The translations under genes were made by a program, and so were the position numbers. From Thermodesulfobacterium sp. (GTDB lineage Bacteria; Desulfobacterota; Thermodesulfobacteria; Thermodesulfobacteriales; Thermodesulfobacteriaceae): a stretch of DNA of 64,000 nt. Below, one piece after another: positions 1 to 64,000 of this stretch (its first letter is position 1; each line of letters begins with the position of its first letter). The DNA is taken from assembly GCA_017656385.1 (NCBI GenBank), contig JACDNX010000008.1, forward strand, positions 1 to 64,000. Reading direction: 5' to 3'. The notes beneath the pieces are model-generated. The model saw only the letters and a program-made list of their open reading frames with translations, was not told where the DNA came from and did not search any database.

Positions 1-1076
1 TTGTAAATAATATGAGCTTCTCCATACCAAGTATAAGCATCACCTTTCTTATACTTTCCAGAAGCGGTTTCATAAAGATGAGTATCATCAAAATACATGT
101 ACCCAGCTTCAGCACCGATAATATATTTTTGCTTGAATGTTTTTTCAAAGGAAAAATCAACTGCATATGCTTCTCTTGTAAGCGAAGATATTCCATAAGT
201 AGATTTATCAATATGCTCAAGGTGTTTTTCACGATGGTATCCTATTCCAAATGTCATAGTATCCATTTTTCCTAAATAGGTTTGATTAACTCTTTGAGAG
301 GGATTAAAAACCGTTTTTTCAGATTTAAATCCCCAGAAGGTAGGAGTAAATTCAAGTCTAATGTCATATTCAAAACTTTTTTTATCTTCGGGTGGAGAAA
401 CAGTTGCTACATCTCCAAATCCACCATTAAGAGACCAAACCTTGGTGCTATTAGATTTATCTTCATTAAATATTCCTACATAATATTTAAACAAACCATC
501 TTTAAAAGAACCAGCTATAACCATTCCAACATCAGTTCTTTTAAAAGGTTGAGAACTTTTCATTCCACCTGCATAAGGATTTACAGCTTTTAAAGCTTCT
601 TTAAATTGATTAGGAAGAAAATAATTTCCATCACTTGACATAACAGGACTGTTGTGACGAGCAACAAAGTTGTGCCTGCTAAAAGGAACCCTTATTTTCC
701 CAACTTTTACTATAAATTCAGGACGAAAATTAAACTGAACATCTCCTTCCCATAATTTAGCTTGATAGTCATTGTTTTCATTTGCATCAATAAAAGTATA
801 AAAACTTATTAAATTGTTTAGCTGTCCCTTTATTCCAAATCTATATTTATAAATTTCAAAGTAATTAGTTCTGTAATCAAAATTAGCACGAGCTGGATAT
901 CCCGCAGGTTTCCATCTGTTATCCTCATCTTTATTTATATAAAATACTCTTATTTGAGCTTGTATATTTGCAAAGGTATCTTCATCAATTTTGACTTGAA
1001 AGGCTCTTGAATTGAGAGGAAAAGAAAAGAATAAAAAACTTATTAATCCAAGAACGAACCAAAACCTTAAATTCAT
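1..1076 (-). CDS. Outer-membrane porin, beta-barrel (5' part, runs off window)
   Basis: An open minus-strand frame runs from an ATG at 1076 to the left edge, giving 358 residues; the C-terminus lies outside. The start follows a GGAGGT Shine-Dalgarno at 1081-1086. The first 25 or so residues are a signal peptide (MNLRFWFVLGL, then a hydrophobic run ending NSRA). The rest has alternating, aromatic-rich strands, with the stretch KVGKIRVPFSRHNFVARHN resembling phosphate-selective porin O/P-type proteins. It probably forms a diffusion channel in the outer membrane. The substrate cannot be told. It is divergent from hypB. Confidence 0.72.
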   Translation of the reverse strand, partial: MNLRFWFVLGLISFLFFSFPLNSRAFQVKIDEDTFANIQAQIRVFYINKDEDNRWKPAGYPARANFDYRTNYFEIYKYRFGIKGQLNNLISFYTFIDANENNDYQAKLWEGDVQFNFRPEFIVKVGKIRVPFSRHNFVARHNSPVMSSDGNYFLPNQFKEALKAVNPYAGGMKSSQPFKRTDVGMVIAGSFKDGLFKYYVGIFNEDKSNSTKVWSLNGGFGDVATVSPPEDKKSFEYDIRLEFTPTFWGFKSEKTVFNPSQRVNQTYLGKMDTMTFGIGYHREKHLEHIDKSTYGISSLTREAYAVDFSFEKTFKQKYIIGAEAGYMYFDDTHLYETASGKYKKGDAYTWYGEAHIIY

Positions 1077-1125
1077 TTTTACCTCCGGTATTCAGGGCAA
1101 AATTCTTTAAAAATTTAGAAAGTAT

Positions 1126-1153
1126 TAATTAAAAAATTATCCAAATTAGTCAA
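1126..1153 (-). promoter_or_regulatory. Candidate sigma-70 promoter of the porin gene
   Basis: On the minus strand TTGACT (1153-1148) and TAATTA (1131-1126) are 16 bases apart. Transcription would begin near 1119 and leave a leader of about 43 bases before the porin ATG. The region is AT-rich, so chance matches are easy. Confidence 0.35.
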
Positions 1154-1323
1154 ACAATATATTTAGGGAAAAAAATAAATTTTGTGAGGAAAGTTTTGAT
1201 TAATAAGAAATAGATGTAATTTTTTTAATTTTTGAGCACTTTTTCTTTAATTTTTAAATTTTGATTTTTAAAATCAGCTTAATATCTAAAGTTGTGATAA
1301 AAATAGAAATTTTATAAATTAGA

Positions 1324-1352
1324 TTTTACTTTTTGAGGCTTTATATTATAAT
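1324..1352 (+). promoter_or_regulatory. Candidate promoter of hypBEA
   Basis: A perfect TATAAT at 1347-1352 lies 17 bases after TTTTAC at 1324-1329, a poor -35. It is 36 bases upstream of the hypB start codon. Confidence 0.45.
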
Positions 1353-1387
1353 TAATTTTTCAAAATAGATTGAAAGGGGTAGATAAA

Positions 1388-2098
1388 ATGTGTAAAGAGT
1401 GTGGATGCGGAATTATGGATGATTCAGATAAAAAGGCTGTAGAAGTTTTTGAAGATATTTTAAAGTATAATAAGTTTCAGGCAAGACATAATAAAGAACA
1501 TTTTGAGGAGCACAAAATTTATGCCATAAATTTGATGAGTGCTCCTGGTTCAGGGAAAACCACACTTTTAGAAAAAACTTTGGATGGTTTAAAAGATAAA
1601 TATCGTATAGGCGTAATAGAGGGCGATCTGGAAACCGAAAGAGATGCAGAAAGAATAAGACAAAAAGGAATCCCTGTATATCAGATTACCACAGGCAGTG
1701 CCTGCCATTTAGATGCAGCTTTAGTTCATAAAGCTATGCATCATCTTCCTTTAGATCAAATTGAAATTTTATTTGTAGAAAACATTGGCAATCTTGTTTG
1801 TCCAAGCAATTATGAGCTTGGTACACATTTAAATGTTACCCTTCTTTCTGTTCCTGAAGGTGAAGATAAGCCGGAGAAGTATCCGCTTATTTTTAAGGTA
1901 TCAGATTTAGTATTAATTACTAAAATTGATTTGCTTCCCTACTTTGATTTCAATTTAGATAAGGTAAAGGAGGATATAAAAAAGATAAATCCAAAGTCTC
2001 ATATAATAGCTCTTTCTGCAAAAACAGGAGAAGGTTTTGAGGACTGGCTTAACTTTATAGAAAATAAATTTAATGAATACCGTCAAAAACTAAGTTAA
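1388..2098 (+). CDS. hypB: Hydrogenase nickel incorporation GTPase HypB
   Basis: HypB is the GTPase that helps deliver nickel to the active site of NiFe hydrogenase in the cytoplasm, together with HypA. The N-terminus carries the CxxCGC nickel motif (Cys2, Cys5, Cys7). The P-loop SAPGSGKTT is at residues 51-59, followed by the G-domain metal-site stretches GSACHLD and NLVCP. The ATG at 1388 is preferred because GAAAGGGG lies just upstream of it; an upstream in-frame ATG at 1370 overlaps that site. At 236 residues it has normal length. It heads hypB-hypE-hypA, with 12 bases before hypE. The histidine-rich stretch of some HypB proteins is absent. Confidence 0.95.
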   Translation: MCKECGCGIMDDSDKKAVEVFEDILKYNKFQARHNKEHFEEHKIYAINLMSAPGSGKTTLLEKTLDGLKDKYRIGVIEGDLETERDAERIRQKGIPVYQITTGSACHLDAALVHKAMHHLPLDQIEILFVENIGNLVCPSNYELGTHLNVTLLSVPEGEDKPEKYPLIFKVSDLVLITKIDLLPYFDFNLDKVKEDIKKINPKSHIIALSAKTGEGFEDWLNFIENKFNEYRQKLS

Positions 2099-2110
2099 AA
2101 AGGAGATTTT

Positions 2111-3121
2111 ATGAAAATTGATAAGCTTCTTCTTTCTCACGGTGGTGGAGGAGAGGAAACTTTTTTTCTTATTAAAGATTATATTTTAAAATATTTTTCT
2201 AATCCCATTCTCAATCAACTTGAGGATTCTGCGATATTAAATGATGGTTTTTCAGAATTAGCTTTTACCATAGATGGTTTTACAGTAAAACCTATTTTTT
2301 TCAAAGGTGGGAATATAGGTAAACTTGCTGTGACAGGCACTGTAAATGATCTTATTGTGGTAGGGGCAAAGCCTCTTTACTTAACAGTTAGTTTTATTAT
2401 TGAGGAAGGATTTTTGATGGAAGATTTAGAGAAAATACTTAAAAGCATGAAAGAAGAAGCTGAAAAGAATAAAATTTTTATAGTAGCAGGGGATACAAAA
2501 ATAGTTCCCAAGGGAGAAGTTGATGGAATATTCATTACTACATCAGGAATAGGGAAAATTGTTTATAATGGTCTTTCTTGCCAGAATTTGAAACCAGGAG
2601 ATGTAATAATTGTTTCGGGTTCAATTGGAGACCATGGAGCATGTATTTTGGCAGAAAGAGAGGGAATAAAGCTTGATATAGAATTGAAAAGTGATTGTGA
2701 AAGTCTTTTACCTTTGGCAGAGGCTCTTTTTAATGCAGATATAGAAATACATGCTATGAGAGATCCAACAAGAGGAGGGCTTGCAGCTACTCTTTACGAA
2801 TGGGCTCACAGTTCTCAGGTAAATATTATGGTTGAAGAAGCCTTTATTCCTGTAAAACCTCAGGTAAAGACCTTTTGCGAAGCACTTGGTTTTGAACCCT
2901 ATCATCTTCCCTGTGAAGGAAGACTAGTTCTTGTAGTTCCAGAGAAATTTGGAGAGAAAGCTTTAAAAATTTTGAGAAATCATCCTTCAGGGGAGTCTGC
3001 TCAAATTATAGGAAGGGTTTTAGAAAAAGATTCTTCTCCTCAGGTTACTTTAAAAACCCTTTATGGCACAGAGCGTATTCTTGAAAATACCTCAGGTGAG
3101 CTTTTTCCAAGAATATGCTGA
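2111..3121 (+). CDS. hypE: Hydrogenase maturation protein HypE
   Basis: HypE turns the carbamoyl group that HypF places on its C-terminal cysteine into a thiocyanate. This supplies the CN ligands of the NiFe active site. The protein has 336 residues and ends in the diagnostic PRIC, so Cys336 is the carrier residue. The N-terminal glycine-rich HGGGGEE and the LEDSAIL stretch match the PurM/AIRS-like ATP-binding fold. An AGGAG site precedes the ATG. Its stop is one base before the hypA ATG, so translation is probably coupled. HypF, HypC and HypD are not in this window. Confidence 0.95.
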   Translation: MKIDKLLLSHGGGGEETFFLIKDYILKYFSNPILNQLEDSAILNDGFSELAFTIDGFTVKPIFFKGGNIGKLAVTGTVNDLIVVGAKPLYLTVSFIIEEGFLMEDLEKILKSMKEEAEKNKIFIVAGDTKIVPKGEVDGIFITTSGIGKIVYNGLSCQNLKPGDVIIVSGSIGDHGACILAEREGIKLDIELKSDCESLLPLAEALFNADIEIHAMRDPTRGGLAATLYEWAHSSQVNIMVEEAFIPVKPQVKTFCEALGFEPYHLPCEGRLVLVVPEKFGEKALKILRNHPSGESAQIIGRVLEKDSSPQVTLKTLYGTERILENTSGELFPRIC

Positions 3122-3122
3122 A

Positions 3123-3470
3123 ATGCACGAATACTTTATTGTCCAAAATATACTCAGAACAGTAGAAGATTTAGTTAAAGATTATCCTGGTAAAAAGGTC
3201 ACTAAAGCGGTATTTCTTATAGGAAAATTTTCAGGTGTTGAACCAGAACTATTAAAAACAGCTTTGGAATTTTTTAAAAAGGGAAGTCCTCTTGAAGATG
3301 CAGAAATAGTTTTGGAACTGGAAGATTTGAAAATAAAGTGTCTTGATTGTGGAAAAGAGGCTACTAAAGAAAAATGGGATATAACCTGTCCTTTTTGTGG
3401 ATCTTTTAACACGAAGGTAGTATCAGGAGAAGAAATGTTTCTTAAAACCTTGGAGTTAGAAGAAGAATAA
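3123..3470 (+). CDS. hypA: Hydrogenase/nickel metallochaperone HypA
   Basis: HypA binds nickel and passes it to the hydrogenase large subunit with HypB. The ATG at 3123 gives the canonical start MHEY, whose His2 is the nickel ligand. An in-frame ATG at 3063 lies inside hypE and would add 20 residues before this motif, so it is rejected. Two CxxC pairs (CLDC near residue 75 and CPFC near residue 92) form the zinc site. Its 115 residues match the family. It is the last gene of the hyp set and converges on the minus-strand protease gene with an 8-base gap. Confidence 0.93.
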   Translation: MHEYFIVQNILRTVEDLVKDYPGKKVTKAVFLIGKFSGVEPELLKTALEFFKKGSPLEDAEIVLELEDLKIKCLDCGKEATKEKWDITCPFCGSFNTKVVSGEEMFLKTLELEEE

Positions 3471-3478
3471 GTGAAAAT

Positions 3479-3973
3479 TTAAGTGCTGTTTTTAAGTTCA
3501 GGCTCAATTCCCCATTCTTTAAGTTGAGCTAAAACTTCATTTAAAAGTTTATTATAATTTTTTTCTACAATTTCTGTAAGTCCAATTTTGAATTCTAAGG
3601 ATTGGGGCTCAATTCCAATGATAACTATTTCTTCTGGATACTTATCTCTTAGTTTAGCAAGGTTTAAAATATCAGAGAAACTTAACTCATGAATAGAAAG
3701 TTTTTCTATTATCTGAGGAGGGATTTCTTCACCTTTAAATTTATAAATTGTTCCTGGAGGTTTACCTCCTGAAATAGCATCTATAACGAGGAGCTTTTTA
3801 GCAGATTCAATATAGGGTAAGAGGGAGAAACTTCCTACTCCACCGTCAACTAATTCTACATTTTCAGGAAAATTATATCGAGCTTCTAAATCTTGAATTA
3901 TCTTAACTCCTACCCCTTCATCAGAAAGAAGTAAATTTCCTATTCCTAAAATTATAATTTTGTTTTCAGACAT
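3479..3973 (-). CDS. Hydrogenase maturation protease (HyaD/HybD/HycI family)
   Basis: This endopeptidase removes the C-terminal peptide of a NiFe-hydrogenase large subunit after nickel insertion. The N-terminal GIGNLLLSDEGVGV carries the nickel-sensing Glu. LVDGG holds the Asp, and the His is probably in SIHELSF. At 164 residues it has family length. It begins one base after the response-regulator stop and so closes a kinase-regulator-protease operon. That suggests the two-component system responds to hydrogenase or redox status. The hydrogenase structural genes are not in the window. Confidence 0.88.
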   Translation of the reverse strand: MSENKIIILGIGNLLLSDEGVGVKIIQDLEARYNFPENVELVDGGVGSFSLLPYIESAKKLLVIDAISGGKPPGTIYKFKGEEIPPQIIEKLSIHELSFSDILNLAKLRDKYPEEIVIIGIEPQSLEFKIGLTEIVEKNYNKLLNEVLAQLKEWGIEPELKNST

Positions 3974-3974
3974 T

Positions 3975-5330
3975 TTATCCCTCTATCCCGTATTTTTTTA
4001 ATTTTCTCCATAGAGAAACTCTGTCTATACCAAGAATTTCTGCAGCCAAACTTTTATTCCCTCCTACCTCTTTTAAAACCCATAAGATATATTCTTTTTC
4101 TTGTTCTTCAAGTGTGGGATATCTACCTTCTTTTTTTCTAAAAGTTTTAATTTTAATAAATTGCAGATCTTCCGGGAGATGACCAGGTTCCAGAGTATCG
4201 CCAGTGGCTAAAGCTACCCCCCTTTCTATAATATTTTCCAGTTCTCTTATATTTCCGGGATAATCATAATTCATAAGTATTTCTAAAGCCAGAGGGGATA
4301 TTTCCTTTACTTCTTTTTTCATTAAAGAGGAATATTTTTTTAAAAAATAATAAGCTAAAAGAGGTATATCTTCTTTTCTTTCTGCAAGGGAAGGGAGTTC
4401 AAAGGAAACTACACAAAGCCTATAGTAAAGATCTTCTCTAAATTTACCTTCTTTAATAAGGCTTTTTAAATCTTTATTGGTAGCTGCAATAAAGCGGACA
4501 TCAACCTTTATTGGAGTTGTGCCTCCTAATCTTAGAAATTCTTTTTCTTGTATAACTCGAAGCAGTTTTGCCTGCATAGAAGGGCTCATTTCGGTGATTT
4601 CATCTAAAAATAGGGTTCCCCTATTAGCTACTTCAATAAGTCCCTTTTTAGTAGCCTCAGCTCCTGTAAAAGCGCCTTTTTCATGTCCAAAAAGTTCGTT
4701 AGCCAACAATTCCTCGTTAAAAACCCCGCAATTTATAGCTACAAAAGGACCGTTATTTCTAAGACTGTTATAATGAATATAACGAGCAAGGAGCTCCTTT
4801 CCTGTGCCAGATTCACCTGTAATGATTACATTACAATCTGTAGGAGCAATTTGTTTGGCAGTTTCTAAAATTTTTTGCATTTTGGGATTTTGAGTAATGA
4901 TAATTACTGGTTTCCTTCCCGTTTCCATTAGATGTCTAAGCCTGTGAATCTCTTTTTTAAGTCTCACCTTTTCAAGAGCTTCCTTTACCAATTTTTTAAC
5001 ATCTTCTAATTTAAAAGGTTTGGGAAGATAATAAAATGCTCCTTTTTTCATGGATTCTATCGCAGAAGAAATGGTGGCATAGGCAGTAATAATTATTACT
5101 TCTGTATCTGGGGAAACCTTTTTACATTTTTCCAGTATTTCAATACCATCAACCTTTTCAAGTTTAAGATCTGTAAGAACCAAATCAAAATTATTCTCCT
5201 GTAAGAGTTTTAAAGCATTGGTCCCACTTGTGGTAGCAATAACCTCATATCCTTCTTTTTTTAAAATATATTCAAGATTTCTTAAAGTTACTTTTTCGTC
5301 TTCTACTATCAAGATTTTATAAGGTTCCAT
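3975..5330 (-). CDS. Sigma-54-dependent response regulator (NtrC/ZraR type)
   Basis: A full NtrC-family activator of 451 residues. The receiver domain (1-120) has phospho-acceptor Asp54 and Lys104. The AAA+ domain has Walker A GESGTGKE (172-179), the sigma-54 contact motif GAFTGA (219-224) and Walker B LFLDE (240-244). The C-terminal Fis-type helix-turn-helix has NKSLAAEILGIDRVSLWRKL. The start follows a GGAGG site. It overlaps the kinase gene by 14 bases, so the two form a pair. Its likely targets include the divergent operon at 6933, which has a candidate sigma-54 promoter and two upstream dyads. Confidence 0.93.
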   Translation of the reverse strand: MEPYKILIVEDEKVTLRNLEYILKKEGYEVIATTSGTNALKLLQENNFDLVLTDLKLEKVDGIEILEKCKKVSPDTEVIIITAYATISSAIESMKKGAFYYLPKPFKLEDVKKLVKEALEKVRLKKEIHRLRHLMETGRKPVIIITQNPKMQKILETAKQIAPTDCNVIITGESGTGKELLARYIHYNSLRNNGPFVAINCGVFNEELLANELFGHEKGAFTGAEATKKGLIEVANRGTLFLDEITEMSPSMQAKLLRVIQEKEFLRLGGTTPIKVDVRFIAATNKDLKSLIKEGKFREDLYYRLCVVSFELPSLAERKEDIPLLAYYFLKKYSSLMKKEVKEISPLALEILMNYDYPGNIRELENIIERGVALATGDTLEPGHLPEDLQFIKIKTFRKKEGRYPTLEEQEKEYILWVLKEVGGNKSLAAEILGIDRVSLWRKLKKYGIEG

Positions 5331-6699
5331 AAACTTCCTCCTTCCTAATCTCTTCTTTGGTATTTACTGGAAATTCTATATAAAAAGTGGTTCCTTTATT
5401 TACTTCGCTTTCCACCCAGATATTTCCTTTGTGTTCTTTAATGAGATTATATACAACAAAAAGTCCAATACCATGCCCTCCGGTTTTTTTAGTAGAGAAA
5501 AAAGGTTCAAAAATTCGTGAAAGGTAGTCCTTAGGAATACCTTCCCCATTATCTTTTACTATAATTTTTATTTTATCTTTTTCCTGAAAAGCCTTTATTT
5601 CTATTTCTCCCTCACCTTTTATAGCTTCCACTGCATTTTTGATAAGATTTATAAAAATTTGCTGGATCTGAGATTTATTTCCCCAGATTTCTATACTCTG
5701 CGGAACATCTAATTTCAAAGAAATTTTACTGGGAATATATCCCTTAAGTAAATGAATGGAATTACTTATGCAGGAATGTAAATTTACAAAAGACTTATCT
5801 TTAACCTTATAAAAATCTAATACCGAGTGAACAATATTTTTTGTTCTTTCTATTTCTTTTTCGATATCATTAAGAAGTTCCTTCTTGAAATTTGTATCAA
5901 GTTCTTCACTTTTGAGAAGCTCAATGCTTGTGGAAATATTGGATAAAGGGTTATTAATTTCATGGGCGATACTAAAAAGAAGTTTTCCTAAGGAAGAAAT
6001 TTTTTCAGTTTCTAAAAGGGTAAAATAGGTTTTTTTAAAGGTATCTACAAAGTGCTGAAACTCGGGAGGGACAAGAGCTTTTCTGGGTTTTCCAGAGAGG
6101 ATAATTTTTATTTCATTCTCTAAAGTATTTAAAGATTTGATCAACAATCTATGCCACAATAATAAACCAGCTAAGGCAAATAAACTTAAGAATAATCCAA
6201 AAAATAGAAAGAGATGTTTAACATATCTAATTTTGTTTATTAAGATAGTTTTTTCTTTTCTTTTTATAGATTCTGCAAATTTTAAAATTTTACTTCCATA
6301 GTATCTTATTTCTTTCTCTTTTACAGGATTTACAGGATTTAAAGTTTTTAATATATTTTCATAAGAAATAAAATATTTTTCTACTTTATCTACTGTTTCT
6401 TTGGTGTCAAAATTTATAAGTTGAGGTTTAAGCAGGATAAAGAGTTTCTTAGATTTTGAAAAATACTTTTTCAGATTTTCAAAATCAGTTGGATTATGAT
6501 AGTGAAGATAGTTTTTTTCATATCTTCGCATTTCCAAAATATTTTCTAATAATTCAGAAACCTTCTCTCCATACTCCACTTTTTCTTCTAATTGGACACT
6601 AAATTGCCAAAATAAAAAAAAGATAAAAAGAATAAAAATTACAAAAGTTAGATAAGCAATAAATAACTGAAATTTTAAACTTAGTTTTTTAGACTTCAT
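5317..6699 (-). CDS. Membrane sensor histidine kinase, partner of the sigma-54 regulator
   Basis: The kinase has 460 residues from the ATG at 6699. Transmembrane helices lie near 12-32 and 161-183 and enclose a periplasmic helical sensor of about 130 residues. The H-box SIAHEINNPLSNIS has phospho-acceptor His246. The HATPase domain follows with the N-box NLIKNAVEA, DNGEGIP and GHGIGL. An upstream in-frame TTG at 6726 falls inside a dyad repeat and is less likely as a start. The overlap with the regulator gene supports a cognate pair. The signal sensed cannot be read from the sequence. Confidence 0.88.
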   Translation of the reverse strand: MKSKKLSLKFQLFIAYLTFVIFILFIFFLFWQFSVQLEEKVEYGEKVSELLENILEMRRYEKNYLHYHNPTDFENLKKYFSKSKKLFILLKPQLINFDTKETVDKVEKYFISYENILKTLNPVNPVKEKEIRYYGSKILKFAESIKRKEKTILINKIRYVKHLFLFFGLFLSLFALAGLLLWHRLLIKSLNTLENEIKIILSGKPRKALVPPEFQHFVDTFKKTYFTLLETEKISSLGKLLFSIAHEINNPLSNISTSIELLKSEELDTNFKKELLNDIEKEIERTKNIVHSVLDFYKVKDKSFVNLHSCISNSIHLLKGYIPSKISLKLDVPQSIEIWGNKSQIQQIFINLIKNAVEAIKGEGEIEIKAFQEKDKIKIIVKDNGEGIPKDYLSRIFEPFFSTKKTGGHGIGLFVVYNLIKEHKGNIWVESEVNKGTTFYIEFPVNTKEEIRKEEVYGTL

Positions 6700-6720
6700 A
6701 GTTTCAAAATAATTCAATTT

Positions 6721-6800
6721 TTGCAAAATGCAACATTTTATTTTAAAGATTTTTCATTATTAATATCTATGTCATTAAAGCTTGTTGTATTTTGCAACAA
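6721..6800. promoter_or_regulatory. Two related dyads, candidate enhancer sites for the sigma-54 regulator
   Basis: TTGCAAAATGCAACA at 6721-6735 and TTGTTGTATTTTGCAACAA at 6782-6800 share, in opposite orientation, the core TGTTGyATTTTGCAA. Each is a dyad: TTGCA-3-TGCAA, and TTGTTG-7-CAACAA. Their centres (about 6727 and 6791) are 64 bases apart, close to six helical turns. They lie about 161 and 97 bases upstream of the start expected from the sigma-54-like site at 6863. Binding by the adjacent regulator is inferred. Confidence 0.5.
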
Positions 6801-6861
6801 TTGTAAAAAAATACAAGACCAAGAAATTAGAATTTTCAAGGATTTTACAAAAGGAAACCTC

Positions 6862-6876
6862 AGGCATAAAATTTGT
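6862..6876 (+). promoter_or_regulatory. Candidate sigma-54 promoter of the 6933 operon
   Basis: AGGCAT-AAAAT-TTGT at 6862-6876 puts GG (6863-6864) and GT (6875-6876) at the -24/-12 spacing. Against the TGGCAY-N5-TTGC consensus, the leading T is A and the final C is T. The transcription start would be near 6888. It sits between the dyads and the GGAGG site of the gene at 6933. Confidence 0.45.
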
Positions 6877-6932
6877 TTAATTTTTCATTCAGGATTAAGT
6901 AAGAATTTAAAATAAGAGAAAGGAGGAGGAAG

Positions 6933-7409
6933 ATGAGTAGTAAAAACAAAAAAAGATTTTGGAAAAGAGTAGAGAATTATTTTACAGCAATAACGTTTGC
7001 AGAAGCAGGAGAATGGGATTTTGCTCTTAAAACTTTAGAGTCACCTAAAAACATTTTAGTAATTTGTCCAAGAAGGAGACTTTCAGAAAAGAGCATTAAA
7101 TATCTTGAGAGTCTTTGTGAAAGAACTAAAGCAGGGCTTTTATTTGTAGGTAGATGTGAATCTCAGGTAGAAGTGATTAAGGAAGTTTTTCAAAATAAAT
7201 CAATACCTATTAATTATTTGAGTTTATTTAATTTTTCTGAAAAGGATTTATTAAAGATAATAGAGGAATACAATATTCAACTTGTTTTTGTAGAATCTTT
7301 GGAAGTTCTTGGAAAGATAGCAGCTTTAAGAACAAAAGAGCCTATACATTTTATAGAAGAAGTTTTGGAAAAGGTTCACTGTCCTCTAATTTTGTTAGAA
7401 CAAACATAG
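6933..7409 (+). CDS. Unknown protein with FAEAGE motif, first gene of TauE operon
   Basis: A 158-residue soluble protein behind a strong GGAGGAGG site. Near residue 21 it has AITFAEAGEWDFALK. After that it alternates predicted strands and helices (NILVICPRR, AGLLFVG, QLVFVES, CPLILLE), much like the Rossmann-type fold of universal stress proteins. The glycine-rich ATP loop of that family is not evident. It is followed by a small membrane protein, a TauE-type exporter and a tandem Usp protein, so a role with the exporter is likely. I do not recognise a characterised family and assign no function. Confidence 0.7.
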   Translation: MSSKNKKRFWKRVENYFTAITFAEAGEWDFALKTLESPKNILVICPRRRLSEKSIKYLESLCERTKAGLLFVGRCESQVEVIKEVFQNKSIPINYLSLFNFSEKDLLKIIEEYNIQLVFVESLEVLGKIAALRTKEPIHFIEEVLEKVHCPLILLEQT

Positions 7410-7465
7410 TCTCTAATTGATAAGAAGAAAACAGGGACAATTTTAAAAATAATAGGGGGTGGACT

Positions 7466-7717
7466 ATGGAAAAAGCTATGGTAAAAAAACGGCCGCTTAA
7501 AAAGTTTTTAGTATTTGGTATTTTAAGTGTAACTCTTTATTATCTTTTAATAACTCATCAGGAATTAGTAAAAGAATTTTGCAGTAAAGGAAAATGGTAT
7601 GCTTTTTTTCCTATTATTACTGCTTTTATTTTCTCTTTTGTGCATGGAAATTTTACTGATGCCTTCTGGTCTGTGTTAGGGATTGAGCCTAAGAAAAAAA
7701 GAAAGGAGGTGAAGTAA
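7466..7717 (+). CDS. Small two-helix membrane protein beside TauE exporter
   Basis: An 83-residue protein with a basic N-terminus (VKKRPLKKF). It has one hydrophobic helix near 14-30 (LVFGILSVTLYYLLI) and a second near 45-62 (AFFPIITAFIFSFVHGNF), ending in a lysine-rich tail. The ATG follows an AGGGGGTGG site, and the stop is one base before the exporter ATG, so the two are translationally linked. It may be an accessory subunit of the exporter. The pairing is seen in the sequence; the role is inferred. Confidence 0.72.
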   Translation: MEKAMVKKRPLKKFLVFGILSVTLYYLLITHQELVKEFCSKGKWYAFFPIITAFIFSFVHGNFTDAFWSVLGIEPKKKRKEVK

Positions 7718-7718
7718 A

Positions 7719-8822
7719 ATGGTAGAAGGAGTATTAAATAGTAGTTTTATAGATATAAATTTACTCAATGCACTCTATTTAATTTTTGTAGGATTTGTTG
7801 GTGGTTTGGTAAGTGGTTTTATAGGAAGTGGTGGGGCATTTATATTAACTCCGAGTATGATGAGCTTGGGAGTTCCGGGCTTAGTAGCTGTTGCAAGTAA
7901 TATGTGTCATAAATTTCCTAAAGCTTTAGTTGGAGCAATTAAAAGAGCGAAATTTGGTCAGGTTGATTTAAAATTAGGTCTTATCATGGGTGCCTCTGCA
8001 GAAGCAGGTGTTATGTTTGGAGCTCACATTCAGGAATATATTAAAAAGACTTGGGGGAATGCTGGTTCTAGTCTTTATGTGAGTCTTGCTTTTGTTGTTA
8101 TATTATCTATTGTTGGAACCTATGTCCTTTGGGACGCACTTAAGAGTAAAAAACAAGGAGTACCTTCTGGAGAATTTGAAAAGCCTGATAACAAGATTAT
8201 TAGGTTTATTCATTCTATTAGAATCCCTGGAACTATGGTATACTTTTCAAGTATAGGGAAAGAAATTTCTGTACTTCTAACCATTCCTCTTGGATTTGCT
8301 ACTGGAATGCTTGCAGCAACTATTGCCGTTGGGGGATTTATAGGGGTTCCTTCTATGATTTATGTTTTGGGAGTACCTGCTCTTAAATCCTCTGCTACAG
8401 AGCTGGTAATAGCTTTTGTTATGGGTGCAGGTGGTTCTTTTAAATATGCCTGGAGTGGTTTTGTAGATGTAAGACTATCTATGCTTATTCTTTTAGGATC
8501 CCTTTTTGGCGTTCAGTTAGGTGCTATTGGAACAACCTATGTAAAAGACTATATGATAAAAATTGTTATGGGAACCATAATGCTTATAGTATTAGTAAGC
8601 CGCGGTTTAATGATCCCTGTATATTTACATCAGTTAAATGTATGGTTTCATTTAACTCCTGAAGTGATAAAATGGTTAAAGATTTTAAGTTTTGCAATAA
8701 ACTTTACTGCTCTTTTAACAGGATGTTTCATTGTATTGGGGGCTTTAATAAAAGGGATTAGAGAAGAAAGAGCCTATCTTAAAAAAGAAGCTTTTTATAT
8801 GGCTGAGGAGAGAAAATTTTAG
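7719..8822 (+). CDS. TauE/SafE-family sulfite/organosulfonate exporter
   Basis: A 367-residue integral membrane protein of the TauE/SafE (DUF81) family, whose members export sulfite, sulfoacetate or related anions. The family signature appears twice: GGLVSGFIGSGGAFILTPSMM near residues 28-48, and the second half with FATGMLAATIAVGGFIGVPSMIYVLGVPALKSSATEL. A hydrophilic loop of about 45 residues separates the halves. An AGGAGGTG site lies upstream of the ATG. Adjacent stress and membrane proteins and the sigma-54-type control suggest regulated anion export. The substrate is not shown by the sequence. Confidence 0.85.
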   Translation: MVEGVLNSSFIDINLLNALYLIFVGFVGGLVSGFIGSGGAFILTPSMMSLGVPGLVAVASNMCHKFPKALVGAIKRAKFGQVDLKLGLIMGASAEAGVMFGAHIQEYIKKTWGNAGSSLYVSLAFVVILSIVGTYVLWDALKSKKQGVPSGEFEKPDNKIIRFIHSIRIPGTMVYFSSIGKEISVLLTIPLGFATGMLAATIAVGGFIGVPSMIYVLGVPALKSSATELVIAFVMGAGGSFKYAWSGFVDVRLSMLILLGSLFGVQLGAIGTTYVKDYMIKIVMGTIMLIVLVSRGLMIPVYLHQLNVWFHLTPEVIKWLKILSFAINFTALLTGCFIVLGALIKGIREERAYLKKEAFYMAEERKF

Positions 8823-8848
8823 CGATATTCTGTAGGGGGGAATAATAA

Positions 8849-9721
8849 ATGAAAGTTTTTCAACTTTATAGAAGGATATTAGTCGCCTGTGGAGTGGAGC
8901 CCCCAGGGCTTCACGCTTTAAAAGAAATTATTAAATATATAAAAGATAATGGCAGAAGGCTTATTGCTCTCTCTGTAGTGCCTTTTCATGAGGGAGATCT
9001 ACATCTATGGGTTTTTAAAGACCTTGAAAAAGAATTTAAAAAACCCTTTGAAAAGGTTTTAGAAAAGATTAAAGAAATAGGAAATAAGGAAGAAGTTATT
9101 GTAAAAACCATTTTGGAAGAAGGAGAACCCTTTTCTAAAATTGTAGACACAGCTTTAAGTGAAAATTGTGATTTAATAGTGCTTGGCAGAAAGAAAAACC
9201 TTGGTTTGATGGGAAAACTTTTAGGAGCTAATGTTACAAGGGTTATAGGTTACTCTCCTGTTGATGTCCTTGTAATACCTGAGGATTCTAAATTATCTCT
9301 CAATAAGATACTGGTCCCTATGGATGGATCAATATACAGTGAAGTTGCTTTCAAAAAAGCCTGCAAGATTGCACAAAAATTTTCTTCAGAATTACATCTC
9401 CTTTCAGTAGTTGATATCCCTGTAGAGATTTCTGTGCAAAATCCTGATCTGGTTGAAGGTCTTTATAATACTGCCAAAAATATTTTGGGAAAGGTACAAA
9501 GTACTGCTGAGAGTTTAGGAATAAGAACAAAAATTTATATAAGAGAAGGAGATCCTGGAGAAAAAGTTTTGGCTTTTATAGAAGAAAAAGAGATAGAAAC
9601 GGTGGTAATGGGTTCTTATGGAAAAACCGGAATTAAAAGATTACTTATGGGAAGTGTTGCAGAAAAAGTTTTAACTTTTACTTCTGTTCCTGTATTGATT
9701 TCTAAGGATTTAGAGCTTTAA
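8849..9721 (+). CDS. Tandem universal stress protein (UspA-type)
   Basis: A cytoplasmic protein of 290 residues with two Usp domains, about 1-145 and 146-290. The second has the full ATP-binding pattern GSYGKTGIKRLLMGSVAEKV (Gly-x2-Gly-x9-Gly-Ser). The first has a looser version, GRKKNLGLMGKLLGANV. It is the last gene of the 6933 operon and is followed by a strong hairpin terminator. The same exporter-then-Usp order recurs at 9955-14169, suggesting these Usp proteins act on or sense the transported compound or energy state. That link is an inference. Confidence 0.88.
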   Translation: MKVFQLYRRILVACGVEPPGLHALKEIIKYIKDNGRRLIALSVVPFHEGDLHLWVFKDLEKEFKKPFEKVLEKIKEIGNKEEVIVKTILEEGEPFSKIVDTALSENCDLIVLGRKKNLGLMGKLLGANVTRVIGYSPVDVLVIPEDSKLSLNKILVPMDGSIYSEVAFKKACKIAQKFSSELHLLSVVDIPVEISVQNPDLVEGLYNTAKNILGKVQSTAESLGIRTKIYIREGDPGEKVLAFIEEKEIETVVMGSYGKTGIKRLLMGSVAEKVLTFTSVPVLISKDLEL

Positions 9722-9757
9722 ATTGGTATTTTTTTACCCCTCCCCCTCTTTTATTCT

Positions 9758-9778
9758 TCCCCCTTCGGGGGGATTTTT
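9758..9778 (+). terminator. Rho-independent terminator after the first TauE block
   Basis: TCCCCC-TTCG-GGGGGA forms a six-pair stem with a UUCG tetraloop, followed directly by TTTTT. It lies 36 bases after the Usp stop codon. Confidence 0.8.
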
Positions 9779-9893
9779 AATCAAAAAATAAAAAAATATC
9801 AAAAAAATTAACAAAAAAACATTTAAAAATTTTTTAATTTTCTCATAAAAGACAAATTTGTTAAAATTTTAAACAATTTCTTCAAATTTAACT

Positions 9894-9922
9894 TTGACTT
9901 TTTAGAGAAATTTTTTTATTTT
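9894..9922 (+). promoter_or_regulatory. Candidate sigma-70 promoter of the second TauE block
   Basis: TTGACT (9894-9899) and TATTTT (9917-9922) are 17 bases apart. Transcription would start near 9930, about 25 bases before the ATG at 9955. No sigma-54-like site is visible here, unlike the first block. Confidence 0.45.
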
Positions 9923-9954
9923 TAGTTTTTAAATTCTTAATGGGGGGAGGGGTT

Positions 9955-10926
9955 ATGCAAAATTTTAAAAAAAGTATTTTGTGTTTTTTTGTATTAAGTT
10001 TGTTTTTTTTACTATTTTATTCTTTATCTTTTGCAGAAGTAACAGAAGTCGCTCAACAGGTTAATTCAAGTACTAATTCTCTTCCGTGGTGGTTTTGGCC
10101 TTTATCTTTATTTATTTTCACTTTTATTCTTGGTATTTTAGCTGTGCTTGCTGGTGTTGGAGGGGGAGTTCTCTATGTTCCTTTAGTAAGCAGTTTTTTT
10201 CCTTTTCATATTGATTTTGTAAGAGGAGCTGGTCTTTTTGTAGCTCTAACTGGAGCTTTAGCAGCAGGACCTGGACTTTTAAGACAGGGTTTTGCAGATT
10301 TAAGACTTACTATTCCTCTGGCACTTATTGCTTCAACTTGTGCTATAGTAGGAGCTTTAGTTGGATTAAAACTTCCCTCCAATATAGTTCAGACCCTTTT
10401 AGGAATAACAATTATTTTTATTGTTATTATAATGGCTACTGCTAAAAAATCTGAGTTTCCAGAAGTAAAAGAACCTGATGCTCTTTCTCAGGCTTTACAT
10501 ATTAGTGGAATATTTTATGATCCCTCCATAGGCAAAGAAGTTGAGTGGAAAATTCATAGAACACCCTTAGGGCTTGGATTATTTATATTAATTGGGCTTA
10601 TTGCAGGACTTTTTGGACTTGGCGCTGGATGGGCAAATGTTCCTGTGTTGAATCTTATCCTTGGTGCACCAATTAAAGTAGCTGTTGCTACAAGTAAATT
10701 TTTGCTCTCTATTACTGATACATCTGCTGCATGGGTATATTTAAATAGCGGAGCTGTTATTCCTATGATGGTTGTTCCAAGTGTGATAGGAATAATGCTT
10801 GGTTCTATAGTAGGAGTTAAAATCTTAGCTGTTACTAAGCCTAAAATTGTAAGATGGATTGTTATAATAGTTCTTGGTTTTGCAGGGCTGAGGGCTTTAC
10901 TTAAAGGTTTAGGAATTTGGACATAA
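9955..10926 (+). CDS. Second TauE/SafE-family exporter, with signal-like N-terminus
   Basis: A TauE/SafE-family protein of 323 residues. The ATG at 9955 is preferred over one at 9940 because the GGGGGGAGGGG ribosome site lies between them. The N-terminus (MQNFKKSILCFFVLSLFF to SFAEV) looks like a cleavable signal or extra helix. The family motifs follow: AVLAGVGGGVLYVPLVSSFF in the first half and GLIAGLFGLGAGWANVPVLNL in the second. It differs clearly from the exporter at 7719, so it is a distinct type and not a recent copy. It is followed by a DUF1634-like gene, a common companion. Confidence 0.83.
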   Translation: MQNFKKSILCFFVLSLFFLLFYSLSFAEVTEVAQQVNSSTNSLPWWFWPLSLFIFTFILGILAVLAGVGGGVLYVPLVSSFFPFHIDFVRGAGLFVALTGALAAGPGLLRQGFADLRLTIPLALIASTCAIVGALVGLKLPSNIVQTLLGITIIFIVIIMATAKKSEFPEVKEPDALSQALHISGIFYDPSIGKEVEWKIHRTPLGLGLFILIGLIAGLFGLGAGWANVPVLNLILGAPIKVAVATSKFLLSITDTSAAWVYLNSGAVIPMMVVPSVIGIMLGSIVGVKILAVTKPKIVRWIVIIVLGFAGLRALLKGLGIWT

Positions 10927-10948
10927 AACTTAAATAGGAGGTGAAAAA

Positions 10949-11362
10949 ATGACCGAAAATAAATATGTAAAAGAAGAACAGATAGTTTATGCTAATCTTC
11001 TTGATATAGGAATGAAAATTGGATTAGCAGTTCTCATAATAACTTTTGTAATTTACCTTTTAGGACTTTTACCTAATCAAATTCCTATAAATGAATTACC
11101 TAATCTATGGAAGTTAAATGTGCATGATTTTTTAGAAAAAACTGGATTTCCTACTGGTTGGGGATGGTTTAAAAGTATAAATAAAGGTGACTATCTTAAT
11201 TATATTCCTATTGCCTTTTTAGGAGGCTTAACCATTTTATGTTATATTAGAGTTTTACCTATATTTATAAAGAAAAAGGATACCGCTTATACGATTCTTA
11301 CTTTATTAGAAATTTTAATATTAGTTCTTGCAGCTGCAGGTATTTTTAAGATAGGACATTAA
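10949..11362 (+). CDS. DUF1634-like membrane protein, TauE companion
   Basis: A 137-residue protein with three predicted helices: near 20-42 (MKIGLAVLIITFVIYLLGLL), near 88-106 and near 114-133. The N-terminal YANLLDIGMKIG resembles DUF1634 proteins, which often sit beside TauE-type exporters. A GGAGGTG site precedes the ATG, 23 bases after the exporter stop. No catalytic motif is seen. Family membership is from memory of the pattern and is moderately sure. Confidence 0.68.
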   Translation: MTENKYVKEEQIVYANLLDIGMKIGLAVLIITFVIYLLGLLPNQIPINELPNLWKLNVHDFLEKTGFPTGWGWFKSINKGDYLNYIPIAFLGGLTILCYIRVLPIFIKKKDTAYTILTLLEILILVLAAAGIFKIGH

Positions 11363-11373
11363 AAATTTTTAAG

Positions 11374-11402
11374 AGCTGGGGAATCCCCCCAGCTTAACTT
11401 TT
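11374..11402 (+). terminator. Hairpin terminator after the DUF1634-like gene
   Basis: AGCTGGGG (11374-11381) pairs with CCCCAGCT (11387-11394) across a five-base loop and is followed by TAACTTTT. The T-run is short, so termination may be partial and the transporter downstream could still be read through. Confidence 0.65.
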
Positions 11403-11447
11403 AGAGTCTTAAAAGGTCAGTTAAAGAGGTTGCCCTTTTAAGACTTT
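11403..11447. repeat. Long perfect inverted repeat upstream of the transporter gene
   Basis: AGTCTTAAAAGG (11405-11416) and CCTTTTAAGACT (11434-11445) are exact complements around a 17-base spacer. Outer pairs extend the stem slightly. There is no T-tract after it. It may be an operator dyad, an RNA leader element or an mRNA stabiliser for the gene at 11490. Confidence 0.6.
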
Positions 11448-11489
11448 AGAGTAAAAATAAAGGTTATATCAGTTTTATAACTTAAATAA

Positions 11490-13205
11490 ATGAAAAAAAT
11501 CGGTTTTTTAATTTTTCTTTTTTTGTTATTTTCTACTTCGGGCTTTTCAGAAACAAATAGAGAAATAAATTTATTTATTTCAGGTAAAATTTTAGATCCT
11601 CACAAAGAACCAGTAAGAGAAGCACAGATAAGGTTATTCATAAATGAAAAACCTCAGAGATTAATAGCTGATCATAAAGAAGATTTTGTTTTTACTTCTT
11701 CTCATGGCACTTATCAAATTTCAGTAAAAGCTAATCTTAAAAATGTTGAAAAAGGAAAAATAAAGCTGGAAGTGTTTAAGACAAATTTTAAAAGAAAAAT
11801 TGTAACCTTAGCTGAAGAAGATTTTGCTAAAAAAGGAAAAAATTTTTACACAGTAAAAAATATAATTCTTGAAAGATCTTTAGCTCCTTCTTTTTACATA
11901 GCAACAGGAATTTTTATTTTTGTTTATCTTTTAATAGCCTTTGAACTGCTTCACAGAACCCTTGCAGCTATTTTAGGGGCAAGCTCAATGCTTATCATAA
12001 CCTACACTTTGGGAATTATAAATCCAGATTATCACATAATTTCTTTTGAAAGGGCTCTTTCTTCCATAGATTTAAATGTAATTTTTCTTCTTATGGGAAT
12101 GATGATTATTGTTGGAGTTTTAAAGCATACAGGAGTTTTTCAATGGTGTGCTTATATGTCTTATAAAATTGCAAGAGGAAATATATTCTGGCTTAATGCG
12201 ATTTCTTGCTTTTTTATTGCAGTAACTTCTGCTTTTCTTGATAATGTTACTACCATGCTTCTTTATACTCCTGTTTTAATTGAAATAGCAACGGTTCTTA
12301 AAATTTCTCCTTTTTCTTTGTTGCTTCCGGGTATTATGGCATCAAACATAGGGGGAACAGCAACTCTTATCGGTGATCCTCCTAACATTATAATAGGTTC
12401 TTATACAGGGCTTACTTTTATGGATTTTGTTAAAAATTTATCTCCTGTAGTTTTGATATGTATGCTCGCGTTAATTGCATATAACGAAATTTTTTATAAA
12501 AAAGAATACAAAAAAGGTAAAGTGAAAGATGTAGACGGGTTAATAAATCAATTAGAGGAAGAGTTTAAGATCTCAGACAAAAATCTTCTTACTTATGGAC
12601 TGCTTGTAATGGGTATAGTGATTACTTTTTTTGTAACTCATGGCTATTGGCATATGGAGGTCAGTATTCCTGCACTGTTTGGGGCAAGCCTTCTTTTTGT
12701 TTACGGAGTTTTAACCAAAAAAGTAAACATGTTTGAGCTTATAGAAAAGGATATAGAATGGACTACTCTTTTATTTTTTATATTTTTATTTATTCTCGTT
12801 GGTGCAGTGGAAGAAGTTGGGCTTCTTGCTATTATTGCTGATTGGGTTTATCATGTTTCTAAGGGAAATTTATTTGTAGCTATAACTCTTATTATTTGGG
12901 TTTCAGCTATTATGAGTGCATTTGTTGATAATATCCCTTTTACTGCTACTATGCTTCCTATCGTTGGATACTTAAGCAAAGTTATTCCTGGAGCTGAAAG
13001 TAATGTTCTCTGGTGGGCGCTTGCTTTTGGAGCATGTTTTGGAGGAAATGGCACAATAATTGGTGCTTCAGCAAATGTTGTAACTGTAGGAATTGCAGAA
13101 AGTTTGGGACATAGAATTACATTTTTAGAGTTTATGAAATACGCTTTTGTTTTAATGATTATAACAGTTCTTATCGCCAATATATGGCTTTTAATTTTTT
13201 ATTAG
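11490..13205 (+). CDS. Ion transporter (ArsB/NhaD/P-protein superfamily) with periplasmic N-terminal domain
   Basis: A 571-residue protein. Residues 1-20 are a signal peptide and about 25-130 form a beta-rich domain (ISGKILDPHKEPVREAQIRLF) like carboxypeptidase-regulatory or Ig-type modules. The rest is a transporter of about 11 helices from the ArsB/NhaD/SLC13-type superfamily. The two repeats each carry the hairpin hallmark: LDNVTTMLLYTPVL with GGTATLIGDPPNIIIG, and VDNIPFTATMLPIV with GGNGTIIGASANVV. It may move Na+/H+, arsenite or another anion. Its place between exporter and Usp genes favours a sulfur-anion or sodium role, unproven. No clear ribosome site is seen. Confidence 0.8.
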   Translation: MKKIGFLIFLFLLFSTSGFSETNREINLFISGKILDPHKEPVREAQIRLFINEKPQRLIADHKEDFVFTSSHGTYQISVKANLKNVEKGKIKLEVFKTNFKRKIVTLAEEDFAKKGKNFYTVKNIILERSLAPSFYIATGIFIFVYLLIAFELLHRTLAAILGASSMLIITYTLGIINPDYHIISFERALSSIDLNVIFLLMGMMIIVGVLKHTGVFQWCAYMSYKIARGNIFWLNAISCFFIAVTSAFLDNVTTMLLYTPVLIEIATVLKISPFSLLLPGIMASNIGGTATLIGDPPNIIIGSYTGLTFMDFVKNLSPVVLICMLALIAYNEIFYKKEYKKGKVKDVDGLINQLEEEFKISDKNLLTYGLLVMGIVITFFVTHGYWHMEVSIPALFGASLLFVYGVLTKKVNMFELIEKDIEWTTLLFFIFLFILVGAVEEVGLLAIIADWVYHVSKGNLFVAITLIIWVSAIMSAFVDNIPFTATMLPIVGYLSKVIPGAESNVLWWALAFGACFGGNGTIIGASANVVTVGIAESLGHRITFLEFMKYAFVLMIITVLIANIWLLIFY

Positions 13206-13218
13206 GAGGTCTTTTTGG

Positions 13219-14169
13219 GTGAAAGATATTTGTACTTTTAAAAAAGTTCTTCTTCCTATTGATGAGAGTATTTTTTCTAAAAGAGCAGCAGTTTTTGCTG
13301 GTAAGTTTCTAAGATATTTCACTAAAGAACTTTCTGAACTTACCATACTTCATGTTATAAGACCTGGATATTTGACCACACACAAAAAAAGGGTTGACCT
13401 GAGGGTTGAGTTTTTGAAAAAAACTGAGCTTTTTAAAAAACTTAAAGAAGAGTTTTTGAATGAGAAAATAAAGCCTTTTCTTGATACATATGAGAAGATT
13501 TTAAAAGATTTAGGATTTACAGCAAAAATAAACAAAAGGGTAGAGGAAGGAGAGCCAGGCAACAAAATAATAGAAATACTTTCCAAAGAAGATTATTCTA
13601 CAGTGTTTCTTTCCCGTAGAGGAATAGGGCTTACCGAGAGCTTGGTTATGGGTAGTGTTTCAACAAAAGTTGTGTATAACACCAGAAAACAGATTATTTA
13701 TTTAATAGGAGAAAAATTTTCTGAGGAGAAAGAAATTTCCGACTTGAAAATTCTCATTCTTGTTGACGGATCGGAGTATTCCAAAAAAGCTGTAGAGCAT
13801 GGTGTTTATTTAGTAAAAAGAATAGCTAAAAAAATAAAAGAGGTAAAGTTGTTAAGAGTTATTAATCTTGATGTATACTATGAAAGGCTTGAACAGGGGA
13901 TTGATCCTGAAAAGGAGGCAGAGGAAACTCTTTTAGTTTCCAGAAAGAAATTTTTAGATGAGTATATTTCAGAAAAGCTTGTTCATACACAAATTTTGAT
14001 AGGAATACCTTCAGAGGAAATAATTAAAGAAATAAAAGAAAACGCATATGATCTGGTAATTTTAGGAAGAAGAGGTAGATCACCCCTAAAAGACCTTATA
14101 ATGGGAGGGGTAAGTTCAGCAGTAATTTATAATTGTAAAGAGCCAACCATAGCAATTATAAACTTATAA
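13219..14169 (+). CDS. Tandem universal stress protein, GTG start
   Basis: A protein of 316 residues with two Usp domains, about 1-165 and 170-316. Each has an ATP-loop pattern: SRRGIGLTESLVMGSVSTKV in the first and GRRGRSPLKDLIMGGVSSAV in the second. The start is GTG at 13219, eight bases after AGGAGGT. It is 13 bases downstream of the transporter gene and co-transcribed with it. It is the second tandem Usp of this region and only distantly similar to the one at 8849. It converges on birA with a 5-base gap. Confidence 0.86.
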   Translation: MKDICTFKKVLLPIDESIFSKRAAVFAGKFLRYFTKELSELTILHVIRPGYLTTHKKRVDLRVEFLKKTELFKKLKEEFLNEKIKPFLDTYEKILKDLGFTAKINKRVEEGEPGNKIIEILSKEDYSTVFLSRRGIGLTESLVMGSVSTKVVYNTRKQIIYLIGEKFSEEKEISDLKILILVDGSEYSKKAVEHGVYLVKRIAKKIKEVKLLRVINLDVYYERLEQGIDPEKEAEETLLVSRKKFLDEYISEKLVHTQILIGIPSEEIIKEIKENAYDLVILGRRGRSPLKDLIMGGVSSAVIYNCKEPTIAIINL

Positions 14170-14174
14170 AATTT

Positions 14175-15119
14175 TTATAAAACAGGTCTTAAGTGAGTAC
14201 AATCTCCAGAGTAAATTTTTAAAATTTCATCTGCCTCTGTTTTTAAAATAAGTGCTCCATCATCAGAAATATCTAAGGCTAATCCTATTTTTTTCCCTTC
14301 GGGATGTAAGATTTTTACTTTCCTTCCTAAGGTGAGGCTTTTATTTTTCCATAATTTTAAAACTTCCTTAGTTTCACTTCTGAGAAGATTTTTAAAAATT
14401 TTTATAAATTCTATAATTATATTTTTTCTTTTAATTTCTTTTCCAAGAATTTCCTTTAATGAGATAGCCTGAGATTCCAATATACTTATCTCATTATTCA
14501 CATTTATTCCAATTCCTATAATGGCATAGTTTATTTGATCAATTTCAGCTTTTATTTCAAGAAGAATTCCAGCAAGCTTTTTTTCTTCTTTATCTTTTTT
14601 GTAAATCACATCATTAGGCCATTTTAGATAAACTTTTATTCTTGATACTTTTTCAATAGCTAAAGCAGTAGCTAAGGCGGCTATATAGGTTAAAAGATAA
14701 GCTTCTTTTAAGGTTAAAGAAGGTCTTACAATTAAGCTCATCCAGATTCCGCCTTTTGGGGAATGCCAGCTTCTATCAAGTCTTCCTTTTCCTTGGGTTT
14801 GAGTTTCAGCAATTATAAGAGCTTCTTCTCCTCTTTCCGCAAATTTTTTTGCAACATCCATTGTGGATGTAACTTCTTTATAGTAATAAACTTTGTAAGG
14901 AAGTTTTGCTAATTCTTCTTCGTTTAATAAATCTTGGTTGTTTATTAGTCTATAACCCTTAGGTGTAGTTTCTATCTTATAACCCTTTTTCTTTAAGTCC
15001 TGAATGTGTTTCCACACAGCAGTTCTTGATATACCAAGAGATTTAGCAATTTCTTCTCCAGAAATTATTTCTTTTGCTTTTAAAAGTTTAAGAATATTTA
15101 TTTTAGTTGTGCTTACCAT
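14175..15119 (-). CDS. birA: Bifunctional biotin-protein ligase / biotin repressor BirA
   Basis: BirA activates biotin with ATP and attaches it to carrier proteins. The N-terminal winged helix (residues 1-65, GEEIAKSLGISRTAVWKHI) also makes it a DNA-binding repressor. The ligase domain has GKGRLDRSWHSPKGGIWMSL with the biotinyl-AMP loop, and KWPNDVIY. The C-terminal SH3-like domain is present, and 314 residues is the normal length. Two hairpins lie right before the start codon, leaving no visible ribosome site. A tRNA-Ser gene is upstream on the same strand. Confidence 0.93.
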   Translation of the reverse strand: MVSTTKINILKLLKAKEIISGEEIAKSLGISRTAVWKHIQDLKKKGYKIETTPKGYRLINNQDLLNEEELAKLPYKVYYYKEVTSTMDVAKKFAERGEEALIIAETQTQGKGRLDRSWHSPKGGIWMSLIVRPSLTLKEAYLLTYIAALATALAIEKVSRIKVYLKWPNDVIYKKDKEEKKLAGILLEIKAEIDQINYAIIGIGINVNNEISILESQAISLKEILGKEIKRKNIIIEFIKIFKNLLRSETKEVLKLWKNKSLTLGRKVKILHPEGKKIGLALDISDDGALILKTEADEILKIYSGDCTHLRPVL

Positions 15120-15123
15120 TTGT

Positions 15124-15140
15124 CACACTTCGCAAGTGTG
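15124..15140 (-). repeat. Hairpin 1 upstream of birA
   Basis: CACACTT-CGC-AAGTGTG is a seven-pair stem ending four bases before the birA ATG (read on the minus strand). It could mask translation initiation, act as an operator, or be a REP-like extragenic palindrome. Confidence 0.6.
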
Positions 15141-15150
15141 TTATTTTGAT

Positions 15151-15170
15151 ATTACACTTCGCAGTGTAAT
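15151..15170 (-). repeat. Hairpin 2 upstream of birA
   Basis: ATTACACT-TCGC-AGTGTAAT is an eight-pair stem ten bases from hairpin 1, with the same ACACTTCGC core. It lies between tRNA-Ser and birA and could end or process the tRNA transcript. Confidence 0.6.
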
Positions 15171-15203
15171 GATTTAAAATAATTATTAAATAATAAAAAA
15201 ATA

Positions 15204-15294
15204 CGGAGGAGGGGGGATTCGAACCCCCGAAGGGAGAATTACCTCCCTTAGCCGATTTCGAGTCGGCCCCCTTCGTCCACTCGGGCACTCCTCC
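15204..15294 (-). tRNA. tRNA-Ser (anticodon CGA)
   Basis: The minus strand folds as a class II tRNA of 91 bases. The acceptor stem is GGAGGAG/CTCCTCC with discriminator G. The anticodon stem GCCGA/TCGGC encloses the loop CTCGAAA, so the anticodon is CGA (codon UCG). The variable arm is GGGAGGTAATTCTCCC, and the T arm is GGGGG-TTCGAAT-CCCCC. The 3' CCA is not encoded. Confidence 0.95.
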
Positions 15295-15348
15295 TTAGAC
15301 TTAAACTTAAAACCCTTCTTTTCTTTGTCAAGAGATTAAAAAAAACAC

Positions 15349-15377
15349 TTGCAAAAATTACATTATGTTTTTAAAAT
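15349..15377 (+). promoter_or_regulatory. Candidate promoter of the CBS-GGDEF gene
   Basis: TTGCAA (15349-15354) and TAAAAT (15372-15377) are 17 bases apart. Transcription would start near 15384, about 34 bases before the ATG at 15418. Confidence 0.45.
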
Positions 15378-15417
15378 TATGTTCCAATTTTAAAAATTAC
15401 AAAATTAGGAATGTTCA

Positions 15418-16293
15418 ATGAGAGTAAAAGACATTATGAAAACTGATCCTGTAATCCTTAGACTGGATGATAAAGTAGAAGATATCTTTGAAGTATTTAA
15501 GAAATATGACATAGGAAGTGTTATTATTGTTGAAGAAAAAAAGCCTTTTCAGATAATAACTTTAAGAGATTTGGCAAGAATATGTTATTTAAACTTATAC
15601 AGAAGTTATATTGCGGATGTACTAAAAGCACTTAATAAGAATAAAGATTCTTTACTAACTGTTTATTATAATAAATCTTTTTTTGATGCTCTGAATTTGA
15701 TGAATAAATTTAAAATAAGCCATTTACCAGCTGTTGATAAAAGAAAGAGGCTGGTAGGGATATTAAGTATAAGAGATATAGCCAAAAAATTCCCTGACAT
15801 ACTTTACATAGATCCTCTTACAAAGGTAAACAATAGAGCCTATTTAAATTTATTAAGACATAGGTTAAATAAAGTTGATGGTTCTGTAGTTTTTTTGATA
15901 ATAGATATAGATAATTTTAAGGAAATAAATGATAAATTTAGTCATGTCGTAGGAGATAAGGTATTGCAAAAATTAGGTAAAGTATTGAGAAGTAATGTAA
16001 AGGTTACAGATGAAGTTATAAGATATGGAGGTGAAGAGTTTCTTCTCATAGCTTACAGATGCGATTTAGAGGGTGCAAAAAAATTAGGAGAACGCTTGAG
16101 AAAAAAAATAGAGAAGATAAAAGTGAGAAATTTGCCTGGGGTTAAAATTACTGTTAGCATTGGGATATCTTTGTATGATAAAAATAAAAATGTATTAGAG
16201 GTTATTGAGCAAGCAGATAAGGCTATGTATGAAGCTAAAAAACTTGGTAAAAATAGGGTTTGTATATATTCAGAAGAAAAACCTATCTCTTAG
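15418..16293 (+). CDS. CBS-pair diguanylate cyclase (GGDEF protein)
   Basis: A cytoplasmic protein of 291 residues. An N-terminal CBS pair (about 1-125, starting MRVKDIMKTDPVIL) probably binds an adenine nucleotide. It is followed by a GGDEF domain (about 130-285). The active-site motif is RYGGEEF, the catalytically competent variant, and metal-binding IIDIDNFKEIND is intact. It should make cyclic di-GMP from two GTP. The RxxD product-inhibition site is not present before GGEEF (KVTD). No membrane segment is seen. Its last 11 bases overlap the end of convergent tadA. Confidence 0.88.
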   Translation: MRVKDIMKTDPVILRLDDKVEDIFEVFKKYDIGSVIIVEEKKPFQIITLRDLARICYLNLYRSYIADVLKALNKNKDSLLTVYYNKSFFDALNLMNKFKISHLPAVDKRKRLVGILSIRDIAKKFPDILYIDPLTKVNNRAYLNLLRHRLNKVDGSVVFLIIDIDNFKEINDKFSHVVGDKVLQKLGKVLRSNVKVTDEVIRYGGEEFLLIAYRCDLEGAKKLGERLRKKIEKIKVRNLPGVKITVSIGISLYDKNKNVLEVIEQADKAMYEAKKLGKNRVCIYSEEKPIS

Positions 16294-16741
16294 ATTTGAA
16301 AAAATCTTTTAACAACTTTTGAGCTTTTTCTTTTAAAAGCCCTTCTCTTATTTTTATTTGATGATTTAATTTTTTATCTTCTACTATATTGTAAATACTT
16401 CCGCAAGCTCCTGTTTTTTCATCTCTCGTTGCAAAAATGACTTCTTCAATTCTTGCAAGCACCAAGGCATAAGCACACATCGGACATGGCTCCAGTGTGA
16501 CATACATTTTACACCCTATAAGTCTATAATTTTCCAAATTTTTGCAAGCTTCCTTTATAGCTAAAATTTCAGCATGAGCTGTGGGATCGCAAAATTTAAG
16601 AATTTGATTCCTTCCTCTTCCTACTATTTTTCCACAAGAGCTTACCACTACTGCTCCAACTGGTACCTCATCCTCCTTAAAAGCAAGCTCAGCCTCTTTT
16701 AAGGCTTCTTTCATGTAAAAATAGTCTTTTTTATCGAACAT
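16283..16741 (-). CDS. tadA: tRNA-specific adenosine deaminase TadA
   Basis: TadA changes A34 to inosine in the anticodon of tRNA-Arg(ACG). The zinc site is complete: HAEIL supplies the His and catalytic Glu, and PCPMC the two cysteines. The protein has 152 residues, the usual length. It is the last gene of a minus-strand run from kdsA to tadA and follows the IspH fusion gene by 8 bases. Confidence 0.93.
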   Translation of the reverse strand: MFDKKDYFYMKEALKEAELAFKEDEVPVGAVVVSSCGKIVGRGRNQILKFCDPTAHAEILAIKEACKNLENYRLIGCKMYVTLEPCPMCAYALVLARIEEVIFATRDEKTGACGSIYNIVEDKKLNHQIKIREGLLKEKAQKLLKDFFKSKR

Positions 16742-16749
16742 GGCTAAAA

Positions 16750-18381
16750 TTAAAGCAGATTTAATAAAATAAAAGAAAGGGGCAAAATTAAGGAAAGAGT
16801 TTCTAAATATACTATCTGTCCGAGTGGTCTTTTTTTTATAATGAGTAAAAGTTTATAAGCCAATATCCATAGGATCAAAAAAAGAGCATACAGTTTATTT
16901 ATATAAATCAGAGGTAAGGAAAAAAGCAATCCCAGAACAATGAGAATTACCATAAGCCTATATATTCTGTTTTCTTTATAGCCTAAGTAAGAGCATAGGA
17001 AATTTGGAGGAAGAAATCCATCTGTGTGAAAATAAACTGATTCAAAATAAAGACGAAGGAAAAGAAGGATAAAAATAGCTTGCAAAAATATCAAGGTGAA
17101 AGAAAAATTCCAGAAAGGATACAAAAATAGAGAAATTCCAGTAAGGAGAAGAGGTTCTATTAAAAAATAAAAAACTGTCTTTAATAAGACTTGATTTAAA
17201 ATTAGTATAACTACAAAAAGAGCCAAAATTCTGGGATGGTAGAGAAAGCCACTTACTACACTGAGAGCTGCAAAAAGTATTAAAATAAATTTTACAAATC
17301 TCTTATGGTTTTTAAGAAAGGTTCCTTTTATAGAATAAAAAAACTCAAGTTCTTTTATATTTTGCAGGTTTTCAAGATTATATTTGAGCATCAAAAAGGA
17401 GAAAGTAGCCAAGGTTAAAAATAAAGTTCTTAAGTTAAAAGGATGGTTTATAAAGTTTAAAATTCCCAAAAGCAAAAAGATAAAATTAAAAGATTGAAGG
17501 AAGGAAAGAAAAGAAAAAGATTTTAAAAATTTGTAAAATTTAGAGGTGTGAGATTTCAAAAAATCTACTACTTCATTAATGAGCCAATTTGGAGTGGAAG
17601 CGCCAGCTGTTATACCAATTGTTTTTTCTTTTTTAATTTCTTCTAAGGGAATTTCTTCAGCTCTTTCTATTAAATAAACTTTTTTTCCTTCTTTTTTAGC
17701 AATTTCAGCAAGTCTATTTGTATTGGCACTAAATTTTCCACCTATAACAATAATTGAGGAACAGGTTTTGCTAAGTTCTTTTACTTCATTTTGTCTCACC
17801 TCTGTTGCATTACATATAGTATTGACAATTTCTCCATTTGGGAATTTTAAAAGAATGGCATTAGAGAGTTCCTTAAAAAGTCTTTTGTCTTGTGTGGTTT
17901 GAGAAAGTATTACATAGTCTTTAAGCTCTGGCAATTTTTCTATATCTTCAAAGGAGTTAACCACATAACCTTTGTCTTTACAGTAACCGAGAATTCCTTT
18001 AATTTCGGCGTGATTTTTGTCTCCTATGATTACTACATTTTTTCCTTCTGAAACAGCTTTTTTGGCAAGTGCCTGAACTTTTAAAACTCTGGGACAGGTT
18101 CCATCAAGAATTTCATGTTTTTTAGAAAGAATTTTTTTTTCCTGTGGAGGTATTCCATGGGCTCTTATAATACATACTCCAGAAGGAAACCCAGTTTCTA
18201 AACTTTTTATTATCCTAACCCCAAGCCTGTTTAAAAGTTCCAGAGTTTGAGGATTGTGAATAAGTGGACCGTAAGTGTAGATAGGATGTTTTTTTTCGTT
18301 TAGAGCCTTTAAAACCAGATTTAAAGCTCTTCTAACTCCCATACAAAATCCAGCTTTTTTAGCTATTTTAACTTTCATCAT
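16750..18381 (-). CDS. ispH: IspH (HMBPP reductase) fused to a UbiA-like membrane domain
   Basis: Residues 1-278 are a complete IspH, the 4Fe-4S enzyme that reduces HMBPP to IPP and DMAPP. Cluster cysteines are Cys13 (GFCMGV), Cys96 (DGTCPR) and Cys190 (NTICNAT); histidines are in IHNP, RAHG and KNHAE. Residues about 285-543 add seven or eight membrane helices. This part loosely recalls UbiA-type prenyltransferases (LENLQNIKELEFF and TDGFLPPNFLCSYLGYK), but the paired Asp-rich motifs are degenerate. Normal IspH ends near residue 280-320. The frame is continuous and the start overlaps the radC stop (ATGA). The IspH role is sure; the tail's role is not. Confidence 0.88.
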   Translation of the reverse strand: MMKVKIAKKAGFCMGVRRALNLVLKALNEKKHPIYTYGPLIHNPQTLELLNRLGVRIIKSLETGFPSGVCIIRAHGIPPQEKKILSKKHEILDGTCPRVLKVQALAKKAVSEGKNVVIIGDKNHAEIKGILGYCKDKGYVVNSFEDIEKLPELKDYVILSQTTQDKRLFKELSNAILLKFPNGEIVNTICNATEVRQNEVKELSKTCSSIIVIGGKFSANTNRLAEIAKKEGKKVYLIERAEEIPLEEIKKEKTIGITAGASTPNWLINEVVDFLKSHTSKFYKFLKSFSFLSFLQSFNFIFLLLGILNFINHPFNLRTLFLTLATFSFLMLKYNLENLQNIKELEFFYSIKGTFLKNHKRFVKFILILFAALSVVSGFLYHPRILALFVVILILNQVLLKTVFYFLIEPLLLTGISLFLYPFWNFSFTLIFLQAIFILLFLRLYFESVYFHTDGFLPPNFLCSYLGYKENRIYRLMVILIVLGLLFSLPLIYINKLYALFLILWILAYKLLLIIKKRPLGQIVYLETLSLILPLSFILLNLL

Positions 18382-19118
18382 AAGACCCCTATTAATTCTT
18401 TTTCTAAACTTTCTATAATTCCCTTTTCAGCCATGCTGAAATAACCATTTTTACCTATAATAACATGGTCAATAACTTTACATTGCAAGAAATACCCTAC
18501 TAACATCAATTTTTTAGTTATATTAATATCTTCTTTGGAAGGATTTATATCTCCTGAAGGATGATTATGCACAAGTATTAAAAAAACAGCCTTTTTTTCA
18601 AGGGCTTTGGCAAAAATTTCTCTTGGATATACAGCGCTTTCAGTAATAGTTCCTTCAAAAAGTGTATCTATAGCAAGGACTTTGGATTTGGCATCAAGAT
18701 AAATCGCTTTTAGAATTTCTCTTGATAAATTTTGCATCTCATATCGGAGATAATTATAAACCTCTTCAGGTGACCTGAGGTATTCAGTTTTCAAAGCCCT
18801 TGCCTTTAAATACCTTCTTGCAACTTCTTTTACCACCTTTAAAGGCAAAGCTGATCTTTCTTTGAGTCCTTTAAATCTGGATAATTCTTCCAGTGGAGCG
18901 TCAAGAACATTATCAAGTGTTTTATAATGATTTAAAAGTTCTCTTGCCAGTTTTCTGGTGTCTTTGTAAGGTATATTCAGAATAAGAAGAAGCTCAAGAA
19001 GATCTTCGTCAGTAAAAGTTTCAGGTCCTTCTTTTAAAAACCTCTCTTTTACTCTATTTCTGTGTCCTTTTGCCTTTTCATAAGCAGAAAGAAGAAGTGT
19101 TTTTTTATCTATAGCCAT
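18378..19118 (-). CDS. radC: RadC-family JAB-domain protein
   Basis: A protein of 246 residues with an N-terminal helix-hairpin-helix part (DEDLLELLLILNIPYKDTRKLARELL, here cited in part) and a C-terminal JAB/MPN metalloprotease-like domain. The metal motif HNHPSGD with the following PSKED is complete. RadC is annotated as a DNA repair protein, although its activity is unsettled. It lies between lptC and the ispH fusion, overlapping the latter by four bases. Confidence 0.9.
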   Translation of the reverse strand: MAIDKKTLLLSAYEKAKGHRNRVKERFLKEGPETFTDEDLLELLLILNIPYKDTRKLARELLNHYKTLDNVLDAPLEELSRFKGLKERSALPLKVVKEVARRYLKARALKTEYLRSPEEVYNYLRYEMQNLSREILKAIYLDAKSKVLAIDTLFEGTITESAVYPREIFAKALEKKAVFLILVHNHPSGDINPSKEDINITKKLMLVGYFLQCKVIDHVIIGKNGYFSMAEKGIIESLEKELIGVL

Positions 19119-19123
19119 GTTAT

Positions 19124-19606
19124 TTAAAGTTTTAGCTTGACCTTTGCTTTTTCTTTCACCCTAAAATTTCCAGTATCAACCTCATATATAAGCCCTTTAC
19201 CTTTTATCCTAAATCCTTCCTTTATTATCAGCACTTCTTTATCTGTTAGAATAAGATTTTTTTCGGGAAAGAATAGCAACTCTTCGGTGTAAACCTCTCC
19301 ATACTGAAAGGTTATAAGATGAACATTTTTTCTTAGAAGAAATTTGTCTTCATTTTTTTTGTAAAAACCTCTGTCTGCCCATATCTTGAGACCTTTTTCT
19401 TTGTTTGTAATATAAACTCCTTTACCCTCAAAGTCTCCATTTTCTTTTTGAATAAAGTCCTTTATTTTAAAACTCCAAATAAGTTTGTTTTTTTTATAAA
19501 AAGCATATTCCAGATTATGAGAGATCACTTTAAAAGAAAAGGAATAAGAGCTTAACATAAAAAAAAAGAGGATTATGCCAGATAAGACTTTAATAAATTT
19601 TCCCAT
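19124..19606 (-). CDS. lptC: LptC-like LPS export protein
   Basis: A 160-residue protein with one N-terminal membrane anchor (about 5-25, VLSGIILFFFMLSSYSFSF) and a periplasmic beta-rich domain. Repeats such as FEGKGVYITNKEKGLKIWADRG resemble the beta-jellyroll of LptC, which relays lipopolysaccharide from the LptBFG transporter to LptA. It overlaps kdsC by 34 bases, the classic kdsC-lptC order, which supports the call. The usual next genes lptA and lptB are missing here; radC follows. Confidence 0.75.
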   Translation of the reverse strand: MGKFIKVLSGIILFFFMLSSYSFSFKVISHNLEYAFYKKNKLIWSFKIKDFIQKENGDFEGKGVYITNKEKGLKIWADRGFYKKNEDKFLLRKNVHLITFQYGEVYTEELLFFPEKNLILTDKEVLIIKEGFRIKGKGLIYEVDTGNFRVKEKAKVKLKL

Positions 19607-20106
19607 TTTCCTTTAGCCTTTAAAATAAGATCACAGACTTCTCTTACTGCTCCTAAACCTCCGGGATGCTTTGTTACATAATCTACATATTTATTAATGG
19701 GATACCAAGCATTGGGCACTCCTATAGCAAGGCCCACTCTTTTTAAAATGGGAAGGTCTACCCAATCATCTCCCATATAGGCTACATCTTCATCTTTTAA
19801 ATTTTTTTCTTTCAAAAGTTTCTCATAGGAGTTGAGTTTTTCAAGTTTTCCTTGAATTAAAACATTTATACCGAGTTCTTTTGATCTGTGTTTTACTACC
19901 AAAGAAAATCTGCTTGAAAGTATTCCCACTTCAACACCTATTTTTTGTAAAAGTTTGATTCCCATTCCATCAAGCACATTAAAGTGTTTAATTTCGTTGC
20001 CCTGGCTATCTATGATAATTCTTCCATCTGTAAGAACTCCATCTACATCAAGTAGGAGAAACTTTATTTTGCTTGCTTTTTTAAGCACACTTTCAGGATA
20101 TTCCAT
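19573..20106 (-). CDS. kdsC: Kdo-8-phosphate phosphatase KdsC
   Basis: KdsC removes phosphate from Kdo 8-phosphate to give Kdo for the LPS inner core. It is a HAD-family enzyme: DVDGVLTDGR holds the nucleophile Asp and general acid Asp, SSR is motif II, and GDDWVDLP is motif IV. At 177 residues it lacks a cap domain, as is normal. It overlaps kdsA upstream by 14 bases and lptC downstream by 34. Confidence 0.93.
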   Translation of the reverse strand: MEYPESVLKKASKIKFLLLDVDGVLTDGRIIIDSQGNEIKHFNVLDGMGIKLLQKIGVEVGILSSRFSLVVKHRSKELGINVLIQGKLEKLNSYEKLLKEKNLKDEDVAYMGDDWVDLPILKRVGLAIGVPNAWYPINKYVDYVTKHPGGLGAVREVCDLILKAKGKWENLLKSYLA

Positions 20107-20890
20107 GCTTTTCTACCACACATCTCAGGTCTTTTATTTGCTGTAAAATCATTTCAAGCTCTGAGAGGGGTAAAGAATTTGGTCCATCACAAAGTGCTTT
20201 ATCAGGATCTGGATGAACTTCCATAAAGATACCATCAGCACCAACTGCAACTCCAGCTCTTATTAAATAGGGAACAAATTCTCTTTCTCCCCCTGATTTT
20301 CCCTCTCCTCCTCCTCCTGGAAGTTGAACACTGTGAGTTGCATCAAAAACAACTCTAACTCCAAAACTTTTCATAATAGGAATAGATCTGAAATCTACCA
20401 CTAAGTTTCTGTATCCAAAAGAGTATCCCCTTTCAGTAAGCATTACTTCTGGAGGATTTGAAGCTTGAGCTTTCTCTAATACATACTTCATATCCCAAGG
20501 TGACATGAATTGCCCTTTTTTAATGTTAACAATTTTTCCTGTTTGAGATGCAGAGACAACGAGATCTGTTTGCCTACAAAGGAAAGCAGGAATCTGAATA
20601 ATATCCACCACCTCAGAGACAGGTTTTATTTGCCAGGTTTCGTGAACATCAGTGGTAATTTTAACACCTGTTTTTCTTTTTATCTCGTCTAACCAGGAAA
20701 GTCCCTTTTCAAGTCCAGGTCCTCTGTAAGAAAAAAGAGAGGTTCTATTTGCTTTATCAAAAGAAGCTTTGAAAACATAATCAAAATCAAATTTAGAAAC
20801 CAAATCTTTTAAAAACTTAGCAATGTAAAAAGCAGTTTCAAAGTCTTCCAATACACAAGGACCAGCGATTATTAAAAACTTCTTATTCAT
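20093..20890 (-). CDS. kdsA: Kdo-8-phosphate synthase KdsA
   Basis: KdsA condenses phosphoenolpyruvate with arabinose 5-phosphate. The family start IAGPCVLED is present, with FKASFDKANRTS, the RGP loop and DATHSVQLPGG. The protein has 265 residues. Cys12 (GPC) suggests the metal-dependent class found in Aquifex-like thermophiles, an inference that depends on the other metal ligands also being present. It is the first gene of the minus-strand run to tadA and is divergent from the radical SAM gene. Confidence 0.94.
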   Translation of the reverse strand: MNKKFLIIAGPCVLEDFETAFYIAKFLKDLVSKFDFDYVFKASFDKANRTSLFSYRGPGLEKGLSWLDEIKRKTGVKITTDVHETWQIKPVSEVVDIIQIPAFLCRQTDLVVSASQTGKIVNIKKGQFMSPWDMKYVLEKAQASNPPEVMLTERGYSFGYRNLVVDFRSIPIMKSFGVRVVFDATHSVQLPGGGGEGKSGGEREFVPYLIRAGVAVGADGIFMEVHPDPDKALCDGPNSLPLSELEMILQQIKDLRCVVEKHGIS

Positions 20891-20903
20891 AAAAGAACTG
20901 GTT

Positions 20904-20932
20904 TTGTTAAAATTTAAAAACTATTTTATAAT
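20904..20932 (+). promoter_or_regulatory. Promoter of the radical SAM gene
   Basis: TTGTTA (20904-20909) and a perfect TATAAT (20927-20932) are 17 bases apart, giving a start near 20939. The ATG is at 20968. Confidence 0.6.
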
Positions 20933-20942
20933 CAAAAAGACA

Positions 20943-20954
20943 ACCTTGCAAGGT
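20943..20954. promoter_or_regulatory. 12-base palindrome just after the predicted transcription start
   Basis: ACCTTGCAAGGT is a perfect palindrome placed at about +4 to +15 of the promoter at 20904. That is a position where a repressor dimer would block transcription. No regulator can be named. Confidence 0.4.
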
Positions 20955-20967
20955 AGATTTTGAACTT

Positions 20968-22548
20968 ATGGATTACTTAAAATTTGAAAAGAATTACATA
21001 AAAAAAAGATGGAGAAATAAAGTTTCTGTTGCACTTGTCTTTCCTAATTATTATAGGATTGGAATGTCAAATCTCGGTTTTTTGTATATTTATGAAACTC
21101 TAAATCAATACAAAGAAATTGTCTGTGAAAGGGTATTTTTACCTGAAAAAGAAGAATCCTTGAGGTCAGTAGAAAGTAATAGACCTCTTAAAGACTTTGA
21201 TATAATCCTTTTCTCCATTCCTTTTGAGGTAGATTACATAAATGTGTTAAAAATTTTAATGTTAGGAGGAATAGACTTAGACCCTACTCACAGAAAAGAA
21301 GTAGTTTTAGCTGGTGGGGTGGCTATTTGGTTAAATCCTGAACCACTTTCTTCTTTTGTTGATGGATTTTTAATGGGGGAATGGGAAGCTCTGGAAGAAA
21401 AAATAGTTCCTGTTTTTATGGAGTATTTCCATAATAAAGAAAAACTACTTGAGATTTTAAATACTTTTTCATTCTCTTATATTCCACACCTTGAAAAAAA
21501 AGCTGTTATAAAGGTAGCCAAAAGTAAGAAATTAAGTAAGATCGTTTATGCAAGGCTTATTAGTGAAAAAGCAGAGTTTTCAAATACCTATCTAATAGAG
21601 ATTTCTAAAGGTTGTGGAAGGTCCTGTAGATTTTGTGCTGCTGGATTTATTTATAGACCTCCAAGAAGTTATTCAGAGGAGCTCTTAAGTGAGGTAATAA
21701 GAGAAGTTCCTGAAAATTCCAAAGTAGGAATTATAGGTCTTGAATTTGCTAATAAAAATGAGGTTTTTACTCTGGGTAGAAAACTTTTAGAAAAAAACTG
21801 TATTCTTACTTTTTCTTCTTTAAGAATAGATACTCTCAATGAAGAGTTTTTAGAACTTTTGAAAGGGACAAGGAGTATTGCTATTGCTCCTGAAACAGCA
21901 TCTTTAAAGCTTAAAAAGGTAATAAACAAAAATTTGACCGAGGAAGAAATTTTCTGGGCATTAAACAAGTTTCAGGAAAAGAAACTGAAAAATGTTAAAT
22001 TTTATTTCATGATGGGGTTGCCTCTGGAAGACTTAAGTGATTTAGAAGAAACTGTTAAATTTGTGGAAAGACTTTTAAAAAAGAAGTTTAAACTTACTTT
22101 TTCTTTTACCTTTTCTTTTTTTGTTCCCAAACCTCATACACCTTTTCAGTGGCAAAGCTTTTTAGATTTAAAGAAACTTAAAGAAAAAGAGAGTTTTATA
22201 AAGAGGAGGTTAGGATATGTTAAAAATTTAAGAGTGGAATCTCCTAAGGAAGCTTTTATTCAGGCTTTAATAGCAAGAGGAGACCAAAGGATTAAGGAGT
22301 TTCTCATTCTAATGGCAGGAAGAAAGGGGTTTAAAAGTGCTTTAAAAACCATTTCCGGTATTTCAGAAATTTTGGCACCTGAGAAATCACTTGATATTGT
22401 GTTTCCTTGGGACAAAATCGATACCGGAGTTAAAAAAGAGTTCCTCTGGAAAGAGTGGCAGAGGGCTTTGAAGTTAAAACTAACTCCTTTTTGCAAAACA
22501 GAAAAATGTAAACTCTGTGGAGCCTGTTTAACAGATCTTTCAGGCTAA
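20968..22548 (+). CDS. B12-binding-like radical SAM protein
   Basis: A protein of 526 residues. The N-terminal part (VALVFPNYYRIGMSNLGFLY, with DIILFSIPFE and LAGGVAIWLNPEP) matches the B12-binding-like Rossmann region of this radical SAM subgroup. The cluster motif CGRSCRFC lies near residue 215. A cysteine-rich tail (CKTEKCKLCGAC) may hold another cluster. It resembles the TIGR03960 or YgiQ-like unknown radical SAM proteins. The substrate is unknown. It stands alone, and its end overlaps the end of convergent treT by 9 bases. Confidence 0.8.
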   Translation: MDYLKFEKNYIKKRWRNKVSVALVFPNYYRIGMSNLGFLYIYETLNQYKEIVCERVFLPEKEESLRSVESNRPLKDFDIILFSIPFEVDYINVLKILMLGGIDLDPTHRKEVVLAGGVAIWLNPEPLSSFVDGFLMGEWEALEEKIVPVFMEYFHNKEKLLEILNTFSFSYIPHLEKKAVIKVAKSKKLSKIVYARLISEKAEFSNTYLIEISKGCGRSCRFCAAGFIYRPPRSYSEELLSEVIREVPENSKVGIIGLEFANKNEVFTLGRKLLEKNCILTFSSLRIDTLNEEFLELLKGTRSIAIAPETASLKLKKVINKNLTEEEIFWALNKFQEKKLKNVKFYFMMGLPLEDLSDLEETVKFVERLLKKKFKLTFSFTFSFFVPKPHTPFQWQSFLDLKKLKEKESFIKRRLGYVKNLRVESPKEAFIQALIARGDQRIKEFLILMAGRKGFKSALKTISGISEILAPEKSLDIVFPWDKIDTGVKKEFLWKEWQRALKLKLTPFCKTEKCKLCGACLTDLSG

Positions 22549-23754
22549 ATTTTTTTGATTTAAAACTTTATACATAAGAATGAGATAATCTCTCAGATGA
22601 CGAATAATTAGGAATCTATGTTTCACTCTTTCTTTTGCATGAAATCCCATTTCTTCTCTAAAATATTTATTAGCCAAAAGCTGTTTTATTCTTACTGCAG
22701 CTCCTTCTATGCTGTTTACTAAATAACCTGTAACTCCGTGAACAATCTGTCTTTTAATTCCTCCAACATTTGAGCCTACAACAGGTTTTGATTTCCACAT
22801 GGCTTCTGAGACAACAAGTCCAAATCCCTCTTTTAAAGATTTCTGCACAACAACAGTTGCTCCCCTCTGAAAAGCATTAATTTCTCTATGGCTATCAGGA
22901 GGAAGGTTTAACACAAATACATCCTTTTCATCTGGGGTGAGATTCATAAGCTCTTTATATACACTTTCTCCTTCTGGATCATCTGAGGCAAAAGACCCCA
23001 CAAGAACAAGCTGACAATCGTATTTTTTCTTTACAAGCTTAAAAGCCTCTAATACTCCAAAAGGATCTTTCAATCTATCAAAACGGGAAACCTGAAGAAT
23101 AAGAGGTTTTTCAGGATCTAATCCAAATTTTGTTAGAGTGGCTTGAATCTCTTCTTCAGGTAATTCTATATTTTTAGGGTGTAAAGGGTCAATAGATGGA
23201 CGAATGGTATAAACAGGAATTTCTATCTTTTCATAAACAAATTCAGGCATATGAAAAATACATGCATCATAGGCATTCAAAAAGTTTTCAAGAAAATCCC
23301 AGGCTTGAGGATCAGGGGTTGAGGTGTCCACATGACATCTCCAGATCCATTTTTGTCCTGGCTGTTTTTTTATAATAAGACCCATGGGCTGAGGATCATG
23401 AATAAACACTATATCGTAATTTTCTGTGTCTATTTCTTTGAGATTTTCATAAGTAGTTTTTAAGTAGTAAACAATCTCTTCACTGGTAATACAATGACCA
23501 CAAGCAATATGAAGTAAATTATGCAGTTTTTTGGTAAAAGTAAAAAATTTTTCATCTCCTTTAAAGACTTTCCAATCTGTTTTTATTTCAAGTTCATTCA
23601 TAAGAGGAACTAACCTATGTAAAATTTCTGCAACACCGCCACCTTTGTAAGTTGAATTTACATGAAGGACTCGCAGACCTTTTAGTTTTTTACTGATAAG
23701 GAACAATTCATGAATAGTTTCTTCACCGACAAAGGGTATATACTGTTCTAACAT
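22540..23754 (-). CDS. treT: Trehalose glycosyltransferring synthase TreT (GT4)
   Basis: TreT makes trehalose directly from NDP-glucose and glucose, and can also run in reverse. The N-terminus HVNSTYKGGGVAEILHRLVPLM and the later HVDTSTPDP are typical of TreT. The GT-B nucleotide-sugar end has FGLVVSEAMWKSKPVVGSNVGG with the acidic Glu. The protein has 404 residues. It is the last of three genes with otsAB and the DUF5752-like gene, overlapping the latter by one base. A related glucosyl- or mannosyltransferase activity is possible. Confidence 0.85.
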   Translation of the reverse strand: MLEQYIPFVGEETIHELFLISKKLKGLRVLHVNSTYKGGGVAEILHRLVPLMNELEIKTDWKVFKGDEKFFTFTKKLHNLLHIACGHCITSEEIVYYLKTTYENLKEIDTENYDIVFIHDPQPMGLIIKKQPGQKWIWRCHVDTSTPDPQAWDFLENFLNAYDACIFHMPEFVYEKIEIPVYTIRPSIDPLHPKNIELPEEEIQATLTKFGLDPEKPLILQVSRFDRLKDPFGVLEAFKLVKKKYDCQLVLVGSFASDDPEGESVYKELMNLTPDEKDVFVLNLPPDSHREINAFQRGATVVVQKSLKEGFGLVVSEAMWKSKPVVGSNVGGIKRQIVHGVTGYLVNSIEGAAVRIKQLLANKYFREEMGFHAKERVKHRFLIIRHLRDYLILMYKVLNQKNLA

Positions 23755-24377
23755 TATTCGCCTTCCAGAATATTTATTATCTTCTTTTTTATTTCGTATA
23801 GATTCATAGTGTAGAGATCCAGTTTACTTATTTTTTCTGCTTTTTTAGCTTCTCCTACATTAAATAACCAGGCAGAATAATCATTTATCAAAGTTTTGTT
23901 CTCTATTCTTGAAGTTACGAGATGATAAAAGAGAGAGTTTATACTTGATTTTTTAACTCCTTCTATAAACTCTTCTAAGGTATTAGCAACTTCTCCACAC
24001 TCAATGATTTCTCTTTCTGCTTCAATAAAATAAAAAGGATTTTCCTCTTTTCTATCCCAGGTTTCATCGTAGTTTTCTTCAAGGGTCTGTACAATAACAT
24101 TTCTCAGGTCTTCCAGATCGTAATAATCCAAAGGATCAATGATGGAAAGTTTTTCTGCAAGCAAAATACGACCATTTTTGTAAAACCAGTAGGAAATACT
24201 GTTAGCATAAAAAGTAGGCAAATTATGATAATTAAAAATATTTATATACATGTGGTAAAATATAGAAAATTTATCAATGACTTTAAGACTTTCTATAAAA
24301 TCTTTTATAGAATAAACTTTTATTCCTGTATATCTGGGTACCCACAATTCTGATTTAAAAATAAAAAGATTACTCAT
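23754..24377 (-). CDS. DUF5752-like protein in trehalose operon
   Basis: A 207-residue soluble, mostly helical protein. Two similar halves are visible. Each has a SIFYH/SLFYH-type motif (FSIFYHMYINIF and SINSLFYHLVTS) and then a W(F/L)F-x-A-E-K stretch (YWFYKNGRILLAEKLS and AWLFNVGEAKKAEKIS). This pattern fits DUF5752, recalled from trehalose clusters of thermophiles. No catalytic motif is seen. It overlaps otsAB by 8 bases and treT by 1. A regulatory or scaffold role in trehalose synthesis is a guess. Confidence 0.7.
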   Translation of the reverse strand: MSNLFIFKSELWVPRYTGIKVYSIKDFIESLKVIDKFSIFYHMYINIFNYHNLPTFYANSISYWFYKNGRILLAEKLSIIDPLDYYDLEDLRNVIVQTLEENYDETWDRKEENPFYFIEAEREIIECGEVANTLEEFIEGVKKSSINSLFYHLVTSRIENKTLINDYSAWLFNVGEAKKAEKISKLDLYTMNLYEIKKKIINILEGE

Positions 24378-26559
24378 TTTTTACCAAACTTTCCAATAAT
24401 TTTCTTACCTCTGTATAAGATCTTGCACTATATTTAGCAAAAGATTTCTTTATTCCTACCTTAATAGTTATTGCAGTTTCAGGAAGGCTTTTAAACAAAT
24501 CTTCATCCGTAGTGTCATCTCCTACAGCAAAAATAAAATCATAAGGTTTATCTTTAAGAAATATATTAGCTGCTACACCTTTGTCAATACCTGCAGGTCT
24601 TATTTCTACAACTTTATTTCCTAAAATAAGATTGACCTGCAAATTGCCGGTTAATATCAACAATTCATCAATCAGTTCTGCTACTCTTAAGCTTGCAAGT
24701 TCAGGATCAGCATTTCTGTAATGAAAAACTATAGAGAATTCCTTTTCTTCGATAAAAGACTGAGGTAAACGGTCTACATAAAGTTCCATTATGTTTCTAA
24801 TGCTTTCTTTAAAATCCGGACTTATATTTACAAGTGATTCCCAGTTTTTATTATATTTTTTAATAAATATTCCATGTTCGCAGATAAGATTAATTTTTAT
24901 TCCCTCAAACCACCTTGTCAAATCTTCTTTTTTTCTTCCTGAAATAATTACCACATCTGTATTAGGTAATTCAGAAAGACTTTTTAAAAGACCTTTAAGA
25001 TCTTTGTCTGGTTCAGCCAAGTGTGGTTTTGAAACAATAGGCACCAAAGTGCCATCATAATCAAGAAAAAGGATCCTGTGAGAAGCTTTGCGAAAAGAGC
25101 TTTTAATTTGATCAATAAGTGACTGGCTTAACAATTTAGTGCCAAGTTTAAGTTTTCTATTTTTAAGGTAATTAAAAACAGAAAAAAAATCCTTCCCCCA
25201 TTTTACTATATTGTATCTTTTTAATCTTTCTTGCATGAGATAAATTCTTTCGTTTTGTTCTTCTTCTGGAAGTTCAAGAGCTTTTTCTAAAGCTTCTGCC
25301 ATATCATTTACAGAATTAGGATTTACAATAATTGCCTCTCCCAGTTCTCTGGCACTTCCTGCAAACTCAGAAAGTATAATAACTCCTTTTTTATCTTTTC
25401 TTGAGGCAACAAATTCTTTAGCAATAAGGTTCATTCCATCCTTTAAAGGGGTTACCAAAATAACATCTGTAGCTAAATAGTGTGCCACAAGTTCTTCAAA
25501 ATTGAGAGATCTATAATAGTATAATACTGGAGTCCAGTAAATTTTCCCAAACTTTCCATTTATCTCGCTGATTTTTTCTTCTAACTGTTTTTTCATTCTC
25601 TGATAATGCTCTACTCCTTCTCTTGAAGGAACTACTACCATTATCAAAACCACCTTTTCGTGAAGATCCGGTCTTCTTAGTAAAACTTTTTCAAACGCTA
25701 ATAGTCTGTTATAAATTCCTTTAGTATAGTCCAGTCTATCTACAGAAAAAATAACTTTTTTATTTTTTAGTTGGTCTTTAATCTCTTTTACCAAACTTTT
25801 TATTTTTTTTCTCTCGCAGGCATTATGGAATAGGTCAAAATCAATTCCCAAGGGAAAGGTTTCAACCTTTACAAATCTATCTTGATATAAAATTTCTCCC
25901 ATTTTATGGTCTATTCCTAAGGTGCGAGAAAGTGTTCTTAAAAAGTTAGTGGTATACTCATAAATGTGAAACCCTATTAGATCACACCCCAGAAGACCTT
26001 CAAGAAGTTCTTTTTTCCACGGAAGTTGCATAAAAAGCTCTGGAGGTGGAAAGGGTATATGAAGAAAAAAGCCTATCATTATTTCAGAAAAAAGGTTTCT
26101 TAACATAGAAGGCAAAAGCATTAAATGGTAATCATGAATCCACACTACTGAATCCTTAGTAATATATTGGGCTACTTCATCACAAAAGAGTTTGTTTACT
26201 GCTGCATAGGCTTCCCAATAGCTTTCATCATACACTACATAACTTGAAAATCCGTGAAAAAGGGGCCAGAGGACTTTATTGCAAAAACCATTGTAAAATC
26301 TGTCTAACTGTTTTACAGGTATAAAAATAGGATGGCATTTTTTCCTTTTTGCCTTTTCTTTTACGATTTCAAACTGTTTTCTGTTTAAATGTGAGCCAGC
26401 CCAACCTATCCATATGTATTTTTTCAAATTAGATCGTTTTAAAAAGGTTTCAAGACCTGAAACCAGTCCACCTGGACTTTTAACAAGGCTCAGATCAGAT
26501 TTGACACTAAAAGGTAAACGATTAGCTACTATAATTAATTTTTGAGAAATCTGTTTCAT
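24370..26559 (-). CDS. otsAB: Fused trehalose-6-phosphate synthase/phosphatase (OtsA-OtsB)
   Basis: Residues 1-465 are a GT20 synthase (IIVANRLPFSV, WIHDYHLMLLP, FHIPFPPPELF, DRLDYTKGI, LKDGMNLIAKE). It joins NDP-glucose to glucose 6-phosphate. Residues about 480-729 are a HAD phosphatase (FLDYDGTLVPI, VIISGRKKEDL, AVGDDTTDEDLF) that yields trehalose. The ATG at 26559 is chosen over a TTG one codon earlier. The fused form lets the intermediate pass between sites. It heads a three-gene operon with a second, independent trehalose route (treT). Confidence 0.93.
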   Translation of the reverse strand: MKQISQKLIIVANRLPFSVKSDLSLVKSPGGLVSGLETFLKRSNLKKYIWIGWAGSHLNRKQFEIVKEKAKRKKCHPIFIPVKQLDRFYNGFCNKVLWPLFHGFSSYVVYDESYWEAYAAVNKLFCDEVAQYITKDSVVWIHDYHLMLLPSMLRNLFSEIMIGFFLHIPFPPPELFMQLPWKKELLEGLLGCDLIGFHIYEYTTNFLRTLSRTLGIDHKMGEILYQDRFVKVETFPLGIDFDLFHNACERKKIKSLVKEIKDQLKNKKVIFSVDRLDYTKGIYNRLLAFEKVLLRRPDLHEKVVLIMVVVPSREGVEHYQRMKKQLEEKISEINGKFGKIYWTPVLYYYRSLNFEELVAHYLATDVILVTPLKDGMNLIAKEFVASRKDKKGVIILSEFAGSARELGEAIIVNPNSVNDMAEALEKALELPEEEQNERIYLMQERLKRYNIVKWGKDFFSVFNYLKNRKLKLGTKLLSQSLIDQIKSSFRKASHRILFLDYDGTLVPIVSKPHLAEPDKDLKGLLKSLSELPNTDVVIISGRKKEDLTRWFEGIKINLICEHGIFIKKYNKNWESLVNISPDFKESIRNIMELYVDRLPQSFIEEKEFSIVFHYRNADPELASLRVAELIDELLILTGNLQVNLILGNKVVEIRPAGIDKGVAANIFLKDKPYDFIFAVGDDTTDEDLFKSLPETAITIKVGIKKSFAKYSARSYTEVRKLLESLVKNE

Positions 26560-26652
26560 CAATTTTGATAGTATTTTGATTTATTAATACTTAAACTAAA
26601 ACAAAATTCTAAATTCGTCAAGCTTATGGTAGATATTTAATTATTTACTAAG

Positions 26653-26680
26653 TTGATATTGAAAAAACTTATTGTAAAAT
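26653..26680 (+). promoter_or_regulatory. Candidate promoter, nearly leaderless transcript
   Basis: TTGATA (26653-26658) and TAAAAT (26675-26680) are 16 bases apart. The start would fall near 26687, only about three bases before the ATG at 26690, which has no ribosome site. Confidence 0.5.
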
Positions 26681-26689
26681 TGTAACATT

Positions 26690-27007
26690 ATGAGTGTACT
26701 GATAGGAATAAGCATTTTTCCTTTGGATAAAGGTGAAAGTGTAAGTAGTTATGTTGCAAGAGCTGTAGAAGTAATAGAAAAGTCAAGATTTCCTTATGTT
26801 TTAACTCCTATGGAAACCATTGTTGAGACTGAAACCGTAGAGGAAGCATTAAAATTAGTAGAGGAATGTTTTAAGGTTCTGAAGAGAGATTGTAATCGTA
26901 TTATCGTTAATATAAAAATAGATTACAGAAAAGGGAAGTCAGGACGGATTAAAGGTAAGATTAAATCAGTTGAGGAAAAGCTTGACAAATCTCTAAGTAA
27001 AGTTTAA
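26690..27007 (+). CDS. MTH1187/YqgV-family thiamine-binding protein
   Basis: A 105-residue ferredoxin-fold protein of the MTH1187 family (UPF0045), some of which bind thiamine or its analogues. The N-terminal IGISIFPLDKGESVSSYVA and the central YVLTPMETIVETET are typical. It lies 16 bases before argG and is probably co-transcribed with it. The predicted promoter gives almost no leader. The cellular role is uncertain. Confidence 0.85.
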   Translation: MSVLIGISIFPLDKGESVSSYVARAVEVIEKSRFPYVLTPMETIVETETVEEALKLVEECFKVLKRDCNRIIVNIKIDYRKGKSGRIKGKIKSVEEKLDKSLSKV

Positions 27008-27023
27008 GGGGGGGTTTTTGAGG

Positions 27024-28208
27024 TTGAAAAAGATAGTTTTAGCTTATTCTGGTGGACTTGATACTTCTGTTATTTTAAAATGGCTTATAGAAAAATATCA
27101 GTGTCCTGTTATTGCCTTTTGTGCTGATCTTGGGCAGAAAGAAAATTGGGATGAAATTAAGGAAAAAGGTATTAAATGCGGGGCTGAAAAAATAATTATC
27201 AGAGATTTAAGAGAAGAATTTGTAAAAGATTATGTATATTTTGCTATAAAAGCAGGAGCAATTTATGAAAACTGGTATATGCTTGGAACTGCTCTTGCAA
27301 GACCTCTTATTGCAAAAGAGCAGGTTAAAATTGCAAGAGATGAAGAGGCAGATGCTTTAGCACACGGAGCAACAGGAAAAGGAAATGATCAGGTCAGATT
27401 TGAGCTAACTTATACCGCACTTGCTCCAGATTTGAAAATTATTGCTCCTTGGAGGGAATGGGAATTTAAGGGAAGAACTGATCTTATAGAATATGCAAAA
27501 AAACAGGGAATACCTGTTCCAGTAACTCTTGAGAAGCCTTACAGCATAGATGCAAATCTTTTTCACATAAGTTATGAAGGTGGGATTTTGGAAGATCTCT
27601 GGCAGGAACCTCCAGAGGATATGTTCATAATGACAGTTTCTCCAGAGAAAGCCCCTGATAAGCCTGAATATATAGAGATTGAATTTGAAAAAGGAGAACC
27701 TGTTTCCATAAATGGAGAAAAGCTAAATCCTGTGGAACTACTTTCTAAGCTCAATGAAATTGGTGGTAAACACGGAATAGGAAGAGTTGATATGGTAGAG
27801 AATAGATTTGTGGGGCTCAAAAGCAGAGGTATTTATGAAACTCCAGGAGGAACAATTCTTCACATAGCTCACAGAGCTCTTGAACAAATTACTCTTGATA
27901 GAGAAGTTATGAGAATTAAAGATACTCTTATGCCCAAGGTTTCAGAACTCATTTACTACGGTTTCTGGTATAGCCCTGAATTTCAGAGCTTAAAAAATTT
28001 TATAGAAAAAACTCAGGAGAAGGTATCAGGAATAATAAGACTTAAGCTTTATAAAGGTAATGTTTTTGTTGCTGGAAGAAAGAGTCCTTACAGTCTTTAT
28101 AAAAAAGAACTTGCAAGTTTTGACGAAAAAGAGGGGTATAATCCAAAAGATGCAGAGGGGTTTATAAGGCTTCAAGGTTTAAGACTGAAAATTTATAATA
28201 TATCATGA
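27024..28208 (+). CDS. argG: Argininosuccinate synthase ArgG
   Basis: ArgG joins citrulline and aspartate with ATP, the penultimate step to arginine. The PP-loop AYSGGLDTS is at residues 6-14 and [15 protein letters not shown]-type residues (here [14 protein letters not shown]) follow. The start is probably the TTG at 27024, giving [11 protein letters not shown], about nine bases after the GGGGGGG site. A TTG two codons earlier is too close to it. Length is 394 residues. No other arginine gene is nearby, and the transaldolase gene follows. Confidence 0.93.
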
Positions 28209-28222
28209 AAAAGGAGGGTTTT

Positions 28223-28879
28223 ATGAAAATCTTCGTTGATACGGCTCAAATTGAGGAAATAAGAAAGGTAAAGGAATGGGGAATTCTTGATGGAGTTACC
28301 ACCAATCCCACTCTTCTTTCAAAAACAGGCAAACCATGGAAAGAGGCAGCTTTAGAAATATTGAAAGAAATTCCAGACAAACCAGTTTCTCTGGAAGTTA
28401 TAGCAACTGACTTTGAAGGGATGTTAAAGGAGGCGAGAGAACTTGCTAAAATGGGAGACAATGTAGTGATTAAAATACCATTTACAAACGAAGGTGTTAA
28501 AGCAGTTCAAGCTTTAAAAGCAGAAGGTATTAAAACTAATGTAACTTTAGTTTTTTCTCCACTTCAGGCTTTAATAGCAGGAAAAGCAGGTGCAACCTAT
28601 GTTTCCCCCTTTATCGGAAGGGTTGACGACATAGCCCACGGTGGTATCGAGGTTTTGGAGGAGATAGTGCAAATTTACACAATTTACGATATCGAAACAG
28701 AAATTATCGCTGCAAGTATCCGTCATGTGGATCATGTAAAACAATGTGCACTTTTAGGAGTGGATATTGCAACCATTCCTTTTAAAGTAATAGAGCAAAT
28801 GTTCAAACATCCTCTTACAGATATTGGTTTGAAAAAGTTTTTAGAGGATGCAAAAAAAGCCAATATAACCATACTTTAA
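28223..28879 (+). CDS. tal: Transaldolase (TalC/fructose-6-phosphate aldolase-like)
   Basis: A 218-residue small transaldolase that would act in the non-oxidative pentose phosphate pathway. [13 protein letters not shown] and [13 protein letters not shown] are the family start, and the Schiff-base Lys lies in [17 protein letters not shown] and ASIRHVDHV complete the active site. The ATG at 28223 follows GGAGGG; an ATG at 28205 lies upstream of that site. The stop shares a base with the next ATG (TAATG). Fructose-6-phosphate aldolase activity cannot be ruled out. Confidence 0.92.
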
Positions 28880-29457
28880 TGCTTCAGTTGGATATAAATT
28901 TATTTTATTTAATAAATCACTTTAGAAATCCTATTTTAGATTATATTTTGCCTGTTTTTAGTAATTGTGCTTTCATTGATGCATTTTATATATTAATGAG
29001 TTTTTTACTATGGATTAAATACTCCTTAAGAGAATATTTGATTATTATTTTTTTTATGGTTATTGGATTTTTACTGGTTGATTTAAGTTGTGCAAGAATT
29101 TTAAAACCTTATTTTGGGAGAGAAAGACCCTTTGTTAATATCCCAAAAGTTTACCATTATTCAAATAACAAGTTTAGATATCTTGAGCTTCCACAAAAGA
29201 GAGAAACAAGCTTTAGCTTCCCTTCATGTCATGCCTCCAATTCCTCTTTTGCTTCTTTTTTCCTTTCCTTTTTTTATCCAAAACTAGCTCCTATTTTGTA
29301 TCTTTTTTTTATTTTTGTTGGGTGGTCTCGTATCTATTTGGGAGTCCATTTTCCCCTTGATATTTTGGGAGGATGGATTTTAGGCTTTATTTCAGCTTAT
29401 ATCTTTTATAAGCTCTGCAGTCTTATCCTTCTTAAAGTAAATGAAAAAAACGCATAA
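28879..29457 (+). CDS. PAP2-family membrane lipid phosphatase
   Basis: A 192-residue protein with about five or six membrane helices and the PAP2 motifs: KPYFGRERP, then PSCHASN (PSGH in most members), and SRIYLGVHFPLDILGG. It should remove phosphate from a lipid such as undecaprenyl diphosphate or lipid A. The next gene, overlapping by 17 bases, is an ArnT-like glycosyltransferase, so an LPS or lipid-A modification role (LpxE-like) is likely. The exact substrate is an inference. Confidence 0.82.
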   Translation: MLQLDINLFYLINHFRNPILDYILPVFSNCAFIDAFYILMSFLLWIKYSLREYLIIIFFMVIGFLLVDLSCARILKPYFGRERPFVNIPKVYHYSNNKFRYLELPQKRETSFSFPSCHASNSSFASFFLSFFYPKLAPILYLFFIFVGWSRIYLGVHFPLDILGGWILGFISAYIFYKLCSLILLKVNEKNA

Positions 29458-30880
29458 TGATACAAAAAAAAGACTTGTAATAATTGTTATTCTTTTTTTA
29501 CTTTTCTCTTTTGTAGCAAAACTTCTCTATCTCTATTTTTTACCTTTACCTCTTTCCTATGATGAAGCCTATTATTGGGATTGGTCAAGATTTTTAGACT
29601 TTGGATACTATAACAAACCCCCGATGGTAGCCTGGATTATCAGAGCTTTTACTGAAGTTTTTGGAAATACCGAATTTGCTGTAAGACTGCCAGCTTTAAT
29701 TTGTGTGACCTTAACTATCTTTCTCTCCTTTTTTTTGGTTTGGAAATACTTCAGCGAAGTAAATGCAACTTGGCTTCTACTAAATCTTTTCTTTATTCCT
29801 GCATTAACAGTCTATAGCTTTATAATGACCATAGATCCACCTTTGATACTTTTCTGGATTTTATCCTTGCTTTTCTTTTTAAATTATTTAAAGAAACCCT
29901 GTTATAAAAATGCCATTTTTGCTGGAATTTTTGTGGGTTTGGGTCTTTTAACCAAACAAACTATGTTTGCCTTTGTATTTTTAAGTGGAATTTACTTGCT
30001 ACTTTTTAATAGGAATTTGCTTTTCAAAAAAGAGACATTTTTTTTGTTTTTAACAGCATTTTTAATATATTTTCCCAATCTATACTGGAATTATAATCAT
30101 CAGTTTGTTTTATTGAAACACACAGAGGAACATTTTACCAGAAAGACACTCTCAGTTTATTCTTTTTTAAAATTTTTAGGAGACTCAATAGGTGTTTATA
30201 CACCTTTATTTTTATTTTTTCTCTACAGTGGAATAGCTTATACCAGAAAATTTTTCAAAAATCAATACTCAGAAGCTCTGAAGTTTTTATACTTTCTTTC
30301 TTTTCCTTCAATTCTGAGTTTACTTTTTCTTTCCTTTTTTATTGAACTTAATGCAAACTGGATTTTACCTTTTGTTTTAACAGGTTTTCTTTTTCTTTTT
30401 GGGTATATTTCTCTTTCTTCAGGATGGAGAGTTTTTCTTTTTGGTAATTTAGTTATAGCTATTATTTTATCCGTTATGGTATATCTTTTAGGTTACTTTC
30501 CACAAAGATTTCCAGAACCTTTACAGGTTCTTTTAGAGAAATTCAGGGGATGGAAAATTCTTGCAGAAAGGGTTGAAAGATATTACAATCAGAACATACC
30601 CTTAGTTACTGAAAATAGAGCTATTGCTGCAACCCTTGCTTTTTATATGAAGTCTCATCCTAAGGTTTATGTTATTCAGTTTAAAAAATACCCTGAAAAC
30701 CAGTATCATCTATGGAGAAATGCAGATTCTTTAACAGGGAAAAGAGTCTTAGCAGTGAAAAAAGGGTTAAAAAAACCTTATTATCTTGAAAATTCAGAAA
30801 AAATTGGTGAAATTGAAGCAAAAGTTACTTCAAAAAGACATAGATATTTTTCTATTTGGGAAGGCACTTTAAATTTGTGA
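29441..30880 (+). CDS. ArnT/PMT-type membrane glycosyltransferase
   Basis: A 479-residue GT-C-fold enzyme with about a dozen helices. The first periplasmic loop has YDEAYYWDWSRFLDFGYYNKPPMVAWI with the catalytic-type Asp-Glu pair and the GYYNKPP motif seen in GT39/GT83 proteins. These move a sugar from a polyprenyl phosphate carrier to lipid A or another target in the periplasm. It overlaps the PAP2 gene, so both may modify lipid A. The sugar is not known. Confidence 0.8.
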   Translation: MKKTHNDTKKRLVIIVILFLLFSFVAKLLYLYFLPLPLSYDEAYYWDWSRFLDFGYYNKPPMVAWIIRAFTEVFGNTEFAVRLPALICVTLTIFLSFFLVWKYFSEVNATWLLLNLFFIPALTVYSFIMTIDPPLILFWILSLLFFLNYLKKPCYKNAIFAGIFVGLGLLTKQTMFAFVFLSGIYLLLFNRNLLFKKETFFLFLTAFLIYFPNLYWNYNHQFVLLKHTEEHFTRKTLSVYSFLKFLGDSIGVYTPLFLFFLYSGIAYTRKFFKNQYSEALKFLYFLSFPSILSLLFLSFFIELNANWILPFVLTGFLFLFGYISLSSGWRVFLFGNLVIAIILSVMVYLLGYFPQRFPEPLQVLLEKFRGWKILAERVERYYNQNIPLVTENRAIAATLAFYMKSHPKVYVIQFKKYPENQYHLWRNADSLTGKRVLAVKKGLKKPYYLENSEKIGEIEAKVTSKRHRYFSIWEGTLNL

Positions 30881-30892
30881 AAGGCAAGAATT

Positions 30893-32215
30893 ATGGCGTA
30901 TTATTGTCAGGAATGTGGATACAGAAGTTTAAAGTGGTTGGGTAGGTGTCCAGAATGTGGTTCATGGAATTCCTTCGTTGAGGAAAAAGAAAAAAAAGAT
31001 AAAAAGGGCAGAAAGACCTCTTTTGAAAAAGCAAAAGTTCAAAAACTTTCTGAAATCGTTTCTAAACCCCAGAAGAGAATAAAAACAGGATTAACAGAGT
31101 TTGATTTAGTTTTAGGAGGAGGAATAGTCTCTTCTTCTCTTATTCTTATTGGAGGAGATCCAGGCATTGGAAAATCTACTTTACTTACTCAAATAGCCGG
31201 ATTTCTTTCAGAAAAGGATATAAAAGTAGTTTATGTTTCTGCAGAAGAGTCTGTGGAGCAGGTTAAATTAAGGGTGGATAGATTAGAAGTGAACAGAGAT
31301 TTTTATTTTATTTCTGACACCAATTTAACAGAGATTTTGGAAACAGTTGAAGACATAAAGCCCCATCTTTTGATTATTGATTCTATTCAAACTGTTTATC
31401 TTCCTGAACTTGAAAGTTCTCCTGGAGGAGTTTCTCAGGTTAGAGAATGTGCTAACACTCTTTTGCGTTTAGCCAAAGAAAAAGGAATTACAGTAATTTT
31501 GGTTGGACATATTACCAAAGGTGGTATTATAGCAGGGCCAAAAATTTTAGAGCATTTAGTGGATGTGGTTCTTTATTTAGAAGGTGAGAAAGAAACAGGA
31601 TTTAGAATTCTCAGGGCTGTTAAAAATCGTTTTGGTCCTGTAAATGAGATAGGAGTATTTTTGATGACAGAAAAGGGTCTTGTTCCTCATTCACAGTATG
31701 AAGATTTTTTCCTTTCAGGGGAGGAGGGAGCTATTTTTTGTATAATTGAAGGCACGAGACCAATTCTGGTTGAGGCTCAGGCTCTGGTAACCAAAAGTTT
31801 TTTCCCTGTTCCCAAAAGAACAGCAGTAGGTTTTGATCCAATCAGGCTTTCTCTTCTGGTTGCCATCTTAGAAAAAAAACTTGGTTTTAATTTTAGAGAT
31901 CAGGATATTTATGTAAAAATAGCAGGAGGGTTGAGAGTAAAAGATCCTTCTGCAGATCTTGCTATTGCTATGACATTAATTTCAAGTCTTTTGGAAAAGC
32001 CTTTACCAGAAAAGACTATTTTTATAGGAGAAATCGGACTTTCTTCAGAACTAAGACCCGTAAGAGATATACCTATCAGATTAAAAGAAGCTGAGAAAAA
32101 GGGTTTTCAAAAGGCTTTTATTCCAAGATTGACTAATGTTAAGGAAAGAGGTTTTAAAATAGAAATTTTGCCCTGTAAAAAAGTTTCAGAAGTTTGCAGA
32201 TACATTTTTGAGTGA
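30893..32215 (+). CDS. radA: DNA repair protein RadA
   Basis: RadA is a RecA-like helicase for branch migration and recombination. The N-terminal zinc finger has CQECGYRS and CPECGSWN. Walker A is GGDPGIGKST, and the RadA-specific KNRFGPVNEIG is present. The C-terminal Lon-protease-like domain follows (IAGGLRVKDPSADLAIA). Length is 440 residues, complete. Confidence 0.95.
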   Translation: MAYYCQECGYRSLKWLGRCPECGSWNSFVEEKEKKDKKGRKTSFEKAKVQKLSEIVSKPQKRIKTGLTEFDLVLGGGIVSSSLILIGGDPGIGKSTLLTQIAGFLSEKDIKVVYVSAEESVEQVKLRVDRLEVNRDFYFISDTNLTEILETVEDIKPHLLIIDSIQTVYLPELESSPGGVSQVRECANTLLRLAKEKGITVILVGHITKGGIIAGPKILEHLVDVVLYLEGEKETGFRILRAVKNRFGPVNEIGVFLMTEKGLVPHSQYEDFFLSGEEGAIFCIIEGTRPILVEAQALVTKSFFPVPKRTAVGFDPIRLSLLVAILEKKLGFNFRDQDIYVKIAGGLRVKDPSADLAIAMTLISSLLEKPLPEKTIFIGEIGLSSELRPVRDIPIRLKEAEKKGFQKAFIPRLTNVKERGFKIEILPCKKVSEVCRYIFE

Positions 32216-32219
32216 AAAA

Positions 32220-32819
32220 ATGTTTGATAATATAATATCTCTTTGGAATAACAGAGAGGAGCTTAGGCTTTTTTTAGAAAAGCATCCCATTTTAGGTCCT
32301 TTTTTATTTATAGTTTTTCAGGCTATGCAGGTGGTTATAGCACCTGTTCCTGGAGAGGCAACAGGATTTTTAGCAGGGTTTTTCTTTGGTGCCTTCAAGG
32401 GTTTTTTAATAAGTACCATCGGGATCACAATTGGATCATCAGTAGCTTTTTACATAGGACGATTTTTTAGAAAAAAATTTTTGAACAAATATGAAAAGTC
32501 CTCCCAGTATTTGAAGGTAAAAAAAATTTTTAAAAAGTACGGACTTACAGGAGCTTTTCTTCTTTATTTATTTCCTGGTTTTCCCAAAGACATTTTGAAC
32601 TATTTTTTAGGTATTATGCCACTATCTTTTAAAGCCTTTATTTTTATATGCAGTCTCGGAAGATTACCAGGAACTTTTGCTCTATCTTTACAAGGAGATG
32701 TGGTATATGGAGGTTATCCCCATCAAATTTTTATATTATTTGGACTATGTGGAATTGCTTTCATAGTATTTTTCCTTTTTAAAAGAAGAATTGAAAACTG
32801 GTTAGAGATTAATTCTTAA
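32220..32819 (+). CDS. DedA/VTT-domain membrane protein
   Basis: A protein of about 199 residues with several helices in the VTT (SNARE-associated, TVP38/DedA) family. Motif APVPGEATGFLAGFFFGAFKG and the later YLFPGFPKDILNYFLGIMPLS are characteristic; the second resembles the conserved G-P-R/D-x-x re-entrant loop. Such proteins are linked to lipid flipping across the membrane. The ATG at 32220 is preferred; an upstream TTG at 32208 overlaps the radA stop. It converges on hisF. Confidence 0.8.
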   Translation: MFDNIISLWNNREELRLFLEKHPILGPFLFIVFQAMQVVIAPVPGEATGFLAGFFFGAFKGFLISTIGITIGSSVAFYIGRFFRKKFLNKYEKSSQYLKVKKIFKKYGLTGAFLLYLFPGFPKDILNYFLGIMPLSFKAFIFICSLGRLPGTFALSLQGDVVYGGYPHQIFILFGLCGIAFIVFFLFKRRIENWLEINS

Positions 32820-32824
32820 GAATA

Positions 32825-33604
32825 TTACCACTTAATTCTAACTTTAACTCCTTTTTCTGCAAGAAAATTTTTTATTTCTTTTATACTATACATTCCATAG
32901 TGAACCATAGAGGCAATAAGAGCTGCATCGGCTTTGCCTTCGGTTAATACTTCATAAAGATGTTGAGGATGTCCTGCACCTCCAGAGGCAATAACAGGAA
33001 TATTTACAGCCTCTGCTATCATTCTGGTAACGGTTAACTCGTAACCTTCTTTAGTTCCATCTGCATCTATGGAATTAAGACATATTTCACCTGCTCCGAG
33101 ATTTTCAGCCTCTTTTGCCCACCACACTGCATCAATCCCCATAGGTTGTCTCCCACCTTTAATCCACACTTCATATCCAGAAGGAATTTTTGATGAAGGC
33201 TCCACTTTTTTAACATCCATTCCAAGAACAATGCATTGTGAACCGAAAGCCTTAGCTCCTTCATAAATAAGTTTCGGATTTAAAACAGCAGCTGTATTTA
33301 CTGAGACTTTTTCTGCTCCTGCAAGTAAAACATCTCTCATATCTTCCAGACTTTTAATGCCTCCTCCCACAGAAAAAGGAATAAAAATACGTTCAGCAGT
33401 TCTTCTAACCACATCAATCATTATTTTTCTGTGCTCGGCACTTGCTGTAATATCATAAAATACTATCTCATCAGCACCTTCCAAATAATACTTTTCAGCC
33501 ATTTCCACAGGATCACCAACTTCTACATTATTTTTAAACTTCACGCCCTTTGTGGTCTTACCGTCCTTTACATCAAGACAGACAACGATTCTTTTGCTCA
33601 ACAT
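32825..33604 (-). CDS. hisF: Imidazole glycerol phosphate synthase subunit HisF
   Basis: HisF is the cyclase half of IGP synthase. It uses ammonia from HisH and PRFAR in histidine and purine-precursor synthesis. The TIM-barrel Asp11 (VCLDV) and the catalytic Asp near residue 130 (VLGMDVK) are present, as are the phosphate loops SVGGGIKS and ASGGAGHP. Length is 259 residues. No other his gene is in the window. Confidence 0.95.
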
Positions 33605-33629
33605 GACTTTTAGTTTACAATGGAAATTT

Positions 33630-33666
33630 TAAAAAGGAAGGTGTCCCGGCGAGGAAGACCTCCTCT
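33630..33666. other. GC-rich spacer between hisF and fmdB, possible structured RNA
   Basis: In an AT-rich setting the stretch around 33637-33664 (GGTGTCCCGGCGAGG then AAGACCTCC) is about two-thirds G+C. GAGG-AAGA-CCTC can form a short hairpin. No known RNA family is recognised. It may be a terminator or leader for the minus-strand fmdB-hisF transcript. Confidence 0.3.
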
Positions 33667-33682
33667 CTTAGAATATTTATGC

Positions 33683-33883
33683 TCAGGTGAAACCAAATCC
33701 TCTTCCTCCACAGGAGGGCCCGTTAAAAGAGGAGCTTTTACCTGAATGAAAGCCGGAAAGCACCTTTTTTATGTTTTGAGAACTGCAGTGAGGACACTTT
33801 ACCTTCTTTTCCTCTCTTGCCTTAAGAACGAACCTTTCAAAAAGTTTACCACAGTTTAAACATTTGTACTCATAAATAGGCAT
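33683..33883 (-). CDS. FmdB-family zinc ribbon protein
   Basis: A 66-residue protein that starts MPIYEYKCLNCGKLFE and has a second CPHC pair, so a zinc ribbon is likely. The C-terminal third is glycine- and serine-rich. The FmdB family is often near formamidase or formate-linked genes and may regulate transcription; the role is not settled. An AGGAGGTGA ribosome site precedes the start. Confidence 0.85.
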   Translation of the reverse strand: MPIYEYKCLNCGKLFERFVLKAREEKKVKCPHCSSQNIKKVLSGFHSGKSSSFNGPSCGGRGFGFT

Positions 33884-33947
33884 AATAAAAAATCACCTCC
33901 TTAAGGATTAAAGAGCCACAAATAAAATAATAAAATTCTAAAAAAAA

Positions 33948-34688
33948 TCAAGATTCAAATTGAAAAATAATTTTAGAAAGAATTTCAGATGCTTTACCTC
34001 TTAAAAAATAATCTGTAATAGAATGTGTATAGGGAGTTTCCTCAAAATTTATTTCTACAATTTTGGCATTATTTAATTTTGCAAGATATGGAATTTCAGC
34101 AGCCGGAAAAACAACACCCGAAGTTCCTATAACTAACATAACATCACACTTTTTTGCTTCGTTCTTTGCTTTTTTCCTTACTTCAAAAGGTATAGGTTCT
34201 CCAAAAAAGATTACATCTGGCTTTAAAGGGCTTTTACACTTTGGACAGACAGGATAAGGTAGAGTTTCAATAAGTTCTTTTTTTACCGCTTCTTTTCTAC
34301 CACAATCTAAACATAAAAGCCATTTGCAGTTTCCGTGAAATTCTATAACATTTTTATTTCCAGCTGATTGATGTAGCCCATCTATGTTTTGAGTAATTAC
34401 CGTTTTTAAATATCCTAACTTTTCCATTTCAGCAAGAGCTTTGTGAGAGACATTAGGTTTTGCTTTTAGAACTACTTCAAACATCTCTCTTAACATTTTC
34501 CACACTTTTGCAGGATTTTTTAAAAAAGACTCAATATGAGCAAATTCTTCAGGATCGTATTTAGACCAAAACCCCTGAGATCCTCTAAAAGGAGGAATAC
34601 CGCTTTCTACAGATATACCAGCACCTGTAAAAGCTATTGTATAGTTTGAAGTTTTTATAAGCTCTGCAACTTCTTTATATAGGTCCAT
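33948..34688 (-). CDS. cobB: SIR2-family NAD-dependent deacylase
   Basis: A sirtuin of 247 residues that removes acyl groups from lysines using NAD+. Motifs are AFTGAGISVESGIPPFRG, ITQNIDGLHQ and the catalytic His in EFHGNC. Zinc cysteines are CLDC and CPKC. The ATG at 34688 shares a base with the cutA stop, so the pair is translationally coupled. Confidence 0.93.
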   Translation of the reverse strand: MDLYKEVAELIKTSNYTIAFTGAGISVESGIPPFRGSQGFWSKYDPEEFAHIESFLKNPAKVWKMLREMFEVVLKAKPNVSHKALAEMEKLGYLKTVITQNIDGLHQSAGNKNVIEFHGNCKWLLCLDCGRKEAVKKELIETLPYPVCPKCKSPLKPDVIFFGEPIPFEVRKKAKNEAKKCDVMLVIGTSGVVFPAAEIPYLAKLNNAKIVEINFEETPYTHSITDYFLRGKASEILSKIIFQFES

Positions 34689-35014
34689 CAAATATCTTTT
34701 GTTTCTTTAAGAAGCCAGTTTAAGAAACACTCATTTGTTTTTTTTATTTGAATTTTGGCTATACAAGGACAAGTATAAGAGTGAAGTTCAAGAATTTTCT
34801 TCTCTGCTAATTCTGAAAGAGATTCTTTTGTTTTTACAATCATAATGGATTCTCTTGACTTTTCTATTTTCCCTTCCCACCAATACATTGATGCTATTTG
34901 GGGATATATATTGACACAGGCACAGAGCCTTTCTTTTAAAAGGGCTTCCCCTATTTTTTGAGCCTCCTCTTCAGAACTACAGGTTACATAAAGAAATACG
35001 ATCTTATCCTTCAT
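34688..35014 (-). CDS. cutA: CutA divalent-cation tolerance protein
   Basis: A 108-residue CutA1 trimer-forming protein. The signature LYVTCSSEEEAQKIGEAL with LLKERLCACVNI and the EGKIEKSRE stretch match the family. The precise role, metal tolerance or otherwise, is debated. It lies between moeA and the sirtuin gene and overlaps both, so all three share one transcript. Confidence 0.92.
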   Translation of the reverse strand: MKDKIVFLYVTCSSEEEAQKIGEALLKERLCACVNIYPQIASMYWWEGKIEKSRESIMIVKTKESLSELAEKKILELHSYTCPCIAKIQIKKTNECFLNWLLKETKDI

Positions 35015-36243
35015 AAAATTTCCACCTCCACCTCTTCATCTTTTTCAAATCCCAGAAGATCTTCAGGAATACAAAGTATTCCATTTGCCTTCACTAAGGT
35101 CATAATAAGCCCTGATTTACTTAGAAGTGGAGTAGCAAAAAGATTATTATCTCTTTCTTCTAAGTATACTCTGATAAAATCTGTCCTTCCTGCCTGTGAA
35201 AAAATACTTCTTGTTAATTTAGCTTTAACCTTAGGTTTGTAAATTTTGTCTGTTAACCCAAGCAATCTATGTATTACTGGTTTTACAAATAATTCAAAGC
35301 ATATATAAACAGCTACAGGATGACCTGGAAGACCAAAAACCGGTTTTTGATTACATATACCTGCTATAATTGGTTTTCCTGGTTTAATAGAAACTCCGTG
35401 AAAAATAACTCCTGGTTCACCAAGCTCATTAATGATCTGAGCAGTCATATCTTTTATTCCTGCACTTGTTCCTCCTGTTATTAAAACAATATCTGAGGAT
35501 TCAAAAGCTTTATCAACAACATCTTTAATTTCTTTATAATCATCTTTAACAATCCCCATTTTGAGAGAAACTCCACCTGTTTCTTCAATTAAACCTGCTA
35601 GGACAAAAGAATTAATGTCTCTTACCTTTCCTGGCATTGATTTTTCGGTATGAGGTATGATTTCATCACCTGTAAGAATGATAGAAACTACAGGTTTTTT
35701 AACCACCTTTATCTCAGAAAATCCCAAACCTGCAAGTGCACCTATGTCCTGAGGCTTTAATTTGTGTCCCTTCGGTATTACAATCTCTCCCTTTTTAATA
35801 TCTTCATCTTCAAAAATTACATTTTCACCAGGACCAACAGGTTTTAAAACTTCTATCAAATCAGAAGAGACAACATTTACATGTTCAACCATTACCACTG
35901 CATCTGCTCCCTCTGGAAGCATTCCTCCTGTTCCAATTTCAGCACATTCACCAGGTCCCAAAGAAAAATCAGGAGCTGATCCCATTTGGATACGAGCTTT
36001 TACAGTTAAATAAGCAGGCATCGTTTCTTTAGCTCCGAAAGTGTCCTGAGATCTTACTGCAAAGCCATCAACAGTTGACCTTCTAAAGCCAGGAAGATTT
36101 TCAGAGGCATAAATATCTTCAAAAGTGACTCTATGATAAGCTTTTTCTATAGGGATAACCTCGTAAGATAAATTCTTAGGGTTTATACGCTTTAAGAAAA
36201 GTTCAATGCTCTTTTTTAAAGTAAGATATTTTTTGTCAAGCAT
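35011..36243 (-). CDS. moeA: Molybdopterin molybdenumtransferase MoeA
   Basis: MoeA inserts molybdate (or tungstate) into adenylylated molybdopterin. The protein has 410 residues with the usual MoeA domains: STVDGFAV near residue 55, and the catalytic domain with LTGDEI, TGGTSAGIKD and KPGKPI-type loops. It is the only MoeA on the minus strand; a second MoeA is fused to another domain at 41130. It is divergent from fdhA, the enzyme that needs this cofactor. Confidence 0.94.
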   Translation of the reverse strand: MLDKKYLTLKKSIELFLKRINPKNLSYEVIPIEKAYHRVTFEDIYASENLPGFRRSTVDGFAVRSQDTFGAKETMPAYLTVKARIQMGSAPDFSLGPGECAEIGTGGMLPEGADAVVMVEHVNVVSSDLIEVLKPVGPGENVIFEDEDIKKGEIVIPKGHKLKPQDIGALAGLGFSEIKVVKKPVVSIILTGDEIIPHTEKSMPGKVRDINSFVLAGLIEETGGVSLKMGIVKDDYKEIKDVVDKAFESSDIVLITGGTSAGIKDMTAQIINELGEPGVIFHGVSIKPGKPIIAGICNQKPVFGLPGHPVAVYICFELFVKPVIHRLLGLTDKIYKPKVKAKLTRSIFSQAGRTDFIRVYLEERDNNLFATPLLSKSGLIMTLVKANGILCIPEDLLGFEKDEEVEVEIL

Positions 36244-36393
36244 TGTGTTAACACTTAATTATAACTTAAGGATTTAAAAAAATAAATGCATAAATTTTTA
36301 AATAAAGAAGAAAAAAAGAAAGAAATTAAGTTTAAATAAATCAAAAAAAATAAAAATTATACAAAAAACAAAGAGGATTAGTTAAAATAGGAA

Positions 36394-36422
36394 TTGACTT
36401 AATAATACTTTCAAAATAATTT
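36394..36422 (+). promoter_or_regulatory. Candidate promoter of the formate dehydrogenase operon
   Basis: TTGACT (36394-36399) and TAATTT (36417-36422) are 17 bases apart. The start would be near 36430, with a leader of about 50 bases and a GGGAGGTG site before the ATG. No sigma-54 site is seen. Confidence 0.45.
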
Positions 36423-36481
36423 AATAGTTATAAAAATAAAAAAAATTTTATAAAGTATGATAATAAAAGGGAGGTGTTACT

Positions 36482-39400
36482 ATGGATGTTAAATTTACAA
36501 GGAGGGATTTTTTAAAGTTATCCATAGGTTCTTTGGTTTTAAGCTCCTTAGGAATAAACTTAGAGCCTGTTAAAGCATATGCGAAAGAGCTCAAAATTAA
36601 GAATGCTAAAGAAACGACAACCATTTGTCCTTACTGTTCTGTGGGATGTGGAATTATTGTTTATTCTAAAGGAGGAAAGGTAGTAAATACAGAGGGAGAT
36701 CCTGATCATGTTATTAGTAGAGGTAAGCTTTGTCCAAAAGGTGCTTCACTTTATCAGCTTGCCAATAATCCCACAAGACTTTTGAAACCACTCTATCGTG
36801 CACCCTATTCTGACAAATGGAAAGAGGTTTCTTGGGACTGGGCTCTTGATAGAATTGCTAAACTGGTAAAGAAAACCAGAGACAAATATTTTATTTACAA
36901 AAACGAAAAAGGTCAGGTGGTAAACAGAGTGGAAGCAATTGCCCATGTAGGTTCTGCTGCTCTTGATAACGAAGAGTGTTACATTTTACAAAAATTTTTG
37001 AGGGCGCTGGGAATTGTATATATAGAGCATCAGGCGCGTATATGACATAGTGCAACAGTGGCGGCTCTGGCAGAGTCGTTCGGAAGAGGAGCTATGACAA
37101 ATCATTGGGTTGATATGAAAAACTCTGATGTAATTTTAGTAATGGGTGGAAATCCTGCTGAAAATCATCCAGTATCCATGCAATGGATACTCAAAGCTAA
37201 AAAAGAAAGAGGAGCAAAGTTAATTGTAGTTGATCCTAAATATACAAGAACAGCCTCTCAGGCAGATCTTTTTATTCAGATTCGTCCAGGAACAGATATA
37301 GCTTTTCTTGGAGGGTTGGTTAAGTATATTATTGATAATGAACTTTACTTTAAAGACTACATAGTAAATTATACAGATGCAGCCTTTTTAGTAGATCCTA
37401 ATTTTAAGGATACCGAAGATTTGGGTGGTGTATTTTCTGGATACGATCCTAAAAAGAAAAAATATAATAAATCCACTTGGAAGTATCAACTTGATGAGAA
37501 TGGAATTCCCAAGAAGGATCCTACTTTAAAGGATCCTAACTGTGTATTTCAGTTATTGAAAAAGCATTTTTCAAGATACACCATAGATGTGGTTTCTGAA
37601 ATTACTGGTGCACCAAAAGAAAAGATTTTAGAGGCTTACAAGATTTATGCTTCAACTGGAAAGCCGAACAGAGTTGCAACTGAATGTTATGCAATGGGAT
37701 GGACTCAGCATACAGTGGGAACACAGAATATTAGATGTATGGCAATTATTCAGCTCCTTCTCGGAAATATTGGAATGGCTGGTGGTGGAGTAAATGCATT
37801 AAGAGGAGAATCTAATGTTCAGGGTTCAACAGACATGTGTCTACTTTTCCACATTTTGCCTGGTTATTTACCTATGGTCAGAGCTTCTCATGTGGATTTG
37901 AAGACTTATATTAAAAAAACAACCCCTAAGAGTAATGATCCCAAGAGTTTGAACTGGTGGAAGCACAGATCCAAATATATTGTTAGTCTGCTTAAGGCTT
38001 TCTGGGGAGATTATGCAACTCCTGAGAATGATTTTTGTTTTAACTACCTACCCAAACTTGACGACGGCAAAGCTTATAGCTGGTATGACCTTTTTGATGC
38101 TATGTATAAAGGTAAAATCAAAGGATTTTTTGCCTGGGGACAAAATCCTGCATGTTCCAGTGCTAATGCTAATAAAGCAAGACAGGCTCTTTCAAAGCTT
38201 GACTGGTTAGTATGTGTGAATCTTTGGGATAGTGAAACAGCTTCTTTCTGGAAAGGACCTGGAATGGATCCAAAGAAAGTAAAAACAGAGGTATTTTTAC
38301 TTCCGGCTGCAGCTTCAGTTGAAAAAGAAGGAAGTATTACAAATTCTGGAAGATGGTTGCAATGGAGATACAAAGCAGTTGAACCACCTGGGGAAGCAAG
38401 ACGCGATGCAGAGATTGTAGATGAGCTTTATAAAAGAATAAAAGCTTTATATGAAAAAGAAGGTGGAGCTTTTCCTGATCCTATAGTTAAACTTAACTGG
38501 AATTATGGAGATGGTGAGGTAGATACTAAACTTATTGCTAAGGAAGTAAATGGATACTTTACCAAGGATACCACAGTTAAGGGTAAAAGATTTAGAAAAG
38601 GTCAACAGGTTCCCAATTTTGTTTACTTGAAGGATGATGGATCAACTGCATGTGGAAACTGGCTTTATTCAGGAAGTTATACAGAAGAAGGAAATATGAT
38701 GGCAAGGAGAGAGAAAATTGATCCTACAGGACTTGGAATGTATCCGAAGTGGGCATGGTGCTGGCCTGTTAATAGAAGAGTTCTTTATAACCGTGCAAGT
38801 GTTGATCTGATGGGTAATCCATGGGATCCTGAAAGACCAGTTATTAAATGGAATCCTTCCACAAAGAAGTGGGTTGGAGATGTGCCTGATGGACCACAGC
38901 CTCCTCTTGCTCTTGGTGGTGTGTTGCCATTTATTATGAAACCAACAGGTGTAGGAACTATATTTGGAAAAGGTCGTGCAGATGGACCATTCCCCACACA
39001 TTATGAACCTGCAGAGTCTCCATTTAAGAACATACTTTATCCAAAAGTTAGAATTAACCCTGTTGCAAGGATATTTAAGGATACTCCTGTTGACAAATTG
39101 GTATTAGGTGGAGATCCAAGATTTCCTTATATTGCAACTACATACAGAGTTACAGAACATTGGCAGACAGGTCTTATGACAAGGAATATGCCTTGGCTTC
39201 TTGAACTTGAACCTCAGGTATTTGTAGAGATGAGCAAAGAACTTGCTAAGGAGATTGGAGTAAAAAGCGGAGATAAAGTGATTGTTACTTCTCCAAGAGG
39301 AAAAATTTGGGCGATAGCAGTAGTTACTGAAAGAATTAAACCTTTAAGAATTGAGGGACATACTTGTCATATAGTAGGAATACCATGGCATTATGGATGG

Positions 39401-39520
39401 AGATGGCCTGAAGATGGAAGTGGAGGAGATAGTGTCAACCTTCTTACTCCACCTGCTCATGATCCGAATACCTCTATTCAGGAAACTAAATGCTTTGCAG
39501 TAAATATAAAAAGGGCATAA
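36482..39520 (+). CDS. fdhA: Formate dehydrogenase alpha subunit, selenocysteine protein
   Basis: One 1012-residue protein if TGA at 37043-37045 is read as selenocysteine 188. The context QARI-U-HSATVAALAESFGRGAMTNHW matches the QARV-U-H motif of FdnG/FdhA. Residues 6-12 hold the Tat motif TRRDFLK, so it is exported. A 4Fe-4S site (CPYCSVGCG) and the molybdopterin domains follow. It oxidises formate (Mo or W bis-MGD) in the periplasm and passes electrons to FdhB. There is no frameshift: both sides of the TGA are in the same frame. It heads the fdhA-fdhB-fdhE-moeA operon. Confidence 0.94.
37043..37080 (+). promoter_or_regulatory. UGA selenocysteine codon with SECIS-like hairpin
   Basis: After TGA (37043-37045) and a gap of 14 bases comes a stem of nine pairs, GGCGGCTCT (37060-37068) with AGAGTCGTT (37072-37080), closed by a GGC loop and including three G-T pairs. 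Position and shape fit a bacterial SECIS for SelB. The encoded peptide is VAALAESF, so the hairpin is under coding constraint. Confidence 0.75.
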
Positions 39521-39528
39521 AACCACTT

Positions 39529-39554
39529 AAGGGAGAGGAATTACCCTCTCCCTT
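39529..39554 (+). repeat. Intercistronic hairpin, fdhA-fdhB
   Basis: AAGGGAGAGG (39529-39538) and CCTCTCCCTT (39545-39554) form a ten-pair stem with a six-base loop. There is no T-tract. It probably stabilises or processes the mRNA and may lower fdhB-distal read-through. Confidence 0.65.
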
Positions 39555-39584
39555 GTGTAACTTAGGATAAAAAGGAGGGGAAAA

Positions 39585-40301
39585 ATGGGAAGGAAAGCGT
39601 TACTTATAACTCCAGAGTTATGTATAGGATGTAGAGCTTGTCAGGTAGCATGTAAATCCTGGAATAATTTACCTGCAGAGAAAACAAAAAATAATGGAAC
39701 TCATGAAAATCCACCAGATCTTTCAGGGTATACTTATGTGAAAATAAGGTTTATAGAAAAAGAAGTTAAAGGTGAGGTAAAATGGCTTTTTGTTCGTCAA
39801 TCGTGTATGCATTGTGGTGAGCCTGCATGTGTGCAGGTGTGCCCAGTAGGAGCTATGCAGAAGGATCCTGAAACAGGTATTGTTTTTTACGATAAAAGCA
39901 TATGTATAGGTTGTCAGGCATGTAGATCAGCCTGTCCTTTTGATGTCCCAAGATATGATAAAGAAGGTAAAATTAGTAAGTGTTATATGTGTATAGATAG
40001 AGTAAAAGCTGGACTTGAACCTGCTTGTGCTAAAACCTGTCCTACGGGAGCTATAAAATTTGGAGAAAGAGATGAGCTTATAGCACAGGCTAAAGCTGAG
40101 GGATTCAAGGTGCTTTACGGAGAAAAGGAACTTGGAGGATTGGGAGTAATATTTGCACTCAATAGAGAGCCAGCTTATTACAACCTTGTAGAAAATCCGA
40201 AGGCACCTGAGAAAGTTGTTGCTCTTGGAGAAATGCTTAAGATTCTTGTTGCTAAGGGAATTCCTATTAACAATTCTATAATTAAAGAGTTTCTGAGCTA
40301 A
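39585..40301 (+). CDS. fdhB: Formate dehydrogenase beta (iron-sulfur) subunit
   Basis: A 238-residue electron-transfer subunit with cysteines for four 4Fe-4S clusters: CIGCRACQVAC, CMHCGEPAC with VCPVGAM, CIGCQACRSACPF, and CYMCIDRV with CAKTCPTG. It takes electrons from FdhA. There is no signal peptide, so it is probably carried out with FdhA by Tat. It lacks the C-terminal membrane helix of FdnH/FdoH, suggesting a soluble FdhAB dimer. A GGAGG site precedes the ATG. Confidence 0.93.
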   Translation: MGRKALLITPELCIGCRACQVACKSWNNLPAEKTKNNGTHENPPDLSGYTYVKIRFIEKEVKGEVKWLFVRQSCMHCGEPACVQVCPVGAMQKDPETGIVFYDKSICIGCQACRSACPFDVPRYDKEGKISKCYMCIDRVKAGLEPACAKTCPTGAIKFGERDELIAQAKAEGFKVLYGEKELGGLGVIFALNREPAYYNLVENPKAPEKVVALGEMLKILVAKGIPINNSIIKEFLS

Positions 40302-40324
40302 AAATTTTCCTTCCTCTTCAAGAT

Positions 40325-40351
40325 AGAAGGGGGCTCCCCCCTTCTTTTTTT
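40325..40351 (+). terminator. Rho-independent terminator after fdhB
   Basis: AGAAGGGGG (40325-40333) and CCCCCTTCT (40337-40345) form a nine-pair stem with loop CTC, followed by a run of T to 40351. It would separate fdhAB from fdhE and moeA unless read through. Confidence 0.85.
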
Positions 40352-40383
40352 CAAATTGTAAAGTATTATATTAGAGGTGTTTT

Positions 40384-41127
40384 ATGGATGTTGAAGTTAT
40401 AATTAAAAAACTAAAAGAAGAAAAACCCTATTTAAAAAGTCCTTTAGAATTATATGAAAAAGTGCTGACTTTTAATAAAAATTGTAAAAAAATTTTGGAG
40501 AAGGAAACTCAAAATAGTTTATTAAATAAGATCATTGATGAGTTTTCAGGTCTTTTTGAAATACCTTACGAATTTGCTTCTTTTTTAAAATCTTCAATTA
40601 TTAATAGTGGCAAAGATCCTTTTAAAGAACCAAGAAGTATTTTAGAGCTTCCTGTAAGTGAGGAAGAAGTTTCCAGAGAGGAAATCAGTAGAGCTCTCTT
40701 TATTCTTTCAAAACCTTTTTTTGCAAGGTATAGAGAAACTTTAAAAGAAAAGAAAAAATTTGAAGAAACTGGAAAGTGTGGTGTTTGTGGAGCACATGTA
40801 TCTTTAACCATGATAGATGAAGAAAATAGAAGACATATGGTTTGCACTGTATGTGGTCATAAAGAAGAAATATTCAGAATAGGATGTAGCTACTGTATGC
40901 AAAAGGTATGTGAAAAGATAGATCTTTTAGTGGATGAGGATGAGATAAGAGTTGAGCTCTGTAAAGATTGTAAGACCTATATAAAAAGTTTTAAAGATGA
41001 AGTGTATCAAAAATATAAAGATCCCTATTTGATAGATATAATTAGTATGCCTCTTGATGTTGTTGCTCAGGAAAGAGGTTATATAAGAAGGTCTCCAAAT
41101 ATAATAGGGATAAAGGAAATAGTCTAA
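40384..41127 (+). CDS. fdhE: FdhE-like formate dehydrogenase accessory protein
   Basis: A 247-residue protein with an N-terminal helical half and a zinc/iron-type C-terminal half. It has four CxxC motifs: CGVCG, CTVCG, CSYC and CKDC. FdhE binds the catalytic subunit and helps maturation or export of formate dehydrogenase. The position after fdhAB supports it. There is no strong ribosome site, and the 3' end lies two bases before the moeA fusion. Confidence 0.82.
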   Translation: MDVEVIIKKLKEEKPYLKSPLELYEKVLTFNKNCKKILEKETQNSLLNKIIDEFSGLFEIPYEFASFLKSSIINSGKDPFKEPRSILELPVSEEEVSREEISRALFILSKPFFARYRETLKEKKKFEETGKCGVCGAHVSLTMIDEENRRHMVCTVCGHKEEIFRIGCSYCMQKVCEKIDLLVDEDEIRVELCKDCKTYIKSFKDEVYQKYKDPYLIDIISMPLDVVAQERGYIRRSPNIIGIKEIV

Positions 41128-41129
41128 AA

Positions 41130-43061
41130 GTGGAGAAGAAAGTTTTTCACGAGCTTCTCCCTTTTGATTCTGCACTTAAGCTTCTTTTAGAAAATTTTAA
41201 AGAAAAAGTTTTCTATCCCTTATCTTCGGAAACAATCTCAGTTAAAGATGCGCTTAATAGAGTGACAGCAGAGCCTGTTTTTGCCAGAATTTCTTCTCCT
41301 TATTTTCATTCTTCTGCTATGGACGGTTATGCAGTCAGGGCAAAAAGTACTTTTTCTGCTACAGAAAAAGATCCTGTAAAGTTAGAAATTGGAAAAGAAG
41401 CTATCTGGATTGAAACAGGAGATCCGCTTCCAGAGGATTTTGACGCAGTTATTCCTGTTGAGGAAGTTAATGTCTATGAAAACTACATTGAGATTTATAA
41501 AGCCTATCCACCCTATCACGATGTAAGACCTGTTGGTGAGGACATAGTTGCTACAGAGCTTATAATACCTGAGAACCACTTTGTCAGACCTGTAGATATA
41601 GGTGCTATGCTTGCAAGCGGAATTTTGAAGATTAAAGTAAGGAAAAAGCCTTTAGCAGGAATAATTCCTACAGGCTCAGAATTAATAGAGCCGGAAAGGA
41701 TAGAAGAAGGAGCTTTAAAGCCTCCGGCTCTTATTGAATATAATTCCTCGGTTCTGGCAAATCTTATAAAAGAAGACGGTGGAGAAGCTAAGGTATATCC
41801 AATTGCTAAAGATGAAGAAAAAGATATAGAAGAAAGTATTTTGAAAGCCTGTGAGGAATGTGACCTTATTCTTCTAAATGCAGGTTCTGGTTATGGTAAG
41901 GAGGATTTTACTTACAAAGTATTGAGCAAACTCGGGGAAATTATTATAAATGGTGTAGCTATAAAGCCTGGCAAACCTTTTATAGCGGGATTTGTTGAAA
42001 ATAAACCTGTTCTGGGAATTCCTGGTTATCCTGTTTCAGCCTTTTTTTGCTATCATCTATTTGTCAAACCACTTATAGAAATGTATTTAGGTGCAAAGCT
42101 GAGAAGAGAAGAAAAAATTCAGGCAACACTTTCAAGAGGTATATCCTCCGGCATAGGGGTGGACGAATTTGTAAGGGTTAAGGTGGGAAAGGTTGGAGAT
42201 AAGTATATTGTTTCTCCTGTAGGAAGGGGTGCAGGTCTTCTTATGTCGGTTGTAAGAGCAGATGGCTATATTGTGATACCTTCTGGCTCTGAAGGATATT
42301 CTCAGGAACAGACTGTAGATGTCTATCTCTGGAAGTCAAAGGAAGAAATTGACAATACCATTGTTTGTATAGGAAGTCATGATAACACCCTTGATATTCT
42401 TTACAATTATTTGAGAAAAAAATATCCCCATATAAGTCTTTCTTCTGCTCATGTTGGTTCTATGGGAGGACTTATTGCTGTAAAAAAAGGAGAGGCACAT
42501 ATAGCAGGAACTCATCTTCTGGATGAAACAACTGGAGAATATAATATACCTTTTATCAAAAGACTTTTGCTTGAAAAAAAGGTAGTGTTAATAAATCTGG
42601 TATACAGGACTCAGGGATTGATTGTAAGAAAGGGAAATCCAAAGAATATAAAAGGTTTTGAAGATTTGAAAAGAGAAGATGTGGTTTTTATCAATAGACA
42701 GGCTGGTTCTGGAACAAGACTTCTTCTGGATAAGCATTTAAGGGAAATAGGAATAAATCCTTCTCAAATTAGAGGATACGAAAATGAAGAATATACACAT
42801 ATGGGAGTTGCACAGGCTGTTGCAAGTGGTAGAGCAGATGTAGGTTTAGGCATTTTGGCAGCAGCAAAGGCGCTGGATCTTGATTTTATCCCGGTAGCAG
42901 AAGAAAGATACGATATCCTTATTGCAAAAGAATTTTTAGAGCTGGAAATTATCCAGGCACTTCTTGATGTAATAAAGAATGATGAAGAATTTAAAAAAGC
43001 AGTTTTATCCTTAGGAGGATATGATATAAGAGATATGGGAAAAATAGTTTACGAAAGTTAA
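41130..43061 (+). CDS. MoeA fused to a periplasmic-binding-like domain
   Basis: A 643-residue protein with GTG start. Residues 1-400 or so are a MoeA (SSAMDGYAV, PTGSELIEP, NAGSGYGKEDF, KPGKPFIAGF). Residues about 405-643 are a LysR-substrate/PBP-type domain (IGSHDNTLDILYN, AGTHLLDETTGEYNI, FINRQAGSGTRLLLDKHL, GLGILAAAKALDLDFIPVAEERYDI, cited in part). The fusion is known in archaea and some thermophiles, where the binding domain is thought to recognise molybdate, tungstate or a related ligand. It is the last gene of the formate dehydrogenase operon and overlaps convergent yihY by four bases. Confidence 0.87.
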   Translation: MEKKVFHELLPFDSALKLLLENFKEKVFYPLSSETISVKDALNRVTAEPVFARISSPYFHSSAMDGYAVRAKSTFSATEKDPVKLEIGKEAIWIETGDPLPEDFDAVIPVEEVNVYENYIEIYKAYPPYHDVRPVGEDIVATELIIPENHFVRPVDIGAMLASGILKIKVRKKPLAGIIPTGSELIEPERIEEGALKPPALIEYNSSVLANLIKEDGGEAKVYPIAKDEEKDIEESILKACEECDLILLNAGSGYGKEDFTYKVLSKLGEIIINGVAIKPGKPFIAGFVENKPVLGIPGYPVSAFFCYHLFVKPLIEMYLGAKLRREEKIQATLSRGISSGIGVDEFVRVKVGKVGDKYIVSPVGRGAGLLMSVVRADGYIVIPSGSEGYSQEQTVDVYLWKSKEEIDNTIVCIGSHDNTLDILYNYLRKKYPHISLSSAHVGSMGGLIAVKKGEAHIAGTHLLDETTGEYNIPFIKRLLLEKKVVLINLVYRTQGLIVRKGNPKNIKGFEDLKREDVVFINRQAGSGTRLLLDKHLREIGINPSQIRGYENEEYTHMGVAQAVASGRADVGLGILAAAKALDLDFIPVAEERYDILIAKEFLELEIIQALLDVIKNDEEFKKAVLSLGGYDIRDMGKIVYES

Positions 43062-44224
43062 GTTTTTAATAAATCATTTAAAGTAACTTGAGAAAAGTTT
43101 TGTGTTAAATCGGATATTTTTTTTATAAAATTATTAATTTCTGGAAGTTTTGGTAGGTCTTTAACATCGTTAAGCCCTATTATTTTTGCAATTTTTATTT
43201 TTTGTAAGGGTTTAACAAAAAACACTTCCTCGTCCCTAACAGCTATAAAACCTTCTTTTTCCAGCTCCTGTAGAAGTGACTCTAAAAAGATAGGAGAGAC
43301 ATTTAAGTATTCTGAAATTTTAAATATATTGCAATTTTTACCTTCGGTAAAAAGTTTCCCTAAAAGATAAAGTATGTAAAGTTTTAAATATGGGTAAGGA
43401 AGATTTATAGGAATTCTTCTCCAGCATTTTTGTTCTAAAAATACTACCAGCTCGGCTCCCAGAAGAAATACCAACCAGTTTATAAATAACCATACTAAAA
43501 ACAGAGGTATAGCTGAAAGCGAGCCGTAAACTTTGGAATATCCTACTGCATATTTAACATAAAAAGAATAAAAATAAGAAGATAGAGTCCATAAAATAGT
43601 TGAAAAAAACGCACCAATAAAAGCTTCTTTTTTGCGAACATCTTTTGCAGGGAAATATATATACATCAAGAAGAAAAAAAGTGTGATAATTATTAGTATA
43701 AAAATATTAAAAAACTTTCCGAGGTAAGAATGAAAAGATACAGGCATAAAAAAAAGAAAGGGAATTATAGTCATACATACCCAGAAAAAGGTTATTCGTT
43801 GTGTAAATTTTCTTCTTTTTGAGCTTTCAAAAATTCTATTTAATATTCCTTCAATCTGGAAAAGAAGTCCTAATCCCATAACAAAATAACCTATAAGGCT
43901 GAATTTGCCGAGTGGAAAAGTTTCAAGTTTTTTAACCAATTCTAAAATGGTGTCCATAACTTTTTTGGTAGCTTCAGGAGTGAGATACTGAGCAATGTTT
44001 ATAAATATTTGTTCCGTTAGTTTTTGCTGAGGAATAAAGATTTTTCCTATAGAAAAAATTAAACCTAAAAGGGGAACTAAAGTAAGAAGCGTATTAAAAG
44101 TTAATCCCTGAGCGCTAAGCAGAATATCGTCCTTTTGAAGTTTTTTAAAAAAGGTTATAATTGTAATTTTTAAAAAATAAAGGATGTTTTGCAATCTCAT
44201 AGATTTTATAATTTTAATGGACAT
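43058..44224 (-). CDS. YihY/BrkB-family membrane protein with C-terminal winged helix
   Basis: A protein of 388 residues from the ATG at 44224; an in-frame TTG at 44239 is weaker. Residues about 1-270 have six helices and the family motif LSAQGLTFNTLLTLVPLLG with the later YAVGYSKVYGSLSAIPLFLVW. Residues about 280-388 form a predicted winged helix (FKISEYLNVSPIFLESLLQELEKEG), an added cytoplasmic domain found in some members. It was once called ribonuclease BN, wrongly. The role is unknown. It is divergent from trmB, only 26 bases away. Confidence 0.82.
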   Translation of the reverse strand: MSIKIIKSMRLQNILYFLKITIITFFKKLQKDDILLSAQGLTFNTLLTLVPLLGLIFSIGKIFIPQQKLTEQIFINIAQYLTPEATKKVMDTILELVKKLETFPLGKFSLIGYFVMGLGLLFQIEGILNRIFESSKRRKFTQRITFFWVCMTIIPFLFFMPVSFHSYLGKFFNIFILIIITLFFFLMYIYFPAKDVRKKEAFIGAFFSTILWTLSSYFYSFYVKYAVGYSKVYGSLSAIPLFLVWLFINWLVFLLGAELVVFLEQKCWRRIPINLPYPYLKLYILYLLGKLFTEGKNCNIFKISEYLNVSPIFLESLLQELEKEGFIAVRDEEVFFVKPLQKIKIAKIIGLNDVKDLPKLPEINNFIKKISDLTQNFSQVTLNDLLKT

Positions 44225-44250
44225 CTTAATTTTAGACAAGAAGGATAATT

Positions 44251-45348
44251 ATGGAACTTAAGGAAATAGTATTAAAAGAAAATGAACTTGAGATTAAACC
44301 AGACTGGGGAAAAATTTTTAAAAGAAAGGCTCCGCTTTTTTTGGAAATAGGAATCGGAAATGGAGAATTTATTGTTTGGATTGCTAAAAAAAATCCTGAA
44401 TCAAATTTTATTGGTGTTGAGGTTTCAAAGAAATATTTAAGGAAAGCAGTAAACAGAGTGGTAAATGAGGGGCTGAAAAATGTAAGACTTATGTATATAG
44501 AAGGTTCAAAGTTTATTTCTAAATTTTTAGAAAGAGAAACTCTTTCAGGAATTTATATAAATTTTCCTGATCCATGGTTGAAGAAAAAGCATAAAAAAAG
44601 AAGACTAATTTCTCAGCCTTTTATCTGGCTTGTTGCTGATAGACTAACTTTAGAAGGTTTTTTTCTTATGGTTACTGATTGTGAAGATTATGCTAAGGAA
44701 GTTGCAGAGCTTTTTTCTGAATGTCCAGCCTTTTTACCTCTCTGGGATAGTCCTGTAAAAATTAACTTAATTGATTATTATTTAACCAAATATGCAAGAA
44801 AATGGCTTTCCCAAGGTTTACCGCTTTTTTATATTGGGTTTAAAAAACATAAAAGAGTTGAAATTCCTGAATGGGTATATAAATTTTATCCTTTAGCAAA
44901 GTTTTCAGAGGAGGAAACTTTGCCTGAAAACATATTAGAAGTGAATGAAAAAGTTGATTTTTTTGAACTGGCTAAAAAATTACCGAGAGGGATTGTTTGG
45001 AAAAGGGAAGAAGAGGTTATAAAAATATTGGATATTTATTACAAGGAAGATGGAATTCTTATAGATACACTGGTTGTAAAAGGTTTTTTAAAACAAAGAT
45101 TTTTTATCACTATTAAACTTTATCAGGGAAAAAAGATAATTATTGCCATTCACGATTCAGATAAGCCAGATATTACAGAAGAAGTTCACAAAGCTATCAT
45201 TATCGTAACCTTAGAAATTCAGAAAGTTTTCAAAAATTCTCGTCTCGTAAAAAGCACCTGTAAAAGGAAATTTTTTGAACCCTTACAAAGTGAGCTCTTG
45301 CATAAATTGAAAATAGAAGATAAAATTTCAAAATTAGAAAAATTTTAA
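44251..45348 (+). CDS. trmB: tRNA (guanine-N7)-methyltransferase TrmB, extended
   Basis: TrmB adds the m7G46 methyl to tRNA from SAM. The SAM-binding LEIGIGNGEF is near residue 31, and the INFPDPWLKKKH motif follows near residue 110. Normal TrmB is about 220 residues; this one has 365. The extra 150 C-terminal residues (from about 215) have no motif I recognise and are like those of some thermophilic relatives. An AAGGA site precedes the ATG. Confidence 0.9.
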   Translation: MELKEIVLKENELEIKPDWGKIFKRKAPLFLEIGIGNGEFIVWIAKKNPESNFIGVEVSKKYLRKAVNRVVNEGLKNVRLMYIEGSKFISKFLERETLSGIYINFPDPWLKKKHKKRRLISQPFIWLVADRLTLEGFFLMVTDCEDYAKEVAELFSECPAFLPLWDSPVKINLIDYYLTKYARKWLSQGLPLFYIGFKKHKRVEIPEWVYKFYPLAKFSEEETLPENILEVNEKVDFFELAKKLPRGIVWKREEEVIKILDIYYKEDGILIDTLVVKGFLKQRFFITIKLYQGKKIIIAIHDSDKPDITEEVHKAIIIVTLEIQKVFKNSRLVKSTCKRKFFEPLQSELLHKLKIEDKISKLEKF

Positions 45349-45364
45349 AAAGGAGGGTAATTTT

Positions 45365-45814
45365 ATGGGCGTTGATATAGAAGAACTTTTTTTAGAGGGT
45401 GCAAAAATACTTACTTTAAAGCAATTTGATAGAGCTTTAGAGATTTTTAGTAAAGTTCTTGAAATGGATCCAAATCACATTAAGGCGTTGGAAGCAAGAG
45501 CTGTTATATACATGCAGAAAGGAGAAATAGAGCTTGCACAAATTGATCTGGAAAAAGCTATAAGTATAGAACCAGAAAATGCAAGGCTTTACTTCCGTTT
45601 AGGACAAGTATATTATCGTAAAAAGGATTTGGACAAGGCATTGGAACTTTTTACCAAAGCTATTGATCTTGAGCCTGTTTATCCAGCTGCTTACATGGCA
45701 AGAAGTCAGGTTTTAAGAGAAAAGGGGATGGAAGAAGCAGCAGACTTAGAATTAGATAAGGCAGTTGCAGTGCAGAGAGAAATTGCTAAAGCAAGAAAGG
45801 TAGTAGATTTTTAG
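45365..45814 (+). CDS. TPR-repeat protein
   Basis: A 149-residue protein with at least three TPR units: ALEIFSKVLEMDPNHIKALE, AQIDLEKAISIEPENARLYF, ALELFTKAIDLEPVYPAAYM. It has no signal peptide or other domain and probably acts as a protein-binding scaffold. A GGAGGG site lies before the ATG, 16 bases after trmB. It converges on ilvE. Confidence 0.85.
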   Translation: MGVDIEELFLEGAKILTLKQFDRALEIFSKVLEMDPNHIKALEARAVIYMQKGEIELAQIDLEKAISIEPENARLYFRLGQVYYRKKDLDKALELFTKAIDLEPVYPAAYMARSQVLREKGMEEAADLELDKAVAVQREIAKARKVVDF

Positions 45815-46881
45815 TCTTCTAAAGTAACCGTCCAGTTAAAGATATCTTCTTTTTCTCCATATTGAATCCCTGTAATGTAATCAAAAAGCATTCTGGTAAG
45901 TTCTCCTGTATCCCCATTGTTAATGATGTATGATTTATCTTTATAACAAATTTCTCCTACAGGACTTATAACTGCAGCTGTTCCTGTGCCAAAACATTCT
46001 TTTAAGGTATTGTTTTTTATACCTTCTATTACTTCGTCTATGGAAATTTTTCTTTCTTTTGCTGGAATGCCAAGTTTAGGAACCAGTTTTAAAACTGAGT
46101 CTCTTGTAACACCTGGCAGAATTGAACCTGTAAGAGCAGGGGTAATCAGTTCATTTTCAAAATAGAAAAAGATATTCATGCTTCCTACTTCTTCAACATA
46201 TTTTCTCTCTTTAGCATCAAGCCAAAGAACCTGAGTATATCCTTTTTTATGTGCCAATTCCTGAGCTTTGAGACTGGCAGCATAATTGCCACCGGTTTTT
46301 ACCTCTCCTGTTCCTCCTGGACAGGCTCTTATATATTCAGTGGTTACATAAATTTTAACAGGGTTAAATCCCTCTTTATAATAAGCTCCCACAGGAGAAA
46401 GTATTATAACAAAAAGATACTCACAGCTTACTTTAAGCCCCAGAGTGGGCTGGGTAGCAAAAATAAGTGGTCTTATATAGAGTGCCGCTCCTTTTTTCTT
46501 TGGTATCCATTCTTTATCAATGGAGACAAGAGTTTTAATTGCTCTAAAAACAAAATCAGGATCGATCTGGGGAATACACAATCTTTCAGCAGAGCGATTA
46601 AGCCTTGCAATGTGATCCCATATGCGAAAAAACCTTATCTTTCCATCAATTCCGTAATAAGCTTTCAATCCCTCAAAAACTGATTGAGAGTAATGTAAAA
46701 CTATAGCTGCAGGATGAAGCTCAATATTGGAAAGAGGCTTAATTTGCGGAGAATGCCAGCCTTTGTTTCTTTCGTATTTCATTATAAACATGTGAGGAGT
46801 AAAGATTTTTCCAAAAGAAAGTTCTTCAAAATTAGGAACTTTTCTCTTTTCCTCTTCAGCTAAAAAAATTTCTATTTCCAT
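45811..46881 (-). CDS. ilvE: Branched-chain amino acid aminotransferase IlvE
   Basis: A PLP aminotransferase (class IV) of 356 residues for leucine, isoleucine and valine. The Lys-containing EVKTGGNYAASLKAQE motif and VEEVGSMNIFF identify the eukaryotic-like BCAT type. FGTGTAAVISPVGEI is near the end. It starts with a GGAGAAG site and overlaps the TPR gene end by four bases. Confidence 0.93.
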   Translation of the reverse strand: MEIEIFLAEEEKRKVPNFEELSFGKIFTPHMFIMKYERNKGWHSPQIKPLSNIELHPAAIVLHYSQSVFEGLKAYYGIDGKIRFFRIWDHIARLNRSAERLCIPQIDPDFVFRAIKTLVSIDKEWIPKKKGAALYIRPLIFATQPTLGLKVSCEYLFVIILSPVGAYYKEGFNPVKIYVTTEYIRACPGGTGEVKTGGNYAASLKAQELAHKKGYTQVLWLDAKERKYVEEVGSMNIFFYFENELITPALTGSILPGVTRDSVLKLVPKLGIPAKERKISIDEVIEGIKNNTLKECFGTGTAAVISPVGEICYKDKSYIINNGDTGELTRMLFDYITGIQYGEKEDIFNWTVTLED

Positions 46882-46945
46882 TCTTCTCCTCCATAAGTTT
46901 TAAAATTACTCTTTAAAAAAGAAAAAATATACCTTTTATAAAGGT

Positions 46946-46973
46946 TTGACAAGAGTTAAAATATAAATATCTT
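46946..46973 (+). promoter_or_regulatory. Candidate promoter of the nuclease genes
   Basis: TTGACA (46946-46951) and TATCTT (46968-46973) are 16 bases apart, with a start near 46980 and the ATG at 46995. Confidence 0.45.
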
Positions 46974-46994
46974 AAAATATTTTAAAAGTTTATT

Positions 46995-47627
46995 ATGCCT
47001 GTAAAACTTAATCAGGGAAAGGTTTCTTTAAGAGTTTTAAAAGAAAAAACCGATTATATTATTCTGGGAGAGATTTTACACTATATCTGGGAAAATTTTT
47101 TGATTGCAGGGAAAGATTTTTTTTCTCTTTCTCCAGATTCAGAGGAATTTAAGAAAAAAGTAGAGATTTACATAAAAAAAGCTTTAGCCTTTTATCAAGA
47201 GCCTCTTCCACAAAGAAAAAATATTTCAGAAAAAGTGAAAAAAATTATAGAGAAAATATTTAAGAGCAATGAATTTAGGAAATTTAAAGAGCTTATCAAA
47301 AAAGAAGACATTGTAGCTATATATAGGGAGCCCGAAGGGTTTTTTAAAGAAGATAGTGATTTTCTGGATTTAAGACCGGATATAATAATAAAGAAAAAAG
47401 ATGAGTGGATTATTCTTGAACTTAAACTTCATAAAGAGTTTGATAAAACTCAATTGGAAAACTACTATACTTTGTTGAAAAAAATATTTCCCAATGATAA
47501 TATAAAGGTGTATTTAATTTCTTTTGAACCCTTTAAGGTGGAATTAATATACTATCAAAAAGCTAATGTAGATGAAAAGATGTCTTCTTATCCCACCCAG
47601 CTCCCACTTTTTAAAAACTTTAACTAA
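46995..47627 (+). CDS. Stand-alone PD-(D/E)XK nuclease-like domain (AddA/RecB C-terminal type)
   Basis: A 210-residue protein. It has YIILGEILHYIWENF (G..H helix), DLRPDIIIKKKDEWIILELKLHK with the Asp and Glu-x-Lys of the PD-(D/E)XK fold, and an LENYYTLLKK stretch typical of RecB-family nucleases. This is the architecture of the C-terminal nuclease of AddA or RecB, but the helicase domain is missing. The ATG of the AddB-like gene lies 56 bases before its stop. It may be the nuclease half of a split AddA or a separate enzyme. Confidence 0.72.
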   Translation: MPVKLNQGKVSLRVLKEKTDYIILGEILHYIWENFLIAGKDFFSLSPDSEEFKKKVEIYIKKALAFYQEPLPQRKNISEKVKKIIEKIFKSNEFRKFKELIKKEDIVAIYREPEGFFKEDSDFLDLRPDIIIKKKDEWIILELKLHKEFDKTQLENYYTLLKKIFPNDNIKVYLISFEPFKVELIYYQKANVDEKMSSYPTQLPLFKNFN

Positions 47628-50553
47628 TCTATTTTTAGATAAATACTCTCTAAATAATCCAAATATCTTAAAAGTATGGTGTATTTTCCCTACCAAAAGG
47701 GCAGGTCTTTATTTTAAGAATTATCTTAAAGAAAAAGCTGAGTTAAAAAAAATTAGGGCAGGTTTTTTCCCTAAGGTTCAATCCTTAGAGGAGTTTGTAG
47801 AAAATCTTTATACTGATTTAACAGATTCCCCTTCTCCTCAAGTTCCTGATGTGTTGAGGGTTTTTGCTTTTCTGGAAGTTTTGGAGAAAAAGAAGAATCT
47901 TTTTTTTGAAAAGAAGGAAGAAAACCTAAGAAAATACTTCAGCTGGGGATTAAAATTTTTGGAAGTTTTTGAAGAATTCGAAAAAGAAGGAAGAATTCCT
48001 GAAAACTTAATTTATCCTCCAGAAGGACTTCCAGAATTAGCTCAAAAAATTTTTGAAGAATTGAGAATCAGTTATCTTGAGTTTACTTTCCTTATTGAGA
48101 AGAGAAATTTTTCTTATTACTCTTACAGACTGAAAAAAATATCAGAAATTTTGAAAGAAAAAAGAGATATAGATACTCTTTCTAAGGAAATAAGTGAGAT
48201 CTGGTTTATTGGCTTTGCAGCCTTAAGAAAGGTAGAAACAGAGATTTTCAAATTTTTTAAAGAAAAGTTTAAGAGCTATTTTGTTTTTGAAGCCTATGAA
48301 CCATTACCTTCTGTAATAAAAAACACTTTGAATGCTCTTGAGATAGATTTTGAATGGGTCTCTTCTGAGTATTACGAAAGAAAGACTTTTAAAAGCCCTC
48401 ATATATACTTTTATGAAACTACGGATCCACATTTAGAGGTTAAAGAGGCTTCAGGTCTTATTCCAGAAAAGGTTGAGAATCCTGATGAAATAGCAGTGGT
48501 TGTTCCTAATTCTCTAAATTTGTTACCTCTTATTTATACCTTGGAAGGCAAAGAAAACCCGATAGAAGTAAACATTACCCTTCAGTATCCTATCACTAAA
48601 ATCCCCTTAAATCAGCTTTTGAGAAACTTAATTAAAGCTCAAAAAGAAAAAGAGGGTAAATTTTATCCAGCTAAGATTTATCTTAAAATTCTCAAACATC
48701 CTTACTTTTCAGCACTTGAATTTGGAGAAGGTGTTTCCTGCCAGAAAATAGTAAGTGAAATAGAAACTACCTTAAGAAAAAAAGGCTATCTCAAAATAAC
48801 TCTGGAAGAGGTTGAAGAGTTATTTCCTGGATATAGAGAATTTTTAGAAAGAATCCACAGGGTATTTTTTAAAAACTGGGAAGAAATACAAACCCCTTTT
48901 GAGCTTTCTGAGAATTTAAAAAGCATTTTACAAATTTTTGCACCTTTGTTTGAAAGGCTGAAAGAAAAGGCAGATTGGCACTCGGTTCTTTTAAGAAACT
49001 ATATTTACATTATTGAGACAAAAATTTTACCTATATTTGAAGAGGAAACCTATTTTAAAGATAAAAAATTTTCAGGACAGTTTCTTCTGGAGATTCTGGA
49101 ATATCTTCTCAAGGAAGAGACAATTCCTTTTATCGGGGATCCTTTAAAAGGTCTTCAGATTATGGGATTTTTGGAAACAAGGCTTCTTTCTTTTAAAAAA
49201 TTGATCATTCTTGATGTGAATGAGGGTATTTTACCACCAGCACCTTCTTTTAACCCTCTTCTCACAGAAGAAATCAAAAGTTATCTGGGTATTCCTGTTT
49301 TCAGGAATGAGTTATGGGTTTATTATTTTGAGAGGCTTATAAAAAGTGCAGAGGAGGTTCATCTATTTTATATTTTTGTAGAAAAAGGGAAAACTCAGGA
49401 ATTCAGAGAGCCTTCAAGGTTTATTCAAAAACTCAAATGGGAACTTGAAAAAAAAGAAGTCAAGCCGGTTGAGAAGTTAATTCCGCTGAGTTTTGAAATT
49501 CTTTCTGAAAAAGATGGCATTCCTAAAACAAAAAAAGATAAAGAATTACTTTTAGAGATTATCAAAAATTCAGAAATAAGCAGATATTTTCTGGAAACCT
49601 ATCTTAAATGCGGAGTAAAATTTTATTTTAAGTATCTTTTAAAGCTAAAAGAAACGGAGAAAATAGGGTTAAAGCCCGTAGATGTGGGTAATTTTATTCA
49701 TGAATTTTTTGAGAAAATTTTTAAGGAATTGGAGGGCAAAGAGATACTAATAAAGAATGTTTATAATGAAAAAGATATTTTAGAAAAGCTTGATTTCCTC
49801 TGGCTGACTTACAAATTTGAAAGAAAGATGGATGCTTTATCACACTTCTTTTCCAAAAAAATTGCAGTAGAAACCATCAGAAGATATTTCAATTATTTGA
49901 TTGATATGGAAAAAAGCGGGAAGGTTAAAAGGACTAAAATTTTAGGAGTTGAAAAGGAGTTAAAACTGCATACTGAAATTTCTTTATTAGATTCTTCTTT
50001 TGACTTACAGAAAGTTTTAAGAGTTTGTTTAAGCGGAAGAACTGATTTTCTGATCAAAAGAAAAGAAAATATAATTAAATATCTTATATTTGATTTTAAA
50101 AGCAATCCTGATACATCTCCCTCTCCCAGAAAGATTGGTAAAATATATTCTTTTTCACTTTCTGAAAAATTTGATAGAACTTCCATTTATGAAGTTGCGG
50201 ATATTTTTGGCTCAAACCTTTACAGTTTTCAGCTTCTCTTTTATTACTATCTTTTCTATCAACACAAGGAAAAATTTATAACTGAAGATAAAGGAGAATT
50301 TGTGATTATAAATGCAGGGTTTATCACTCCTTCAGATTTTAAGAGACCTGAAAAATTTCTTTTTAACATTTCTTCAAGAGGTGAATGGGCAAAAGTTTAT
50401 AAATATTTTGAAAACAGTTTTAAAGAATTGATTGAATGGATTTTAAATCACATTATAATAAGTAATAAATTTTATTTTCCTGTAGATGACAAAGTTTGCA
50501 GATATTGTGAGTATAAAGCTCCCTGTAAAAATTATAAATATCTTTTAGGATAA
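47572..50553 (+). CDS. addB: AddB-like PD-(D/E)XK nuclease, double-strand break repair
   Basis: A 993-residue protein resembling alpha-proteobacterial-type AddB. The N-terminus has IFPTKRAGLYFKNYL in place of a working Walker A. The nuclease end has GRTDFLI with LIFDFKSN as catalytic D and D-x-K. Four iron-sulfur cysteines are CGVKF in the middle and CRYCEYKAPC at the end. It should process double-strand ends with a helicase partner, and it overlaps the stand-alone nuclease gene. No full AddA helicase is in the window. Confidence 0.8.
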   Translation: MKRCLLIPPSSHFLKTLTNLFLDKYSLNNPNILKVWCIFPTKRAGLYFKNYLKEKAELKKIRAGFFPKVQSLEEFVENLYTDLTDSPSPQVPDVLRVFAFLEVLEKKKNLFFEKKEENLRKYFSWGLKFLEVFEEFEKEGRIPENLIYPPEGLPELAQKIFEELRISYLEFTFLIEKRNFSYYSYRLKKISEILKEKRDIDTLSKEISEIWFIGFAALRKVETEIFKFFKEKFKSYFVFEAYEPLPSVIKNTLNALEIDFEWVSSEYYERKTFKSPHIYFYETTDPHLEVKEASGLIPEKVENPDEIAVVVPNSLNLLPLIYTLEGKENPIEVNITLQYPITKIPLNQLLRNLIKAQKEKEGKFYPAKIYLKILKHPYFSALEFGEGVSCQKIVSEIETTLRKKGYLKITLEEVEELFPGYREFLERIHRVFFKNWEEIQTPFELSENLKSILQIFAPLFERLKEKADWHSVLLRNYIYIIETKILPIFEEETYFKDKKFSGQFLLEILEYLLKEETIPFIGDPLKGLQIMGFLETRLLSFKKLIILDVNEGILPPAPSFNPLLTEEIKSYLGIPVFRNELWVYYFERLIKSAEEVHLFYIFVEKGKTQEFREPSRFIQKLKWELEKKEVKPVEKLIPLSFEILSEKDGIPKTKKDKELLLEIIKNSEISRYFLETYLKCGVKFYFKYLLKLKETEKIGLKPVDVGNFIHEFFEKIFKELEGKEILIKNVYNEKDILEKLDFLWLTYKFERKMDALSHFFSKKIAVETIRRYFNYLIDMEKSGKVKRTKILGVEKELKLHTEISLLDSSFDLQKVLRVCLSGRTDFLIKRKENIIKYLIFDFKSNPDTSPSPRKIGKIYSFSLSEKFDRTSIYEVADIFGSNLYSFQLLFYYYLFYQHKEKFITEDKGEFVIINAGFITPSDFKRPEKFLFNISSRGEWAKVYKYFENSFKELIEWILNHIIISNKFYFPVDDKVCRYCEYKAPCKNYKYLLG

Positions 50554-50558
50554 AATTT

Positions 50559-51668
50559 ATGTGGATTAAAGATTTTTCCAGACCTGAAGAAGAGAGAAAT
50601 TTTATTCTGGAGGAAACTCTTAAAAAGAATTGTGAACTTAAGGATATTTCTGAAAAGGTTCTAAATTTTGAGCCTCTTGATTTTGAATCAGCTTTGAAGC
50701 TTTACAGAGAAGGAGATATTTTCTTTTTAGGGGAGCTTGCAAGAAAAGTTAAAGAAAGAATACATGGGAAAAAGTATTATTATACAATAAACAGACACAT
50801 TAATTATACTAATGTTTGCGTTATTAATTGTAAATTCTGTGGTTATCATAAAAGACCCGGAGAAGAAGGAGGTTATACCTTAGAGATAGATGAAATTTTA
50901 GAAAAATTAAAAGAAACTCCTCAGTTAAAAGAGGTTCATATTGTAGGAGGGTTAAATCCAAGACTTCCTTATGAATATTATGTAAATTTAGTTCGTAAAA
51001 TAAGAGACTCTTTTCCTGAAATTCACATAAGGGCTTATACTTGTGTTGAAATAGACTGGCTCTCAAAAATTTCTGGGAAGTCTGTGGAAGAAGTTTTGAA
51101 GGAACTAAAAGAAGCAGGTTTAAATTCTATTCCTGGAGGGGGTGCAGAGGTTTTTTCTGAGAGAATAAGAGCTGAGCTTTATCCAACTAAGATTTCTTCT
51201 GAAAGATGGATTGAGATTGCAAAAACCGCTCACAAGCTTGGTATTCCAACAAATGCGACTTTGCTTTTTGGACACATAGAAACAGATGAAGAAATAATAA
51301 AACACCTTTTAATTTTAAGAAAAATTCAAGAGGAAACAAAAGGATTTTATTGTTTTATTCCTCTTGCTTTTATTCCTGAAAATAATGAATTATCTCATCT
51401 TCCAGGACCTTCTGCTCACAAGATTTTAAAGGTAATAGCTATTTCTCGTATAATTTTAAATAATTTTCCGCATATTAAGGCTTACTGGGTTTTTCTGGGA
51501 ATAAAATTAGCTCAGATAGCTCTTCTTTGGGGAGCAGACCATTTTCACGGAACAGTGATAGAAGAAAAGATAAGCGAGTTGATGCGAGGGCAACAGGTTA
51601 TGCATCTTCCTCCAGTTGAAATTCAACGTCTTATCCGCGAAATCGGTGGAGAACCAGCTGAGATTTAA
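50559..51668 (+). CDS. mqnE: Aminofutalosine synthase MqnE (radical SAM)
   Basis: MqnE makes aminofutalosine from 3-[(1-carboxyvinyl)oxy]benzoate and SAM, in the futalosine route to menaquinone. The radical SAM motif is CVINCKFCGYHKR, within HINYTNVCV, the MqnE-type N-terminus. Later motifs include HIVGGLNPRLPYEYY and GADHFHGTVIEEKI. At 369 residues it has family length. Other mqn genes are elsewhere. It starts six bases after the AddB-like gene. Confidence 0.88.
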   Translation: MWIKDFSRPEEERNFILEETLKKNCELKDISEKVLNFEPLDFESALKLYREGDIFFLGELARKVKERIHGKKYYYTINRHINYTNVCVINCKFCGYHKRPGEEGGYTLEIDEILEKLKETPQLKEVHIVGGLNPRLPYEYYVNLVRKIRDSFPEIHIRAYTCVEIDWLSKISGKSVEEVLKELKEAGLNSIPGGGAEVFSERIRAELYPTKISSERWIEIAKTAHKLGIPTNATLLFGHIETDEEIIKHLLILRKIQEETKGFYCFIPLAFIPENNELSHLPGPSAHKILKVIAISRIILNNFPHIKAYWVFLGIKLAQIALLWGADHFHGTVIEEKISELMRGQQVMHLPPVEIQRLIREIGGEPAEI

Positions 51669-51672
51669 AAAG

Positions 51673-53178
51673 ATGAAAATTAAAGAAACTTTTTCTAAAA
51701 CTTCTTTAGAAAATTTTTCCGAAAAATCACTTATTTTTATACTGTTATTCTTATGTGTAACTTTTCGATTTATTATGCTAAAACATACCTGTGGTATTAA
51801 TAATGACGGAATAGGTTATATTTATATAGCTCAAAAAATATGGGAAGGAAATTTAAAAGAAATGTTTTCTTGCGGAGGATTTTGTTTAGGGGTAATTTAT
51901 TCTTCTACCATTACAGCTTTTTACTTTTTTTTAAAAAACTGGGAACTCAGCGGGAACCTAACTTCTATTTTTTATTCTTCCCTTATAGTTTTTCCTTTAT
52001 TTAAAATTTTGCGCCAAATATTTTCTAAAAGTTATGCTTTTCTTCTTTCTCTTATAGCTTTAAATTTACCCTATATCATCAAACAAAGTGTAGATATTAT
52101 AAGAGATACCGCTTACTGGTTTTTTTTACTTTTAGGTATTTATTTTTTTTTAAATTGGTTTAGCACCTCTACCAAATATCCTAAATTTTATTTTTTAGCA
52201 AGTGTCTTTTCTTTTTTATTAGCTGGCTTAAACCGTGTAGAAGGATTTTTTGTAGGCTTTTTTTCTTTTGTTCTTTTTCTTTATAAACAAAGGGGTTGGA
52301 AAAAAGATCTTCAGTATTTTTTTGCAGGATTGTTAATTCTTTTCTTAGGTATTGCCATAATTTTCATATTTTTCCCTTCTACTTATGAGTATTTACGGCA
52401 TAAAAGTAGTTTTAATATTTATCTTAATAATTATGAATATTATTATAATGAACTAACTAAACTTTATTTATCTACTGATAGATTTTTTTGGATATATTTT
52501 CGCATGTTACTTCCCTATATTCCTTTTTTTATTAGCTTATTGTTCATTGTTAAAGTTTATAATTTGCTATTCCCTTTCTTAATTTATGGGATTCACACTT
52601 ATTCAAAAAGAAGTTTTCAATTTTTATCCACAAAATATTTTTTTGCCCTTTTTGGGGGCTATTTTTTGTTATTGATTTTATGGTCCTATTCTTATGCCTA
52701 TTTGTCTAAAAGATATTTTGTACCTCTAATTTTTATAGGGCTACCTTTAGTAGGATTAGGAATAAAAAATTTTATAGAAAGACAATTTTTTTATTTCATA
52801 AAGTTTCTTATTTTCTTTTTAATAACAGTTATATTGATAATTTCTATTTTATCTACTATTTTTTCTACTCGGCGTGAAGATGAGCTTATTTATAAGAAAA
52901 TCGCTTCTGTAATAAACAAGATGGAAAATCAACATAGAAATCCTATTATAATTGCTGGGAATAATAAAAAAATAAATTTTTATGTTAACTTAGAAAGGAA
53001 ACCTGCAATATGTGCTTTAAACATAATTTCTCCTCAAAAGTTTTTTAATAAATGTAATGCCGATTATTTAATACTTTCAAAAGAAGAACAAAAAATATAT
53101 CGAAAAAAACTCAACATTTCTAAAATTAAAAAAGTAACAGAAATTGATGGATGGGGAATATTTAAATGTCAAAAATAG
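51673..53178 (+). CDS. GT-C membrane glycosyltransferase of LPS cluster
   Basis: A protein of 501 residues from the ATG at 51673, which lies 5 bases after mqnE; an in-frame ATG inside mqnE is rejected. It has about 10-12 hydrophobic helices. The first loop has CGINNDGIGYIYIAQKIWEGN, the acidic motif of polyprenyl-phosphate-sugar GT-C enzymes (PMT/ArnT type). It probably adds a sugar to LPS or another surface glycan in the periplasm. It overlaps the next glycosyltransferase by 13 bases. The exact sugar is unknown. Confidence 0.75.
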   Translation: MKIKETFSKTSLENFSEKSLIFILLFLCVTFRFIMLKHTCGINNDGIGYIYIAQKIWEGNLKEMFSCGGFCLGVIYSSTITAFYFFLKNWELSGNLTSIFYSSLIVFPLFKILRQIFSKSYAFLLSLIALNLPYIIKQSVDIIRDTAYWFFLLLGIYFFLNWFSTSTKYPKFYFLASVFSFLLAGLNRVEGFFVGFFSFVLFLYKQRGWKKDLQYFFAGLLILFLGIAIIFIFFPSTYEYLRHKSSFNIYLNNYEYYYNELTKLYLSTDRFFWIYFRMLLPYIPFFISLLFIVKVYNLLFPFLIYGIHTYSKRSFQFLSTKYFFALFGGYFLLLILWSYSYAYLSKRYFVPLIFIGLPLVGLGIKNFIERQFFYFIKFLIFFLITVILIISILSTIFSTRREDELIYKKIASVINKMENQHRNPIIIAGNNKKINFYVNLERKPAICALNIISPQKFFNKCNADYLILSKEEQKIYRKKLNISKIKKVTEIDGWGIFKCQK

Positions 53179-54068
53179 GTTTTTCCATAATAGTTCCTAC
53201 TTATAATAGAGCAAACTTTGTAGTTGAAGCAATAAATTCAGCTTTAAATCAAACTTATAAACTACCTTATGAAGTTATAGTGGTGGATGATGGTTCTATA
53301 GATGACACAGAAAAGATTTTACTTGAATATATGAAAAGGGAGCCGAGGTTGAAATTTATTAAACACGAAAGAAATAAAGGTTTAGCAGCAGCACGGAATA
53401 CGGGAATATTAAACTCCCAAGGGGAATATTTATTATTTTTGGATTCGGATGACAAACTATTACCTGATGCTTTAAATGTATTCGCAAGGGCAGTTGAAAC
53501 CTATTCAGATGGTGATGTGTTTATAGGAAGGATTATAAGAGAAAATTTAAAAAGCAAAAAATTGGGTCCAGTTCCTAAAATTTCCGGAAATAATAAAAAA
53601 GATTTCCAAAAGTTTTTAAAAAGAGAAATTCCACTTGTAGCAGGTTCTTTTATAGTTAAGAAAAGTATTATTGAACAGAATCTTTTCCCTGAAGAAATAA
53701 GATTGAGAGAAGATTTGCCTGTCTATGGGTATTTAATTGCTATGTATAGATGTTATGCGTTAAAAGATCCTGTTGTAATTATAAAAGACCATCCTGATAG
53801 GTTAAGAAAAGATGAAAATTTATTAAAACAAAGAAATTTAAAGCCTTTAGAAATCCTTTTTCAAAGATTACCTCAAGATTTTCAAAATTTTTATTCTTTT
53901 GCTTTATCTCGAGAGTATTTATCAATTTTTAGGTCTTATTATTTAATAGGAGAATATTCAAAAGCTATTGAATACTACCATAAAGCAATAAGAGTTTATT
54001 CTAAGAATCTTTTTTTAATTTCGTATTTTAAAAAGTATTTAAAAGGTATAATAAAAAGTTTATTTTAA
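53166..54068 (+). CDS. GT2 family glycosyltransferase
   Basis: A 300-residue GT-A glycosyltransferase. The nucleotide-sugar site has IIVPTYNRANFVVEAI and VDDGSIDDTEK, and the metal-binding DSDD is in LFLDSDDKL. No membrane helix is seen, so it acts at the cytoplasmic face. It belongs to the LPS core/outer-sugar cluster. The donor and acceptor cannot be told. Confidence 0.85.
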   Translation: MSKIGFSIIVPTYNRANFVVEAINSALNQTYKLPYEVIVVDDGSIDDTEKILLEYMKREPRLKFIKHERNKGLAAARNTGILNSQGEYLLFLDSDDKLLPDALNVFARAVETYSDGDVFIGRIIRENLKSKKLGPVPKISGNNKKDFQKFLKREIPLVAGSFIVKKSIIEQNLFPEEIRLREDLPVYGYLIAMYRCYALKDPVVIIKDHPDRLRKDENLLKQRNLKPLEILFQRLPQDFQNFYSFALSREYLSIFRSYYLIGEYSKAIEYYHKAIRVYSKNLFLISYFKKYLKGIIKSLF

Positions 54069-54075
54069 GAAGTTT

Positions 54076-55194
54076 ATGAAAATAGCTTTGATTTCTCAAA
54101 GTTTTGAAGAAAACAAAGGTGGAGCAGAAAAATTTTCTTCAGAACTTGCAAAGTATTTAATAAAAAAAGGTTTGAATATTAAACTTTTTGCAAGAAAAAT
54201 TGAGGTTTCAGATCTTAAACCCTTCGGTGTAGAAATCAAAATCCCAAAAAAACCTCCTTTCTTTCGGATCTTAATTTTAGCTTATACAGGACTTTACTTA
54301 GCTAAAAAATGGAAAGCTGATAGAATTTTTGCAATGATGCCACTTCCGGAGGGAGATTTTTATTGGCTTGCTGGAGGAGTTTATAGTAATTGGTTAAAGA
54401 TAAAATATCCTAATGTTATGGAAAGAGTCATAGCCTGCTTGTTTAAACCACATAATTTATTGAATCTTTATTTTCAAAAAAGGTGTATTACTTCATCAAC
54501 TTTAAAAAAGGTGATTACAAATTCTGATCTTGAAAAAAATATAGCAATTAAAACATTTAATATTTCGCCTGAAAAAATTGTAGTTATACCTAACGGAGTT
54601 AATCTAACTTGTTTTAACTTATCGGTTAAGAAAGATAGAGATATAATGCGTAAAAAGTTAGGTTTTAATAAGTCTGACAAAATTATTATGTTTGCAGGAA
54701 ATAATTTTAAAAGAAAGGGACTTGAGACAGTTATCAAAGCTCTGGCAAGGCTTAAAAATATATCAAAATTATATTTGTTGGTTGCAGGTAAAGATAAAAC
54801 TGATTATTTTATTAAACTTTCTCAAAGATTAGGAGTGAGTGAAAAAATTAAATTTCTTGGTTATGTGAAGGAAATAGAAAAGATTTATGGTATGGCAGAT
54901 TTATTTGTTTTCCCTTCTCAATATGATTCTTTTGCAAGTGTAGTTCTTGAAGCTATGGCATGTGGACTCTCTGTGATTACTACCAAAACAAACGGAGCAA
55001 GTATGGTAATTAACCACGGAGAAGAAGGTTTTATTTTAAAAAGATGGGATGATGATAGACTCTTAGCAGAATACATAGTAAAAACCCTTGAAAACTCTGA
55101 AGAAATGGGATTTAAAGCTTACCAAAAAGCCTTAAATTATTCTGCAGAGAATTGCTTTGAAAAATATTACCAGGTTTTAGCAGCAGATTTATGA
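54076..55194 (+). CDS. GT4 family LPS core glycosyltransferase (WaaG-like)
   Basis: A 372-residue GT-B enzyme. It starts MKIALISQSFEENKGGAEKF and has the C-terminal donor site FPSQYDSFASVVLEAMACGLSVITTKTNGA (cited in part) with the E-x7-E pattern. It resembles WaaG (RfaG), which adds the first hexose to the heptose core. The next gene encodes a WaaP-like kinase, a common neighbour, overlapping by four bases. Confidence 0.82.
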   Translation: MKIALISQSFEENKGGAEKFSSELAKYLIKKGLNIKLFARKIEVSDLKPFGVEIKIPKKPPFFRILILAYTGLYLAKKWKADRIFAMMPLPEGDFYWLAGGVYSNWLKIKYPNVMERVIACLFKPHNLLNLYFQKRCITSSTLKKVITNSDLEKNIAIKTFNISPEKIVVIPNGVNLTCFNLSVKKDRDIMRKKLGFNKSDKIIMFAGNNFKRKGLETVIKALARLKNISKLYLLVAGKDKTDYFIKLSQRLGVSEKIKFLGYVKEIEKIYGMADLFVFPSQYDSFASVVLEAMACGLSVITTKTNGASMVINHGEEGFILKRWDDDRLLAEYIVKTLENSEEMGFKAYQKALNYSAENCFEKYYQVLAADL

Positions 55195-55976
55195 TAAAAA
55201 GGTCCTATCAATTTATTGAGAAAAATAATCTGAAAATAAATTTAGAGTATTTAGACCTACTTAATTCTAAAGGTCTTTTAAGTTTTGAAAGTTTATGGAA
55301 TTTAAAAGATAGCTATTTCTATTATAAAAAAAGATATCGCACAATAGAGGCTTATGATTTGGGAGGTTTTAAACTTTATTTAAAAAAATATGAATTTAAT
55401 CTAAAGGAAGCTGAGAATGAATGGCGAAACTTTTCTCTTTTATGGGAAAAAGGATTCCCTACTCTTACACCAGTAGTTTTTGGAAATAAAAAAGATAAAG
55501 TTCTTATTGGAACAGAAGAATTAAAATTTCCATCCTCTTTAAAACTTCTTAGTGAAAAATTAATTTCTCCGGAGATTTTACTTTTAAAGTTTTCTCAATT
55601 TTTGGCACTTTTTCATGAAAATAATTTTTTTCATCAGGATTGTTATATAGGACATTTTCATTACGATGCGAAAAAAGATATGTTTTATATTATGGATGTA
55701 GCCAGAGTAAAGTATAATCCTAAATTTAAAATGAGATATTTAATAAAAGACCTTGCTCAATTGAAGTATTCTTTTATGGAAACCTTTAAAGAACAAAATT
55801 TATACTGGTGGGATTTTTTTTGGAAAGAATATAATAAACATAGAAAGGAAAAACTTGGGAAACTTATAAAATTTTTAATAAATAAAAAAGCTCAATTGAT
55901 AGATAGACACACTCAAAAAATAATAAAAAAAGGTGGGGAAGGCGTAATAACTTATTATAAAAAAATCCTAATTTAA
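55191..55976 (+). CDS. LPS core heptose kinase, WaaP/InaA-like
   Basis: A 261-residue protein kinase-like LPS kinase. The hallmark FFHQDCYIGHFHYD matches the WaaP HxDxYxxHF motif with the catalytic Asp. IMDVARVKY is the following metal-binding Asp stretch. It would put phosphate on a heptose of the LPS inner core. It overlaps the WaaG-like gene by four bases. A Kdo kinase is the alternative. Confidence 0.8.
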   Translation: MIKRSYQFIEKNNLKINLEYLDLLNSKGLLSFESLWNLKDSYFYYKKRYRTIEAYDLGGFKLYLKKYEFNLKEAENEWRNFSLLWEKGFPTLTPVVFGNKKDKVLIGTEELKFPSSLKLLSEKLISPEILLLKFSQFLALFHENNFFHQDCYIGHFHYDAKKDMFYIMDVARVKYNPKFKMRYLIKDLAQLKYSFMETFKEQNLYWWDFFWKEYNKHRKEKLGKLIKFLINKKAQLIDRHTQKIIKKGGEGVITYYKKILI

Positions 55977-55978
55977 GT

Positions 55979-57244
55979 ATGATTGAAATCTTACAAGAAG
56001 GGAAAGGAAGAAAGATTGAGTTTAACCATAAAGATGGCTTGGTGTATAAGTCAGGCTCTTTTTTAAAATTATTAAAAGAATGGCACAAATTAAAGAAAGC
56101 TTATAGTCTGAATTTAAATGTCCCCAAACCTATTAAATTTATTAGACAATCTTTGTTTAAAGCCCAAATTGTAATGTCTTTTATTAAGGGAAATACTTTG
56201 GAAAATTTGCTACCCAATTTAAGTTATTCAGATAAAATTAAACTTGCCTTTAGCTTGGGAAAAACTTTTAAAGAATTAAATAAACATAGACTGTGGCATA
56301 AAGATATTCATAAAGGAAATATTATAGTTACTCCGGAAGGAGAAATTTTTTTACTTGATTTATATAAACTCCAAAAAAGCCTGAGTTTTAAGATTTCTCA
56401 AATTAAACAATTAGCGGTTCTTTATGGAGCATTTATAAAAGATTTAGACATAAAAATAATTTTATCTTTTTTAAAAGGATATTTAGGTAATTATAAAAAC
56501 GCTAAAGAATTTATAAAAGAATACGGACAACAGATTCAAGAAAAAGGAATAAAAAATTTGATAAACATTTTAAAAAAAGAAATTTCTAATCTTGATAATC
56601 CAAGAAGATTTAAGAAAATCGTGTTAGGAGATTGGAAAGGATATCTTGCTTTAAGAACAAATGGTTTGTTTTATGAAAACGAAATTTTAGATTGGTTAGA
56701 AGGTTACCAAAAAGAAAATAAAATTTTAGGTAAAATTGTAAAAGAGGGGAGGTCAGCTTTAGTAGTAAAATATAAAAATATTTGTCTTAAATTATTTAAA
56801 AAAAGGATGCACAAATGGAAAGGTTTAAAAGACTTACTTTTATATAGAATAAAATATACAAGAGCCCGAAAATCATTTTTTAACTCATACTTGTTTTATT
56901 TTACTTGTGGATATACACCTCCACCATTAGCTTTTTTTGAAAATAAAAATGGAGAAGGAATATTTGTTACACTTTTTATTGAGGATTCTATTACTTTTTC
57001 AAAATTTATAGAAAAATTTCCGGATAAAGAGAAGGCTCCATATATAAATAAGCTTCTAAAATGGTATAAAAAGATTTTAGATTACAATTTTATAAGTAAA
57101 GATGCTAATTTAAGAAATATATTGGTTAATTCAAAAAATAATATATGGCTAATTGATTCACTTGATATTGTTTATACTAATAATCTTAAGAAAAAAACGA
57201 AGAGTATTAATAGATTGTTAAAAGATTTAAAAATTTATGAATAA
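55979..57244 (+). CDS. Tandem kinase-fold protein of LPS cluster
   Basis: A 421-residue protein with two kinase-like parts. The first (about 1-200) has a full catalytic loop LWHKDIHKGNIIV and IFLLDLYKL in the place of DFG. The second (about 250-421) has VVKYKNICLKLFKK as a Lys-containing strand, then FISKDANLRNILV and IWLIDSLDI. Both resemble LPS/RIO-type sugar kinases. The second lacks the His before the Asp, which may change its activity. It starts two bases after the heptose kinase and overlaps the next glycosyltransferase by eight. A two-site LPS kinase is possible; the substrates are unknown. Confidence 0.7.
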   Translation: MIEILQEGKGRKIEFNHKDGLVYKSGSFLKLLKEWHKLKKAYSLNLNVPKPIKFIRQSLFKAQIVMSFIKGNTLENLLPNLSYSDKIKLAFSLGKTFKELNKHRLWHKDIHKGNIIVTPEGEIFLLDLYKLQKSLSFKISQIKQLAVLYGAFIKDLDIKIILSFLKGYLGNYKNAKEFIKEYGQQIQEKGIKNLINILKKEISNLDNPRRFKKIVLGDWKGYLALRTNGLFYENEILDWLEGYQKENKILGKIVKEGRSALVVKYKNICLKLFKKRMHKWKGLKDLLLYRIKYTRARKSFFNSYLFYFTCGYTPPPLAFFENKNGEGIFVTLFIEDSITFSKFIEKFPDKEKAPYINKLLKWYKKILDYNFISKDANLRNILVNSKNNIWLIDSLDIVYTNNLKKKTKSINRLLKDLKIYE

Positions 57245-58064
57245 ATTTATGAATAAGAACTACAAAATAGAAGATTTAAAAATATCTTTAATTATAACAA
57301 CCTATAATACTCCGCACTTTTTGGAAAAAGTCTTGCAGAGTGTGCTTAAACAAACTTTATTACCTTATGAAGTAATCATTGCTGATGATGGTTCGACTGA
57401 AGAAACTGCAAGATTAATAAAAAAATATCAGAAAATATTTCCTGTACCACTTTTACATGTATGGCATGAAGATTTAGGCTTTAGAGCTGCAAAAATAAGA
57501 AATGAAGCAATTAAAGTATCTTCAGGAAATTATATTGTTTTTTTAGATGGAGATTGTATACCTGATAAAAATTTTATTTTTGATCATGTTAAATTAGCAG
57601 AAAGTAAATGTTTTGTTCAAGGCAAAAGAATTCTTTTAGATCAAAAAATTTCTCAAAATTTTAGTTTTGATACTATAGAATCTTTCTCTAAAAAACTAAA
57701 ACTCTTTTTTTCTCCAAAAATTTCTAATCGTCATCATTTAATAAGAATACCTTTTTTCCCTGCTTTTAGAAATAAAAAAATTAAAGGAATCAAAGGTTGT
57801 AATATGGGAGTGTTTAAAGAGGATTTATTAGCTGTAAATGGATTTAATGAGGATTTTTTAGGATGGGGAAGAGAAGATACAGAATTGATTATAAGGCTTT
57901 ATAAATATGGATTAAAAAGAAAAGAACATCCATTTATGGCTATATGTTTTCATTTATGGCATCCTCCTCAACCAAGAGAAAATTTAAATAAAAACGATGC
58001 TTTAGTTGAAAAAGCTTTTAATAGTGATAGTTATTTTTGTGCCAATGGAATTATAAAAGTTTAA
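57237..58064 (+). CDS. GT2 glycosyltransferase with C-terminal galactosyltransferase-like part
   Basis: A 275-residue enzyme. The start has SLIITTYNTPHFLEKVLQSV and IADDGSTEETARL. The metal motif is FLDGDCIP, and the later WGREDTELIIRLYKYG is the ED-type acceptor motif of GT7-like ends. An ATG at 57249 would give a slightly shorter form. It ends the LPS cluster. The donor sugar is not known. Confidence 0.82.
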   Translation: MNKFMNKNYKIEDLKISLIITTYNTPHFLEKVLQSVLKQTLLPYEVIIADDGSTEETARLIKKYQKIFPVPLLHVWHEDLGFRAAKIRNEAIKVSSGNYIVFLDGDCIPDKNFIFDHVKLAESKCFVQGKRILLDQKISQNFSFDTIESFSKKLKLFFSPKISNRHHLIRIPFFPAFRNKKIKGIKGCNMGVFKEDLLAVNGFNEDFLGWGREDTELIIRLYKYGLKRKEHPFMAICFHLWHPPQPRENLNKNDALVEKAFNSDSYFCANGIIKV

Positions 58065-58091
58065 ATAAAGCTAAAAATTTTTGTTTAAAAT

Positions 58092-58316
58092 CTACTTTCT
58101 AAATAGCAGGTTTAATAAAATAGTTAAAATAATGCTGAGTAATATAGAAGTTGCCAGAGGAAAGTAAAAAGTGAAGTTCCCCCTTTTGATGTAAATATCT
58201 CCTGGAAGTTTTCCTAAGTAGGGAATTTTAGGAATAAAGGTAAGGAAGATCCCCAGACAGATTATTATAACACCCAACAGTATTAAAAATTTTCCCAATC
58301 CGGAAAGTTCGTTCAT
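58092..58316 (-). CDS. DUF2905 small membrane protein
   Basis: A 74-residue protein from the ATG at 58316 (a TTG 36 bases upstream is unlikely). It has two helices, near 5-25 (LGKFLILLGVIIICLGIFL) and near 52-72. The loop between them has KLPGDIYIKRGNFTFYFPLATSI, the DUF2905 signature. Its function is unknown. It stands alone between the LPS cluster and the nucleotidyltransferase gene. Confidence 0.8.
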   Translation of the reverse strand: MNELSGLGKFLILLGVIIICLGIFLTFIPKIPYLGKLPGDIYIKRGNFTFYFPLATSILLSIILTILLNLLFRK

Positions 58317-58384
58317 ATTAATAAAATTTAAAGAGAAATGTAAAAATTGCAATGCTTCAAAGCTGTATTAAAATCTTTTAGAGA

Positions 58385-58687
58385 ATGGAGAGAAAAATAA
58401 GACTTTCTGAAAAAGAAATAGAAGTTATTAAAAAAAGCGCTGAGGAAATATTTGGCAAAGGAACTAAAGTTTATCTTTTTGGTAGCAGAGTTGACCTTAA
58501 AAAAAGAGGAGGAGATATTGATCTTTACGTAAGACCCAAATTCAGAAATAATTTATTGGAAAAAAGAATTAAATTTTTAATTAAATTGTGGGAAGAACTT
58601 GGGGAACAAAAAATAGATATTATCTTAGAGAAAGATCCTGAAAGAGAAATAGAAAAAATAGCTTTAAAAGAAGGGGTTGAACTCTGA
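58385..58687 (+). CDS. MNT-type nucleotidyltransferase domain protein
   Basis: A 100-residue protein with the minimal nucleotidyltransferase motif VYLFGSRVDLKKRGGDIDLYV and a second Asp in KIDIILEK. Such proteins often pair with a HEPN toxin as the antitoxin that adds AMP, but no HEPN gene is next to it. The following gene is an ATP-grasp enzyme, 17 bases later. The function is open. Confidence 0.8.
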   Translation: MERKIRLSEKEIEVIKKSAEEIFGKGTKVYLFGSRVDLKKRGGDIDLYVRPKFRNNLLEKRIKFLIKLWEELGEQKIDIILEKDPEREIEKIALKEGVEL

Positions 58688-58704
58688 AAGAGAAATAAGT
58701 CTCA

Positions 58705-59499
58705 ATGGTTATTTCTTTTTTGCCAGGTTTTAAAGGAGATTTTAACTTTTTTCAATTTGAGCCTTTAGATAAAAGTTTTTTTGAAACACTTTTGCGAGCA
58801 AAAGCAGTTATTTTTCCTCCCACTATTTCTCCTGAATTATACTTTTTTGTAAAGAATTCAGGCATACCTGTTTTTCCAGAATATACATTTAGATTTTTGT
58901 ATCCTGGTAAAATCGGGCAGATAATGCTTTTTAAACTTTTAAATTTGCCTCATCCTGAAACCACCGTTGTTCCGAGGCTTTGCGGAATAGAAGAGAATCC
59001 TTATAAGAGAACTTTCAAAATTAAATATCCCTGTGTAATTAAGGGGAACTATGGAGACGAAGGAAGAGAAATTTTTCTGGTAAAAAATGAAGAAGAGCTG
59101 AAAGAAGTTTTTAAGGAAATTAAAAAATGGGAAAGAGAGGGAAGATTTGGTTTCCTTATACAGGAATATATACCCTGTGATTTTGATGCAAGAGCCTATG
59201 TTATCGGAGAGAAAATTTTGATCGTCTTTAGAGAAGGAGGATTTAAAAAAAACATTTCTCAAGAAGGCAGAATAATACCCTGTCCTGAAAAAAATTTAAA
59301 AAAGAAAGTTCTTGAGCTTACCAGTAAGATTATAAGAAATACTCATTTTAATCTTGTTGCTATAGACTTTCTTTTTAAAAACAAAGAGCCCGTAGTTAGT
59401 GAATTTAATTTTGTTTTCGGAAGACGGGCAATAGGAGAAAAAAGGTACGAAACACTTTTAAAAAAAGCCATAAAAGATTTTTTGGAAAAATTTGGTTAA
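58705..59499 (+). CDS. RimK-like ATP-grasp enzyme
   Basis: A 264-residue protein. The C-terminal two-thirds has ATP-grasp features: YPCVIKGNYGDEGREIFL, the FLIQEYIPCDFDARAYVIG hinge, and the metal-binding VAIDFLF with SEFNFVFG. This is the RimK/LysX type that joins an amino acid to a carboxylate. Substrates are unknown. The gene before it is a nucleotidyltransferase; whether they act together is not clear. Confidence 0.78.
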   Translation: MVISFLPGFKGDFNFFQFEPLDKSFFETLLRAKAVIFPPTISPELYFFVKNSGIPVFPEYTFRFLYPGKIGQIMLFKLLNLPHPETTVVPRLCGIEENPYKRTFKIKYPCVIKGNYGDEGREIFLVKNEEELKEVFKEIKKWEREGRFGFLIQEYIPCDFDARAYVIGEKILIVFREGGFKKNISQEGRIIPCPEKNLKKKVLELTSKIIRNTHFNLVAIDFLFKNKEPVVSEFNFVFGRRAIGEKRYETLLKKAIKDFLEKFG

Positions 59500-59513
59500 A
59501 TCTGTATTTATTT

Positions 59514-59958
59514 TTAATTTAGATCTTCTACGGTTATTAAATCACTAAATTTTTTAAAATCTTCCGAGTTTTCTGTATAAATAGTAAGAATATCATTCTC
59601 TAACATGGTGGCTACAATTACAACATCCCAAAATTTTATTCCTTTTATATTTCTTTCGGCAGAAAGAGAGATGCTTTTTCTTAAAATAGTTTCTGTAACA
59701 GGAAGAATAGTCAATATTTCAGAAGAAAACAAATCATTGATTTCTTTCTTTGCTTCCTTTGGTGTTAGAGGTGCTTTAATACCTCCTAATTTTCTGGTAA
59801 GGACTACATAAAATTCTCCGATAATCTGAGTTGAAATGAAAGCTTGATACTCAGAATTTTTAATCCTTTCAATTAATTTAATGGCTTTCTTGTGATTTTT
59901 TCTTGTGGTATCGTATAGCAGATACGAGGATGTTGGTATCTAAAAAGATTTTATTCAT
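59514..59958 (-). pseudogene. PIN-domain toxin, frameshifted
   Basis: The ATG at 59958 gives MNKIFLDTNILVS, the usual PIN start, but this frame ends soon in the region near 59880. From about 59910 the match continues in another frame (LLYDTTRKNHKKAIKLIE, then STQIIGEFYVVLTRKLGG, WDVVIVATML, YTEN) to the stop at 59514. The length, 445 bases, is three times 148 plus one. One extra base, or two lost, near GTATCTG at 59915-59923 would explain it. The toxin ribonuclease is probably inactive, unless the shift is an assembly error. Its ATG overlaps the antitoxin stop. Confidence 0.75.
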
Positions 59959-60190
59959 AAAGATTTTCTCTTTTAAATTCTTTTATGTGCAAAGGTCTTG
60001 GTGTAGGCCAATGAGAATGTCTTTTTTGAATTTTGAGCTCATTTTGTATAGCTTTTCTAATTAATTCCGTCACAGTAATTTTTTTCCGTTTGGCTTCTTC
60101 TACTAAGGCAATTTTTTCTTTTAAGGGGATTCTTATGGTAAGTGTAACTTTCGGATCTGATAATTGTGTAATTTTAGCTCTTGTTTTCAT
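59951..60190 (-). CDS. RHH-type antitoxin of the PIN locus
   Basis: A 79-residue protein with a ribbon-helix-helix pattern: VTLTIRIPLKEKIALVEEAKRK and then ITVTELIRKAIQNEL. The basic tail PTPRPLHIKEFKRENLYE could bind the toxin. It is followed by the PIN gene, whose ATG overlaps its stop. It should bind DNA and repress its own operon. With the toxin broken it may now be free of selection. Confidence 0.8.
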   Translation of the reverse strand: MKTRAKITQLSDPKVTLTIRIPLKEKIALVEEAKRKKITVTELIRKAIQNELKIQKRHSHWPTPRPLHIKEFKRENLYE

Positions 60191-60328
60191 ATTGCACCTC
60201 TTTTTGCACTTTTAGTATAGTGCAATTAATAAAAAACTCAATTATAAATCAATCCTGCATTTTAAACATTTTGTACTCTTCAATAATAACTTTATGTGAA
60301 CCATCACTAAAATTGCATTTAGAAATTG

Positions 60329-60357
60329 TTGACAAGAGTGATTAAATTTTATAAGAT
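60329..60357 (+). promoter_or_regulatory. Strong promoter of mtaB
   Basis: A perfect TTGACA (60329-60334) and TAAGAT (60352-60357) are 17 bases apart. The start would be near 60364, with the ATG at 60395. Confidence 0.65.
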
Positions 60358-60394
60358 AGCTAAGGGGCAAATTTTAGGCTTTTGAGAAAAAAGT

Positions 60395-61771
60395 ATGAAA
60401 GGGAAAAATTTTTTCGTAAAGACACTTGGTTGTAAAGTAAATCAGGTAGAAAGTGCTTATATTGTGGAAAGTTTGCTGAGAGAAGGTTTTTCTCTTTCTT
60501 CAGAAAAAGAGGCAGAGATTTTAATTTTAAACAGTTGCATTGTTACAGCTAAAGCAGAAACTGAGACTCGCAAAATTATAAAAAGGTGGTTAAAACTACC
60601 CCCCCAAATTATAGTGCTTACAGGATGTTATTCTCAGAAGTTTTACAAAGAGGTATCAAGAAATTTACCAGATAATCAGGTTAAATTTTTAATTTTGGGG
60701 CAAAAGGAAAAATTTAGAATTGCAGAAATTTTGAAGAAACTTTCTCAGGAGGGTCAAATTAGCGAAATTTCAAAGGTTTTTATACAGGTTGAGGATGTTT
60801 CTCAGGAAAAAGTTTGTCTTCCTGTAATTTTACACAACTTTTTTGGGCACTCAAGAGCATTTGTAAAGGTTCAGGACGGTTGCGACAGTTTTTGCAGTTA
60901 CTGTATTGTACCCTATGTTAGAGGAGCTCCAAGGAGTGTCCCTGCTGAAAAAGTTTTAGAGCAGATTAAAATTTTTGTAGAAAAGGGATATAAAGAAGTT
61001 GTTCTTACAGGAATTCATCTTGGAAAGTGGGGACAGGATTTTAAACCTAAAAAAAAACTTACAGATCTTCTGTGGAAAATAGAGGAATATCTGGAACTTC
61101 AAGAAAAGGAATTTAATCTCAGGCTTTCTTCCTTAGAAGTAAACGAGGTGGATGAGGATTTTTTAGAATTTGTTAAAAAAAGCCGATTTTTGGTTCCCCA
61201 TTTTCATATTCCTTTGCAGAGTGGTTCAAACCGCATTTTAAAGCTAATGAATAGAAATTATACCAGAGAACAATATATGGAAACACTTTTAAAACTTTAT
61301 GAAATATATCCTTATGCTACTTTTGGAGCTGATGTAATTGTTGGTTTTCCTGGAGAAAGTGAGGATGATTTCAAGGATACTTATGAGGTTATTAAAGATT
61401 CGCCTTTAAACTGGCTTCATATTTTTCCCTTTTCTCCTCGCTCAGGAACAGCGGCGGAGAAACTTCCCGGAAGGGTGAGTCCTTCTGTTATTAAAAAAAG
61501 GGCGGAGGTTTTGAAAAGACTTTTTTCGGAAAAAAGAAGATGTTTTCTTGAAAAGGAAATCGGAAAAACAAGAAAGGTGGTTTTGGAAAATTTTGATGAG
61601 AGCCGCGGTATGTGGAAAGGACTTTCTGAAAATTACATTTCTACATTTGTAAATCTAAGGGATAAAAAAACAGAGCTGAAAGGAAAGATTGTAAAGGTAA
61701 AATTTTTAAAGCTTGAGAAAGATTATCTTATTGGGGATTTGGTAAAAGATTTCCAGAACAAAAAGGCGTAA
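60395..61771 (+). CDS. mtaB: tRNA t6A37 methylthiotransferase MtaB
   Basis: MtaB turns t6A37 into ms2t6A37 in tRNA. The N-terminal UPF0004 domain holds Cys in LGCKVNQVE, NSCIV and TGCYSQK. The radical SAM cluster is CDSFCSYCIVPYVRG, and the C-terminal TRAM-like part follows. Length is 458 residues. The last 49 bases overlap the end of the convergent phosphatidyltransferase gene. Confidence 0.93.
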   Translation: MKGKNFFVKTLGCKVNQVESAYIVESLLREGFSLSSEKEAEILILNSCIVTAKAETETRKIIKRWLKLPPQIIVLTGCYSQKFYKEVSRNLPDNQVKFLILGQKEKFRIAEILKKLSQEGQISEISKVFIQVEDVSQEKVCLPVILHNFFGHSRAFVKVQDGCDSFCSYCIVPYVRGAPRSVPAEKVLEQIKIFVEKGYKEVVLTGIHLGKWGQDFKPKKKLTDLLWKIEEYLELQEKEFNLRLSSLEVNEVDEDFLEFVKKSRFLVPHFHIPLQSGSNRILKLMNRNYTREQYMETLLKLYEIYPYATFGADVIVGFPGESEDDFKDTYEVIKDSPLNWLHIFPFSPRSGTAAEKLPGRVSPSVIKKRAEVLKRLFSEKRRCFLEKEIGKTRKVVLENFDESRGMWKGLSENYISTFVNLRDKKTELKGKIVKVKFLKLEKDYLIGDLVKDFQNKKA

Positions 61772-62295
61772 TGAAAGCCAGAAAGCAGAGTGAAAAATAT
61801 CACCAATTGAGAAAAAATTGAGATTAATAGATCATTTAGCGGGTTTATAAAGAGATGGACAAAATACAGAAATAGAAATATTAGCTGGAAAACTGTGCAG
61901 GTTTTTCCAAGGTAAGTTGGGCTGAATTTGACCTGATCAGGATATTTGAAGTAAAGGAGAGTTGCTCCTGAGAGTATAGCTATATCTCTTGCTAAAATGA
62001 TGGATAAAAAAGATAAAGAAATGTTTTTATTTAAATAAAGAAGAACGAAAAGCATATTTATAAAAACTTTATCTGCAAGCGGATCTAAGATTTTACCAAG
62101 GTCTGTTTTTTGATGAAAAATTCTTGCTATGTTTCCATCAAAGGTGTCGCTTAAGATAGCTGTTCCAATTAGAATAAGTAAAATTTTATCTTGTATTTCT
62201 AATTTCCAAAGGAAAGGGAAAATCAGCCCCAGTATGAGTCTATAAAGACTTAAAAGATTAGGTATTTTGACCAGGTCCTTCCATCTAATCTGCAT
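61723..62295 (-). CDS. CDP-alcohol phosphatidyltransferase (PgsA-like)
   Basis: A 190-residue membrane enzyme with the complete motif DTFDGNIARIFHQKTDLGKILDPLADK, the D-G-x2-A-R-x8-G-x3-D-x3-D of the family, and about five helices. It probably makes phosphatidylglycerol phosphate, as PgsA. The 3' end overlaps mtaB by 49 bases, an unusually long convergent overlap. Confidence 0.88.
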   Translation of the reverse strand: MQIRWKDLVKIPNLLSLYRLILGLIFPFLWKLEIQDKILLILIGTAILSDTFDGNIARIFHQKTDLGKILDPLADKVFINMLFVLLYLNKNISLSFLSIILARDIAILSGATLLYFKYPDQVKFSPTYLGKTCTVFQLIFLFLYFVHLFINPLNDLLISIFSQLVIFFTLLSGFHYAFLFWKSFTKSPIR

Positions 62296-62342
62296 AAATC
62301 TTAATTATAAGCCAAAAATTCCATTTTAAAAACCTTCCTACC

Positions 62343-62367
62343 ATCTACCACTTCCGAAGTGGTAGAT
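62343..62367. repeat. Perfect hairpin upstream of queH
   Basis: ATCTACCACTT-CCG-AAGTGGTAGAT is an 11-pair stem with a three-base loop, followed by TTTTGGTTTT on the plus strand. It may be a terminator or a palindromic repeat. Its ACTTC-G core resembles the two hairpins before birA. Confidence 0.6.
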
Positions 62368-62425
62368 TTTGGTTTTAGGGGTAAAATTGGGAAATAAAAG
62401 TTAAAGAATAGAGAAATGGTGGATT

Positions 62426-63004
62426 ATGATTTTACTTCATATATGTTGTGGACCCTGTAGCCTTTATATAATAGATTATTTTAGGGAAAAACAACTATCC
62501 TTTGTAGGCTATTTTTATAATCCCAATATTCACCCCTATAAAGAATTTCGTCAGAGAATAAGAGCCTTGGAAGAGGTTCAGAAAATAAAAGATTTTGAAA
62601 TTATCTGGGATAAGGAATACGGACTTAGAAAATTTATCGGAGAAACTTTTATGTATTGGGATAAACCAGGCAAGAGATGTGAAAGGTGTTATTTTATGAG
62701 ACTTAAGGCCACGGTTAAAAAAGCTCTGGAAATAAAAGCTGATGCATTTACCACCACCATGATTTACAGCGTCCATCAGAATCACGAGCTTATTAAAGCT
62801 ATTGCAGAAGACCTAAGTTATCGCTACAAAGTTCCGTTTTTTTATGAGGATTTTAGAGCCGGATATAAATATGGACAAGAGATTGCTAAGAGTTTGAATA
62901 TTTACAGACAGGGTTATTGTGGTTGTATATTTAGCGAAGAAGAAAGGTATTATAAAAAAAGAAGAAAAGAACTATTAAAAGAACTTAAAAATTCTAAAAG
63001 CTAA
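62426..63004 (+). CDS. queH: Epoxyqueuosine reductase QueH
   Basis: QueH reduces epoxyqueuosine to queuosine in tRNA; it is the non-B12 alternative to QueG. The 192-residue protein has HICCGPCSLY near the start and CERCYFMR plus CGCIFSEEERY later, the cysteine set of this DUF208 family. It overlaps the MoaE-like gene by four bases at the ends. Confidence 0.9.
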   Translation: MILLHICCGPCSLYIIDYFREKQLSFVGYFYNPNIHPYKEFRQRIRALEEVQKIKDFEIIWDKEYGLRKFIGETFMYWDKPGKRCERCYFMRLKATVKKALEIKADAFTTTMIYSVHQNHELIKAIAEDLSYRYKVPFFYEDFRAGYKYGQEIAKSLNIYRQGYCGCIFSEEERYYKKRRKELLKELKNSKS

Positions 63005-63360
63005 TGGTATTTTTTCATTTCATCAATAATAAAAGCCAGAGCCAAAAAGGCTTCTTTCCTGTGCCTTGCAAAAACAGCGATTGAAGCAACCCTTTCTCCA
63101 ACTTCAAGAAAACCTGTTTCGTGAAAAATAACCACCTCTAAAAGATCGTATTTTTTAATAGCTTCATCTCTTATCTCTTTTAATTTTTCTATAACCACCT
63201 CCTCCACATTCAATCCCTTTGCGGGAACCCTCTTCCCTCCTTTAATATCGTACTCCCTCACGAACCCGTTAAATTCAACTATACATCCATACCTTCCCTT
63301 AAGAGACTGGGCTAAGGTTTCTTTCTTATCAAGGTATTCCTGATAGTTTCTAAAAATCAT
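63001..63360 (-). CDS. MoaE-like molybdopterin synthase subunit, short
   Basis: A 119-residue protein from the ATG at 63360; a TTG at 63375 is possible. The MoaE pattern is visible: CIVEFNGFVREY, VEEVVIEKLKEIRDEA, VVIFHETGFLEVGERVASIAVFARHRKEAF. The C-terminus stops at IDEMKKYH, so the usual FWK segment with its catalytic Lys is missing, and HR-x-G is HETG. It may still act, or may be a divergent member. MoaD would be needed and is not here. Confidence 0.7.
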   Translation of the reverse strand: MIFRNYQEYLDKKETLAQSLKGRYGCIVEFNGFVREYDIKGGKRVPAKGLNVEEVVIEKLKEIRDEAIKKYDLLEVVIFHETGFLEVGERVASIAVFARHRKEAFLALAFIIDEMKKYH

Positions 63361-63378
63361 TTTCTTAACCGCCAAAAT

Positions 63379-64000
63379 TTAAAATCCGGTTTTTATAAGG
63401 AGTGCTCCTTTATCTTCAACCTTTTTCTCCACTTCTTTTCTTACCTCAACTGCAACGAGTACGGGAATTACCTCTTTTTTAAGAAGATAAGCAAGTATGT
63501 CAGCTCTTTCCACTGAACGCTCAACATCCTGTTCGTGCAAACTGTAGAACACCTCCACCGCTAAAAGAACCTCTTTCTTAGTGGATTTTAACATTCCGCT
63601 TACTAACAGGTCAAGCTGAAACACAGATAATTTTTGTTCCTCAGTAATTAAACCCTCGTCCTCTGCGGATTCAAGAAGTGGCAAAATTTCTTCAAAGTTA
63701 ACGAGTTTGCTTTTTCTAAGCAGTCTGCCAAAGTATGCGTAGTATTTTTCTCTTATCGTTCTCTCAAACTCCCTGCCTTTAAATCTACCAAATTCTCCCT
63801 TTAAATAAGCCACATCCTTTTTTAATACAGCCACATCCTGTTTAAGTACGGCTACATCCTGCTTTAATACAGCTACATCTTCCTTTAATACGGCTACATC
63901 CTCCTCAATTTTTCCGACCCTCTTTTCCAACTTCCTTACACTCTCAAACAGTTTTTCAATTTTTCTCGGCAGTTCTATTAGCTCGGTGGTTAGAATAATT
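63379..64000 (-). CDS. Coiled-coil protein of unknown function (5' end beyond window)
   Basis: The minus-strand frame is open to the right edge, so the N-terminus is outside. After KIEKLFESVRKLEKRVGKIE comes a run of five DVAVLK-type heptads, a coiled coil. The C-terminal domain (KSTKKEVLLAVEVF, then RADILAYLLKKEVIPVLVAVEV) recalls the PD-(D/E)XK-like DUF3782 type found in thermophiles. No function is known. It ends 18 bases before the MoaE-like gene ATG. Confidence 0.72.
   Translation of the reverse strand, partial: IILTTELIELPRKIEKLFESVRKLEKRVGKIEEDVAVLKEDVAVLKQDVAVLKQDVAVLKKDVAYLKGEFGRFKGREFERTIREKYYAYFGRLLRKSKLVNFEEILPLLESAEDEGLITEEQKLSVFQLDLLVSGMLKSTKKEVLLAVEVFYSLHEQDVERSVERADILAYLLKKEVIPVLVAVEVRKEVEKKVEDKGALLIKTGF
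63811..63905 (-). repeat. Tandem 21-base repeat coding for heptads
   Basis: Four to five units of about TACRGCYACATCCTSYTTTAA (plus strand) encode DVAVLKQ/E heptads. Near-identity at the DNA level suggests recent unit expansion in the coding frame. Confidence 0.75.

Follow-up and report, generated by a model that had tools for sequence, protein, structure and literature searches.

Does the TGA inside a formate dehydrogenase gene of Thermodesulfobacterium sp. end translation, or is it read as selenocysteine (Sec)? The gene, fdhA, lies on the forward strand of the window, the 64-kb stretch of DNA analyzed here. Its frame runs from an ATG at 36482 to a TAA at 39520 and is open except for a sole in-frame TGA at 37043–37045, codon 188. 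As anticipated in a preliminary description of the locus, both halves share one frame and gene calling splits them: under translation table 11 the gene is broken into two open reading frames (ORFs), 36482–37045 and 37058–39520. Translated with read-through, the gene gives a formate dehydrogenase (FDH) alpha subunit of 1012 residues with Sec188 in the peptide EHQARI-U-HSATVAALAESFGRG. In a profile search this protein scored 1501.5 bits against TIGR01553 (formate dehydrogenase-N alpha, curated cut-off 814 bits), the match covering residues 6–1010 of 1012. The Desulfovibrio Sec-FDHs 1h0h, 6sdr and 8cm4 and the E. coli FDH-N 1kqf align over its entire length. Residue 188 falls on the Sec of the solved Desulfovibrio enzymes at EHQARI-U-H, which is deposited as X or C, in keeping with the earlier placement of the TGA at the QARI-U-H site. 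The first 33 codons (36482–36580, forward strand) encode what appears, from the translation read by eye, to be a Tat signal peptide (TRRDFLK ... AYA).

The two table 11 ORFs are what a genuine stop would leave, either in a pseudogene or in two separate genes, one for the N-terminal 187 residues and the other, with a GTG start, for the C-terminal part. We regard this as exceedingly improbable, as the TGA coincides exactly with the catalytic Sec position of a family conserved over its full length, the 1012 codons hold no frameshift and no further stop, and selA, selB, selC and selD are all present in the genome. Read-through at a Sec codon is the reading pursued below.

Codon 188 is TGA in 106 of 108 aligned homologues, the other two having TGT and TGC, respectively. 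The closest fdhA is a partial sequence, L094, from the Thermodesulfobacterium sp. MAG AUK151, followed by those of T. geofontis and T. hydrogeniphilum. The homologue of T. hydrogeniphilum DSM 14290, a cultured relative, shares the UGA and the hairpin (L017). L094 is 99% identical, comes from another isolate, and carries TGA at the Sec site just as the present assembly does. The agreement between L094 and the present assembly bears on the possibility that a Cys codon (TGT or TGC) was misread as TGA during sequencing or assembly, which would make the enzyme a Cys-FDH. The two Cys homologues, one of them from the same genus (L096), lend that explanation some plausibility, but the TGA recurs in L094 and in the 106 homologues, the downstream hairpin is intact at every one of the codons that are frozen among relatives, and the genome holds the full Sec machinery. 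An error of this kind is thus about as improbable as a true stop, and a UGA codon for Sec at 37043–37045 (forward strand) remains the favored reading.

Downstream of the TGA, on the same strand, lies a candidate bacterial SECIS hairpin at 37060–37080. Bases 37060–37068 pair with 37072–37080, giving nine pairs closed by the loop GGC (37069–37071), with the first paired base 15 nt past the TGA, as the preliminary description had it. A published model of the bacterial SECIS (bSECIS) asks for a loop of 3–9 nt, a stem of 4–16 bp, a G within the first two loop bases, a distance of 16–37 nt from the UGA and a minimum free energy of at most -7.5 kcal/mol (PMC13188914). The fdhA hairpin lies within all of these limits, with a 3-nt loop, a 9-bp stem, G as the first loop base, a spacing of 23 nt and an energy of -10.1 to -11.5 kcal/mol. 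Folding of the region produced the nine-pair hairpin, but its energy was unexceptional: -11.5 kcal/mol over 37035–37090 is no better than that of shuffled sequences (z = +0.72). Thermodynamic folding was therefore rejected as proof of a SECIS; free energy by itself is no such proof, and conservation is. A scan of the 64-kb window with Rfam at gathering thresholds returned no SECIS family, its single match being a tRNA. The inner seven pairs (37062–37068 with 37072–37078) are conserved, and the outer two are G-U pairs here. Many homologues lack the outermost pair, codon 193 being GTT in 45 of 106, so the functional helix probably comprises about seven to eight pairs.

Conservation at the codon level is what sets this element apart. 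Codons 194–199 read GCG GCT CTG GCA GAG TCG, and not one synonymous alternative to them occurs among the 106 homologues with TGA. Ranked by relative codon entropy among 425 conserved degenerate columns (median 0.92), these six codons occupy the six lowest places. Chance is excluded by the TGA in 106 of 108 homologues together with this absence of synonymous variation. Nor is the freeze an artefact of retrieval, since the relatives were fetched with back-translated peptide patterns that favored no codon and of which none lay within codons 194–199. The register of the helix offers a reason for it. The third bases of codons 194, 195, 197, 198 and 199 face the second bases of codons 199, 198, 196, 195 and 194, respectively; the codons contributing these second bases all specify amino acids that are conserved, and the loop opens with the G that ends the Leu196 codon. 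Pairing and protein constraint together would thereby fix each third base of codons 194–199. The amino-acid changes that do occur there, to Pro, Thr or Ser at 194 and to Gly at 197, are confined to the stem base or the loop.

The Cys homologues serve as natural controls. A complete genome of the same genus (G100) encodes two FdhAs, each approximately 86% identical to that of the window. Its UGA copy (L125) has kept the hairpin, whereas in its TGT copy (L096) the codons read GCC TTG GCA GAA TCT and the hairpin is gone. The control is a clean one, with hairpin codons frozen while UGA stands for Sec and drifted in the Cys copy of the same genus. Next to the Cys copy, fdhB follows, and no fdhE-like gene or moeA lies within the fetched stretch (L126). 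A different situation is seen in L049, the FdhA of a Nitrospirae MAG (G198), where codon 188 is TGC and the hairpin codons are intact, although a longer stretch is predicted to fold otherwise. In the same MAG, selB lacks its middle through an internal deletion and selA persists only as frameshifted, deleted pieces beside a surviving tRNA-Sec. Unless the MAG is misassembled here, its genome appears to have lost Sec decoding recently and to have kept FdhA as a Cys enzyme. Remnant SECIS structures in Cys FdhA have been reported before (Zhang et al. 2006, PMC1794560), and L049 resembles those cases in that its SECIS-like hairpin codons remain intact behind a Cys codon; the fdhA of the window differs in retaining both the UGA and the whole machinery. 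A tentative extension is that the codon register has locked the SECIS of this clade, leaving an 18-base sequence that scarcely varies across Thermodesulfobacteria, Nitrospirae and Desulfobacterota, a proposal that we consider unlikely on balance. If true, the locked SECIS would serve as a near-universal DNA signature of this clade of Sec-FDHs and would also mark genes that have recently gone from Sec to Cys.

As the preliminary description had predicted, selA, selB, selC and selD were all detected when sought genome-wide in the source assembly (1.67 Mb, 44 contigs). Profile matches identified selA (617 bits, cut-off 268), selB (391 bits, cut-off 242) and selD (341 bits, cut-off 125), and selC, the tRNA-Sec, was found on contig 6 (80.6 bits, anticodon TCA). 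A tRNA within the window, at 15204–15294, was considered as selC and rejected as tRNA-Ser CGA. The selD gene (G000 contig 16, about 8094–9026) is itself interrupted by one in-frame TGA, at the U of KASG-U-AAK, and a stable hairpin lies downstream of it. SelD is accordingly predicted to be a second selenoprotein, so that at least two are predicted in the genome. A NiFeSe hydrogenase was rejected as a further one, its matches being without an in-frame TGA. The machinery also weighs on a third alternative, in which a residue other than Sec, such as Trp carried by a near-cognate tRNA, is inserted at the UGA, or in which the frozen codons have some different role at the RNA level. While the identity of an inserted residue is not readable from DNA alone, several observations speak against this alternative: a dedicated tRNA-Sec and SelB are encoded in the genome, the hairpin conforms to the bSECIS model, and L096, the Cys homologue of the same genus, has accumulated changes in the frozen codons. 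Such a reading is very improbable, if marginally less so than a stop or a Cys-codon error, and Sec remains the residue expected at position 188.

The genes that follow fdhA on the forward strand are, in order, fdhB, an fdhE-like gene and moeA. The fdhB gene (39585–40301) encodes a putative iron-sulphur beta subunit of 238 residues, whose best NCBIfam match is FDH-beta TIGR01582 (188 bits, under the cut-off of 335); of 80 genome loci retrieved, 75 have fdhB beside fdhA. The fdhE-like gene (40384–41127), present in 35 of these 80 loci, encodes a likely accessory protein matching FdhE TIGR01562 at 50 bits, also under the cut-off. Because both fall below their family cut-offs, assignment to a particular FDH subtype depends on FdhA. 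The product of the gene at 41130–43061 is a molybdopterin biosynthesis protein in which MoeA is joined to a substrate-binding-like domain (PRK14498, 778 bits, cut-off 534 exceeded). A second MoeA gene, divergent from fdhA, lies on the reverse strand at 35011–36243; its best match among MoeA models is PRK14498 at 459 bits, under the cut-offs. The fdhA-fdhB-fdhE unit is flanked in this way by two different MoeA-type genes. An fdhD gene is present in the genome. No gene for a gamma cytochrome b, another cytochrome partner or a membrane subunit was recognized beside fdhB. The Tat signal on the alpha subunit suggests an enzyme of the periplasmic FdhAB type, and the small Fe-S beta subunit encoded next to alpha has the composition expected of that type.

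Among characterized enzymes, Desulfovibrio FdhAB (1h0h, 6sdr) shares the full-length alpha subunit, Sec at EHQARI-U-H, a Tat-type signal and the alpha-beta gene pair. The present enzyme differs in belonging to a thermophilic genus and in having an fdhE-like gene and the MoeA fusion downstream. E. coli FdnG (FDH-N, 1kqf) belongs to the same TIGR01553 family and is homologous over its full length but scores lower (1035 bits versus 1318 for 1h0h), and unlike its locus, the present one has no gamma cytochrome b gene identified beside fdhB.

Taken together, the product of fdhA is almost certainly the catalytic subunit of a formate dehydrogenase of the periplasmic FdhAB type, with Sec188 as metal ligand and a UGA decoded via the hairpin. 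Standard bacterial Sec insertion is favored because homology, machinery, codon freeze and agreement with the bSECIS limits all point to it, and the preliminary interpretation of FdhA as a selenoprotein is borne out by its homology, the sel genes and the conserved UGA and hairpin. In the proposed mechanism, Sec-tRNA would be made by SelA and SelD; SelB with GTP and Sec-tRNA(UCA) would bind the hairpin at 37060–37080, and the UGA at 37043–37045 would be decoded as Sec and not as a stop. Sec188 would then ligate the metal (Mo or W) of a molybdopterin cofactor supplied to the enzyme by FdhD, FdhE and MoeA. From these data we infer the actual insertion of Sec, the metal, the location of the enzyme and the direction of its reaction.

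Within the literature collection searched, no paper specific to Sec-FDH in Thermodesulfobacterium was found. FdhA has been described as the selenoprotein family of broadest distribution in bacteria (PMC13188914; PMC1794560), so the present gene adds to a known type. The finding is correct and well supported, yet ordinary, reflecting a well-known bacterial arrangement, and it leaves knowledge of selenoproteins unchanged. For this organism, it corrects standard gene-caller output to one selenoprotein, not two fragments, and confirms that the genome holds selenocysteine-decoding machinery.
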